A DNA stretch of 64,000 nucleotides from Polytrichum commune. Taxonomy: Eukaryota; Streptophyta; Polytrichopsida; Polytrichales; Polytrichaceae. Positions 1 through 64,000 of this stretch are shown here, piece by piece. The position numbers and the translations under genes are program-made. Every line of letters begins with the position of its first letter. The stretch's first letter is position 1. The notes beneath the pieces are model-generated. The model searched no databases, was not told where the DNA came from, and saw only the letters and a list, made by a program, of their open reading frames with translations. The DNA is taken from NCBI GenBank assembly GCA_950295325.1, contig OX485803.1, forward strand, positions 54,015,554 to 54,079,553. Direction: 5' to 3'.

Positions 1-109
1 TTATTTAGGTGTGCTTCTAATGATGGTAATTTCAGTTTCTAATTTTAGGTCAGTCAAAAGATAGGTTTTGGTTTGCAGTGAGCTTTACCCAGACCGACTG
101 AGGATGCTC
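1..109. mobile_element. PIF/Harbinger-like MITE, right end only
   Basis: These bases are nearly identical to the last ~110 bases of the complete MITE at 57238-57631 and end at the same terminus, GAGGATGCTC, followed by TAA. The left part of the copy lies outside the window. No coding capacity is seen. The assignment rests on the match to the complete copy. Confidence 0.8.
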
Positions 110-112
110 TAA

Positions 113-3100
113 GGTACTTAAAGTAAGCATGTCTTAAATGAGCCTTTTTTTAGCTCTACACCCTCTCTTCTTGTAAGATATGAAACACAAAATTAATGCA
201 AGATGATGATTGGACGTGAATTCAAGTCATGCATGTAGTCATTTTCCTCCTAGTTTTCGAAGCTCATATGAATACCTTATTCAAAACCAAAGTGAATGTT
301 TTCTTTCTCATCAAAAAACCGCATAGGTTGTCATGCTAGTCGTACAAACCTATGTGTTCAATCCAAAAATGAACAAACATGCACTTCCAATAATCATAAC
401 TAAACCATAACTAAATCATAACTAAACCATGGGAGATCTAATCTTCACTCTGGTTTTTGTTTGATGTTTAATCACAAATTTGTTGATGCAACACAACTTT
501 AAAGATGTAGATTTTATCAACAGAATATGGAGAGCAAGAAAAACAAACCAAATAACACTCACATACTCTTAGCAACTCCTAGTGATTCTAAATCCAGCCA
601 GTTAAATGTTGACATCTTCTAGCTTTGCTTTATTTATTTGAGGTATATTCTATACATTCCTCTAAAATGTAAGAACTTCAACCAATTGTTTCTCATACTT
701 AACCAGTTCATAAGTAACTAACCACCGGCTCTCCCGGGACATAGGCCCACAATTATTGGCGGCAGTGAACGGAGTTTGCCCGTTCACTTATGCCCACTAC
801 CAATATGTGTGGGTGGCCTATAAGTTAGGTAAAGCAGGCCTAATATGGTTACTTCTTTTAATTGTACACCTGTACTTGAGTGGGTTAGATTATATGCAAG
901 ATTACACCAAACATTTATGTGTTTAAAAGATATTAGACTATGTGTTCAATTTTTGTTAATCATTATACTCTCAACAGTCAACATAAATGTGTGGGTGTGG
1001 GGGGGGGGGGGGGTTGTGGCCTTTTTTGACTCATTGTTAGTGGACTTTGACATTTCACAACAATTTGAGGATAGCTCCAATAGATAGATAGATAGAAACT
1101 CCGGTCCCTTTTTAGCACGGGGCCGGCGTGAATAAAGTGAATAATAGATAGCTCCAATACTTTATATGATTGATCATGACTTCTTCATATGCGCTTGCAG
1201 AAGCACAAAACGTGAACCTTGTGATTCCAAGTAGTATAAGGTAGCAAGCAACACAAAATCAACCAAATAGAACCCAACTACATTGATATGTGCAACCCAA
1301 AGAGGTGGACTCTTCGTTATATACTTAAATGAAGTGTGTTAGTGACTATGAAATAAAAACCTCGATAAATGAATTTTTTTATTAAAATAAATAAATGTAT
1401 ATGTACTAAGGGTAGGCTTAAAAATGGATTGATGTATTTATACGAAGATTCTTAATTTAACACGAGGAATGCCTCCACTACATACACAAAACACAAATCA
1501 TGAAATGAATAGGCCTTTATTACATGAACAATCTACTTTCACTTTTCAATGAGAAAGTCATTGAAGCCAACGCAATAATAATAATAGATGAATACAAAAT
1601 TTGGATGAAAATGACACATCTATTATCATTTTTTCTCTCTAAACTTTAGGGTCCCCTTTTGTACATCCACCTTGAACACCTCAACTTTCTTTATAACATT
1701 TTCAAATGCACACATTGGAGAAAAACAATACCTCTCCCTTATGTAAACAATGTACGCTAATGACTCAAACAATACCCCTTTTTACACTTGTGTTAGTTTG
1801 TAAATGGTATGAAGAGTTTGGCCCCCATGATGTGCCATTAGGTTGGAATTTGTGAGTAGGTTTACCCCTTACCCATGCAATTTAATTTGGGTCAAATCAA
1901 GATCACAAAACTTATAACTTTGTTCATTTATCTGTATAGCGACCATACTAAAGAGAACACATAGTTTGTTACTGTGGCAAGAAATATCTAAGTTGGTGTG
2001 GAATGTCAATTAGAATAGCATGGGTCAACTTAAAGGTAGACATGTCTAAATGGGTGATTCATCTTAAACAACACACCTATATTTGATTGGTGAATGGTTG
2101 GGTGTGGATCTAAGGATGGACACCAACAAGGCATGTGATGAAAAGAAATTGAAGTTCATGCTAATAGTTGTATATACACAATAGTAAACACATTTCTTTA
2201 TTTCAATTCTTTTGCAGGAGGGGAACCATACAATTAATAATACATTGTAGAATCTTCATGTTGACAACGAGTAAGAATTTCATGCGAGCTTCGAAAATCA
2301 TAAGGAAAGTGGCTACGGGCACAGTTTGGATTTGCTAATCATCTCCCAATAATTACATGATTTATATCCTACGAGAAGTGGATGGAGAGAGAAACATGGC
2401 CGTTTAATCCCTAACTTCCCAAGGCAACCACTTTATGATTGATGGATGATTTCTACCCTACATTAACCCCATCCAACTCATTAATTTGTAACTGGAGATA
2501 CTTTAAATATCAAGCCATCATGGTTATCTACCCCTGGAAACTTGACATGTGCAATTTGAAGATAATTAGAATGTGTAAAATAGTAATAAGATGAGAAGTG
2601 GACATTGTTTGTTATGTTGCGAGCTCATGTGAGGGTGTTGACTCCAATCAATGGTTGCCAATTTAATGCAAAGTTTGCATGAACGTCAATGATGCTTGAT
2701 TTGATAAAAATGAAATATATTTTGATGTTCTTGTAAATATGGCCTTTGTGCTCACATGAACCACTCAATTAAAGTTTTGGACACTCTTTCATCTTTAAGA
2801 AATTCTTTGCATACATGTAGTTAGAAAAAAAAAAAGTGATAGTTTACATACTCCAATTGCAAGGTGGCCAACCCTTTGTGATTTGCACAGGTGTGGCTTG
2901 AGAACTTATGGAGGTACTCGAATATTGAGTTGTAGCCATATACTGGATCACACATGCATATTCACACATTTCCCAAGTGACTTTGGTTGGTCTTAAGGCA
3001 AAAAATTCGGGGTAAAACATGAAGTTACCATTTGCACCCCTTTCTTCAATTGTTATGATTTGAAAATCCAAATGGCATTTTCATGCCCAAATTTTCCGTG

Positions 3101-4320
3101 AAATAATTAATCTCCCATGTTTCAAGAGCCTACATAAGTATCCCATCTAACCTCAAACCTTGTCCATGAGAATTCCACGAACAAGATCGAGTGAAATGCA
3201 CTCAAACAACCCCTTTCATAGCCTTGGGAAGTTAAGAGTTTCAACCCACCTAGAAAGACCGAGACAACGCCAATCTAGAGGGTTGGCATGAATGAGGGAC
3301 CCTTGACCTTGATTATAGCTGCGAGCTTGTTATGTATAAGATAGATGAGGTTGATTTGGTTAGCTTCCTTATAATCAGACACTTGTTTTTGGCTCCCGAT
3401 TGGTGGTACAAATCGCTCTAATTCGGTGGGTGAGTAATACATGGTGATGTAGGCGTCACCTTGATGGTATTTGGGTTAGTCACCTTCGCAAAAATAAAAC
3501 TACACCCACCATCCTCCATATGTGATAAATGTTATAATTAGGAGTGCTATCCACCGAGCTATGACACGCTTGATTTTTGTGAGTGGGGTGGGCAAATTAG
3601 GAAGCTATAACTTGGGCTAATTAGGAGGTGGCATGTGGTTGTGAGGTGCCGACTAACTTGTATTATAGGTATTTGATAATGAAAAACCACGTCGGCAACA
3701 TGATTATAATTTACCCGTGACCACTTTAGTGACACGACACAACCAATGTTGGCATTAAACTTGGTTATTGTTGGCAAATGACTCATGCATAATTTGCTAA
3801 TGATGTCATCCACTTACACAACATTGAATGTTAAAAGAGTCCCCCTCCATAACACTAGGTTGGTAAGCAAAGAATATTCGATTCCGGAGCCTAGATCAAC
3901 ACCTTCCTCAACTCCAATTTCAACGATTCCAAATTCTTCAGTCTTGATTTGTGATTACCAACAAGCTGGAGCTTGTAATGCTCGAATCCATCGGCTGGAT
4001 GACAATTCCACGAACATGGAGGTGTCCACATTAGCCTCACGTACGTTACGCATGGAAACTCGAAACGCATTTACTTCACTCCCGCTTACCTTAATTGCAC
4101 ATATCACAAAAGTGCACCTTACTAATAAGGTCTCCCCAATGATGATACGGTGAAACGCTTGTATAGGACGCCACATGGAACCCCAACCCCGAGCACACAT
4201 CGTAAAGCCAAGTGGTGAGCCCTAACTAACTTAACATAACTATTTGTACCACCTAACTACTTCCCTACCTAAGCTCTACCTAGTAAGGTGACAGCTTTTG
4301 AGGTAAGCCTGTCCTTGAAG
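113..4320. other. gene-free stretch with dispersed repeats
   Basis: No open frame here resembles a known family, and none can be joined by plausible splice sites. About 150-400 is related to 11.70-11.95 kb (shared wording around TATGAAACA and GAGCTCATATGAA), so it is a dispersed repeat copy. There is a G run at about 1003-1014 and a short GATA microsatellite at about 1081-1096. Short frames at 3.8-4.2 kb on both strands overlap each other and look like chance frames. Confidence 0.6.
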
Positions 4321-4329
4321 CAGGCCGCG

Positions 4330-4698
4330 AGACCTAGTCTCAGGGCTTTTAGAAATTAGAGCTGGCACCTCGCCATCTCGACGCGGCCACCCACCGACAC
4401 CTCACCCATTTGGCCCTCCCCCTGGCCGCCACGTCACCGGCGCGCCCACCCGTCACCCGTCACGCGCCCGTCGTCTGGCCATGGCGCCACACGGACTCAC
4501 CCCCATCCACCATGGCCAGCCCAGAGACTGCAGATCTCCACCTCACCTCGCCAAGCTCTCTCTCCGCGACCTCCCTCCCCGTTCACGAGGTTGCAACTTC
4601 GCCAGGGGCCGCATTGGAGGTTGTGGTTGGGAATCCCAGCGACTGTAGGCTGGCGAGCGAGCGAGCGAGCGACGCCGTAGCGGATTGCGCGCGCCGCA
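4330..4698 (+). promoter_or_regulatory. GC-rich promoter/5' leader of the synaptotagmin gene
   Basis: Base composition changes abruptly from AT-rich flanks to a C/G-rich, CpG-rich block that runs to the start codon at 4699. No clear TATA box is visible. The block most likely contains the core promoter and 5' untranslated leader. The exact transcription start cannot be read from the sequence. Open frames crossing this block (e.g. 4410-4817) are by-products of its composition. Confidence 0.55.
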
Positions 4699-7600
4699 AT
4701 GGGAATCGTGAGCACCATTCTGGGGCTCATAGGGTTTGGATGGGGTATCAGCTTGGGCCTCGTCGTCGGCTACTTCCTCTTCATCTACATGCAACCTACC
4801 GATGTGAAGGTAACTAGCCAACTCTAATTCCCAATGTGACCGTGAATGCGAGTGTGGTTTGCTACGTGTTGGTGGAATTTGGTGTTTTAGAGCGATTTTG
4901 CTTTTTTAGGGGGGTTTTTTTAAAGCTTTTTGTTAGCTGTCTGCAGCGGACGGAGGTGAAGGGAGTGCGATTGAGAATGGGAATGTGATTTTGATTTTGT
5001 GTCGGAGTTTTGTGGTGTTGGGGTTTGAGGAATTTTGGGTGGTTTTGGCGTTTTTGAGCATCCTTTGGGGGGGTCATCCTGGCAGGGATGTGAAGGGAAC
5101 GTTGGGAATGTGAATGTGGATTGTGTTGTTTTGTTGGAGTTTTGGAGTGTTGTCTGTTGTGGATTTTTTGTGTTCCAAGAGCGCGTGTGAGGGTTTTTGG
5201 AGCTCCATTTCAGATAAAAGCTCTGGTGATTTTGAAAATATTGAGGTGTCGAGGGGTGGATATTTAAGCGATTTTCGCACAATCTGGCCAGGATTAGCTT
5301 ATGTGTGGGGTTCTACAGACATTCAGTGGCACTTTCCTTACAGTTTTGTTCTAAGTACGGTTAACTAGTGACAATGTCACTAGTTGGGGTATGTTTATCA
5401 ATGAGCGTTGTTGCCAGCATGTAATTGATATTTATGCATAGCTTCCACAAGCCCTTCTAGATTTGCAGTGATTTCTTTTCAAAGAAAGTCAAGGGCGTTT
5501 TGAGCGGTTGGTTAAATTAGAGGGAAGATTAAGTGTAAACTCATCTAGAAAAAAAAAAATGTTAGTGGCAAGGCTTAGGTGCACTAAACTTGCACACTAG
5601 CTGAAACAGGCAGAGAGGACGCAATTTAACTGGTATCTCTGGGCCTTGTAATGTGATTCTTTGCTCGTCTTGGAATACTGCTTGATATTAGAGGTGTGGG
5701 CCATCTAATTTTTGTTTCTTATGTAACCTAATGTTTTGAGGGTGATATGTTTGTTTATGTGTAAAATTAAATAGTAACATTCGAAAATGAGGTTTATGGT
5801 CTATGCACAGAAAACTAAGTTGTGGTGTGGTGCAGGATCCCATAATAAGACCACTGGCAGAGTTGGATGCGCAGTCTCTTGAAGCCCTCTTGGAGGATAT
5901 TCCGCTATGGGTGAAAAATCCAGATTATGATCGGGTACTTACTTACAGAAAATCATCCTCGTATGCACTGTAGCAAATTTTCAGCAGCACAAGTACTTAT
6001 ATTCTCTGGGACTGCCAAAGCCAAGCTGGAATATTTCATAAGCAGCTCTTCTTGTCCACTGCTGGATTCATTAAGTTGCAGGAGATTTTTTTTCACATTT
6101 AAATATTGCACGGTGGATCGCATGAAGAGCGGTGTTGGTATCTTTGGTTGATGTTTTGAACTGGTTTGTGTGAAGGTGGATTGGTTGAACAAGTTTTTGA
6201 AGGACCTTTGGCCTTACCTTGACAAGGTGTGTACTATCTTACCCTAGTCGTGCATTTGCTCAAATAATGTTGCTCAATGACATTTGCTTTTGCTTTTGTA
6301 ATAGGAGACACACTTTTGCTCTACAGCACTCACTCCATCAATAAGTCAATCCGGTGTATTTTGTGCTGTAGATTCTACTGAACAATTTAATTGTGTAGCT
6401 CTAACATGTCAGAAAACTTACGCTTGAGATTCCAGTAAACACCAATTTCTGTGCGTTTATTTGAATTAGTCAACTGAGGAGTGCAACAGGACACTGGGTG
6501 TATCAATTATTATTGTATGAAGAAATTTTCCTTTTTGAAAACATCAACAGCATTGGTTGAGGGAGCAGGATTTAGGTAATTTGTTCTGGAAATTTGTTTC
6601 TGACTTTAGCCTGATGATTGGCTATGCTGTGGCAGGCTGTTTGCAAGATGATTCGAGAGCAGGCTCAGCCTTACATAGATCAATATGGCCCAAAGTTTAA
6701 ATTGGATTCTATTGAGTTTGAGTCACTTACATTGGGCACTCTTCCCCCCACTTTTGTTGGTAAGGGGTCTCCTCTTAATGAAGTTTTTGACCTCATGTTT
6801 TATTCTCTATGATTGATGAAGCTACCATAGATCTTGGCACTTTTTGGTGATTAATGTTTGCCTTTGACCTGGCATCAGGTATGAAAGTGTATGACACAAA
6901 AGAGAAGGAGATGATTCTTGAGCCCTCCTTTAAATTTGCGGGAAATCCTAACATCATTGTTGCTGTGAAAGCTTTTGGCATGAAGGCAACAGTACAGGTA
7001 TGGAAGTTAATGGGTGCTAAATTAGGGGGACCTACTGTGCAAAGTGAGCCACTGTATTTAAAAGATTGGCAATGAAACTAGTGTGGTAGGATGAATGTAT
7101 ATTGTAAATTATGATGGAAAGTTCTCTTGGTGACACATCTTGTTGTGTGGAAATATTTAGTAGGTAGTTTTGGTTATTGTAATATTTGATTTTTGGGTGC
7201 AAAGTGGGTAGTTCTTTACCAATGAAGTGCAATGTTTACATTTGCAGTGGCAAATTGGATACCAATGTCCATTTTGATGAGTATGCAATGTGTGGGTGGA
7301 AATTGGGTAGTGCTAAGGTACTCTAACCATAAGTGTTTTTGGGAATGCAGTTGATAGATGTCCAAGTATTTGCAACAGCACGGATTACACTGAAGCCCCT
7401 GATTCCAGTTTTCCCATGCTTTTCAAAGATTGTCATATCCTTGATGGACAAGGTATGTTAGATGAGATTATATTAAATTTATTGTCTTCAGATGCCCTGT
7501 GACACTTATTCGTTCCATAAAGCCTGTTACATGTTGTGTTGGTCGTCATTAATATGAAGCATAGTGTGTTGAAAGTGGAATTTCAAGTCTCATTTTTCTT

Positions 7601-10600
7601 ATCTTTCCGCAGCCCCATGTGGACTTTGGTCTGAAGTTACTTGGTGGAGACCTCATGGCGATTCCTGGACTTTATGGATTTGTTCAGGTATGTTGCATGT
7701 ATCTTTTGGTCGAAATATGTCAAGACTCCATCTGTTGGATTATACTTACTTTCTTAACAATTAATGATCACAGTGAATCTGTCATTATATACACCAGCTT
7801 GTTCTATAACAAAGTGTAACATGTTTAAAGCTGTTTACATATAGCTCACTGTGGAGGAGACACAAGTCAATTTATTCTCTACTTTTTGAGTATCACAATT
7901 AAATGTTGTCCTTTGAGAGGTGGGATCATGAGTCTATGAATTTGTGGGAACCAACATTATCTGTTCTTATCTGTTTGGGTGAGAAGAGATGGAAGACCAT
8001 ATCTGATATCTTTTTACCATCTGATCCTTGATGTAAGTTATTAGAACTCTTGATGATAGTATCTTATGTTGATTTTTATAATTGCAGGACTTTATTAAGA
8101 ATCAAGTGGCGGAAATGTATATGTGGCCAAAGACACTAGAGATTCCAGTGATTAATGACCCCAGGTGCTTAATATGCTTTCTATGTTCTAAATTGTGACT
8201 AGTGACGCAGTTGAGAGTTAGTTAAGGGCCTCTGCAATGTTTAATGAAGAGAGCTTGTGAATTGGGCACACCTCAAACATTGATGCCTTTAGGGTCACAT
8301 TCACATGTATTGTAAGAACTGTCCAGCTGACAATTACATAATTTGGATGACAGTGCTGCAAAGAGGCCAGTAGGCATTTTGGAAGTGAAAATCTGCAGGG
8401 CACAAAAGCTGCAGAAGAAGGATTTCATGGGCAAAGCTGATCCATATGTGAAGATACAGTTGGTTAATACAGTATTGTCAAAGACAACACGTACAAAAAT
8501 GAATACACTCTCTCCTGAATGGAACGAAACTTTCAAGCTCCTGGTTCAGGACCCCAAATCACAGTCTCTTGAGCTTCAAGTATTTGACTGGGAAAAGGTA
8601 CATGTGCTATTAAAAATGTAAAAGTTGTTTTCCTTCTGCACTGTATATAGTCACTCCACTTTTGAACTTCAGTTTGTCTTTGTGAATTTCTTTAGATTCT
8701 ATTTTGATCATGAATTAGTGTGGCCATTATAAATTCTGGCAATATCTTTGTGCGGGCTTCTTTGAGTGCTCTTGTTATTCAACATAACTTGTATATGCTT
8801 TTAGGTTGTATTCAAGTTGATGTCATAACGAAGATCTGCCCCATTTATACCATGGTGTGCGTTATGCTTTTGTTGTTCAGATTGGAGCGCACGACAAAAT
8901 GGGTATGCAGGTTGTGCCATTAGCTGATTTGGAGGAGTTAGTGCCTAAGACAATGACTGTGCCGTTGTTGAAGAATATGGATCCCAATGATGAAGCAAAC
9001 ACCAAAAAATTCCGCGGAGAACTCACTTTTGAAATGACATACAAGCCTTTCAAAAACGTGAGTTGTTTTTGTGTGCTGTAATGTGAGCCATGTTTGGCTT
9101 GTCCCCATTGTTGGTCCAAAGACCTTGATCAAATCTGAGCCTATATGACTTATTCCATTTATCTTGAAGATTTTATGATATTCAATTTGAGCACTCACTT
9201 GGCAATCACAAATTGTAAGCAGAATGATAATCTACCAGACGTCGCAGAGGAAGCAATGAATGGTGTCGACAAGGTACCAGAGGGAACACCCGAAACTGGA
9301 GGCTTGTTGGTGGTCACAGTTCATGAGGGTGAAGATCTTGAGGGAAAGCATCATACCAATCCATTTGCAAGAGTCATCTTCAAAGGAGATAAGAGGGAAA
9401 CACCGGTATGATCAATTATCATCTTTGTACTTCATTTGTGAGGCCTTTTTTAGATTTGGTGTTTGTCCTATGTTTATTAAGGTGCAGTTCAAATGCATAC
9501 ACTCTCAATTGTTTCTTGCTCACATGAATGTTGCCATGAATGGTTGTGGATAATGTGTTATTGTTTAACTCAATTGGACTCCTCATCAGGAGTTCGTCCC
9601 GTATGATTTTCCATTGGTCATATTGTGTATAATATCAATAATGTATTTCCACCTATGGTTCATGCTTGGAGGTAATGTTTGAATTTGAATGAAGAACAAT
9701 GTACTTAATGTTAAGGGCTAAACTCATTGTAGCACCTCTTGACACATCAAAATAAGTTTGACCCTTAACGGACTGATATGGAATGTTCTTTGTTCAAACC
9801 TTGGCACTACCTCCAAGCATGCACTTAAAAAGGTGTTCTTTACAAAATAACCAACTAGCGACCAAATGCTATGTTGAGTTGGAGGATAACTCTAATGAAC
9901 ACTCTAAATAACCTGTTTCCTTGTGATCATAATGACAGGTGCTTAAGAAGAACAGAGACCCACGATGGGATAAGGAATTCACGTGGCAGTGTGAGGAGCC
10001 TCCACTCAATGATCGGCTTCATGTAGAAGTTCACAGCAAAGGCTCCAGCATGAATATGGTGCATCCAAAGGTTTGTCTCTCATTTTCTCCACCACGTGTC
10101 ACATTTTGTTTAGTGTAGATGGTGCTAAAACCTCCACTTGTGTTGAGTGTACACAATATCATTAGATTGAAAGAGTTTTAGATGTTTCTTGTCAGCAACT
10201 GAAAGGGAATTAAAAAATATGCCTTATTTGTATTATGTTTACAAAATTTATTGGTAGATGACCTAAAAGCAACACATAAACCTGATGTTAAGGTGATTGA
10301 CATTCTCAAAATCAGTATGTACTTACAGTACTAGGTTTTAGGGTGTTGGATTTGGGTGGGGTGTTGGTTTTAACAAGCAGAGCCACTAAATGATCTTTGT
10401 GTGCGAGTTCGTAAAACCACCTTCCATTAACCCTGAAAGGATGGAGGGGTGTTACATGTTATAATATGTGTTTTGAAAGCATGTTTCCAAGGGTCTTCTG
10501 GGAATTGGCACCAAAGGAAAAAGTCATGAGGCACCATTCATGGACCACAACAGAACGGCTTAAAAGTGGCAAAATAACTTCTGATTCTCCCATGTTGAGT

Positions 10601-11079
10601 TTAGAAGTGATCACTCCAGAATTCATTATGAACACAAATCTCATTGTTTTGTCTTTAAAGAAGTATGATATGATTGGTTAAAATTATAAATAACCTGGAA
10701 TGATGAGAAGTTCCAAACGTTCTACATTCAAGTAGCAGAAGAGGTGTCAAAACGTTTTGTGAGGCTTTATGAGTCATAGAGGATAGCCATTGACATATAT
10801 TTTTGTGATCAAGGTTGTGGAGGTGATGGGACAATCTCAGTAACTAGTTTCAAGTAAGATCTATGTATTTGAAGTTGAGAGTACCATGTTGGGATGCTTA
10901 AGTTCTTATGGGTCAATTTAGTAACGATTGTGTTTATGTGGGTGAAGGAAATGTTGGGGTATGTTGATATCCCCCTTCGCGATGTTGTGACAAATAGGCG
11001 AATCAATGAAAAGTATCAGCTGATTGATTCAGCACGCGGAAAGATTCAAGTGGAGTTGGAGTGGAGGACCACTGAGTAA
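4699..11079 (+). CDS. SYT1: plant synaptotagmin (SYT1/2/3 type), 13 exons, complete
   Basis: Exons: 4699-4809, 5836-5934, 6176-6226, 6636-6759, 6879-6997, 7351-7452, 7613-7687, 8088-8164, 8354-8597, 8881-9057, 9223-9405, 9939-10070, 10948-11079. All junctions are GT-AG and phases match, giving 541 codons with no lesion; plant SYT1 is known to be about this long. An N-terminal membrane anchor (residues ~4-30, start MGIVSTILGL) is followed by an SMP lipid-transfer domain (~64-250), C2A (~257-375) and C2B (~417-530). C2A keeps acidic residues expected to bind calcium (D276, D282, D331, E333, D339). C2B has N439 in the matching loop (HHTNPF) and lacks the full acidic set, as in plant homologues. 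Family members tether the ER to the plasma membrane at contact sites and help membrane repair and endocytosis. The start is the first ATG after the GC-rich leader and opens the conserved anchor. The acceptor before NDNL (9223) could lie 3 bases earlier. Confidence 0.97.
9661..9821. repeat. foldback element in intron 11 of the synaptotagmin gene
   Basis: The sequence starting CATGCTTGGAGGTA is repeated in inverted orientation ending TACCTCCAAGCATG, with imperfect arms of roughly 60 bases. It resembles a small MITE. No target duplication was identified with confidence. It lies clear of both splice sites. Confidence 0.55.
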
Positions 11080-11430
11080 TTAGCGATTCATCACAACCAT
11101 GCAGGACTGACACTCGAAACTTTGCAGCCCAAACTTAAGCTGCTTGAAGTTCTTTTTACAGTCAGTACAGACAGTGTGCGCTACAGTTTTAGCCATCTTG
11201 AGAGTATGGTTTCATCAGTTATTTTGGTTCCCAAGGTCACCAGAATATGGCTTTTTGTGTCTATGTAACAACGTTGGTCACCTGTACATTTCGAGATTTA
11301 AGTTTGTTAGTTGGTTGCCCCTCATTTTGAGTTTCTCTAGAAACTTATGTTGAGATAGAAACTCTGGGTTTATTGTCCTATTTCGATCCAATCAATGAGT
11401 AAATATCTTGTCATGGAGACAATGTTGCAT
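11080..11430 (+). other. probable 3' UTR of the synaptotagmin gene
   Basis: The stop codon TAA is at 11077-11079. The next ~350 bases are T-rich and contain no recognisable coding sequence. No canonical AATAAA was found close by, so the 3' end is approximate. Confidence 0.4.
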
Positions 11431-11699
11431 ATCATTCGTAATTGGATTACATTTCTTTCCTTCCTTTTTATATCTAGATGCGTTGTGGTTTGGTGCATTG
11501 GTGAATGTAATCAATTATAACTTCAACATGATTGGTTGCATGTTCATTGCAATTTTCTGGCTATTTAGATTATTTTCGCCTTGCTATTAAATTGGGGTTT
11601 GAGTGTAAGCTTCAGGGGTTGTGCTCTTTGGCCATAGGCTTGTTATCTTTTCATAAGCAGAAAGAGAGAAAGTAAAGTAATTTGTTCCCTTTGCCTTAG

Positions 11700-12060
11700 C
11701 AAGGTAGATGGTCCTTAAATGGTTAGTTTTTCCCATTAGTCCACTTCTCCTATGATATGAAACATGCAATTAGTACGAGATGATTAGCAAATTCATATTA
11801 GGGCTGTGGCCACTTTTCCTTATGAATTTTAGAGCTCATATGAAGCTCCGATTCATTATCAAAGCAATGGCTCTTGTGCTCATGAAATTGTCATATTGAG
11901 CCTAGAATGCTTATAGTCTGAGCATGCAGTCCAAACTCCTTTATATACATATTTTCTGGTATCCATTCTTGGAACCACACCAAAGCACTTACCACTCAAA
12001 TGTAGGTGTTCCAATTGAGATAATTAACCAAATTAGGCACTTCTACGCTACTTACATTGT
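11700..12060. repeat. dispersed repeat, copy related to 150-400
   Basis: The order of short matching words (TATGAAACA, AGATGATTA, GAGCTCATATGAA, AAAGCAATGG versus the 150-330 region) shows a diverged copy of the same repeat. Similar wording recurs at ~2.29-2.40 kb, ~56.71-56.79 kb and ~59.14-59.23 kb, partly inverted. The family cannot be assigned. Confidence 0.45.
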
Positions 12061-15000
12061 AAGTATGCTAATGTATCCTTAAGAATCAAACTGCTGTGAC
12101 TCAAATCACCCATCATAATCATGCCTCGGGGGCTAACAAAGCGAGCTTCTGGTTATTCATATCTACAAATTCAATTGGGCTCAGCATGGCTTTTCCTCAA
12201 GATAATTTGTCACATGTCCTCCAAAATGCCTTGAATGTACATCTGTGCAAGTTTATAATTATTGCTATCCATGTCATCGCCATTTTCACACGTTTTGTTA
12301 GAATAGTTAGTGGTCATGTATCGGAAATTCACTCTGACCTTTCTCTGTGATGACATTATACATCTAGCCTACAGAAATCTTTGAATAGGTAGTAATAATT
12401 CTGGGACATTGATAAACTATAAGTTGTGTGAGTTCAATTTCCAAGCCGTGGTTTGTGCCTTGTACTCATTTAATATGCAACATAAAAGCAAATGGCTATC
12501 CATTTAACACTCCTATACATTCCATAAACATCATTGGTAAAGGCATAGTCTTTGGAAGGAGGGGGGGGGGGGGGGGGGGAAGGGGGGATTGGGTGGGTTA
12601 AGTATTAGGATAAGTATAGCTTTGAATCCTTGAACACACAGGATCATACCACTCTTTATGTGCTAATTGTGTGTTGCATTTATTAAGAACGCGCAATTTT
12701 TTGAATAAAGTACAATTGAAATACACAAGACATTAGAGGATGTCAAGGCAAGTGTGATTATTGATCAACTAACATGAGTAAGTTAACCTGAAAATTGGAT
12801 GGACATGCAACCACATGTTGGAGTTAGTAATTGTTGGGTTGACTCTCCTTGGGCTCCCCTTGGGTTTGGTATTAGATGGTTTAATTTTAGGGAGAGGTGA
12901 AACCCATGGTCCCCACCACTTCCTTTGCATTTCAAGAAATGTTTTTTTTTTTTTTTAATTGCATGGTGGCTATGATAGGAGGAAGTTAAAATATTCATTA
13001 TCATAATACACTCCAGAAAAATGTTCGTGCAAGAGAACAAACATTATGCTTGAGCCAATTGTGCAAACTTTAGGCTACGAAGTCAAACCGTTTGGATGAT
13101 AGCACACACATGGTGGCCTCTCCTTAGAGCTTCCATCCATTGGGTTGTGGGGTCTCCAATGCTACAATGCCAATGCTCTCTACCTTGACACTTGATTAAA
13201 CAAGAAAACGGTAGAACCGTGAGGCTCTGTCCTTTACTATGAAAGACTATAATTGAAGTTGTCCACTTTGCTCATGCCAATCCATGGCTATTTACTATAC
13301 CAAACCTTTCTTGGATTTTGTGCACCTTCTTCTCAAATGCAGGTCAAGGATTTTGATATCACCTGAAATTTTTAGAATAAATAATCAAGAACTGCCGAAA
13401 TAACTATAGTTAACTAGATTTCTTTCAATGCATTTTAGGGAGAAATTATAGTTCTATATATATATATATATACATACACATATACATATATAATTATAGT
13501 TAACATCCACATTAAATAAAATGGACCAAAAATAACAAGAACAAGTAACGTCCAAGTGTGAACGCAAAGTGGTTAGGAAATTTGCTCTTGAAACGAAGAA
13601 GTTGATGCATAGCCTCTGTCCTACAGACAGAGCCAACAAAAGAGGATAAAGTGAGTACATTGATGAGTGGCTCAAGGACTGGAAGAATAGGTTGGTCAAG
13701 GTAGGATGCCTTACACTTTGAGTTGCGCGTCCCCCAAAGAATAAAAAATAATTTCAATCCTATCAAGGTAAATGATGTCTATTGACAACATACCCAACCA
13801 AAGGTGTGTAGTCAATTCATCCTCGGATCTTCATATGCTAATGCGGGATCTATGATGCTAATTTTGAATTCAAATTTGGTAAAGAAAGTTATGGTACATG
13901 TCATACTATACATTCATGTAAGATTGGACATGCTTTTACTAAATATATAATTTCTTGATGTCTTGGTGACTTAGGCATCTTGTTTGGAGCATCCAAAAAG
14001 TTTGGACATGTAAACCTACAAATTGTTTTTGGTTAGTTTTACATTTCAACCATTATTTGAACATGATGAACATGTGAATTAGTAGTGCGAATTGTTGCAT
14101 GCAAGTTGGTAAATGTTTGGTAGTATTATACATGTATTTAGTTGCCAATTGGTATCTGACACATAACATATTTTACATGATTTATAGATACATGTTCATT
14201 TAAAAACAAGTCTTTCAATATCAAAAAAGAGTATGTTCTATATTTCAATTTTCAAAATCTAGAAACTTCTTGAGTCTAGAGGAGTTTATGCGACACAAAA
14301 CCACCCAACCATGAATTATATAGGGGACGCTTGAGAGAAACATCATGAAGGTGAAGAAAGATTAATAATTCCCTCTTAGTTGGGGGGTGGACGGAAGGCT
14401 ATGTGACCGAGTTATGGCTCCCCAACCATCACCTTCCAAAATTCATGACAATTGAAATTGGGCTCCAAATTTCTATGCAATTAAACACGGCTTCTCCATC
14501 CATATTTGCGGATCAACCAACATGTGAAGTTCCCAAATTGGATCTGAACTTCAGAGTGAACATGAAAAAAGTAACCTATATAAATCCATTACAAATATGT
14601 CTCAATCACTATTCGAAAATGTAGTTTAAGCGAGTCTCAAGTCTTTCTTTTAGTTAGACCATCAAGTCGGTACTAGCCTCTATCTCACGGAGGCTTCCGC
14701 ACTTTGCCACTTTAGAAAATTAGTTGGTTTGACACCATCGTGGTGCACTTCTAGTCCCATAAGCCTTTTATCTTCACAAACTTCAAAACCAATTTCTTTT
14801 CACTTCATTTCATTTCAGACCTGTCTACCTCACCCAGAACCAACACTGAACCCAAAACCAATAAGTCAATCATTTGGATATCCATGCTTTTGTTAGCTTG
14901 CCAACACGGTGGGCACGCGCATCAAGAGCTTCAAGGAGGATCATTGTGAATTTTTAGCATCCCAAGCTGATGCATGTGAGACCTTGAGACCTGGTGAGGC

Positions 15001-15389
15001 CAATCATCAGCTCCCCTGTGCAACCAGATCATGAAAATTGTGAGTTATGGGCTTCTTCCACATTCGATCCAGTTATTCCCCACAATACTTTCATGGAACC
15101 TGTACAGACATAAGGTAAGGTATGTTACATTGTCCAGGGAGATTTTTGGGCATAATCGGTCAAGATCCTAGTGTTTCTAAGTCCAACCGGTTACATGTCG
15201 ACATCTTTTGGTTTTTTCTTCATTGATTTAAGGTATATTCTGTCGATTCCCCTAAAATGATCGATGATTTTCCTGAAGTCTTGAACTTCAACTCGTGATT
15301 TCTCAGACTCAGCTGGTTAATCTGCAACTAGCTGACAGTTTTACCTGTTCAGTGCATTGTATGTGGTCTTATTATGGGCACTTCCAACT

Positions 15390-15900
15390 CCACACATAAT
15401 TTGGGCTGTTGGATCGGAGTCTGAATTGTTCCATCTTGTTAGCAATTGCGAATCACAATGACTGTAATCTCAAGTTCCAGATTCGGAGTTGACGATGCAA
15501 AGTTACAAGAGGTCACGTTGAGTATTTTAGTTCTCCTTGAGTGATCGCTTAGGTGCTCTCATTTGTGTTAATGATTGAAGTTAGACGGGTTGATATTTTT
15601 TGAGCACCACAGAAACCAATCTGAACGTAACACGTATTGTAGTATTAGCACACCGTTGTTGATAACATGCCTTGCAATATACCACTCAAATATAGGTGTC
15701 TGCATGAGAAGAGCGACCAAATAAGCCCAACGACCGTAAGGAACATGTGGGTGAAATAGTTCGTCAAATCTGAAGACATAATCCAATCTCTATTATGTGT
15801 CTTTATGGTTTTCTGATCTTTGATCCTCTTCGAACAACACACCAATCAAATATGGGTGTTTGACGAAGAAAAGTAAGCAAATAACACCTGCATAGATTAC
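15390..15900. repeat. dispersed repeat, copy 1
   Basis: A diverged copy of a repeat also seen at 17100-17450 and 20810-21160. Shared landmarks in the same order are a TTGTTA-CAATTG segment, then CAAGTTC/CAAGTTTCA, and a block ending ATAGGTGT. The copies differ enough to be old. No coding capacity is evident. Confidence 0.5.
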
Positions 15901-17099
15901 ATGATTTCTGAGTTACATGACTATGGAACTGGGCGTGTCTTCTTTCCACCGGCGACCGAATGGTTACGTTTTAATGCACCATGTTTCGAGGATTGCAGCA
16001 TCAAATAAGATGGACGGGATTTGATACATAGCAGGGGAGCAAATTGGGGGTTTGAAACACCGTTCCAGATGATGGCGACGACAAATCTTGAGTGATTTTT
16101 GAGCTTGTGGTGCTCCGCGATGTTATGTTGCACCCAACCAGTAACAATAATACATGTGTGTATTTTTAGTCTCAAAGTGGTACAACTACAAAGACATCAA
16201 CAATTAGAAACCTTCACATGAGCTTCTAGAGTGGGATCTGAATAGAATATTTCTTATTATAAGATACTGGTTGATTCATCCTGAAATTCCAAACATCTTA
16301 CAATCCTCGGGACTCTAAAATTGAGACGTTTGAGCTCATACCTACCCTTGAATTGAACAAGGATCACCGTCCCAGACAATGGCGACAAACATCTTGAAAA
16401 TGTAGCGAGGGTTGAAAATTAATGTGGTCCACACATTATTTCTCATTGTGAGAATTAGTGTGGCCTCTAGAAAATTATTGTGGCCCACATTAATAGGACT
16501 ATTTAGTTTCATGTTCATGTCGGCATCGTCGCACCCAACTGGGGACTATAAGTATCCTATATTTATAGTTTCAAGGCGGTGCGACTTAGTAGACATTAAT
16601 AATTTGTCTATGTGTTCAGAAATATTTAATTTGAGGTGTCATTTTGTGGCTTGATTGTTAGACTCAAGGCAAGAAAATTTGACGTCGGTCTAATCCGACG
16701 TGAATTTGAGCCCATTGGCCATATCATGCTCAAGAGTTCCCTTGGTGCATGATAGGGTTTACTGCCTACCTTATGATGGGTGAGCCCTTGTATGTAAGGG
16801 TTGTGTCACCTAACATCCTTTTGTTATGTGAGGGCGGGGGGAGTATGGGTTCTTATTTGTTATCGAGTTTCCTCTTATTGAGTATACTAGGTATGTTAGA
16901 TATCTAATAGCAATTTGGTGAAGATTTTTCATGGTTCTTTTTATTAATGCCATTGGGATTTGTATTTTTTGAGGAGTTTTGTACTTATAGTGTGTATCGT
17001 ACCTCTAACCCTTGTGGTGAGACTGAAGGCAAGTGATATGGGAGCTAATAAATGTGCCCATGCAATTTGTGGAGCTTGTCTTAAGGTATGAATATCATA

Positions 17100-17450
17100 A
17101 TAAACCCAACAAATTTTCAACTCCACATATAATTTTGATTGTTAGATCGCATTGGCAATTGTGTCATTTATTAACAATTGTGACTCACACGAATTGTCAT
17201 TTCAAGTTTCAAATTGCAAGTTGAGGCACAAAATTACAACATATGAAATGAAGATTATTTTTCTTTTCTTCATAAGTGATCACATTGGCCTTCCTAATTG
17301 TGTAAACAACTTAGCCCATTGTTTATTTTGAGCACATAGTCTAGTCTCATTATAACAAATGTCATTTTGATGTCTATTCTCAACTACAAACCTTGCTATA
17401 AACTGCTTAGACATAGGTGTTCGATTGACCCTAAATGTACTCATATACGA
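17100..17450. repeat. dispersed repeat, copy 2
   Basis: Same landmark order as the copy at 15390-15900: TTAACAATTGTGACTCACA, TCAAGTTTCAAATTGC, a block with TCTCATTATAACA, then CATAGGTGTTCGATTG. The copy is shortened relative to the first. Confidence 0.5.
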
Positions 17451-20400
17451 CACCAACGCTCACTTGGGGACTGTTTTTGTGATTTTTATGAGTTCTAATT
17501 GTCCACCTACTATTTATGTATAAAATTTGCAAGCAATTATGACAGATATCACCTCCGCATGTCCATTTTTTTTTAGTGAGATTGAAAATTATAGAGACGA
17601 TATTTTTCTCAAATTGTAAGGGTGAACTCTTGCATGCCACTTGATTCCCAAACCACCTTGTCTTTGGAGAGGCCATTTTCATGTTGAATTTTGTTCGGAT
17701 GATTGGATTATTTCTTGGGGAATCTTCGACATGCATTTAAAAAAATTCACCAGTTTTATTTCTCAAAATAGATGTGTAAAACAATTTGAGGCCTTTTTTA
17801 AGGTTTTGTGTTACAAGATGTGAGGTAAATTGTAATGAGATTTCTTGCATTGGGTTTGTATCACTATCAAGAGAGAAAAAAAAAACCTCAAATTATAACT
17901 TTTGATCTAATTCCTCGATTTGATATAGACTCCGTCATTTTTCCTACCTTGAAAAACAAGTATCAAAACCTAGACAAATTGTGAGACGTATGCTTGCACA
18001 ACCATCATACTCTCGTAGTTTATGTCACTTCAAGATTGAAATAAAAGCATGAAATATCAGAACTTTGTGCTCTTCACATCCATACAGTTAGGGTTTGCAA
18101 AGCATTTCTCGAGCAACCTTTAGAAAACGTGGGCCAAGATTTGACCAAAACACCTTTGGAGCATTTTGGGTTAAGAAGAGGGACCACATGATATGGTCCA
18201 CCTGTTCACCCCTAAAGACCGCAATGAAATCATTCCAAATCATCTTAATAAGTTCGGTTTAATTCTTAAACTTATATTCAAGAAAATGCACTTTTATAGT
18301 AGATCTAGTAATCGTACGGATGTAATCCTTGTAAAGTTGGGATTGTTTAGGCAAACTTCTAGTCCATCCACATGTCCAATGTCATAAAATTAGAACTCAA
18401 ACATGTATGCTAGTATGGCCAATGAATAGTAATCGTCCAAATAAAAACAATTACCTCAGCTTTTACGGGTTGAGTTCATGAATGATATAATTGGTGAATG
18501 AATTTGAGTCGTCCCATTCTAGAGGATTTCGTTTTCCAGCACCTACCATTGGGGGTTGTGATAAAAACCCTGGCCCAATAGATTCGACGTTCAATCATCC
18601 AGATTAATTTCGATGACCGCATTTAGGATCCTTGACCTCAATTATAGGGCCTCAAATCTGAGCATCGAAAATAATCTCCGGGCTTAATAAGAGTTTTCAC
18701 CCTCCCCATGAGTCGGTGTTCCAAAAAACTCCCCCTCACAACTTACAGCTTCAAGTAGGTTAAAGGAGAGGATGCTCAAACCAACATCTTGAAATCTTGC
18801 ATGATAAGTACATATTGAGTATGAGAATGTTCACCATGTGAATACCAAACCCCCTAACAGTTTGGGGTAATCTACCAATTAAACTTTGAGCCCTTACAAC
18901 TTTTGCATAAAGAATCTTAAAAAGGCATATTTTGATGCGTTGGAACCCCCTTTCAATTCCTAAGTTAACAAGAGACACTTTCTGTTTTCCCCTTCTTCTT
19001 CTTCAATGTATTTATAGTACGTGTACTCCGCGCTCAAGTGACGGTTTTAACACACTCTACCTTATTACAGCCTGTGGGTGAATAATAAGCTCATATTCAG
19101 GCCGAGAAAGGGGTGAGGGGCGGCCTCATATTAAGGGGAGTTGAAGTGGGTGGGCATCGAATTACATGTACCTAATAAGCCAAGCCCTAGTCACTGGTCA
19201 ATAATCCGGGCGGCCCGTGCCACGAAATTCAAAAAGATAACAAACACGCTAGTAGTCCTAGCTAGGTAGGCCCACACACATCATCCACTTTCCTATCATG
19301 GATGGATTTGGGCATGCATGGATCTTCAAGAATTTGGGTGCATATTTCATGTCGGCTATACCATTTTGGTAGATATTATATTCCCCGTGGGGCCTCAAAT
19401 CGAGCGGTAAGAGGTGCCGAGTTTGGAGACGGGAAACTTAAACGAGAGATTTATTTGTTGGGAAGTTCAAAGGGGGGTGTACTACCCAAGAAAATGCACC
19501 CCTTCAATCCAAGTGCCATCCGTTGACACAGTACAAAGACGATAAGTTTCGTGACGTTTTAGTTCCATTGTAATTTACACGAGCATTATGTGATCGTCCT
19601 TCTTGATCAAACATGACAAGGTCTGTAGTTAAGAATGGACATAAAACAAGTACGCATTACAAACAGGGGTATGATAAAATATTCATTATAATGTTTGAAT
19701 AGTGCTACACACAATTGTCACACTGTCTAGCAATAGAATGTCACAACGTATGATCAATGTTGTGTTCATGTTACATGAACAACATGAATTTTTGTATGAA
19801 TTACACATGCATCGGAGTGAATTGTTGTTGTTGTTGTTGTCGTCTGTGCAAGAACGGGTTGCTACGCAGTGTGAATGCCAATCTAACAACTTCTCAAATC
19901 TCTTGATTGGCGTTTGAAGATTGTGACCGACCTAAGAATTCAAGACGACGAGGAGGAGAGTGGAGGATCGCAAGGCATTAACAAGTTACTTGGAGGTCAT
20001 CTTGCCATGACTACTTGCCAAAGTCTTGTCGGGTCAAGGGTATTGCAAGTGTGCCGCGCAAAGAGATGTAACGTGGAAAAAGGGAATATAAATGAAGAAG
20101 AATAAGAGAATGAGATGCAGGTTCCTTGGAAGTTGCCTTGGCCACCTAATATCCGGGCCATGCAAGACAATTTAAAAGGGGCCAGGGACCCACTTCACTT
20201 TGGCCGGTGTGTCGGAGCACTTTGTGGTAGGTCCAAGTGCACATAAACCAGGAAAAGGGAACCTTGCACAGTTTGTAGAGGGGAGGCAATGTTAAGTCAT
20301 AGGCCCAATACCGGTTATTACCGGAATAATTAACCCGTGTAAGAAAGGACATGTTAAACGGCATCACTTTGTCTCAAAACCTCTTCACTATATGCAAGTG

Positions 20401-20809
20401 TAGTAAGGGTGAGTTTATACAGGGTTAATCGTGACCATAGAAACTCCAAAATCGAGTGACCCTACAGTGTTAGTCTACAGAAAAAAGAGTCAAGGAGTTT
20501 ACGTTAGGGTTTGGGTTCAAGGTACGGCAATTATGAAGTGGTGCTGATGTGATATCACATTTGTGTTGAATCTCCGCGATTCTTGTTCAAGAAGTTACTC
20601 TTCTTAGTTTGGGAAACCAATCTTCAAGATGTTGTGTTCAATTTCGAGTCCGAATGTAATAATGTTCATAAAGGGATATTTTGAACCTCAAGTTTTCTGG
20701 ACTTGGACCTTGATGTAATCTCACCTTAAGTAAGGTGCGTGGGCCTAATGGGTGCACTATCAACTTTGCAAAAATTAAAAACAAACAAACAAACAAACAA
20801 ACTATTGAC

Positions 20810-21160
20810 GAATAGATTGGGATGTGAGTTGTCTCATCGTGTTAACAATTGTAAATCATAGAGATTGTCATTTCCAGTTTCAAAAGCGGTGATGAGAAGT
20901 AATAATCTTAGGAGGTCAAGTGAATAATCTCTTAGCTTTGAGGCATGGAAATCAATTGATCTTTAAGAAGCCCTGCTTTTATCATGCAAATCTGGGTTTA
21001 CTAGGCCCTCCCAACACATATAATAGCTGATACAATTTGAACACAAAGCCTAATCCCATCATAACATGCATGTTTTTTGGGTCCGTTCTTAATTACAACC
21101 CCTAATCATACACCACTCTAACATAGGTGTCTGATTACGAAGACTGATCACGTAATGCCC
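20810..21160. repeat. dispersed repeat, copy 3
   Basis: Same landmark order as copies 1 and 2: GTTAACAATTGTAAATCA, CCAGTTTCAAAAG, AATCCCATCATAACA, then ACATAGGTGTCTGATTACG. It sits directly after an AAAC microsatellite. Confidence 0.5.
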
Positions 21161-22215
21161 ACATATGTTAATCAATCTCGCATATTCATAACGGTACACT
21201 TGTCCTAATCTGGCCAAAGGTGAGGGTGTCAATGCTGTTTTGAGGTTAATTTATCTGGTGGTTTTGCGACAAAGTTGTTAAACCCAAGACTCAAAGTTGT
21301 TGGTACAGTGGCTCTCTGATGAAAGGAAAGGTTCAACCCTAAGTTACCAACTCTTTCTATATGTAAGTTATATATATCTACAATACAATACAAGTTTGGA
21401 ACTGTCTGTACTCGTCCAGGTGCCTATATAGCATCTTTGGGGCACTTTTCCAAGCAAGTTCCCCATTCAATGTATGCCGCTCCATGATAAGCTCAATGAA
21501 TGGGGGAGAACCTGCTGCGAGTCACAGATGAACTTTGTTGAGTTTGAGGAATAGCCGGTTGAAATTCAAGCCCCTAGCTACCAGCATATGAGTCCTACAC
21601 AATCGTCCCACGTCGATAAAAGAACAACGCAAATCTATCACAGTGCTAGATTCATTAAAAATTTCCATTACAGAGGACAAGTTCCCAGTGACGTAGGTCA
21701 ATTGCCTAGGACTCATACGTTTGCAGTGCAGACTTCAACTAGATTATTGATCATTTTAAAAGAGATTTATTGAACATATCTCAAATATGTGAAGAAAAAA
21801 GAGAAAAAGTCAACATGTAACCGGTTGGACTTGGAAACACTAGGAACTCGACCGATCGTGCCCAAAATCCTCTCCGGACACTGGATAAGCTTCTAAAATC
21901 CATCCTAGTGAGCCCACCGTAAACAAAATGCTTAAAGTATTGAATTATCATTCTCAACGTAATGATGGCACTTTGGCATCATCGGGAAGGAAGTAGCAAA
22001 GCATCACCCCACCCCATCATCGGGAATATGTTGGTTACTTTTAAAGTAGCAAAATGATGGGGGGAAGAAAACCATCGCCCCCAACCCTTGCATTAAGTGG
22101 AGCCATACAATCCCCCTTGGGATTTGCAAGCTGCTTTTCGGCCATCAACCCTAATGGGGCAATTAAAAAACTCTCCAAATTGTAGTACAGAAGGAGCACA
22201 ACAAGGACAATCTTA

Positions 22216-22716
22216 GGGCCACTTCACACACACAAGATTGAGAGCCCGTGACCATTACACTTCAAGCACTCTCATTGATGGAAAAGGTGGAACCGGCCCA
22301 AGTTTGCATCACCCTACGCTTGAGGGACCAATAAAGTATGTGAATGGCAAGATGGATGTAAAGTCCACATGGATTCCTACATGGCATCGAATGGATTTTG
22401 TTTCATGGTCACTTGGATTCTTTTCAAAAACCACCTCTTGGAGGTAGGCCTAACACAAAACCGGGAGACCATGGCACTCCGAACACTCGCAACAGTTGGT
22501 TTATTCTATTTTATCGTGTGTGAGGACCTGCGTGAATAGACATTCATTGAAAATGCATTTGGTTGAGGGCCTGATCACATATGATTTCACACTACACTTG
22601 AGGGTTTGTGACCACACTAATGATTTTGGAGGTGTCTTGGGACGGCCTTTGGACACTTTCTTTTGGGCTCTCACAATTTCATGGTCATGGCTCTTGGCTC
22701 GTGTGTGAAGTGGCCC
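22216..22716. mobile_element. PIF/Harbinger-like MITE (501 bp)
   Basis: The termini are inverted repeats beginning GGGCCACTTCACACAC at the left, matched by GTGTGTGAAGTGGCCC at the right. A 3-base duplication TTA flanks both sides (22213-22215 and 22717-22719), which is the hallmark of PIF/Harbinger elements. The TIR closely resembles that of the element at 26000-26532. It has no transposase and so is non-autonomous. Confidence 0.75.
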
Positions 22717-22929
22717 TTAATGATGCAACAATAATGAAATAGACTAAACACATGGATAATTACATTGATATTTTGTGGGGCCAACCCCAAAGTTTGGTAT
22801 TTTAGGACCTTACATAAAGTGTCCACATCCCGGAGTAGAATCGACTTGATTATGAAAGGGCTTGGGGTGAGTGTGAATAGACTAAATATTGTATCTAGTG
22901 TCACTAATTCTAAAATGTCTTGCTCAATA

Positions 22930-23370
22930 CTATTTGTACCACGGGGAGGTCACTTCATTGTCAAGTTGACACCACGTGCGGACAAAGTTTGCTACCCCCA
23001 TATTACATGCCATATATAATTTTAAAATTTATGATATTTTTTCTACATATACATAACCATTGATAGTATCTTTTATATATATATATTTGAAATTTTTAGT
23101 CATTTTTATGTTTTTAGTAATTGTTTTAGTTCAATTCTGTGTCATTCTAGTTAGAAACGGTATGTTTTATGAAAAAAACAAATCATCAAATTTAGTTACC
23201 ACTTTTAACTATGTCATAGGTACTGTGTATATCTACTCATGAAAACAATTTGATAAACTTTTGACCCATTTTGGTGGTGCAACTTACCAAAAGAAGATTT
23301 TTTTTGGTCGCATGTGGTGTTCAACTTGACAATGGAGTGATCTCCCCGTGATTTGTACACTCCGGTGTAG
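22930..23370. repeat. inverted repeat with ~60-base arms
   Basis: The segment around 22938-22997 (words CGGGGAGGTCACTTC and TTGTCAAGTTGA) recurs inverted around 23290-23362 (TCAACTTGACAA and GATCTCCCCGTG). The arms are imperfect and separated by ~300 bases of very AT-rich sequence. It is probably a foldback transposon remnant. No target duplication was identified. Confidence 0.5.
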
Positions 23371-23415
23371 TGTCATCAACTTACATAACATTAAGTAACA
23401 AGCCCGGAATGACCT

Positions 23416-23465
23416 TCTCAAAAGAGCATCAAACCGGTGTGCGCTAGTTTGATGCTCTTTTGAGA
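23416..23465. repeat. perfect 19-bp inverted repeat, 12-base loop
   Basis: Arms 23416-23434 and 23447-23465 are exact reverse complements (TCTCAAAAGAGCATCAAAC and its complement) around a 12-base spacer. Nothing coding flanks it. It could be an old hairpin element or a structured transcript. Confidence 0.65.
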
Positions 23466-24461
23466 GCAAAGGTGGCGCTACCTCTGAGTTTTTAAGGCTA
23501 TTTTTAATCTATTTGGTTACTTACATAAGTATTTTCAATACTTAGAATTGATTATGTCGGTTTCTAGGATAAAACTAATGTCAAATGGTGGTAAAGGCTC
23601 TAGGCTAGGCTGAATCATAATCTAAACAAATATAAATAGCTATAAAGTAATGGAAAAAGTTGGTAAGGTCAAAAAGGTGGTTGCACTTTTTGAAATCCTA
23701 ACACCCGCATTGGAAACCTCTTCGATACCTTGCTGAAGCTATTATTATTTTTCATTAATTCTCCGTTCATTCACGCTTGCTCTGCAAGCTTTCCCTTCGT
23801 GCTGAGGTAATATTGCAAACACTCAAAGATATCCTTCTACTATTGCTACTTATTGTTATGTGAAGGTTATCCTAACATTATTTGTCAGTCCTTGTAAAAA
23901 CATTCGGGTTTATACATTTACAGTGGTCCAATTACTGTCACTTACTAAGTGATTTCCCATCCAAATTTCAATCATCCATGACAATATTTCAATCCGGAGA
24001 GCACTCTAATTTCGCATAACCCCTACTATGTCAAACTCATCTCATTGCATTACCGTTTTGTGTGTAGGGTTTTGGCCAATAGATGAACTTAAAATTTTCA
24101 TCCATCATCCATGACAATAGTTGTACACTTTTTGTTCATAAGAAGTGTCATCAGAATAGTTGCCACAGTGACACAAAATACCATTTGACACTGAATACAA
24201 CATTTAGTGTGCTTATATAAGTCAAAGGTGTTCAATGAAACAACCCACGTCAATCATTGTAGAGCACAACTGTTCAATGCCTTGACACAAAGCACACAAA
24301 TCCCACCAACCAGAATGGGAAAATGAACGATTGTGAGCCACTGAGGAATGTTATGCAGTGATTAGCAGATCGAACCCAAGCTCTTAAACTCCCTTTGGAC
24401 CAACCCAGTTGGGTCATGGATGCCCAAATGATCTAAATCCTTCAATCTAGATACACGCAGT

Positions 24462-24577
24462 ATCATAACATTATTCAGATCCATAACAATGTTCTGTGGG
24501 ACTGAATGTGGGGGAATATTCCATGGAATACTGTTAGTCCCACAAAACACTGTTATGGATCTGAATAATGTTATGAT
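24462..24577. repeat. 116-bp foldback hairpin with 42-bp arms
   Basis: The left arm starts ATCATAACATTATTCAGATC and the right arm ends GATCTGAATAATGTTATGAT. The 42-base arms differ at only about two positions and enclose ~32 bases that contain GGAATATTCCATGG. The form is that of a small MITE or a hairpin precursor. No matching copy was noticed in this window. Confidence 0.65.
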
Positions 24578-24579
24578 GT

Positions 24580-25996
24580 CGTGAATCGCATAGAACACAA
24601 TCTTTGTCCTCAAACCTTCACAAATCTAAATCGTTCAAGACAAACACATAACACAAAGTCCACTATTGCCTTCCCAAAACGACCATTTTAATAATCAAAT
24701 TCATCCCATCCCATGATGGCCTCATATGCAACCTCCTCACGAAAACACAAGAACATGCTCCCTTAATTGATAGTTGCTTGTAATGAGTAGGGATTGACTT
24801 CCAAGTAGGGTAGGCACTGCAACACTTAGAAGCTTGAGAGATGGAATGTGCACTAGCAACCTACTTCGAGAGGATTTTATCCCTTGCACTTATGCGGTCA
24901 TAAGTTTACACTTGAGCCATGTGACCCATGAATGCTTCATATTTATCATGAAATATGAACTCCTTGTTTTCTTCTCCTTTTGTTTGTGTTTTTTTTTTGT
25001 TTTTTTTTTTGTTTTGATACATAACATATATAACACACCGCTTATGATATTTATTGTCACCTATTACTCAAAAGTACACAATGCTAAAACTCTTTACTTA
25101 GAATGTAAGGTTTTACTAGGATGAGTTATCTATGTTCCGTGATCTCCAACCAATGACAATTTTGACTTTTTGGTAAAAAAAAAATCAAAACTATAGCATA
25201 GCGTAATTTTGAATAACAGTGACACCAAATACCGTGAACAATGCAGTGGTTATGAATCAAGTGTTGGCATGGGACATGATCCACCTACAAAAATGTTAAG
25301 TGATGTGCTTGAGAGAAAATGTCGGAGAGCACATAATATTTTGATAAAGTTGTCTATTTTGACCATACACTGTGTCCATTTCAGTCCTTTTACTATCAAT
25401 AATCTTCTCAAATAGTGCCCCTCCCCCCAACACACATGATTGTGTGAAGTGGAAACCACACGTGCTCGAAAACACCATTTTCAAAACGAAGGTAAAATCG
25501 GAACACTTATTTCAGTACTGGTGCAAAGGTAAGTTGACCCGGTCTTGTTAGGGTTTGGGTTTGGGGTGGGAAAAGCGGCCCACATTCTATGGCTTGGACT
25601 CATGTGCAGAGTCTAGAATGCTCAATTTAGACACATTTAAAACAAGTTTGCTAAGTATGTACAGTTCAATACCCTTGTCTAAGAAGTTCCTTTAACTGCG
25701 CTTTGTGCATTTCAATCCCCTTTTCTAAGAATTTTCTTTGACTTCGCTATGTACTTTTCAATCCTCTTTTCTATGATGTTCCTTTGACGACAAAGTGATT
25801 AGTGTAGACCTCCCATCACTCAGGTGGCTGCTCCCAGTTGAGGTCCTTACTTTACAAATGAAACCGTAATGTATCCACCACAAAAGGAACTAAGGTGTAT
25901 GGAGATTTCTCCTAAATTTGAGAAGCAATTGTTACTTACAGGTAGAGGCCTTTAAAAGTGCCGGACGGTAAACACCCTTATCAAATTTTGTCCGTC
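24580..25996. other. gene-free stretch
   Basis: No gene, RNA gene or clear repeat was recognised. It contains T-rich tracts near 24985-25010 and several short AT-rich chance frames. Confidence 0.5.
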
Positions 25997-25999
25997 TAA

Positions 26000-26532
26000 G
26001 GGCCGCTTTACACTTAGAGGCCGGGCCAATTCGTTGTGTAAGAGGCTTGAAATCCTCATTTGTGATTGGTCAAAAGGCTCAAATCGGCCCCAACCCCTTT
26101 ACATCTAGAGGCCGGGCCGATTTGGTGGTATGATTTTTTAAATTAAAAAATGTATGTTATGACACGGCCCGAGCTCGTTGAATTGGGTGCACCCAAAATG
26201 GAAGGCCAATTCTTGGCCTAGAGGCCAATGTCATATTCCACTAAAAAAATCTTCTTAAATAAAGTATAATTTTTTAAAGTGAACTAGATCCATTGGATTA
26301 TGTGGAATCTAAAGGCTCTATCTTAGATTATGCTACATCCGTTGGATTAGGCTAATTTTTTTGAATCAGCTTGGCTTCTTGGCCCGAGGGCCTTTACATA
26401 TGGGAAAATTGGCCCCCGGTATAATCTTATTATAATGTGTAGTAGAGGCCGGCCTCCAACCCAAAAAAGGCTGAAATTTTGTGCAATCGGCCTCAAGGGA
26501 AATTGGCCCGGCCTCTAGGTGTAAAGCGGCCC
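26000..26532. mobile_element. PIF/Harbinger-like MITE (533 bp)
   Basis: The terminal inverted repeats begin GGGCCGCTTTACAC and continue TAGAGGCCGGGCCAATT on both ends. A TAA duplication flanks the element (25997-25999 and 26533-26535). An internal copy of the subterminal block sits near 26096-26120. The termini share the pattern GGGCCRCTTYACAC with the MITE at 22216-22716, so the two probably used the same transposase. Confidence 0.8.
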
Positions 26533-26535
26533 TAA

Positions 26536-27655
26536 GAATCCACCATCCTTGGCCCACACGTCAATGTCCAAATCAAAAATTATTGGTCTTGCCCATGTTG
26601 TCGTCCACAACTTGCCTAACTGGAGGGAACCATGAACGGAGTAAGCTCCAACGACGTTAGTCATCTTTTGAGCCACAAACCCTCCTCGAACATTGGGAAT
26701 GTTTCTTGCTCCCATCTCCTCGGTTTGGCACCATATATGCAAATGTGTTATGCAAACGAGATATGTTAATATGTCATGCACTAGCTCTACGAATGTGTCA
26801 TGCACCATATTTACAAATGTATTATGCAATAGATCTCCATATGTGTTTTGCAACAAAATTCACGGATCCAAACTTGTTAGTGCGCACAACTATTTCATAC
26901 AAAATAGTGCTTGTAATCAAGTGTTCTTCCTCTCTAAGCACGTGATGCCAATATTCTATAACTCAGTACATGCACCTTCTTGTTTTGTGCCTACATTCAC
27001 ATGATCTGTAGGTTGTGCATGAGTAATAGTTGATGCGGTGTTATGAGATTTTGATATATATGATGATTATGTTGATTCTTAGTGTCAATCTATGATTGTT
27101 CACTACGATTGTTTACCATCCAAATCAATGTAGAGCCATAATTTGTTCTATAACTGTTTGATTGGATCATCACTTATGAGACTTGTGAGTCTTTAATCGG
27201 TTAGTCAATCCAATTGGTTTAATAACACAGACTTGTTGATCTAATAACACATCTCCACTTGCACATAACATATTGATTTGTTGAGTATTGTAATTGGAAC
27301 ATAATTGATCAAGACATGGCTGAAAACAAGTTGTATTTTGTGCAAAACACTTGTAATCTTCATTACATAAGAATCAATATCATGGACCTTAAACCCATCT
27401 ACAAGAAAAATGAAAAAGATGCCATGGTTGATCCGGTTGCCTTTTGGATTGCAAACATGTTTAAAAATGAGATTACGAGAATTGACTCAATACCCATCAA
27501 CATGCTCCAAAGCGGGTGTTACAACACCATCAACTATGCAATCATACATTGGGAGATGCTTGATGACTTCATAGTTGGTGAACAAAATAACAATTTTTTT
27601 TTTCTCTTGGCAAGTTTACTAAGAAAATTATGAAGACAAATTTTCCAAAATCCCT
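26536..27655. other. no recognised gene; one 105-codon open frame
   Basis: The open frame at 27316-27633 (+) starts MAENKLYFVQ and contains DPVAFWIANMF. I do not recognise it, it ends in a low-complexity T run, and no splice partners are evident. Frames at 26.5-27.0 kb occur on both strands and look like chance frames. Confidence 0.4.
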
Positions 27656-27656
27656 C

Positions 27657-27747
27657 AGCAATCTAGGGCATTATGTCACAATCTTTGCAAGTGACGCATA
27701 TAACAATGTCAGCATTAAATATTTTTGCTTCCCCTTGATATGTTTTA
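27657..27747 (-). pseudogene. C-terminal fragment related to the gene at 40994-41776
   Basis: Read on the minus strand, the end of this stretch encodes MLTLLYASLAKIVT and a stop. The gene right of the large transposon ends MVTLLYESPTKTVT and a stop, in the same orientation. The matching DNA runs from AGGGCATTATGTCACA to about AACAATGTCA. Only about 80 bases match, and the rest of the gene is missing on this side. It lies immediately left of the transposon's left target-site copy. Confidence 0.55.
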
Positions 27748-27757
27748 GGTATGCGAC
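27748..27757. repeat. left target-site duplication of the 13.2-kb transposon
   Basis: GGTATGCGAC here is repeated exactly at 40962-40971. An eleventh base (G at 27758, T at 40972) may be a mutated part of it. A 10-11 base duplication fits Mutator-like elements, which usually make 8-11. Confidence 0.85.
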
Positions 27758-27758
27758 G

Positions 27759-27860
27759 AGGGAAGCTAACACATGAGCGATGTGCCGTGAGCAGTGAGCG
27801 GTGAGCGGTAACACATGAGCAATGAGCAGTAACATGTGAGCAATGATACCAAATTTAGTA
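27759..27860 (+). repeat. left terminal inverted repeat of the 13.2-kb transposon
   Basis: It begins AGGGAAGC and contains several GTGAGC/ATGAGC hexamers before TGATACCAAATTTAGTAAT. It aligns to the reverse complement of 40861-40961 with small gaps. Subterminal hexamer repeats of this sort are often transposase binding sites. Confidence 0.8.
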
Positions 27861-28067
27861 ATTGGGCACGGTTTTAGGTAATATTTTCTAAAATTGGCAC
27901 TCATATTTTTGGAATATAAAGTACTCACATTCGGATTGAAGAAGAATGAAGGCAACTTATAACCATGGATATTTAGTCCATTGCTGGTTTTTATTATAGA
28001 AATCCACACTAATACATGTCACTTATTCAAATTCTCAAACATGTAGTCAAATACAACACTTGAAATA

Positions 28068-31000
28068 TTACTCACATTCTACAACACCTACAAGTTCAAG
28101 TAATTGCATGACCTCGTTGTAGGAGTACGTTGGAGCATGAATGAACTTGTCACTATCATAATCCACTTTGCACAAAAATCTAAACACGTAATAAAGATGT
28201 TTGCAATACACCCATTTCCCTTTCTTTTTCAAGGACTGAGATGACATTTTGGTGAAGTCAGGGCATGTGCAATGCGGCATATCGCCAATTGTGACACGAT
28301 ATGTGATGTCCTCCTTGGAGACGATGTTGATTAGCACTCCAAATCTTGGATATGGAATGGCAGTTATTCCAACCACATAATATCCGTCCATAAGCCCGGC
28401 GCTCTCCCATTTGTTTTTATGATATATTGTTGGTGCTGCTAGATTGCGGCGCACTGACTTGCCAAACCTGGAAGTTGGGTGGGCATCCGGATTTAGTGGC
28501 ACATGAAAATCCGTCCGAGGGATTGGGAGTATCACAATTGTTGAAAGCCTACGGCGAGGAGAGAGAGCCTCCCTCTGCTGCAATTGGAACCCAACATCTT
28601 CGAGTGCCAATACTTCTTGCCTTGAGAGATTGGTACCTATCTTCACAGGCCATATGCTGGGAACTACAGGCCAATCTAACACACACTTACACAACGTTTG
28701 ATGTCATCAGGGCAAAACCAAAACTCGTACTCCACATTGTTGGTGGAGCGGTATTCCTTCTTCAATCCTTTGTACGTGGGAGCTGGTGTGCCATGTTTGC
28801 CAGTACCGACTTTGGCATTGCACAAAGTCCCTGTATTGGCTTGCATTGCCCAACATCTTTTGGCAGAGTTGGCTGGCAATCGTGCAATATGCCAATGGGA
28901 AGAAGAACAATCAGTCTCTAACACTGATGTGGTATGTGCCACACCATGCTCTGTAGAAACCAAAGATTCCTCTATGATTGCCCTTCTAACCCTAGTGTTA
29001 GGGCGAGGAATGGAGTAGTTCACTTTATTGGGTCGGTGTGAGTCACAATCTGCACCCGGTGGCAGATCAAGCTTTCGTTTGGTGGATCCAAACAACTCAG
29101 ACACCTCCAAAGCACAATCCCTAGTATTGAGATCTTGCAACCCTGAATAGGACTTCATGGCATCTGCCAATAGTTTCGGATCTCCGCACCTGGCAGCAGC
29201 TTTCAATTTCAAGGACGCAGAATTAGGCCCTTTACCAGTAGAACCACCTCTCAACCATGATCTGTAATTTGCAATCTGCATGAATGCACGGATCAAATCG
29301 TCCACTGTTGCTTCATACAGACAAGTCATCTTGTTTCCAGACTGCTGGAGCCATTTGTTGTGCACTGTTTCTGCAAGATTACACGTTGGCATTTCTGCAC
29401 GTTCATCCATTGTCATATCCTGCAAAAATATTACACAAATTAGAATAGATGGTATATGTAAATATATATCATGGATTTCTAAAAAGTAAAATAACATATG
29501 AAATACATAGTAATGAAGCACTTACAAGAATCATGTGACCACCCCATTGCCTATAACGAAAGTGCCAAAACCCCAACCACTCGAACAAGCCGAGAATGCC
29601 TTCTTCTATGGCAGCTCCGGATGACAACCACCATGAACGAATGACATGATATTTAGTTTCAGCTTCATCAATTGTTTTCGCGTCTTTATAATCCTTGCAT
29701 AGTTGTTTGTGCTGAAACTGCAAAGATATCTTGATATACTTCTGCGTCACCTTATCCAAACTTTGTGACCAATGAAAAAGATAAGTACGCTCACGACCCA
29801 CCATTGGCAAACTTGGGTCACCTACACCATAAATCTTTCTGACCGTATTCCAATTAGCCTGAGCGCTATCTGCCATGAAACCTTTGAAATTTACTTTTGA
29901 CACTCCATTCTCCGACATGACGGAGTTCAAGTTTTCCCAAAAGAGCATTTGAGCTACGCCATCTTCAGATTGCATGTCACAACACGCAATGGTCAACACC
30001 TTACAGTACTTGCTATCATACACATGACACGCAAGGGTGGTCCAGCCCTTCAGACGTTTGACGTGATCAAACATTATCCATGAATTCTCCATATCTCCTC
30101 CCACCTGCATACGTTTCACAATATCCACACCACTTCCCGGAAGATCTACTGACATTTTGAAGACAAATACTTTGTCTTTGGATTGTCCCGGGAATCTACT
30201 ATCATGGACGTACTTGAAGCCTGAATGATCTTTGAGTGCCATGATACTATCCATTGTGTCCATTCCACTACGAACAAAGCGTTTTGAGCCCGATACAAAG
30301 TTACGACAATTTGGAGAGGCAAGAGTACTGAATTTATCCATGACGACCTTTAATGACGAACCTGCTAGGTGATGTCCTTCACCATTTGATGGAGATTTTA
30401 GGAGGTAGTCTGCTAGGAATTTTTTGCTCGCTGCCATAACTATTGCAGAGTTTTTGGCAGTGGGTGTTTTTATGACCTCATTGGCAACGCATTGGTAAGC
30501 CATGTCAAGTGACTCACGACATGTACCATTTGATACAGGGTGTTCATGAACACCTAGATGTATACAAGCTCTTGACATCCCTGGGGATGTGGAGTGAACA
30601 TATAGTATGCGAGCATGACACAACGCAATACACGTTGGTGTTGAACGACATACCTTACATTCCAATCTTGATTTTTCTGGGGCAACATCTCCCACAGAAA
30701 ATGGGATAGGAGTCGATCCAATCCATTCGGTGCAGTTGTGAACACCTCCATTGCGATCCAGATAATCACAGTATGTATTTGTGCACTGTAAATGACCGGT
30801 ACATGAAGAACGTCTGAAAGAAAGTCCAAAATCGTTTTGGATATTTGTTGTTTTGGTTATGCACCACGGATGTCCGTCGCACATCTTATCCATGCCATCC
30901 ATGGAACGCCCATACGTACTAGAAACATCCACAGCTATTGGAGGCAAAATAAAGATAACATCACCATTAAAAGATGGTGGCAAGTACTTGACATCACGTA

Positions 31001-31661
31001 CATCTATAGTGTCAAAATCAATTGCAGTAAGATCGGATTTAGACCTTCTCCTAGACTTTGTCATTTTTAATGCATCGACAATATTAAAACCTGAAAAAAA
31101 TGAAGAAGGATGAAGAGGTGGACGTTGAGACGAAACACCATGGCGAATCAATTTCATGTACGACGAATTGTGAGGGGTTTTATCAACATCCACAGAGACC
31201 AGAACCGGATTGGAAGGCTTAGTCTTATAAGGAAAAGGTGATGTATCAGAAAGATCAACAACAGGACAATCCTCTTCATCTGAATCCAACAACACAAGAA
31301 CATCATCGTCACTTGGTTCTATCTTGACAGTAGCCATACTAGGCACATTGACAGTAGATGCGCCAGACTCATTTGTCAACAAAACAGTGGATGCTTGCAT
31401 CTGAGACTCAGAAAGCCCTATAATTCTAAATGATCCTGGACCTAAAATCCAAAAGTATCCATCTTGACACATGTTTTTCGGAATCAAAATTGTCTCCAAG
31501 ATATCGCCGTTCATGGAATACATCTCTTGCTCCACGTATATAGATCATATCCGGAGATTGAATCTCAAACTAAGCAACTCTTTTGAGACCTTCACATGAT
31601 GATCATCCTCAAGATGCAAAGTGAAGGGCACAAATGATCCAGATGCTTTAATGGTAGCCAT
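28068..31661 (-). pseudogene. MULE-type transposase with C-terminal SWIM zinc finger (one stop, one frameshift)
   Basis: Exon 1 spans 31661-29526 (712 codons, start MATIKASGSF), the intron 29525-29420 (GT-AG), and exon 2 29419-28068; about 1,160 codons in all. A Cys/His-rich region at ~260-375 includes CKVCRSTPTC and ends RACIHLGVHEHPV, resembling FLYWCH/WRKY-type fingers. The DDE core region at ~520-660 includes MFDHVK (D~532) and GFMADSAQANW (D~598). A SWIM motif near the end reads CTCPDF, later YCKHLYYV (CxC...CxH). Such a protein would cut and join transposon ends in the nucleus. Two lesions are visible: an in-frame TGA at 31547-31545 and a frame change near 28676-28690 in a GT-rich stretch. 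Exon 2 is two bases longer than a multiple of three, so one GT gain would explain it. Either lesion could also be an assembly error. The rest of the frame is open and conserved, so the decay is recent. Exact catalytic residues are my assignment. Confidence 0.85.
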
Positions 31662-32011
31662 TTTGAAGTAAGGGTATTGGAGAATGAAAGACATTGGAAT
31701 GTGCAAATGAAAGACTATTTGTATTGGCAATATTGGGCCTTCGCAAGAAACCCTAAATGAGAACAATAAAAAAATGAAGAAACCCTAATATCTAATAACA
31801 ATGAAAGTGATCACAATAAACGAGTTTCCGCGTCGAAAAAAAATAACAAGGAAAATATACGGTGTTAGTATATTTCAAAATAAATATTATAATCAATAGA
31901 ATAGAACCACGCGTTAATAAGATTCAATATATATATGTAGGAGTATGCACCAAACTTCGTATGAGTGTTTTAGAAAGTGAGTTGTATAGCGGTTAGCATT
32001 TATTATCACAG
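31662..32011. promoter_or_regulatory. shared divergent promoter region of the two transposon genes
   Basis: These ~350 bases separate the two divergent start codons. They are AT-rich and contain two AAACCCTA motifs (31748-31755 and 31780-31787), the plant telo-box sequence known from promoters of many growth-linked genes. A TATATATAT stretch near 31927-31937 could serve the plus-strand gene ~80 bases upstream of its ATG. No start sites can be fixed from sequence alone. Confidence 0.5.
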
Positions 32012-32869
32012 ATGCAAGAGGTAGATCAACATGAGACTAGTACACAATTGAGTGGAAGAAGGAAGAGACGAAAATGATTGTACTTCACAACAAAGAGAGT
32101 TCGAGAACGAGTAAGCAGTATGAGGAAAAAATCTAACATTGTAGTGCAGAAATATATAGATGATTTAGCAGAAACACAAAAGAGTATAGATTTGAATGAT
32201 TTGGACGAAGAAAGTGAAGAGGCAAGAGAAGAGGTTGATGGGGATGTATACAACAATACTGCATATAAGATTGGAATCCACGATGATGGTGAAGAGGAAG
32301 AAAATGAGCAAATCAAGATGTATGAAGAAGATGACAACAACTCCCTGCACGAAAACGAAGAAGATGAAGATGAAGATGAAGACGAAATTTATTGCGTAAG
32401 TATCTTTTGAGCATTTCATAGAAAATAACACATATTTGACATAACACAAATGCTATTGGAATTGCAATTTGATGAGAGTAATAGTTAGCCAGATGGTAGA
32501 GCAAGCGCATTACTTTGTTGAAAGTAGATAATTTTATTAAAAATTTATTAAGAAGAATCTACGCACACTTGCATAGGAAAGCCTTCTATGTATCCAACCT
32601 ATGTAATTTCCTGCCTAACCACTAGCTCATTAGGGGATAGCATCAGTCAATGCAACCAACCGAATTCGAACCCCGGTTAGTACAGACCGAAACATCAGTC
32701 TCTTTAGACTACTCGCATCCACAGGTGGATGTCTTAAATCCTTTTGCACATAGTTATATTCAATTCGCGAAGGTATATGATCGCTTCTAGCTAGTCTACC
32801 ATAAGCAACGACAAATACGTTTAAGAGTCCAGAAGGTATTAACAGGACTGCAAATTTCATACCCTTTCC

Positions 32870-33690
32870 CGGTGTATGAAAGTAGAAACACGTATGAGGA
32901 CCGGATAGGGTATGAGAGTGGAAATATGTAGGAGGGCCCCCAGGGTATTGGCGGTATGGCCACAACCCCCCGTGTATGACAGTGGATACACGTATGAAAG
33001 CCCCAGGGGTATTGGCGGTACCCACCACTATCATTTTGGGTATGAGAAGAGAAATACGAAGGAGGTCCCGAAGGGTATTGGCGGTGCCACCAATACCCCC
33101 CGGGTATTAAAATGAAAACATGTATAAAGGCCCCAACGGTATTGGTGATGCCCCTAACACCCCCCCCCCCCGGCCACCGTGGGTATGGAAATAGATATAC
33201 GTATGTGGTCTCACGGGTATTGGTGGCACCACCAATACCCACCGGGTATGAAGGAAGAAATACGTATGTGGTCCAAGGGGTATTGGCGGCACCGCCAATA
33301 CCCCTTCGGGTATAAAGGAGGAAATACATATGGGGTCTAATGGGTATTGGCGGCACCGCCAATACCCCCTCAGGTATAAAAGAAGAAATACGTATGTGGC
33401 CTAAGGGGTATTGGCAGCACCGCCAATACCCCCTCGGGTATAAATGAAGAAATACGTCTGTGGTCTAAGGGGTAATGGCGGCACCGCCAATACCCCCTCG
33501 GGTATGGAAGAGGAAGCACGTACAAGGGCTTGGGGATATTGGCGGTGCCGCCAATATCCCTCAGGGTATGGGAGAGGTTATGCATTAGAAAATACCAAGG
33601 GTATTGGCGGTACCGATAATATCCCTAAGGCCTAAAGTTGCGATGTTTATAAAGATATTGGCGGTGCCGCCGATACCATCCGGGTAGGAA
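32870..33690. repeat. tandem array of ~12 palindromic 64-bp units
   Basis: The core word TATTGGCGG or a close variant starts at 32947, 33010, 33076, 33140, 33218, 33281, 33345, 33409, 33473, 33537, 33602 and 33656. The spacing is 63-66, except 78 where a C run is inserted and 54 at the end. In the best units GGGGTATTGGCGG is followed by CA and then its reverse complement, a 13-bp arm hairpin with a 2-base loop. Between palindromes the units share GGGTATAAA-GAAGAAATACGTATG and GTCTAAG. Arm changes are often matched on the other side (33537: GATATTGG with CCAATATC), which suggests the pairing was conserved or recently copied. Confidence 0.9.
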
Positions 33691-34063
33691 ACTGAAAGTA
33701 TTTTTGGGTAAGCATTGTCCTCATCCAAATGTAAATTTTCATCCAATAAGATTCATTCGTCAAAAAATTCTGATAGACAAGGTAGGAAACCCTAAGTTCA
33801 GTTCTTTTTCGGTGGCTGAACATTGAGAAGAGTGTCAAGCCGTGATGGTAGTAAGGAGGTGGTGGAAGAAGATATTAGGTGTGGCGGGTTGTCGGAAGGT
33901 CGGATGTAACAAAGTATGAGGTGATTGTCTTCATTTGTGTATGTATGTATTGTGTATTCTGAAAATGCATATGAAAAGTTATTTTCAAGCTTAAGAACGT
34001 GTGTTTGTAATTTGTACAAGTATATGTTGTTATAATCTGTATAGATAAATGAGTTTGTATTTG

Positions 34064-34092
34064 AGGGTATTGGCGGTGCCGCCAATACCCCT
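34064..34092. repeat. isolated copy of the array palindrome
   Basis: GGGTATTGGCGG, TG, then the reverse complement: a 12-bp arm hairpin identical in core to the 64-bp units, ~400 bases downstream of the array. A degraded partner (GATATTGGCGG with an imperfect second arm) lies near 34173-34196. Confidence 0.8.
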
Positions 34093-37000
34093 GTAACAAC
34101 CAAATATTGAAGGACTGAATGCTTTGATAGCATAATGAAGAACCAATTCTACTGTGTATCAACAGTCTGAGGATATTGGCGGCACAACCAATATACCAAA
34201 GACTGTGTGTATGTTGGTGTGAATATTTGGGTGTTTATGTGTGTATGTGTGTGTGTTTTTTTTTTTTTTAAAAAGTCCGAAATTGGTAGATTTGGGTTTT
34301 AAGAGGTGAATTTTTAAAATTACAAAAACACCTTAGATTACGTTGAAAAAAAATAAGTGTATACATTTAGATCATCCCAGTAGACATGATTTTTTGTGGA
34401 ATTTAAAACTTGAATTTGGATTTTTAGGAAATTTCCAAAGTCTACTGTTTTGTGGGGTTGAAGATTTGTAATCTAATGTACCCCCTCGGTACATTCTAGA
34501 ATTTGTTTTATGAAGTGTTTCTTTCAACTAGGCAACTTTGAAGGTCCATAAACATTTAAGATCGTGATGAAAATTTATAAAATAAGTACGATCTGATTCA
34601 TTTTGTTTGGCTCTACTTCTTGTTCATATAATGTTTTTTCATATGAGTTCATTTTTTATGTTTAAAAATTTGTTGAAGTTCTACATAAGAAGTTGTTTGT
34701 TGTTTTGAATTTAGTTGAGGTGATCAACAATTTGTATTTTGACAAGTTTCTTCATCTTTGTTGCAGATGGAGACAAACAATACTTCTAAGCATTTGGCTT
34801 CTGATAACAAGCCAAATGATGATTTGTATGAAGTCACTTCTTTTCATGTGAAAGCAAATGCTATTTTGAGTGATCATTCGTTTTATTCTAACTCAGTGAT
34901 TGAAAATCTGGAATTTCAACCTACTTCAAAATCAAGATTCTTTATTCCGTTATGTCGTTTGCTTTCAATGCCTTTGGTTCGACCAACCTTGATGTCAGAT
35001 GTTCTCAAGTTGGAACAGGGTTTTATTGATGAGTATAGATCCGGAAGTGCCGTGTTCTATATCTCAGTTGTAAACAATGAAATGGAAACTGAAGATGTGA
35101 CCCTGAGTTGATAAATTCTTGAAATATACACTGAAAAAATGCAAGTACAAAATTCGATGAGTTTCTAAAAGAAAACGAGGTTCTCAACAAATTTGTGGGC
35201 AAGATGTTTTGGGTGTGGGATGGGAATCATTGTTTGCAAGCATGGAGGTCAGTTATCGATAAGCATCATTTTAGAGAGGCAACTTGGCACATTTCAGTGG
35301 ATTCTATTTTGTTGAATCCATCCCCTGATGTTGCGGTGCTGTTCACAGTAATGTACGATCTCAACAGGTAAATTTTTACCGTGTAATTTGTTTTTGTTTT
35401 TTCATTTCTCAAGTTTTTAGTTTGTTTCTTATTTGTTTTTTATATTTCTTATTGAATTCGTTTTGGTTGTTTCAGTAATGTTGAACATTCTCATGTGAAG
35501 ACCAACCTTGTGCATTAACTGTATCGTGTGCAAGCCATCGGAAGTCTACCCATTGAAAACTTCAAAAATTTATTGACACCTGACCAATACAAAAAGTGCA
35601 TCACAAAGACAATTGCAACGTGGTACTCGCTTACACGGGATCTCTTCTTAGATTATTTATATAATGTAAGTTTCATATCACTCTTCACACTCTTCGTTTA
35701 TTTCATTAGCTTTCTTGTTTTAATCATATTTCTGTGTTTAACTGATTTAACGTATTTCTGTGTTTAGCGTGATATTGCTGATGCAGGAGATTTGGCTAAG
35801 AAAAAATATTTTGAGGTTATTCAAGAGCATGAGAGGTCCGTTGAAGGAGTTACTGAATTTATGAATGCAGCAATGGATGCCAAACGTGTCAAACTAGACT
35901 CTAGTCTTGCAAAGTATTTACCCCTTGCGGATCCCAGTTTGAGACATGTATTCTTAGCTCAAATCAAACGGCATTATGACTTGTGTTATGAAGAACCTCA
36001 AATGAATCAAGAAAAACTTCAGCATCTTGTGACATCGAAAGTAGATGCCGCACAGAAGGTTAAATGGTTGGAGCTGTGGAATTCAACTCCTACATTTCGT
36101 ATGTCTTTGAAATTTCCAAAGATGCCTATTTCCGATAAGGCTTTTGATTTGTGGTTACACAAAGCAACCTTTTGGAGTCAGGTAATAATATCTCGTTGAA
36201 GTCTGTTTTGATCTGAATAATTGTAAGTATTATTTTCATATTATATGTATTCTATACTTTTGTTCTCATTTGTTTTTTTTTTTCAACAGTTGGCTAAAGA
36301 AGCTCTTTCTCTCTATGAATCCACAATTTCTGAATTAAACATCATCATCAAGATCGCTCCTGAAACAGTGGAACCTTTGCCACTTTTTGCTGATTATGTT
36401 GAATCTTGGAGGGTTACTTGTTGGGAAACGATATTTTTCAAATTGTTCAAATCGAATGACGGCATTGTGAAAAACAAGACTTTTGATAAACAGCCTGGAG
36501 GACTTCAAGCCATGAGGCGGGTTGTTTACAGGTATTTGTGATATTTGTCTTGACCGTATTTTATGTTTGGCATTCTTCATTTTTTTCCTATTTCTATAAC
36601 TCTTTTTACTTGAATCTAATTTTTTGGATTACACAAATACTTTAAGCGTGTGTTGCTTCCTGCCAATGCTTTGGATAAGCTACCAACATTTTTTGACAGT
36701 TTCAAAGATGTTCAATCGGAGAATTCGATGTTCATTCCTGAAATATGCAAGGATTGGAATGAGGTCCATTGGTATGAATGCGGATGATATTTGGATTGTC
36801 CTAAGAGTAAAACCCCACATTCCGAATTGGAATTGCGTAATCATCTTGAGCCAGCATTTGTTCCACCTACAGTGGAGGAAGATTTCCCACGTAGTGCACC
36901 CATTAAAAGCAAGAGGAAGAATAGTGTTCAAGTGCCCGAACAATCCAAAGACAATGGTCCAATGAATGATGAACCTTCTGGCAAGAAGCTTAAGGTTTCT

Positions 37001-38539
37001 AAACCTTCAACTTCATCAAATACCAACCCTGGTTTTTCTACAATTTTGGAGCCTTTTACTTCTTTGAGGATCAAGACTAAAGTTTCTCAAACTACACAAC
37101 GTAGTTATGATAATTACTCATTTGAGCTCATTTTGAATGATTTTTTTTTAACATATTAAATGTCAAAGAAAAGACTGACTCTTGGTCTCAATCTTTTCAT
37201 GACATCAATGCATTTCTTACTAAGGTATTTTTCTTCCCAATTTTTGTAAACTTTATGTTAAATAACAAATCAAATTTTGTTTTGCATTTTGTGGCTCGAT
37301 AATATACTGAATTCTATTGATTGTATTTATGTTGTTCAGGTTGGTGCAAATCGCACATTCTACTTTCAAGGTGTTCCAAAGGCAACACCAACAGTTGATT
37401 TGGTTATTGCAGATATTCCGGAGGGGCTCCCTATGCCTGGAATTTTAACACCTTCGTCTTCTATACCTTCTTGGAATGCAAAATCTGATAAATTTCTTGT
37501 TCTTTTTTCATTTTGAATGCAATATCTTCACGACGATGGTGTTTTGTTGATATTTCATCCTGAAGATCCAAAGTGGATGAAAGAGTTGTCTACATATTTT
37601 TTCAATTATAATTTCAAGGTTGGTCATGGACCTTGGACTTATGTGAACCCACTTCGTCTAGCCAATCCTCGTAATCCAAACAAAACGGTTAACAGTTAGT
37701 TTCACATCTCTTTTCATCATAATTTTTTTTTTCAATGAATTTTGTTGTTTCTGAACATTATAGTTTAATTAGTTTGTTATTTTACTTATGTTACATTTGT
37801 TGTGCAGACCATCAAGTTCACTGCTATTTTGCTTGTACGCTCTTTCAGTGATACTACTCGATTGAAACGCATGCCTTTGCCTTTTCAAATGAATATCAAC
37901 AAAGATCTTTCGGAGAATGGTATGAGTCTGGATGATGATGTTTTATACAACTTCACGGATGCTAGTTCTCAACTAATGAGAGATGATGGTATCACACCTT
38001 GGAGAGGCCAGCGAGAAAAACATCCATTGTTTTTCCATTGTTTGATTGATGCTTTCTCAAAACCCGAAGGCATTGTTGCAGACCTCACTGCTGGCACAGG
38101 TGTAAAACATTTTCTTTTTGCTTTGAAATTATTTTATTACGTCTTTTTTACAAACTAACATGTTCTCATTTGTTTATGTTTTGATAATTGTTTCTTATAT
38201 TTTGGATAGGACCTTCCATACATGTTTGCCGCGCTTTGAAGCGTCACTTCTTGGCGTTGGAAGGTGATAAAGATGTTTTTGATTCCGTCTTGAAGCCTTT
38301 AAATCTACAATCCCCTTTGCCTATTGGCAAAGATATCAATTTGGAAGACTCGGATGATTCTCCAATTGTTAATCGTGAGGCCGTCAATTTATTTTGTGAG
38401 TAAGTTTTGTTTGTTTATCTTGTTTAAAACCTTCATATGGTTGATTGTGTAATTTTTACTTGCATTATATTGTATATGCATTTAGTTGGATTATTATGAA
38501 TACTAACACATTTATGTTGTCATGTGCTAGCAATGTGAT

Positions 38540-40151
38540 CAGGGTTGTCTATTGTGTCGTGACGGAGGGTAATCCCGGCATAATGTCGTGCCGTCCCGAC
38601 ACGTATCCGTCACGACATTATGCCGGATGCTGTCTTTATCCTGACGGACTTGAATTTTACCGATTTTTTTGTGTAATTACATTAACCTAATTCGGACACG
38701 TAGGATTTACAATGTCCACGTGTGATGACATGTCAGCAAAGTAAAGGTAAAGTGGGGAAAAATTTACTAGAGCCCGTCCGCCCCTGTTCCCGACCCCGTC
38801 CGCTCCGTTCCCAACCCCGTATGCCCCGTTCCCCCCCGTCCGCCCCAGTTTTTTCCCCCCCCCCCCCCCTTCCCCGTCCGCCCCATTTTTTTTAAAAAAA
38901 ATTTCCCCCCCTCCGTCCGTCCCCGTTCCCGACCCCGTCCGCTCCGTTCCCAACCCCGTACGCCCCGTTCCCCCCCGTCCGCCCCTCTGTCCGCTCCCCC
39001 ATCCGCCCCAGTTTTTTTTTTTTTTTTTTTTTTTTCCCCGTCCGCCCCATTTTTTTTAAAAAAAAAATTTCCCCCCCCTCCGTCCGCCCCCGTTCCCGAC
39101 CCCGTCCGCTCCGTTCCCAACCCCATACACCCCGTTCCCCCCCGTCCGCGCCCTGTTCCCCTCGCCCGCCCCTCCGTCCGCTCCCCCATCCGCCCCAGTT
39201 TTTTTTTTTTTTTTTTTCCCCCCCCCCTTCCCCGTCCACCCCATTTTTTTTGAAAAAAAAATTCCCCCCCCCTCCGTCCGCCCTCGTTCCCGACCCCGTC
39301 CGCTCCGTTCCCAACCCCGTACGCCCCGTTCCCCCCCGTCCGCCCCTCCGTCCGCTCCCCCGTCCGCCCCAGTTTTTTTTTTTTTTCCCCCCCCCCCTTC
39401 CCCGTCCGCCCCATTTTTTTTTTTAAATCCCCCCCCCCCCGTCCGCTCCGTTCCCAACCCCATACGCCCCGTTCCCCCCCGTCCGCGCCCCATTCGCCCC
39501 CGTCCGCCCCAGGTTTTTTTTTCCCCCCCCCCCCCTTTCCCCGTCCGCCCCATTTTTTTAAAAAAAAAATTTCCCCCCCCTCCGTCCGCTCCCGTTCCCC
39601 CCCGTCCGCCCCAGGTTTTTTTTTTTTTTTTTTTTTTTTTCCCCCTTTCCCCATCCGCCCCATTTTTTTTTAAAAAAAATTTCCCCCCCCTCCGTCCGCC
39701 CCCGTTCCCGTTCCCGACCCCGTCCGCTCCCGTTCCCCCCGTCCGCCCCCGTTCCCGACCCCGTCCGCTCCGTTCCCCCCCCCCCCCCCCCCGGTCCGCC
39801 CCCGTTCCCGACCCCGTCCGCTCCGTTCCCCCCCCACCCCCGTCCGCCCCACCCTCGTCCCCCGTCCGCCCCACACCCTCCTTAGTCGTTTTTTACTACT
39901 TTGATTTTAACAAAATGGTAAACAAAATGGCAAAATGATTTACCTGGCGCTAGGCATATCCACGACCACGTCGGCGTTTTCTGCCACATAGGACGCCACC
40001 TTGGCAAGAAGGTAAGTATTTTACCCACCCTAGTATGTTCCCCCTATGTTGACCCTACGTGGACCCTATTGTGTCGTGACGGAGGGGTCCGTCACGACAC
40101 GACACGACATGACGGCACGACACCGTCATGACGTCGCGATAGACAACCTTG
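38540..40151. mobile_element. non-autonomous hAT-type element inserted in the last exon of the methyltransferase gene
   Basis: An exact 8-base duplication AATGTGAT flanks it (38532-38539 and 40152-40159). The ends are inverted repeats: left CAGGGTTGTCTATTG; right, read inward, CAAGGTTGTCTATCG, then GACGT-ATGACGG-like words. An 8-base duplication and CAGGG/CAAGG termini are hAT hallmarks. Subterminal hairpins include a perfect 16-bp pair (38575-38590 with 38611-38626). The interior is mostly C-rich minisatellite with no transposase. Removing it and one duplication copy restores the reading frame of the last exon. Confidence 0.85.
38780..39880. repeat. C-rich minisatellite inside the hAT element
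   Basis: Repeated blocks of roughly 100-170 bases are built from CCCCGTCCGCCCC, long T runs, A runs, long C runs, CCGTTCCCGACCCCGTCCG and CCCAACCCCGTACGCCCC. Read on the minus strand they give long open frames of Gly/Lys/Arg/Thr repeats. These frames reflect composition and are not genes. The run lengths are likely to be unreliable in any assembly. Confidence 0.85.
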
Positions 40152-40860
40152 AATGTGATACCTCAATGTCGCCGACGTTGGCGACCTTTTTTTGAAGATC
40201 CAAATTTTGTAGCAAGTCCATCACCTCCACGAAGCCTCCCTATCTATGCCGAGACCATGGCTTCCGTTCTTGCCGCTCAATCTTCCCCTTCTTCTACCCA
40301 TAGCAAATCTAAACGGTATGATCGTCGGGTTTTGGAGTTCATAGATTTAGAGGCCGAATCATAATCAACCTCCATCACTTTAACTTATACTAATAATTAT
40401 TATTTTTTGGCACGTGTTCAACTCTCATATTTACACTTGGTATCAATACTTTGAAATACATTAACTTATGATATACCTTGAAGGACTTACACATGTTTTG
40501 TGTCCAACTCTATCTTTTTTGCACTCTCTATATTTATGTTGTATAATGACCAATTATAAAATTTAGTATCATTGCACCATGTTTTGTTTTATTGTTCAAT
40601 GTGTTCATATTATGAATGTTAATGATCATCATTATCATGAGCATCATTCACTTCAACTTTGTCCATTCCATTGTCATACGGCATGCAATACAACTATGAA
40701 AATTTGTATATGATAAATATATATATGCCCCTAGTCATGTACATATTGGTCTTTTTCGTTGCTCACTACTCACAATCTAGCATTCATGTTGTTTGTCCTT
40801 CCCAATCTTCTTATTATTGAACCCTAAAAATTTATTTCTTTAGGCGACGGTTATAGGATA

Positions 40861-40961
40861 CTAGGGGACCTATTACCAAATATTTTGTTTTCTTCACCGC
40901 TCACAAATTACTGCTCATCGCTCACTGCTCACTGCTCACCACTCACAAGATAGCACTCCCT
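40861..40961 (-). repeat. right terminal inverted repeat of the 13.2-kb transposon
   Basis: Read inward from 40961 it begins AGGGAGTGCTATCTTGTGAG, continues with GTGAGCAGTGAGC units and ATGAGCAGTAATTTGTGAGC, and ends with a segment like TATTTGGTAATAGG. These align in order with the left repeat. Confidence 0.8.
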
Positions 40962-40971
40962 GGTATGCGAC
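40962..40971. repeat. right target-site duplication of the 13.2-kb transposon
   Basis: GGTATGCGAC, identical to 27748-27757, directly follows the terminal CACTCCCT of the element. Confidence 0.85.
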
Positions 40972-40993
40972 TAGGTATCTTGAAACCAGGGCA

Positions 40994-41776
40994 TTATGTC
41001 ACAGTCTTTGTAGGTGATTCATATAACAATGTCACCATTTTTAAAAATTTGGAATCCACTTCTTCACACAAACTAGCATAGTCATTGGGATCTTGCGCCG
41101 CAACCTTGATGATATAGACATCAAGATATATTGTGTATAGAGCCTTCAACACATCCAAAAACTTGGATCTAGGTCTGCCACTTTTATTTGCTTCCCCGTT
41201 ACTATCACATTCAATCACATGAGGCTTGAGTCCTTTAGCCTTTCTATCTGTTTCCTCGGCCTCATACACATGTTGGGCGTTATGTCGTTGTTTTCTAGAT
41301 GATGATTTGTTCTTTGCGGCATGCTTGAAGTGTAAAATAAGAAAACATGTTTAGAGAAGCATAACCAACAAACCCACCCACATTAGCCACATCATTGCAT
41401 GTGGAGAGGGCCAACCATGTCTACATACACAAATCCAATGCTTATACCAATCCCAGGCTCAAGACCATTGAAGCAATCATCTGGACCACCAATTCAACCA
41501 CAAAAATTCATGCAAGGAGGACTAGATGAAACCATCATCAACATCATGTAGGCATAAAAATATCAACAATAGTGAATAGTGGCACATGCAAGGGACAAAG
41601 TCAAAGTTGCACATATAGGATGGTACCTTTGGTGGCAATGTTACATTTGGGCATTTGCAAGTATCAGTGGTTATGTCCCTGGCAACTTGGAATTGCTCAT
41701 CCACTGCACGCTCTTGTGAGGATGCACATGCACTTCTTTGTGTGTTCTCCACCACATTGTTAGTTACATCCACCAT
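40994..41776 (-). CDS. small two-exon gene of unknown family
   Basis: Exon 1 spans 41776-41627 (50 codons, start MVDVTNNVVE, end TLPPK, donor GTACCA). The intron is 41626-41324, and exon 2 runs 41323-40994 (109 codons plus stop). Phases agree (0/0) and there is no internal stop; the product would be 159 residues. Exon 2 starts with a basic stretch (HAAKNKSSSRKQRH), then GLKPHVIECDSNGE, GRPRSKFLDVLKALY, and a helical, charged end. I do not recognise the family. A fragment of a second copy of its 3' end lies left of the large transposon at ~27.66-27.75 kb in the same orientation, so it is repetitive and may belong to another mobile element. More upstream exons are possible. Confidence 0.4.
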
Positions 41777-41779
41777 TTT

Positions 41780-43060
41780 TTATTTTCTTTTTATTTTCTT
41801 TTCTAATTGAACAAGTCTCAAACTTCGTCGCAGGGGTAATTGTGAAGAAGATGGAGATCTAGGCTTCAATTTCTTGTGAATCAAGCCATCTAGTACACCA
41901 AATTTGCAATTCCACCATATACGTGCATATCACAACATTGAAAATAAACATCCAATTGGAAAAAAACAACACTTTGCAAAGTGATCGGCATGCACATGTA
42001 CAAGGTCAATGAGATGCAACCAAGAAGAGTTGTTTATGGGGCAAAATCTACAAGTAATAAAATGTCTTGTATTGCAATATGATGGAAATAAGTAGGCACG
42101 ACTCCAACGTCCAAGCCGCAAACCCTTCAGAGGGGTTGGGGATGAGTGTGTTGTAGCCATTCACATTGGAGCTACCCAAATCCCAAGCATTACTACGGAA
42201 TGTCCATAGAAGAAATTAAGATTGAACAACCAAAACACATGCCAAAGAATGTGCACTACTCCCCGTAGCCAACAAGGAATTCCATGGCTTGCATGCAATA
42301 AAGCAACACTATGTACAATAAGACATTGAAATCTAGAATCCTCATGTATTGCACTATTTTGGATACTTGGGAACATGTGGGGTTTTTGTGGGACTTTTGG
42401 GCGGCATTTGGTGACTGCACAAATTTGGGCCTCCATTGATCTATAGAAATATGCAACATTGGGTGGTTGTTCTTCATAAAAAAATCATTTCCATTGCGAA
42501 CAAGAACTCGATGCAAGTATTCCCACAACACATAGGGCATGTCTTCCTCCTTCCTTGCTAGTACGGCCACTGGCACATGTTGGAATCCTATGTGATTGTA
42601 GAGGAGGTTGGTGTGGGTATAGGCATGTCTAGGTCTTTTGCCAATTTTTGTGAAAAATTTGTGTTCTCTCCAAGAAAATGTTGCATACTCTAGCAAAGGG
42701 GCTATGGCAGAACAAAATCCGACATTGCATCGGCAACAAGAACTACTAGCCAAGAGAGGGAAGGATTCAACATCGGTTGAGCAGGGTCAAGAGTTTTCAC
42801 TGGGTCCATCCTAGAAGACCCCAACGAAAATGGGTATCCAATGCAATCTAACATTTCTTCCACCGCCACAAAAGCTTCATACTCATGCAACAGTGCCTTC
42901 ATGGCTTTCAATTGGGTGTGGAGTTTTTTTGCTAACATGCGCCAGCTCACGCCCAACCACGAATAGCTCATGCTCAAGCTCATTACCCTCCGATGTTGAC
43001 ATTCCAAAGGCAAAAGAAAATTACAAGAAGGATTCAGGTTGTGTAGAATGATTCCCATTC
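41780..43060 (-). other. possible decayed coding region, unrecognised
   Basis: Minus-strand frames 43058-42702 (contains LLHEYEAFVAVEEMLDCIGYPF) and 42753-42256 overlap and could be parts of one old gene broken by frameshifts. I see no known domain. It may be the upstream part of the same repeat unit as the gene at 40994-41776, which has the same orientation. The evidence is frame length and a plausible helical segment only. Confidence 0.25.
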
Positions 43061-46000
43061 ACAAACCCAAAAGCCAAAATGTGTTGATTCTAAGTGAAAT
43101 CCATGACCTCAACCTCACTCACAAACAATTTAACCTTGCATGTGTTGAGTACTAGGATGGGAGCCTCCAAACTTACTTCTCTCCCAAAACATGGCTAGAA
43201 CCTAAGTTTTGAAAAAGGATTAGGTTACAACAATTAAGGTTTTGATGGGCAGAATGGCAGGTGTGACTGTGTGGGCAACCACCAACCCCACACCACTTCC
43301 ACAATTGAAACCAACGGACCAAATTATGCCCCAAATAAAAATTTGAACTATAACCCGACTTATATGTATGATAAATGCTTCAATAAGAATTGGAATCATT
43401 GGCGCACCTTGGCTACTTGGCAATCGTGCGGGGCTTCGTAGGTATCCTCTCCTTTGACAATCCCAACATCCTCCATACTCCTAACTCTATGTTGGTCGTC
43501 CCTGCTTGTTTTTTCTCCCTCGTCCTTGCTCCCCTCAAGTGATGAGGTTAAAACTCCCTCATCCTTCCCCTCTTTTCCTCCTTGTTCACAATTGCTCCTT
43601 CCTACCTCTTCCTTCGCCCTCCTCTCTCCCTTCCTCCCTTTGCACTCCTTCCTACCTCCGCAGTCTCCCTCTTTTCACCTCTTTTTTTTCCTAAGGACAA
43701 CGCCCTGGGATAGCAATGACTTGGGAGAGGCGCTCGGGATTGCCTAGGTTAGAATAACCATAATTTCCTCAATACTTGCCTGAATGGCATGTATGCAAAG
43801 CAAGGAGTTTATTGGCATGTATGCAAAGAGTAGATGTCAATGGAGTGGTTTTTTGATAGAAGTAAGGATCATATAACAAAGTTATGGAGGTCTAGAGCTG
43901 TTGGGGACTTCCAGCCCCAACGGCTAAGGGAGAATGTTTACTTGGTCCAACTCTTAGGAGAGAGACAAAAGGTTATTTGACAGTGGGGTAGGGGCCCTAC
44001 CTTAAGTCCTAGAGGCTTACATGGGTGAGGTAGCGTTGCCAACTGACCTCACCCGAAGCATACTTGGCAACTATGTTTCGGGTTGTTGTAGTGTTGCTCC
44101 GGTAACACGACGAACAACTTAAGATTGGACTTTCATGAATGGAAGTCCACATCTAACCATTGGCTACTCACTAAAGGGAGAGTCCCAAATGTGTAGGAGG
44201 GTTTGGTGAGCTTGGAGGTTCGTGGTATGGGAAGCTAACCATGCACGTGTGTGAGCCCAAATAGGTGCCCCCATGTGTTCTTAAGCTTTGAATTCATTAA
44301 GAACGGGCATTTGATTTTTTATTGCTTATTCTAAGAACATAAACATAGTGAAGTTAGAATGAATTGTGATTTAAGCTTAGGCTATAATGTTAGCTCTATT
44401 TAGATAGAGGAGGGCGAGGAATTAATTAGAAAATAGTAAAAATGTTTGTGAGATTTAGGCCTTGAGGCTAAAGAGTTGGGTTTTACTTAGTTGGGCTAGG
44501 AGTGATGGGTGTCCATTTAAGGGGTGGGAGAACTACACCCCTAGAAAATTCGGGGGTCTGGATCGGTGGCTGGCAGTTAGGTGCGCTCTTGGCTTCCCTC
44601 CCTCTCTCTCGAAGTTTTTTTGGCAGGCGCGGCTCAAGAGGAGGAGCTGGGGGACCTTGGATTGACCAACGACAAGGACTATGAGCTACGGTCGAGAGTT
44701 GGACATGGGCAATAAGAGGCGCTAGGCCTCTGTCGGCACGGAAGGTGAGAGGAAGCCGAAAAGGAGGATGAGCACGCATTGGGTCCACTCTGCCGGAAAA
44801 CAACAACTCATGGCCGAATTGGTAAGTCTGCTGACCTCGGAGGGCAGGAAGTATGCGGTAAGGGTGGAGAAGGGATGCTGCTGGCCTTGTGTCTGGAAGG
44901 GCAACTTGGTGGTAGGCGGGGTGACTCAATGTGAAGAAGGGAACAAAGTTTCGGCAGCACCCACTAGCGGAAGGTGAGGAGGGAAATCGATTCGTGCGGC
45001 AAGGTAGGGGAAATTCAGAGCATCGCAGTGCTGCCTCGAGCTGAAAATGAAGGCATTCAACCACCTGGATTTGCGCATCCAGCATAGTGGGAGTTGGGGT
45101 AGCGACCGGAAATTCACTGACTAAGGCAGGGTGGAACAAGCATGAGGGCATTTGACTTAGTGTAGTGATTCAACCATTCAGTGGAAGAAGGCATGAGAGT
45201 GAGTCGTGCAGCTGAAGTCAGATGCTAGAACCAGATTCAAGGGCAGACACGAGCTCGGAAAGCTGAGGTTGCTGTGGACTACCATCTTACCTCACTCTGT
45301 TCATTGCTGGGGGGCTGGCTGAGAGAAATTCAGCTGCCAACTGGGCAAGGCAACTAAATCGAGGACATCGATCTTAAGTGCCTCTGGACTGGAAAATTAT
45401 GGCTACTCTGTGGCGGCATTGCCCTGCCAACCGCATGGGTTAGGCTGTAAACCGAGAGGGGATTGCTGCTAAGCTATGCTGGGAAGGAGTTGTGTGCATC
45501 AGCACCAGTGGCCTCTAATCCCAGGAGCTTGGGAAGGGTTCTGATGCCGAACAGTTCACTGTTGGGGGATCCAGCATAGCTGGGAGGTATGCCTGAAGTT
45601 GAAGGTTGTGTCCGAAGGCAAGTTGGCATGAGATTGGTATTGGGTGTTGGCGGATGGTGAAGAGTAGGAAGTGGTTAGCGGGTAAGGGAATTAATTAGAT
45701 TAGTTATAGTGGGAAGGGAGGCCAAACTTAAGTCATGACTGGGTGTTGGGTCAACTCAAAATTAGGCTAGTGCATTGTAGTAGTGGGTGGGGGTTAAGGG
45801 TAGAATGTTGAAGACTTAATGGGTAATTGAGTGTTATGATGGTCACAAAGGAGGAAAGCATTTCCAACTACATGTAATCTGGATCCTTTGAGTAAAGTTG
45901 TGGGCGTGACATCCACATTGTGGTAGTATTGGGAGTTGAATTCCAAGTCCAAGGGCGCTGAGGAGTGTATGTGAGCCATGGGCTCTCACCCGGATTACGA

Positions 46001-47390
46001 CGCATAAGGGTGGGGGTTTGTGGCTGACAACGTGTGTGGGATGTGCAGGTTAGCGCTTGTGACACTTGTTAGAGTTGCGAAGTGATCAAGATAAGTTAGG
46101 GGAGCTAGCAAGGGTTGTGACAAAAAAAAACCATATGCAAGCTCCAAGAAACCTTGCAAAATATGAATGATTGTAGTTATATTTGCTCCAAAACATACAT
46201 AGATGTTGTAAACAAATATATTCATGTCACACGCTCCAACTATTTCACACATGCCAAAGGATGAGTCTGGTGTGGATTGTGTATGGTTATGCACATTCGG
46301 TACCATGAAGTCAAGAGGCATTCTATAAAAATATAATATGTATGACAACAACTCAATGGATGTCCATGGTTGAATTACATTTGGGCTATATTATCTTATA
46401 TAATTTGAACCAAATTTTAGAGACAAGTACTAGGCATGGATTATAACCCTACGCATAGAGTTGCAAACCAACATGAGAGACCCAACACCTCGACAATAGT
46501 TAATGGATCCCGTATGGGTAGCAGTGCAAGAAGAGAAGTTATGGCACAAAGAGACGACCATATATATATATGCAGCTCAATTCATTAAATTTTGTGCCTT
46601 GCCCTTGCAAAATTTACAAAAAGAGCACGAAACACATGGCAATGAAGAAAGTTGAAAACCACCTTATAACAAATGGGAGACACCACTCCTAAAGATGGAG
46701 AGGCCCGGGTCCATGGGACGATTTTGATAATGAGTGGGATAACCACATTTGCGGTAGTGGAGCCATGGTTCCCCAACTTCCAATAGATGAGAATGTAGGT
46801 CTACAAATTCTTTCATATTGTGAATGCTATCCATGTGGATGTTGCTCCTCTATCCCAAAAACCTCATGCTCCAAGATGAACAAAAAAACCTCCTAGATAT
46901 GTTGACGAACTTGGAAGATGTGGAGTTCACCGACCATGTAATGGATGTTGTCCAACAAGCTCAGACCATGGTGGAAAATGTGCAGGCACAATGAAACTCC
47001 ATAGAAGAGCACAACAAAGTGGTTGCAGAGAATGTTGCAAATGCCCCCTATATCCGCCCGGTACACCCAAACGGTTGACAAAGCAACGGGCCCGAGATAT
47101 ACGCCATTGGATGCAATGGAGGATTTGAATTTGACACAGGTGTAGTTGTCATGACATCCTTTGTTCTTAAGGGCCTCTGTCACAAAATTGGCAGTCACTA
47201 TGCTCATCATGACTATCATCACAGGGACATGACCCTTAACACACTTCCCAAACAATGCTCTTTGGACCACCTTAGGAGCCATGGACCAAAATTTAAACAT
47301 GCGTCAAATGGACCCTTTTTTGGCTTATTTTGTGTTGAGACAAGCATTCAAAAGAGCCATGGTTTGTACTAGTGCTAGTACATATGCAAG
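43060..47390. other. no recognised gene
   Basis: 43454-43690 is a C/T-rich low-complexity stretch that produces overlapping frames. 44.46-45.65 kb is less AT-rich than its surroundings, and the 222-codon minus-strand frame there (45151-44483) has no domain resemblance and is mirrored by plus-strand frames. A short palindrome around GGGGACTTCCAGCCCC sits at ~43902-43919. This could be an old retroelement, but no long terminal repeats or polymerase motifs were found. Confidence 0.4.
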
Positions 47391-47394
47391 CTCC

Positions 47395-47960
47395 TACACC
47401 GCATCCAAAGCGTGTCCGCATGATCTAATAACCTGAGTTGTGGTTGTTAAGGGCAGTACTTAGGTGGGAAGGATGTGGCTGGCTCTGAATCGAACAGCTT
47501 CTTCATCTGAGGCACCGATTACTTATGCATGAGGGTGGTCATGATGCATCATGGGGGGTTCATAAACTGTTATAAAAAATTAAGCCCCTACAATATAGTA
47601 GCCAAAGTGTGTAGCTTGATCCAATATTAAGCTCATTTCCGGCGATTTTAGGGCCTAAAAGTGTGAGTTTTGGTACCGAAGGATGTGGCTCGGGAGATAA
47701 CATAACAGCTTCTTCCTCGGTAGCACCAAGCATTCGGGGGAGGTCACCAATCTTTATAAGGAAAAACCATCCGCTGATAATTAAGTTAGCCTCTGCAGTA
47801 GCCTGTAATCCTAAGTGTCCAGCATGATCTTCTAAGTTAAGCTGATTTGTGGTGATTGAGGGCCCGAAGGTGGGATCGGTTTTGGCACCGAAGGATGCGG
47901 CTGGCTCCGGAGTGAACAGCCTCTGCTTCCTCCGATCCAGCAACGTGGTGATGATGGGGG
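47395..47960. repeat. three diverged ~200-bp tandem copies upstream of the AP2/ERF-like gene
   Basis: Three blocks share in order a GATC-type segment, a TTAAGGGC/TTTAGGGCC/TGAGGGCCC segment, GAAGGATGTGGCT (or GATGCGGCTGG), and ACAGCTTCTTC or ACAGCCTCTGC-TTCC. They lie at about 47402-47545, 47605-47735 and 47800-47945. They end ~250 bases before the TATA box. Confidence 0.6.
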
Positions 47961-48203
47961 GTTTGAGTTGGGTTGGGTTAAGTTACTTTGGTAGAGATAC
48001 TGGTAAGGAATCATTTTGGGGATGGCGCTAATGAGGTGGTGGTAGAATGGAGCGAGGAGGAGGCTCGACGCGCCGGATGCTGTTACAATTGCTCTAAGGC
48101 AAAGTCCCAAAGTTGGCGGTAAAATCTCTTCCCTCGGCCCCACCTCACCTTTAAGCTTAACTTAGATGCCTAGCCCCTTCCTCTCTGCTCTCTGGCTCAA
48201 AGC

Positions 48204-48210
48204 TATATAA
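48204..48210 (+). promoter_or_regulatory. TATA box of the AP2/ERF-like gene
   Basis: TATATAA in the context AAAGCTATATAATGCCC, followed within ~30-40 bases by C/T-rich sequence typical of a plant start site. The next recognised coding start on this strand is at 50422, so the 5' leader would be ~2.2 kb or contain upstream introns. Assignment to that gene is by position only. Confidence 0.5.
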
Positions 48211-48239
48211 TGCCCAGTCCGCCCATCGCATTCCTTCCC

Positions 48240-50421
48240 CTGCAATTTGTGTAATCAGCTTGAGCTTGCTAAGCACTTCAGTGTATGAGCTTTGTGGTGA
48301 TCGAGCTTGGTGTATGTGTGGTGATCAAAGCCTTGAACTTGCCGCTTTCATCAAACGCCTTGGGTGTCGCGGGGGACCTGAGTGTGTTTGGGTGATATTT
48401 TTGGCTGGCCGAATTTTCAGTGTGTATAAGTTTTGATGTAGTCTGGACCTCTCGGTCCAGGTTGTTGGAGCTTTTGGATCGTGACTGTAAATTTCTTGTT
48501 GTTGGGTGGTTGGGTCCAAGAGTCTTGGAGGTCAGCCGGTACCCGTTGTGTGGCGTTTATGTGTGTGGGTAAGTGTGGGCGATTGAAACAAGTTGTGAAG
48601 AATTCTGTGTGTGGGTTGGGTGGGCGTGAGACTTTATTTATGTGAATTCGTGAAGGAAGAGTCGGTGTTGGAAATTGGGTTGTAAATTTAGGGGTGTTTT
48701 GGGTACCAGATTTCTGTGAATACGTTGTACTGACAGGTGAGAAGGAAAGCACAACAGAAACAAAACAACAACAAAAAAGAAAAAAGAAAAAGGAAAAGAA
48801 AAAGAAGCAGCAGTTCTCGTCTTCAAATACGTGGAGACGTGCTTGAAAGTGTCGGTATTCTTGTTCTGAGACACATTTGAGGAGTGGTGGCCATTATTTC
48901 ATTCTGCCTTTGGGACACATCTGAAGAGGTTCGGCAGAGATTGGTAACATCATAAGCGGGGCAGAAAGCAAAGTGGGCAGATTCATTTGAACAGATACAT
49001 TTCAGCACTGCTCAGTGAAGATCACTTCACTTTTTGCATCTAAGGTTTCACACGTAATTGTTCATCTCCGACTGACTCGGTCCTTGTGACATACACCAAA
49101 TTGGAGATCAAACTTGCTGCTCTCAAGCTCATTTTCTTTGAATTTGAAGTGTCTGTGCCAGAGTCCTTGTGACTTCGGAACCACGCCGGGCTGTCTGTCT
49201 GGAGATTCATCGACCTGGATCAATTAAAGATAGAAAGGAACCGGAAGGTTAAAACCCTGGCAGAGGTTCGAAGCAGGAGAAAAGTGTAGCACATGAATTG
49301 AGTGGGAGGAGACCTCAGAAATTTCGCTTGGCCAGCTGGGGCGTTGGTCTGAATATTCGGTGAATTGCATTTAAAAGAGAGCGGCGGTTCCTATGGCATA
49401 GAAAAATAGTTGCTCGCGGTACTCTGAATGGAAATGAATGCAGAGGAGGGGGTGCTTCTGAGCAGCATCGGCACATCCTTACATGTCTTTGTAGTTATGA
49501 AAGCCTCCGTGAACTAGCCTGAGGTTTCGAAACGGGTAGCAATTAATCATATAGTTCGGCAACTCGGAGACAGATAGAGAAGAGATAGCATCTGGAGCGA
49601 TAACTGCTATTAGAGATCCAATCTCGAAATAGGGTGTAGCGAACTTGTGTTTCGTTGATAGATCGGGCCATCTTAGAATTCTGCAGGATACTTGTCCACA
49701 ATCGTAGGTAGAAGAAGAAATCTGTTGCTGCTAAGTTAGTGGAGTTCTTTGCTTCCGTAGTTGTGAGTCTTGAGCTCTCTGTCTTGTAACCCTAAGACGA
49801 CGGACGTGTCGTCCACCATGCTATTTGTCACACGCTCAAAGAAAACTTCGTATAAAGACATGCTTATGAGCTTTCAATGCCTGCCGTCGGACGGCTGCAT
49901 TGTGACGCAAGTCAGAAAATGTAATAAGCCGGTGATTTATCGTCCAGTATAGCATCAATTACCGGAAATGTCAGAAGCTGTGGAGTTCCCTGTGATCAGA
50001 AGCTTTGGAGTTCCGGTGCGATACCGACAAATCGCGTGGCTGTTCTCTACTTAAAATCAACCTGAGAAAGACGCATTGACGGCAAGTGCTTACTCAAAGA
50101 TATCGAAACCATTACCACATTTTGATAAAGGTGAAGTTTCTATACCTCTCCGTGCTTGAAGAATATCTTGCAGCTTTCCATGATTTTAATTTTCGTCAAT
50201 ATTTTTGGTCATTTTCTGTCTGTAAAAATGTCAGGAGGAGTGTGCACGGTTTTTATAAGCTATAGTACGCAAGATTTATTCAACATTTTTCTGCGAAGAT
50301 ACTACTGTGAAACAAGATCCTCATGTGCACCTCCCATGTGTCAAGGTTTGCTTTGCAGATACCCAGTACCACTATTTTATAAGTCAAGCTCGGTTGGGAG
50401 AACACACAAGGCGTGGACAAC
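48240..50421 (+). other. long 5' leader/intron region of the AP2/ERF-like gene
   Basis: Composition is balanced, unlike the AT-rich intergenic DNA around it. It contains short upstream frames (e.g. 49770-49952, 50156-50482 in another frame) but no domain. If transcribed as one leader it would hold several upstream ATGs that could limit translation. Upstream introns cannot be ruled out. Confidence 0.35.
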
Positions 50422-52248
50422 ATGCCTGACAATTCGAATCAGTGTCCAGTATACGAGATTTGCAAGGTTTGCGCGACCTTGAAACATCAATCCTCGGGAC
50501 CTTTTCCATCTTCCCACGAGGATGTTTGCTGCGGCCTGTCCACTCTGTCCCGTAGTAGCTCACTAACAGCTACAGTTGACGATCAGGCATCTCACAGATC
50601 GGGGCACGGTTGCTGTGATTTGGTCTGCAAAACCTGTCCCCTGAGGTGTAACACGCAGGCATGCGGATCAACGTCCGAGGTTCCTGAGGCAGCTCCTCTG
50701 AGACGTTCGAATGTCCCAAACACAGGTACCTAACCTTCTAAACATCCCGTGCATGCTTCGGTGCCAGCTAGGGTTGTCATATTCATCTAACAATTCATTA
50801 GTGCATACTTCTGTCAAGTTGTTCTGTGATCATGTCAAATAATTTCTCTTGCAAGATTGGGACAGAGTCTTGATGATTCCAAGTGAGTTAAGTTAGTCCT
50901 TTCTCATGTCGGCTCTTAGTTGATTGCTCGGTGCCTTAGGAATCCATGCCCGCTAGGGTTGTCAAATTCATCTAAACGATTCATTAGTACATACGTCTGT
51001 CAAATTGTTTTGTGATCATGTGAATTAGTTTGTATTGCAAACATTGGGAGAGAATCTTGATGATTCCAGTTGAGTTAAGTTGGTCCTATCTCATGTCGGC
51101 TCTTGGTTGATTGCTCGGTGCCATAGGAATCCACGCCCGCTAGGGTTGTCAAATTCATGTAAACATATGTCTGTCAAATTGTTTTGTGATCATGTGAAAT
51201 AATTTGTATTGCAAACATTCGGATAGAGTCTTGATGATTCCAAGTGAGTTGAGTAAGTCCTTTCTCATGTCGGCTCCTGGTTAATTGTTGGATCGGTGCT
51301 ATAGGCATTCGTCATCGCCAAGGTCACAAAAACCCGACACTGGAAATACGACCTCCAAGGTTTAAGAAGAAATTGTGGTTCGGAACATACAAGCAGCCGC
51401 GGGACGTGCTCCGCGCGAGAGACGCGGCGCTATTCTACATGGGCTTCCTGAATGACTTGTTTTTTCCCGACTCGCAGGCTCGATTCTCTAAACTGCACTT
51501 GGGGATCCAGTTCGGAGATCTGGACCCCGAATGCACCTCCATCGTCAACGTTGGAGGTAAAAATGTAAAGAAGCATACTTATTTTGCGAAAGAAGTCAAG
51601 CGGGTGATCAAAATTGTTCTCTCAGGGAAGGACATGTCCTCACCCGAACTACAACCACAACAACAACAACAACCACCTCAGACTCCAGATAGTTGCAACA
51701 CCTGGGGCTCTCATCCCCTATCCGAAGCCATAGATCCCGATGTATGTCTCATTGATCCTTCGTCGATTAGACCTATTTACACGACCTCTCCCTCAGAATG
51801 GCAACTCACCGAAACAATTTGCGACAGTAGTCCAACATTCTCGGAGGATTTGGCATCATCATCTCTTCCCCACTACTCATCACCTAATTCGCTCCCCATC
51901 GCATCCCCAACTCAAGACGCGAGCTCTTCCATTGATGGCACTTATGGCCTGGTGCAGAATGATCTTTATCATTACCAGTTGATTACTCCTAATTCACATT
52001 GTAACATCACATCGGCATCCGAAGCTGTGTTCCCAAACGACAACATTCCCGTCGATTGGGCGCTACAAGAAATTCCTCACCCTAATTTCGATTCGATGTT
52101 CTTGAACCCGAGTTTCGGTTTTGCATTTCTACCAGACTCGGATGTGCCATGTGACTTCGGTGGTGGAGGATGGATTGGTCCCATGCTTGGAGATCACTGT
52201 GACATGAGTGATGAGGGATGGCGGTTTAATTACTTGTACCCGCTCTGA
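50422..52248 (+). CDS. AP2/ERF-like transcription factor with divergent AP2 domain
   Basis: Exon 1 spans 50422-50725 and exon 2 51305-52248, with GT-AG ends and matching phase 1, for 415 codons. Exon 1 (start MPDNSNQCPV) is Cys-rich: QCPVYEICKVC, then GHGCCDLVCKTCPLRC. The AP2-type domain begins at the splice (~residues 100-158): GIRHRQGHKNPTLEIRPP, KKKLWFGTYKQP, RARDAALFYMGF, LFFPDS. The GxR...EIR...LWFGTY...ARxxDAA...FP pattern is that of AP2/ERF DNA-binding domains, but the usual YRG start and the tryptophan of the WG element are missing. The rest is a Ser/Pro/Gln-rich tail with a QQQQQ run and acidic patches, typical of activation regions. Family members bind GCC-box or DRE-type DNA in the nucleus and act in stress or developmental control. 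The ATG chosen is the first in a frame that splices to the AP2 exon; upstream exons may exist. Confidence 0.75.
50740..51304 (+). repeat. three tandem ~188-bp copies filling the AP2/ERF-like gene intron
   Basis: The word GCTAGGGTTGTCA starts at about 50768, 50950 and 51139. Each copy continues through CTGTCAA-TTGTT-TGTGATCATG, TCTTGATGATTCCA and CTCATGTCGGCTC to CGGTGCC(T/A)TAGG. The real acceptor (GGTGCTATAG, ending 51304) is the end of the third copy, so each copy ends in an acceptor-like sequence. Confidence 0.85.
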
Positions 52249-53745
52249 ACCTCTTACTTCCTTCACGATCAACGAAGCACATGCAAGGCTGTCACTGCTG
52301 CAATTGGAGTTCTATCTTCAGAGTTTGATACCATGCAATCATGTTCAAGAGGGTCGAGCTTCACATGATATACGCTGCCAATCCTCGCTGGAGCCCACTG
52401 AATTTGCTAAGGGTAATTTCTACACCTGAAGAGTACCGGTCCAGCAAGTTCTGAAACAATGATCTGTCAATCCAGAGGGCCACAGGAGTTGGGTTAATTT
52501 TTTCCCTAACCTCCTGCAATACCTACCTGGCTCTCTTAATGACTTGTCAATCTCCTCCACTCCCCTTCCTGACAGAGCAACTACCGATTACTTCTGTCAC
52601 AGCATTTTCTTACTACAGTGACCTACCCAATCTCAGGGTAGCCTTCAAAACCGACCGAGGGCTTTGTTTTTCTTAAACAGGCAACTCAGGATCGATGTCG
52701 ACCTTGCCTCACTCTTCCCTCTACTCTTTTCCAAAGTATTTCATTGCGTGGATCTTTCAAATTCTTCCCAATACCCAATTTATCTGCAAAGAGTTTTAGT
52801 TGCATGTACAAGATTAGATAGCAACATGATCACCTGTTGTAGATTCTCAACCATGGAAGCCTATTAAGTGCACTTAATTTCTCAGATTTGCTCAACCATT
52901 CTTCTTGTTTTATCATGACATATAATAGACTCCTCTTCCCATATCCTTTGCATTCTCTTTAGAAATGGCCTTAGCTTCTTTTTATCTATCGCTTACTTCA
53001 GTGATTCTATTCTAACTAAACCAAACCGACGGAGTGCTTCTGTTTTTCTTAAACAGACAGCTCTAAGATGATTGCCAGGCTTCCTAGCATCTATCACAGC
53101 ATTTTCTTACTTTGTTGATGTTAACCGCAACCACCGAGTGCTTTGCTTTTCTTAAACAGACAAACTCAGGATCATGGTTCGTCCCTTCCTCTTCCTACTT
53201 CCCTCAGCAAGTAAGCATTTTATTGCTCTAAGTGGCTTAACACAACAACAGTCCAAGTATTTGAGGACTGTTTGTGGCTTCTTCAACCTCTATTCTCAAA
53301 TTACGAATGACAAAAACAAGTCAGAGAAATGCTGCGATTCAGTCAGGGGACAAGCATCGTGGAAGCATTTCTGTCACCGACTACTATTACAGTGTACTGC
53401 CAGACTTACACATCTATCTAGACGATTAATATCCTATGTATATACAGATGGAAACTTGAAGCTGTGTAATTAAAGATACACAAAAGTTGTGTGTGGAGTG
53501 TGTGTGTTAGGGGGGGGGGGGGGGGGATCGTGGGCAGTTTTAAAAACCGATCATGCAAAAACTGACACTGCTCAAGTGTATATAGAATAACTTAGACGAT
53601 CCAAGTAAATAAATCATCAAGGGTTGCTGCCCGACTTCAACCTGGATACCAATGATGATAAGTTGAAGTTCTTATAGCTCTCTGTGATTTACCGTGCTTA
53701 TGATAAGCTTGTTCTAAATAAAGGATTGTATACTTGTGTAAACGG
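52249..53745 (+). other. 3' region of the AP2/ERF-like gene with repeated blocks
   Basis: The stop TGA is at 52246-52248. Blocks around TTTTTCTTAAACAG(A/G)CA recur at ~52668, ~53042 and ~53146, each preceded by ACCGA-GGAG/GAGTGCTT-like sequence; CACAGCATTTTCTTACT occurs at ~52597 and ~53097. The first good polyadenylation signal is AATAAA near 53717-53722. A 1.5-kb 3' UTR would be long, so 3' introns are possible since each block ends like an acceptor. A G run lies at 53511-53526. Confidence 0.45.
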
Positions 53746-53843
53746 AATGTCTGCAAGTTTCATTTTTTCGGTGATGCAGATGTATTTTAGGTGTTCAAAA
53801 GCATTTAGTGCATTGTGATGTGACTTTTTGTTAGATAGTAATA

Positions 53844-55062
53844 GCGGATGTTAAACCTCCCCCTACAATCTTTTTGGGGGAGATAGATTTGGGCAGGGGT
53901 AGCTCCCTAGAGAGAAATCTTGATTTTTTGGACCGACCGAAAACTTATGCTCACCTGCCCGACTTTGAAAATACCATTGCCCTTACATTCTTGAAGGTCA
54001 CTTCTCCACAAATCCCATATTGAGTGCACTTCACCTTCAAGGTCCAAAATCCAATATATATGTTCACTTTCATTGAGTAAATAAGTAATTGACTAGGATT
54101 TCATTTTCAAAGTGAAACCATCAATAGAACATGTAATTAACCTGGAAATCAAAAACACTACAAAACCCTCATTAGCATTGAGATTATGATAGTTGTCACT
54201 TACCATTGGAAGGGTCTTTGTCATTCTAAAACGGAGTTAAAATCATTTTTTTATTTTTAGTATGTTGATTTCATAATATTTTAGTTAATGCCTACTATTT
54301 CCATAAGTATTTATACACCTTCAAACTAATCAAGTGTGATTGAATGTAATTAAGTCTAAAAAACCATATTAGAAGGTAATTGAGCTCAAGACCTAGGTTT
54401 CTACAAGTATTCATACACATTTGAACAGCCCGATTAAGTGCAAGTAAGTGCAATTAGCCTAATTCAGCGTAATGAAGCCTAAACAAGTGTAATTAAGCAC
54501 ATCATTCCTCATATCTGATTTAAATCATGATTAATTCTGATTTTGTAATTAATTATAATTAATTAATTTGGTAAGCATACTTTCTGATTTCATTGGGCTT
54601 AAATAGAAGGAATTACCTAAAATATTATGAAATAAACATACTAATTTTTTTTTAAAACTAACTTTAGTTCCGTTTTAGAATGACAAAGACCCTTCCTATG
54701 GTAAGTCACAAAAATTTAAATCTCAATGCTAATGAGGGTTTTGTATCCTTTTTTACTTCCAAGTTAATTACATGTTTTATTGACGGTTTCACTTTGAAAA
54801 TTAAATCCCGATCAATTGTCTTTTTACTCAATGGAAGTGAACATATATATTGGATTTTGGACCTTGAAGATGAAGTGCACTCAATATGGGATTTGTGAAG
54901 AAGTGGCCTTCAAGAATGCAAGGGCAATGGTTTTTTCGAAGTCAAGCAGGCGGGCATAAGTTTTTGGCCGGGTCCATAAAATCTGGATTTCTTTCTAGGG
55001 AGCTGCCCCTACCTGAATCTACCTCCCCAAAAAGTTTGTAGGGGGAGGTTTAACGTCCGCCA
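53844..55062. mobile_element. long-TIR non-autonomous element (MULE-like), 1.22 kb
   Basis: The two halves are inverted copies of ~390 bases each. The left arm starts GCGGATGTTAAACCTCCCCC; the right arm, read inward, starts GGCGGACGTTAAACCTCCCC. Both run through CATATTGAGTGCACTTCA and CCTCATTAGCATTGAGATT. ATAGTAATA occurs directly left (53835-53843) and right (55063-55071), a 9-base target duplication. Long inverted repeats with a 9-base duplication fit Mutator-like elements. The right-arm frame 54680-54898 is not a gene. Confidence 0.8.
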
Positions 55063-55071
55063 ATAGTAATA

Positions 55072-57234
55072 ACTTGTTGTCTTCAGGTTACACTTCTTGA
55101 CATTTGCAAAAATAAACTTGGAAAAAATTGGATGGAGATAATATATCACCATTCTAAACACAAGTGGTATACGTGTGCTTGAAGGGCGTATACGGATTTA
55201 AATCGAATGATGATGTACAGAGTTCAGGGCACAAGAACATTTTGAAGGTCAACAATGTTGATTCGAACTATTGTACGCATCTCAAAATGACAGTGAGTTG
55301 GCAATGTTTAATGTTGTGTCAGTGTTTAATATATGTTTAGTGTTAATATAATATTAGTTGGTGATTCATTCAACATTGATTCAACTCATAATTCAACCTT
55401 TTCAAGATGTCTTGAAACTATATTTTTGGAAGCAAAAGACTCAAATTTAAACCCCATGTTTAATAGGCATTGAATCATTTGATGTTGCAATTGTTGTGAT
55501 TGAATCAATGTGAAATCATTGATGATCAATGAATTTAGAGGTTTGTGGCACTATCTATTATATTAATGGGGCCGGGCAAGGCAAGTTGATGAGGACATGC
55601 AAGGTCATACGCTTCATGAACAATAGCATACCATTGGTGTTGAGGTTGAGGTCGTTTCGGAAACATAACATTATTCAACTAAGTACCCTAAGGTGGGTGG
55701 CAACAGGAATTTGTCATGTATTGTTCAAAATTATCCCATGGTTATTCTCTGAGCATAGCATATTCATCCTAATAAACTTGGGTGAAGCACTCTCACTAAT
55801 ATTATAAGAATGTGAAGGTTGATAGCAACTAGTTAATGTTATGAAGGTATTCAACAATCATCTTGGATAATTTAACATGAGATTAAGGTCATTTGGGAAA
55901 GGTGTTCAATGGTCATCTTGAATAACCTAACTTGATAATTATGACATTTAGGGTCCCCATTAACATAGTTGACACATGATGTGTGCTATGCAAATTTCAT
56001 TCAAGACCTACCTCGTGATTGATTCCATCATGTATTCTAAATCATAAATATCAATAATACTATGGATTCACATCCTTATGTCATAACATAATCCAAGTTG
56101 CAACGCAACAAGCCACAATGGTCCGGACTTAACTTAACTTAATTCAATAATTATGTACATTGAAATAACGTAAGATTTTAAATATTATAGAGATGATTCA
56201 CATAATTGAGGCAAGCTAATGAGGCTAGACAGGGATTCAACTTAACTTAACTCAATATTGTTAAACCCAATAATACATCCAAGTTGCAACGCAATGGGCC
56301 ACAATGCTAGTACTATAATAGTGATGAAGACTCTACAAGGGAGTTGCATGATATGAAGCACCAAACATTTATGTGGATTATATCAACTTTGCTTGTGGTA
56401 CTTGATATAAATCCATAGTTACATAGCATTGAGTAAATTATAGCTTAGTTTGACTACTTGTTGTGATCAAACTCCTATTTGAATGGTTGGGGCGAACCAA
56501 CCTGTACACTGGTTCTTTGGAAGCAAGGGTTTAGGCATCCAACAAGGAACGAGTGTATGGGTTGGTTCGCCCAAATCCTATTTGAATGGTGTGTGATAAT
56601 TTATGCATTTGAATACAAAACACCAAAAAAACACATGTGTAAGAAAAAATTACTCCAACTTATCAAGAAACCTATACGATCAAACCTATAATAAAAGAAT
56701 TGTGAATTTTCAATATGAACTCCAAAAACTAAGAGGAAAGTAAAGCAAGTGACACCTTCCACTTGGATTTGCTAATCTTCTCATTCGAATCCAAACCACA
56801 CAGTGTCTCATAATCCTAGGAGCCGAGATACAGTAAAGCCTGTGCGCCACTTAATTACGGCAGCGAGAGTGCACATGAAAGATGTCTGTATTTATTTCTT
56901 TATTCTTGTTTCGAAGGTCCTGTTTCCGTACGTCCACAGCACAAACTTGGTCATAATGAATGAAGGAACTCTTGCAGGCACGTGAGAAGCAGTAGTTTGT
57001 GCGAGCTTATTATATATATATAACACACACACAGACACACCTAGTCTATCACATCTTTCCAAAATAGCACCTGAAAAGTCAAATTCATTGCTGCCGATTG
57101 CAAAGCTTAATTCCAACCTTTGGCTGTAGTTCTTTTGGTGCTGGGCCTCACACAGGCCGCTGACATCATTGTTGCATCACACTGCAACTTCAATGGAACT
57201 GAAATGACCGTGCGAGCCAGGTGATGAGGGGGAC
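55072..57234. other. gene-free stretch
   Basis: No gene was recognised. It contains dispersed repeat wording shared with 59.6-59.8 kb (AAACTTGGGTGA, TTGATAGCAA) and a TATATA-ACACACACA microsatellite at ~57010-57035. The 92-codon frame at 55529-55807 has no domain resemblance. Confidence 0.5.
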
Positions 57235-57237
57235 TTA

Positions 57238-57631
57238 GAGCATCCTCAGTCGGTCTAGGTAAAGCTCACTGCAAACCAAGACCTATCTTGCTTAAAATTG
57301 TTCAAAATTTAGAGGGAGTGCACCAAATCTTGCTTAAAATGGACAGATCCTCCCACACTCCCTCTAAATGTCAAAAATTTGGAGGGAGTGTGGGAGGATC
57401 TTTCCATTTTAAAGCAAGATTTGGTGCACTCCCTCTAAATTTTGAAAATGTGGTGTTTTCAATGAGGGATTTCACCTACGTCAAATTTTTACAATTCTTT
57501 TTTCTTGAGAAATATCTCACGTTTATTTAGGTGTGCTTCTAATGATGGTAATTTCAGTTTCTAATTTTAGGTCAGTCAAAAGATAGGTTTTGGTTTGCAG
57601 TGAGCTTTACCTAGACCGACTGAGGATGCTC
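57238..57631. mobile_element. complete PIF/Harbinger-like MITE (394 bp) with nested hairpin
   Basis: The ends are inverted repeats of ~50 bases starting GAGCATCCTCAGTCGGTCTA, flanked by TTA on both sides (57235-57237 and 57632-57634). A second, internal palindrome of ~150 bases (about 57300-57448) folds on itself through GAGGGAGTG-TGGGAGGATC and TTTGGTGCACTCCCTC words. The right ~110 bases recur at the window's left edge. It has no coding capacity. Confidence 0.85.
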
Positions 57632-57634
57632 TTA

Positions 57635-60600
57635 ATCGCATAATAGAGGTCCTGAGGCCTTAAAGTAAGTAGCACCTTCCCTTTTGGGAACACCTATTTT
57701 TCATTCTTAGGCCCAGTGTTCAAGTTTGAAGTGCGCATATGCATTTCAATGTGAAGGGCTTCAAAATAATCACACTTCACTCGACCTTTCAAACTTTTTT
57801 GCAACACTTCACCCAAGGAAATTTGATGTTGGCCGTTTTGTATTGAATATGAAAATAATAAGATGTCTCACTATATTGAGGAAGTACATGCAATAAGATT
57901 CCCTACATAATGCACTTAATCATCATCCAACTTCAAAGGCAAAGCTCTCCGGTTTTTGGTTGATTTCCGAGTGTCAAAAACTCTAGCCCAATCCATATTT
58001 TCCATCGGAAGACCGCACAATGACACTCACATCAATGCATCCAATGTTTCAAGTTTCAATTGACTTCTACGATCACTCTTCACCCCGATTCTAATTGAAA
58101 AATCCACGTTCACATACAGCTATGCTTGCCAATCCCAAGTTGCAGAGTCGAAATTGTAGGAGTTCTTGGAATTTGGAAGTGTATGCTACAGTGCCAAGAT
58201 TGGAGTCTAGTTGTGCTTCTATTTGCAAATTGGAGCCACTATATTTTGTGACAAGCAATTTTTGGAGAGGCCTTCACTGTGAAGGGTGGAAACTTTGCAA
58301 AACGCATTTTTGTGAAGTGCCCCAAACCAAAAAAAAACCTTTTTGACAACCAAAATGGCATTTGACAAGTGCTAAAGACTTCAATATTGAACACTGCTCA
58401 TGCCATCAATTACGAGTGCAATGGTGCAGTCGAGTAAGTCGTTGCTAAAAACAATTAATCATATGCAACATTGAGTATAGAATTGCATCACTTTGGTCAT
58501 TCGTAGTAGCAACGGTGTAAGAAGGGTCCAAGGTTGCTTTCAAAAGAGCACCAACTTTGGCTAATCAGGGATATTATCCGGTATACAAGGGGGTAAAAGA
58601 AGCGATCCACAAAAGGGGGACAACACCTTCATTTAATGGAGGATCCCGCACCCACAATAAGGCTGATTTTGTGGTGATTCTCACCTAGCCATCCAACATA
58701 AATGGACCCCCCCCCTAGTGGAGAGTAAAATGCTCATTTCTTCAAACAAATTTGCAAAATTTTGTAGGTTGAATATGAGATAAATACTTTTTTAAGAAGA
58801 AAAAAATTATAGATATTGTATAGATTTGCTAGTCTATGGAATTTGTCTAATTTTTTTTGCAAGCTATTTAACTTGCTTGAAGTAGGAAAAGTTTCTTAAA
58901 GTGTCGCTTTGAGGGCTCGATACCTTGAGCGCGTACCTCTCATCCATCCAACATGAAAACATGAACCCTGTAGGTTTGTGGCCAATTCATCTCAAATGAC
59001 TTGGACTAAGTTTGTAGGTTGTATTGGGATTTTTTTTGTATTAGCATGTGCTTAGTGGTTTGTGGTTAGATGTGGATGTAAAAAAAATGGACATGAAAAA
59101 AAACACGTGTTTGAAAGGGATTGGATTACAAGATAAGATATTCATATGAGCTCCAAAAATTATGAGGAAATGGCTACATGTACGATTTGGTTGGATATCT
59201 AATATCAATGCGTGGCTCATATCCTACAACAAGTGATGGATTTGAAGTTGAATAGGTACCACGGATATTGAGAGGAACAACATGAAGTATGAGCAAAGGC
59301 TTTCATATTTGCAAGTGTGGCTGCAGTTGGCAACTTACAAGTCCTTGATTCAAAAGATTTCACATATGATAATTATGAAAATACCCAGTAAATGCAACAT
59401 TTGATAATTCTTTGACAATTGTCAACATAAACTTACTCAGCCTATGAAGCATCTTTCTCTTTGTAAACCTACTCCCACCCTCCCAAATGATTCATATTTA
59501 GGTCAAAATAAAAGCAAGATTGTGTATACTATATTCTCATAATAAGATCAAACATAACATTATTAAGCTAAGCATGTATGTTGGGTGAGGCCAGGAATAA
59601 GCCAGGTCCTATTCGGAGATATAGTTCGTTTATTCTCACATTAGAGCCATGCACTTGCAAATTCAGGTTCAAAAACTTGGGTGACGCTTTGCACTAACTA
59701 TTATAATGAAACGATTGATAGCAATAGAATAATGTCTTGAAGTGAACCAACTTGGATTATTCCTAGGGACCGAAAACCAGGTTGAATTTCCCTACTTAAT
59801 AATTTTATGAATCTCAAATGTGTGTGTGTGCATGCGCATGCAAGAATAACACAAGATATCCACATACAAATTTTAGAAAAATACTTTGCTTCACCAAGAA
59901 ATCATTGAAAAAGTCAGGTCCATTGGTAAATACAATATCACCCGAAGACAAGAGCAACAAACCTTGCAAAGGATGCAACCTCCACCTATGCCCAAGCAAC
60001 CAAACAAGCATGAAGAAATATTAGTCATGTACACAAGGTGTCTACAAGTTGTGAATATTTGTTTTCATTGTCATCACAAAGCAAATTGTAAAATATAAAG
60101 TGCAAATATGATTAATATAACATTAATACAAAGAAAATTCTCTCACACTTGTGAACTAACTAATTATCCCAATTTTTGTGTGTGATACTAAATCCTGAAA
60201 CACACGCCACTATTTTGCCAAGTCTCAAAATTAGTGAAGGCTAAATTTTTTACTAAGTAATGCTAAATTCACGAGTACATCTTCATTCACCATACATTTC
60301 AAGAAAATTAGTGCGTGCTCTATGGTGATTGTAGAGTGATAAAAAAAAAGTGCAAACACATGCCTATCGATGAATAGTGCTAGGATGAATAGTGCATGTA
60401 CTTTTAGTGAATAATACTTTTCAATGAATGGTCCCGAGATGAATAATGATTCCTATATCTTTTGGTGGCCATCTCCCATCATGCGACATAATAGGTATCC
60501 GAGCCTATTACCGATATGTGACCTTACATTGAGGTCTAGGGAACAAATTAGAAGAAAAAAAGTTCCCTAAACGGATGAAGTATGAGAACGGATGTGAATG

Positions 60601-62005
60601 ACAGTTTTAGGTAAATGTGAATGTACAAATAGATGAAACATAACATAACATGTCTTTTTTGGATGACAATTACAAAAAAATTCAATGACAATCATAAACA
60701 TCATGTTGTAGGTATTTAAATCATAATAATGTTGTATTTATAATCAACTCATATACATGTGTGTGATTGCCAATTCTAAACGTGAATGGTTTGGCTGTCA
60801 CTTGCACTGACAATCCACGGGCTTTCATGGTGGAATTGCACAGTTCGAATGTAGTCCACATGACCTAGCAAAATGAAGAGGCCTCATCGCATCTTCATGC
60901 ACAAGTCTAATAGAAGTGTCCACAATGAAGTTGATGTCACGTTTCTAAAATGTTCATAAGATATTCACAACATTTGACATAACAATTCATATTCTATCAA
61001 ACCATCCACAAATGGTGTTTTCTTTTTTCACCACCAAAAGCAGGCTTAGCCATTCCTAAGCTCTATAGAAGCCACTTCTAAACCCTAGTGTGCATTTCAA
61101 GGACACGTACAATGTCACTTTGACCCATATTACCCTCATAGGGATCCAAATGTTTGCTTCATAGCTTCAAAAGCAATCTCTAAGATACTATAGGATGTCT
61201 CCAAATTGTAACATGTTTATAAGATGCTCAGAGCAAATGATATAGTCACATGCTATCACAAGCACCAAATTGTGCATTCCGAGGCCAAATACTAAGCTAC
61301 TCTAAAGCTTGTTATTGCCAAGTGTTTGCTTCAAAAGCCCAAAAGTAGAGGCTCTCCAGGATTTGGCAATATGTTTGGTTTCATCATCCAGGTTAGTGTA
61401 AGAAGATCGACAAAAACCGATTCTAACTAGAAAACGTTAGAAATCAAGAAAGAAACATAAAACATTGTTGCTCCACTTCAAATTGAGGAACTTAACACAA
61501 ATATTTAAATGAAAAGGTAGGGCAAACAATGTTTGACCTCCAAAAACAAGCAGGAGTTGTGACTTGTGTCTCAAACTTGGTGAGCATTGTGTCAAACTTA
61601 CAGATATGCTTGTGAGAACCAAAGCCACGTCACATGAAACCCTTTCACAATTCAAAACACATCCTCCAATAACACAAAACTTCCTCAAAAGCTCCCAAGG
61701 AATCCACAGTAAACCCTATTACATGTATTCGAACTTAGCTTTGGCCGGTTTTGGCCAAATCAAGCTTTGTTGTATCCACACGGTTGCATTGATCAATGTG
61801 GTTATTCACCAATGTGTAGCTCTTCGTCATAAGCTAGGATACCATAATATATTTTGCCAAGTTTTTGTGCCTCAACACACTAAAAGTGCACCCACTAGTC
61901 TTAAGTGCAAAAGAAGTAATGGGACCCTGGGTTCCAACATTAAACCTCCCCCCTTCCCAAGAATAATTTGAGGATATACCATCCCATTTTTGGACTCTTT
62001 TCTTT
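57635..62005. other. gene-free stretch
   Basis: No gene or RNA gene was recognised. Dispersed repeat wording (~59.14-59.23 and ~59.6-59.8 kb) matches other parts of the window. The 135-codon frame at 61564-61971 and its minus-strand neighbours have no domain resemblance. Confidence 0.5.
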
Positions 62006-62007
62006 TT

Positions 62008-62402
62008 AATTAGGGGGATGTATGGTATGTGGCCGTGGGCTAAATCACATCTATGTTCAGCTGGGCCCCACCCCTCCCATGCCTCCTTCACTACCCGGTC
62101 TTCATGCATGCACCTGCGTGGGAAACTCTTCCCCATTGGGAACTAATGTGACAATACCTGGTCACTTAAGTCATTAAGCTTCATTGGCATGTGAAGGAAC
62201 TCCATCAATTAACTTGAGAATAATGAAAGTGATGTCAACTTGAATATTTGTAATTTTTACCAGATATTGTCACATCACTTCCCAACGAGGAAGAGTTCCC
62301 ACGCAGGTGCGGGTAGGAAGACCAGGCATTGAAGGAGACGTGGGAGGGACGGGGCCCAGCTGAACACAAATGTGATTTAGCCCAGGGCTAGTCCCTGCCT
62401 AA
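62008..62402. repeat. inverted-repeat element with ~130-bp arms
   Basis: The left arm (words GGGCTAAATCACAT, TTCAGCTGGGCCCC, CACCTGCGTGGGAA, TGTGACAATA) recurs inverted in the right arm (~62265-62395) with high similarity, separated by ~100 AT-rich bases. It is most likely a MITE. The boundaries and target duplication are unclear because the outermost bases diverge. Confidence 0.65.
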
Positions 62403-64000
62403 AATCTAATTTATAAATTTATAAAGTGGAAACTATAGGCTAAGATTCCCGTTTGGATTAAAGACCGATGTCATTTTTAATATGTGTTGGTTGAGTGCTA
62501 AATTGACCATCACAGAAAGCTATTGTGTTATGCTATGCAAGCCTTACAGAAAGTCATGTGAGATTGGAGGCAAGGTCGTTAGAAATGAAGGTTGAGTGAA
62601 AAATGACAGTCACATACTTCACTACACATATGAGCATTCATTATGTATACAATAACTAATCATCACATTGCATTAAGAGAACTTGCATTGAGAGTTTCCG
62701 GCACTTTAACACTTTGGACTCTTAAAATCTTAGATATCCTAATAGCATATAGAAATTTAGTATCACCTTTACTAATTTCCCACACACGCTATTAGCCTAC
62801 TCTCATCAAATGGGATAGTGTAGTAACCACATAACATTACTCAACAAATGAGTTGTGCTTAGTTGTCCTAACTTCAAATTCATTATGAAGCATTGGTATT
62901 TTGGTACCCAGAGGCTTCATTCTTGAATCTATTGTGGAGTGCATGAACACAACTCATGAGTCAACTTAATGTTATGCACAACATTACTCACATTAAAAAA
63001 TGAGATTGCTCCCTAACACACCAAGCAAAGTCAACTCCTTCACATTATCATGATATGCAACATCCGGAGCCTCTCAAAGAGCCTAGAGGAGCTGAACAAT
63101 CCAACATCTCTTGGAAGGAAATTAGCAATGGTATTACGCCAAGTATTAGACCCACTACAATCATAGATAGACCTAACAACAAGAAACTTGAGTACACTTG
63201 GAATATGTTAAGAAGAGCCACTCTTTAGCACATTTGATGCGCTTGATGTAGGCTGGTTTTTGTTAGTGAAAGTGTAGTTGCTAAATTTATTATAGAGTTT
63301 GGAGCGACACCATTTGAGATGGCATGGCTCACAAGAGTCATATCATGAAGTTCATCAAGTGCAAAAGTGCAAAAGTGCAGAAAACCAAGTGACTCTTGAA
63401 GCAAAATGTGTTAGTATTTGGTGCATCAGTGAGGTGCTTTGTAAGGGCAAGTTCTCTCACCTCCAATGGAAGTTAACCCACCCACCACCCACAACCATGC
63501 TCACCCTTCAAGAAACCCTCCACTATGAGGAGCATGACTGATGGGTGGCCTCCTCATATTTAGTGTTATGAAATTACTTCAATCCTCTTTGGGGCAGCCA
63601 CACTTGCTAAGTAACTTAGCTCAAGCTTAAGGTTTTAGCTTTGCTAACATGCTTGTTAAGCAAAGTTGGGTCTACACTAGACATGGTTAAGTAACCAAAT
63701 TGTTGGCCTTTAGGAACTAAAAGGGTTTTAAGGGTTGATTGGTTAACCTGCCTCCCTAGTTGGGTCTGCTATATCATAAACTTAATAGTTATCTACATGC
63801 CTACCTGACTTGCCCAACATGCAAGGAGCTTCTACTTTGTTCCCAAAAAACATTATTTTCAAAACTTATCCTCCCGATCACACGTGGAGAAGGGGGGGGG
63901 GTGAAAGAAAGCTAAGAGTGTCCATTTTTTGGGAAATTTTGGAACACCTTTAAGTACATGTGTGGTTCAAGCATGTTGTAGGTGGATGAACCCTATGCAT
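62403..64000. other. gene-free stretch
   Basis: No gene was recognised; frames are short and AT-rich. A G run of about ten lies near 63892-63901. CAAAAGTG is repeated in tandem near 63362-63377. Confidence 0.5.

Follow-up and report, generated by a model that had tools for sequence, protein, structure and literature searches.

Palindrome arrays accompany a ParB-like, methyltransferase-fold gene paired with the transposase of MULE-like elements in Polytrichum commune

Does a methyltransferase-like gene that lies beside a transposase gene in Polytrichum commune belong to the transposon, and what could it do there? The locus is within a 64,000-nucleotide stretch of contig OX485803.1 (the window, in which positions are counted from the first letter). 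A preliminary description of this DNA reported inverted termini with exact duplications outside them. We recovered both; the termini are imperfect and the duplication is exactly 10 bp.

27748-27757, no strand: target-site duplication, left copy (GGTATGCGAC), exact 10 bp
27758-27811, no strand: left terminus (GAGGGAAGC..., with subterminal GAGCGGTGAGCGG-type repeats), inverted match to the right terminus
38540-40151, no strand: nested younger element with terminal inverted repeats, interrupting the last exon of the methyltransferase-like gene
40908-40961, no strand: right terminus (ends CACTCCCT), inverted match to the left terminus
40962-40971, no strand: target-site duplication, right copy, exact 10 bp

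The two copies of the duplication are the only exact sites of GGTATGCGAC in the window (0.03 expected; none of 100 shuffles had two). The best local stretch of the imperfect inverted repeats spans 38 bp and scores 46, against a maximum of 23 among 500 random window pairs. The first 143 bp of the left terminus have matches at no fewer than 40 sites in the genome (best 40 of 489 candidates). Exact 10-bp duplications, within the 9-11 bp range used to recognize MULEs, flank the window copy and the related elements C, H1, and H2. Searches found no target duplication for the B element and did not locate the left terminus of F. The nested element is flanked by an 8-bp duplication of its own (AATGTGAT at 38532-38539 and 40152-40159). 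We read the window element as an old copy, now decayed, from a large lineage of MULE-like transposons.

One gene of the element is on the reverse strand:

28068-31544, minus strand: transposase gene, open reading frames 29469-31544 (691 aa open), 28676-29521, and 28068-28703 (SWIM-like finger)

The gene had been described as a MULE-type transposase with a SWIM finger. In the window frame 28068-28703, a SWIM-like finger is a sub-threshold Pfam match (E 0.004; 17.1 bits against a cut-off of 19.6), and the transposase of H gives a SWIM match of E 0.14. The Pfam MULE domain has no match at E ≤ 10 in the transposase frames of the window, F, or H. Comparison with family F places the start of the window transposase near 31661. 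The two genes were said to start about 350 bases apart. With that transposase start, the spacing fits if exon 1 of the second gene is the acidic exon at about 32010-32397. Giant open reading frames at C3:58.49 Mb (2,527 and 1,905 aa) were rejected as an artefact from a run of N. The second gene is divergently oriented:

32010-32397, plus strand: probable exon 1 (basic stretch RRKRRK.LYFT, acidic tail; one stop here), donor GTAAGT
32398-34767, plus strand: probable intron 1, containing a palindrome array (donor GTAAGT at 32398, acceptor ...TTGCAG before 34768), assigned from sequence only
34768-35370, plus strand: ParB-like region (PLCR..VRP ... WDGNHCLQAW), with in-frame stops and a frame change here, aligned with intact relatives
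35519-37159, plus strand: middle exons, with homologous exons in B and F
37341-37696, plus strand: motif IV exon of the methyltransferase (VIADIPEGLP; one stop here)
37809-38402, plus strand: target-recognition and SAM motif I exons of the methyltransferase (PWRG...DLTAGTG / RHFLALEGD)
40160-40365, plus strand: rest of the last exon (LPIYAETMASVLAAQ...), resembling the last exons of B, C, F, and H

In the window, the methyltransferase-like gene is broken by in-frame stops and by the nested element in its last exon. Intact relatives have no stop; gene models of B and F each have seven exons and encode 972 and 1077 residues, respectively. An exon resembling exon 1 of the window is present in families B, F, and H, and the middle exons have no Pfam match at E ≤ 1.

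MULEs commonly capture genes, and the second gene could be passive cargo that has no function in the element. Its distribution in the genome contradicts this. Among the matches listed, a divergent transposase lies no more than 15 kb from 100 of the 295 non-redundant ParB-like exons, compared to 1.1 with random placement, a control that shifts positions only; transposases are convergent to eight of the 295 and on the same strand as seven. A smaller set gave 53 divergent, three convergent, and five same-strand transposases for 149 exons, again among matches listed (random placement, 0.5). In a first small test, only seven of 150 methyltransferase exons had a transposase within 25 kb (four divergent upstream, two on the opposite strand downstream, and one on the same strand), a weak result because only 64 transposases were among the matches listed. 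Counts are lower bounds, as scoring covered the best 64 of 2710 transposase candidates and the best 150 of 1049 methyltransferase-exon candidates, and, in three later exon or gene searches, the best 150 of 1447, of 1153, and of 1104 candidates; the second of these three had 151 matches, of which 150 were listed. Element H carries both genes at two places with different 10-bp duplications (GAGAGGGGGG and GGTCTCCTAC), and its copies share 99.8% identity over one block of 6.9 kb and 99.6% over another of 6.3 kb. The duplication of element C is AATGGGCAAC, also 10 bp. The divergent pairing and the comparison of the two H copies rule out chance nesting of the methyltransferase gene, and with it the prospect that other copies never contain the gene. 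As first proposed, the second gene is part of the transposon: it is repeatedly found divergent from the transposase and moves with it in young copies that have fresh duplications. With the ParB-like exons of the youngest copies free of stops and with purifying selection in group B, described below, passive cargo is scarcely credible.

The second gene had been read as a ParB plus class-beta methyltransferase. Profiles uphold the methyltransferase part. Pfam N6_N4_Mtase (PF01555) matches all five family members (best E 1e-6; member 1 is below the curated cut-off), and a family profile aligns to the solved CcrM from motif IV to motif I across positions 17-237 of 243 (E 2.9e-6). Both the overall fold and the order of motif IV, target region, and motif I are those of the beta class. 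A genome search with the Pfam model yielded five places, of which the two examined (L049 and L050) are further family members and three are on small contigs (C10, C12). The ParB-like part is assigned by a motif, DGNHR..AW or a near variant (GNHR..W type), in the alignment of relatives, and was not recovered in Pfam, PDB, or phage-profile searches (phrog_1033, ParB-like, only E 0.22). A focused half-domain comparison was weak, with two of 60 shuffles reaching its score. Phage proteins identified by tblastn are remote (23.6-23.9% identity; best 6 of 128 records). As for viral relatives, 19 pattern stretches in viral_contigs were considered and none was confirmed.

A working DNA-methylation gene, as initially described, is not supported as stated. 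The catalytic motif [DNS]PP[YFW] is in none of 18 copies with a readable motif IV, a number that includes one partial (L017) and one decayed reading (L018, DILE); in one set of fetched loci, 11 of 13 were readable and L022 and L027 gave none. The fourth position of the motif, which is base-stacking, is D or E in 15 of the 18 copies and V, K, and Y in one each. A DNA pattern for DL..xDPPY had no matches genome-wide. Yet the gene is under purifying selection: across four relatives in group B, dN/dS is 0.05-0.08 in the motif IV exon and 0.06-0.22 in the motif I exon, for pairs with dS of 0.24-0.52. This combination speaks for binding of DNA or SAM no less than for methylation. The protein might instead be an active methyltransferase, of N4-cytosine or N6-adenine, and place a bacterial-type mark on its own palindromes, as proposed for algal elements. 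Such a writer would be in line with a beta-class fold whose SAM motif I is recognizable in five aligned families, with palindromes that suit a dimeric or symmetric writer, and with DIPY at motif IV of copy L049. But given the missing motif, the D or E at the base-stacking position, the absent DNA pattern, and an altered motif located in an exon of low dN/dS (0.05-0.08) in group B, we consider an active writer unlikely. A methyltransferase fold that is under purifying selection without the usual catalytic motif makes this protein a candidate for an enzyme of eukaryotic epigenetics that only binds or has been re-purposed.

The probable first intron of the window copy also has an array, a feature absent from the preliminary description:

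32908-33569, no strand: tandem array of 64/130-bp units with palindrome GGTATTGGCGG-NN-CCGCCAATACC, exact sites at 33279 and 33343

The same intron has a further exact palindrome of this type at 34066. Of 23 loci examined, 14 have family-specific palindromes arrayed in tandem upstream of the ParB-like exon, and these arrays resemble the family-specific motif arrays in introns and noncoding DNA of VANDAL/VANC-type accessory genes. Seven of the 23 loci have no usable array, one because of an N gap, and these include A2, which is closely related to the window copy. In a follow-up set of eight newly fetched regions, seven have a repeated palindrome with a CG-N4-CG core and the eighth has a shorter one. 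The core is present in eight of 11 distinct repeated palindromes and missing from three, all palindromic 16-mers.

Palindromes mostly locate near their own type of gene. The B palindrome has 259 sites in the genome, compared to zero for a reversed control, and its first 50 sites, all on contig C1, are within 12 kb of a listed exon. For the window palindrome, 34 of 36 sites are within 12 kb of a listed exon and two are near none. There are 374 sites of the H palindrome; of the first 50 (all on contig C1), 46 are near exons listed in the H search and four near none, and zero of the 50 are near exons of the two earlier lists, those used for the B and window palindromes. Family I has a B-like imperfect palindrome, yet its ParB-like exon is just 40% identical to that of B. 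Relative to the rest of the element, observed/expected CpG in arrays is higher in three of five families and lower in B and H; array CpG is thus not consistently raised and gives no sign of persistent hypomethylation. Within arrays, few changes are compensatory (in A, five complementary versus ten not), and these counts carry no support because the choice of sites favors conserved palindromes. Arrays could instead act as RNA, with intron hairpins that feed or block small-RNA silencing and a protein that is separate. Palindromes are able to fold once transcribed, and the arrays of the window copy and F are in a probable intron. However, hairpins do not need the CG-N4-CG core found in eight of 11 motifs, and arm sequences mostly sort by gene type, so that we judge a role as RNA very improbable.

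Cassettes are exchanged between transposase lineages. Elements with transposase cores that are 97-98% identical carry different methyltransferase cassettes, and the palindrome mostly tracks the cassette. B and H share 97% identity in the transposase core and 37% in the methyltransferase domain, and their palindromes differ. Between B and C, the values are 68% for transposase cores, 52% for methyltransferase, and 62% for ParB-like regions, and the palindromes have 12 bp in common. DNA similarity ends between the transposase and the array and returns at the right terminus. The array adjoins the gene, so linked inheritance alone could account for their joint travel. These patterns also bear on whether the protein and palindromes serve transposition, as a transposase co-factor or in control of cut-and-paste or copy number, and not anti-silencing. 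Arrays are located between the two genes and MULEs can have a second gene, such as mutB or vanB (PMC6446971). Nevertheless, near-identical transposase cores with similar termini occur with different palindromes and cassettes (B/H and C/F), and several copies have no array, making a function in transposition quite unlikely.

We therefore lean, by a modest degree of confidence in the mechanism as a whole, toward a VANC-like system of self-recognition that is probably anti-silencing. The second gene would encode a sequence-specific self-recognition protein. Its ParB-like domain is followed by a middle part that matches no known domain and then by a methyltransferase fold of the beta class, which lacks the usual catalytic motif and in which catalysis may be lost or changed. 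The protein, probably as a dimer, is predicted to bind its own family's palindromes, with their CG-N4-CG core and family-specific arms, in the first intron and close to the two divergent promoters. Occupying or modifying the palindromes would mark a copy as self, and marking would most likely keep the transposase and the gene itself expressed against host silencing, as VANC does for VANDAL elements of Arabidopsis. It is possible, though we put it at somewhat short of an even chance, that the ParB-like pseudo-methyltransferase and its cognate CG-N4-CG array in intron 1 form exchangeable identity cassettes that recombine between transposase lineages, diversify like recognition systems in an arms race, and shield two CpGs per site from CG silencing. 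If so, they would be convergent with VANC but made from a bacterial-type protein; VANC is not known to be a ParB- or methyltransferase-like protein. Nine distinct palindromes in tandem arrays, with swaps between near-identical transposases, are a natural set of protein-site pairs that allow direct tests of how a transposon distinguishes its own DNA from that of its host, and of whether different proteins gave rise to anti-silencing on separate occasions.

Parts of this architecture are known elsewhere. In prokaryotic and phage fusions, such as Bce_0392 of Bacillus cereus (PMC5512222) and the phage protein NatCom_3357, a ParB-like part also precedes a beta-class methyltransferase. Comparison with phage ParB-methylases gave a methyltransferase profile match of 94% probability, but three phage fusion proteins differ in having DPPY and a compact ParB, to which the plant ParB-like region has no profile match. 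Fungal DNA transposons with TET/JBP dioxygenases (PMC12730594) and DNMT-carrying retrotransposons of dinoflagellates and charophytes (PMC5890265) likewise encode their own DNA-modification enzymes, although enzyme families and transposon classes differ. Closest, in architecture alone, is the 21.5-kb Sola1 transposon of Ectocarpus (Sola1-1_Ec32), in which a gene for a ParB-like and N4/N6-type methyltransferase protein of about 1,100 aa is transcribed opposite the transposase of a large DNA transposon; the same account cites cases in green and red algae (PMC12477816). The preliminary description knew of no plant transposon of this make-up; we found none for land plants in the literature searched, but the algal case is a precedent for the accessory gene itself. 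The host element there is Sola1, whereas here it is a MULE-like element of a green-plant genome, with 10-bp duplications. Arrays of palindromes, exchange of cassettes, and an altered catalytic motif are seen here and not in the available text of the Sola1 account (PMC12477816). VANDAL elements are also MULEs with an accessory gene, and their family-specific short motifs, bound by VANC, are tandemly amplified in introns of VANC and VANB and upstream of VANA and change fast with the protein (PMC5735166). The VANC21 motif, YAGTATTAY, is directional and the motifs here are palindromic; anti-silencing has been demonstrated for VANC (PMC5735166) and is predicted here. The parallel to VANDAL drawn from the outset is strengthened by the arrays and cassette exchange, neither of which was part of the preliminary description.

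The window element was correctly characterized in the preliminary description, which had noted duplications, inverted termini, a transposase, and a multi-exon gene on the opposite strand. The features of this MULE-like transposon are as follows:

27758-40961: element, flanked by exact GGTATGCGAC copies (target-site duplication)
minus strand: transposase, a 691-aa open frame plus a SWIM finger below threshold
plus strand: multi-exon methyltransferase-like (MTase-like) gene, its final third a beta-class methyltransferase-like domain
38540-40151: nested element, inverted termini AGGGTTGTCTAT..., own 8-bp duplication AATGTGAT

The termini are imperfect inverted repeats, well beyond chance level. 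The MTase-like gene of this copy is disrupted by stops and by the younger nested element, the interior of which is mostly CCCCGTCCGCCCC-type repeats, with extended runs of C and T. Host DNA on either side (window 27665-27724 and 40988-41050) carries similar copies of a ∼60-bp direct repeat (AGGGCATTATGTCAC...), indicating insertion inside a local repeat.

PsaA of the host (contig C8) has its closest matches in chains 8htu and 6l35/7ksq/7kux/7xqp, from Physcomitrium patens, so that the host is probably a moss.

The MTase-like gene belongs to the transposon, as had been claimed from the window alone. Searches of the host genome (408 Mb, 64 contigs) were pooled in pairs and yielded, among the matches listed, at least 295 nonredundant ParB-like exons and at least 214 nonredundant transposases. 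An opposite-strand transposase is located within 15 kb upstream of 100 of the 295 listed ParB-like exons, versus convergent transposases for eight and same-strand transposases for seven; random placement gave a mean of 1.1 divergent pairs (maximum of 6 in 200 trials). In one listing, 49 of 149 ParB-like exons have a listed MTase exon within 15 kb downstream on the same strand. Searching with the left terminus, as the preliminary description had suggested, gave a concordant result: 11 of 40 scored copies, including that of the window, are followed at 4-21 kb by a same-strand MTase exon, leaving out a twelfth with the exon at 1.3 kb. Two copies of family H, a related element family, are 17.2 kb (C5:30.94-30.96 Mb) and 15.6 kb (C3:35.19-35.21 Mb) in size. 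Across two blocks (6.9 and 6.3 kb) that span both genes, they are 99.8% and 99.6% identical to each other. The array between the blocks is unequal in length, and the 10-bp duplications are unlike (GAGAGGGGGG, which is low-complexity, versus GGTCTCCTAC). At least 16 more H-type ParB-like exons (including that of the second copy) are stop-free and 97-99% identical to the query. The duplication of family C is AATGGGCAAC; none was seen for family B.

Identity of the encoded protein is supported in part. The motif DGNHR..AW is invariant in three families and GNHR..W in seven, consistent with the ParB label, but none of the profile searches recovered a ParB domain. Pfam N6_N4_Mtase matches five of five aligned members (best E of 1e-6), the sole member with a displayed cut-off falling beneath it, and a family profile matches DpnA (E of 3.7e-7) and aligns to CcrM from motif IV, the catalytic motif position, to motif I, the SAM motif (E of 2.9e-6). 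A catalytic motif of the [DNS]PP[YFW] type is required for amino-methylation. This form is absent from motif IV in all 18 copies (including partial L017 and decayed L018), 15 of which have an acidic fourth residue, and a DL..xDPPY DNA pattern has zero matches genome-wide. Judged by these comparisons, the protein is a METHYLTRANSFERASE in fold but not in catalytic motif. The main rival to the role proposed below is that the protein writes DNA methylation.

Residues at motif IV (single letters, element families; L numbers, fetched loci)
DIPE: window
EYPD: B, L019, L020, L021, L023, L024
DYPD: C, L025
QFPD: F
DLPE: H, L026
VIPE: L015
NIPV: L016
DILE: L018 (decayed)
xLSK: L017 (partial)
DIPY: L049
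DIPD: L050

L049 (C1:9662150) and L050 (C4:44111740) together represent another family, in which an open frame of 577 aa covers the MTase part. Their DNA is 98.5% identical and the fourth residue differs (Y versus D), so the DIPY of L049 may be a private change. Strong N6_N4_Mtase matches (best E of 9.6e-26) on small contigs (G000:C10:4592-5212, C10:15117-15353, and C12:29682-30278) may derive from contaminating bacterial or phage DNA or be a distinct gene.

Gene models of families B (972 residues) and F (1077 residues) each have seven exons and GT-AG introns and are stop-free. Among four group-B copies, dN/dS for pairs with dS of 0.24-0.52 is 0.05-0.08 when the motif IV exon is compared and 0.06-0.22 for the motif I exon. 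B and L019 form the closest pair, with few changes and values of 0.25 and 0.36, respectively. The window copy and its relative L015 (0.66 and 1.78) have values that would fit decay. C and L025 yielded 2.71 and 0.72 with very low dS, and L023 and L024 have zero synonymous changes in the motif IV exon and a dN/dS of 1.0 in the motif I exon. Selection is less clear in these three pairs. For the ParB-like exon, dN/dS is 0.13 (F and L028), 0.23 (C and L030), 0.31 (F and L033), 0.87 (L028 and L033), and 0.16-0.39 in remoter pairs.

A basic exon (RRK/KRRxRK.LYF) is present in the window element, B, F, and H, with a GTAAGT donor after it in the window element and F. It seems to be the gene start, and intron 1 would then be the long stretch that separates it from the ParB-like exon. 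This stretch holds tandem repeats with palindrome-bearing units of the following lengths:

window: 64 bp
B: 233 bp, with a second array in a later intron
C: 105 bp
F: 64 and 32 bp
H: 171 bp

The second palindrome of F, GTTTGGGTCG-NN-CGACCCAAAC (32-bp units), is upstream of the ParB-like exon and also between transposase ORFs (∼1730-1880 of the F element, L005), apparently in a transposase intron.

A fresh set of eight loci was chosen, in most cases because the exon is open; a divergent transposase is listed for five, and one is F-type. Ahead of the ParB-like exon, seven have a repeated palindrome with a CG-N4-CG core, and the eighth, L056, has a shorter TCGGGTCCGA six times. An earlier set of eight was less clean, with a strict array in L039, an imperfect one in L035, a decayed two-unit trace in L038, no such array in L037, L040, L041, and L042, and 2,500 N in the region of L036. 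Of the 23 loci in total, 14 carry three or more strict CG-N4-CG-core sites, two have weaker sites, and seven have none usable. Eleven distinct palindromic 16-mers are present at least three times in a single locus, eight with CG exactly four and three bases ahead of the center. The exceptions are GGGTCG-NN-CGACCC of F, with CG one base nearer the center; a TG-repeat string within the L054 palindrome; and TTCTGCA-NN-TGCAGAA, found three times upstream of the ParB-like exon in L037 (C5:18217000-18223699) with no tandem array around it, a palindrome of another type. Runs of N between the two genes (∼5.0 kb in L009/L010, C3:58.4895-58.5095 Mb; at least 2.5 kb in L036, C3:41.436-41.442 Mb) occupy possible array positions, perhaps because arrays resist assembly.

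Palindromes of B, H, and the window type occur 259, 374, and 36 times genome-wide, and their reversed patterns zero times. All of the first 50 of 259 B sites are within 12 kb of a listed MTase or ParB-like exon, compared with 1.8% for a random C1 position, and 34 of 36 window-type sites are near a listed exon. Among the first 50 of 374 H sites, 46 are near an exon of the ParB-like listing that contains H and none are near exons of the listings that pair with B sites; none of five B clusters is near an exon of the H-containing listing. Sites near transposases, among the matches listed, are fewer for the window type (3 of 36) than for B (32 of 50) and H (27 of 50). An observation against matching of gene and palindrome is that the palindrome of family I (C7:23.41 Mb) is B-like, if imperfect, whereas its ParB-like exon and that of B share only 40% identity. 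Physical linkage alone could explain why gene and array travel together.

Cassettes, each an MTase-like gene with its array, have been exchanged between transposase lineages. B and H are 97% identical in transposase cores versus 37% in methyltransferase domains and 39% in ParB-like parts; C and F are 98% identical versus 31% and 44%. For B and C, the values are 68%, 52%, and 62%, and their palindromes have GCCGTTAACGGC in common. DNA similarity between C and F and between H and B ends between transposase and array and restarts at the right terminus. The C and F pair is weaker evidence because their palindromes retain a common 8-bp CGTTAACG.

We suggest that the MTase-like protein binds the palindromes of its own family and that this would keep both divergent promoters active, as does VANC, the anti-silencing protein of Arabidopsis VANDAL elements. 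Two CpGs at fixed spacing suggest that binding may compete with, or sense, CG methylation; the arrays, however, are not consistently richer in CpG than the rest of the element.

The claim that no plant transposon of this make-up has been described must be qualified. Among the matches listed from an open-access library, no land-plant or MULE case was found (one may exist elsewhere, e.g., in Repbase), but green and red algal cases are cited in PMC12477816 (through Iyer 2011 and Petroll 2025). Fungal transposons with DNA modifiers (PMC12730594) and DNMT-carrying retrotransposons (PMC5890265) are also known. Novelty thus lies in the palindrome arrays, in the exchange of cassettes between elements, and in a protein that has lost its catalytic motif. 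The arrays resemble those of the VANC system, in which motif arrays lie in introns of VANC and VANB and also ahead of VANA (PMC5735166), in being located in probable introns or noncoding parts. Gene organization resembles that of Sola1-1_Ec32 of Ectocarpus, in which a 1,104-aa ParB-like and N4/N6-methyltransferase protein, of a kind proposed to bind and modify its own transposon, is encoded opposite the transposase (PMC12477816); the host transposon is Sola1 there and MULE-like here.
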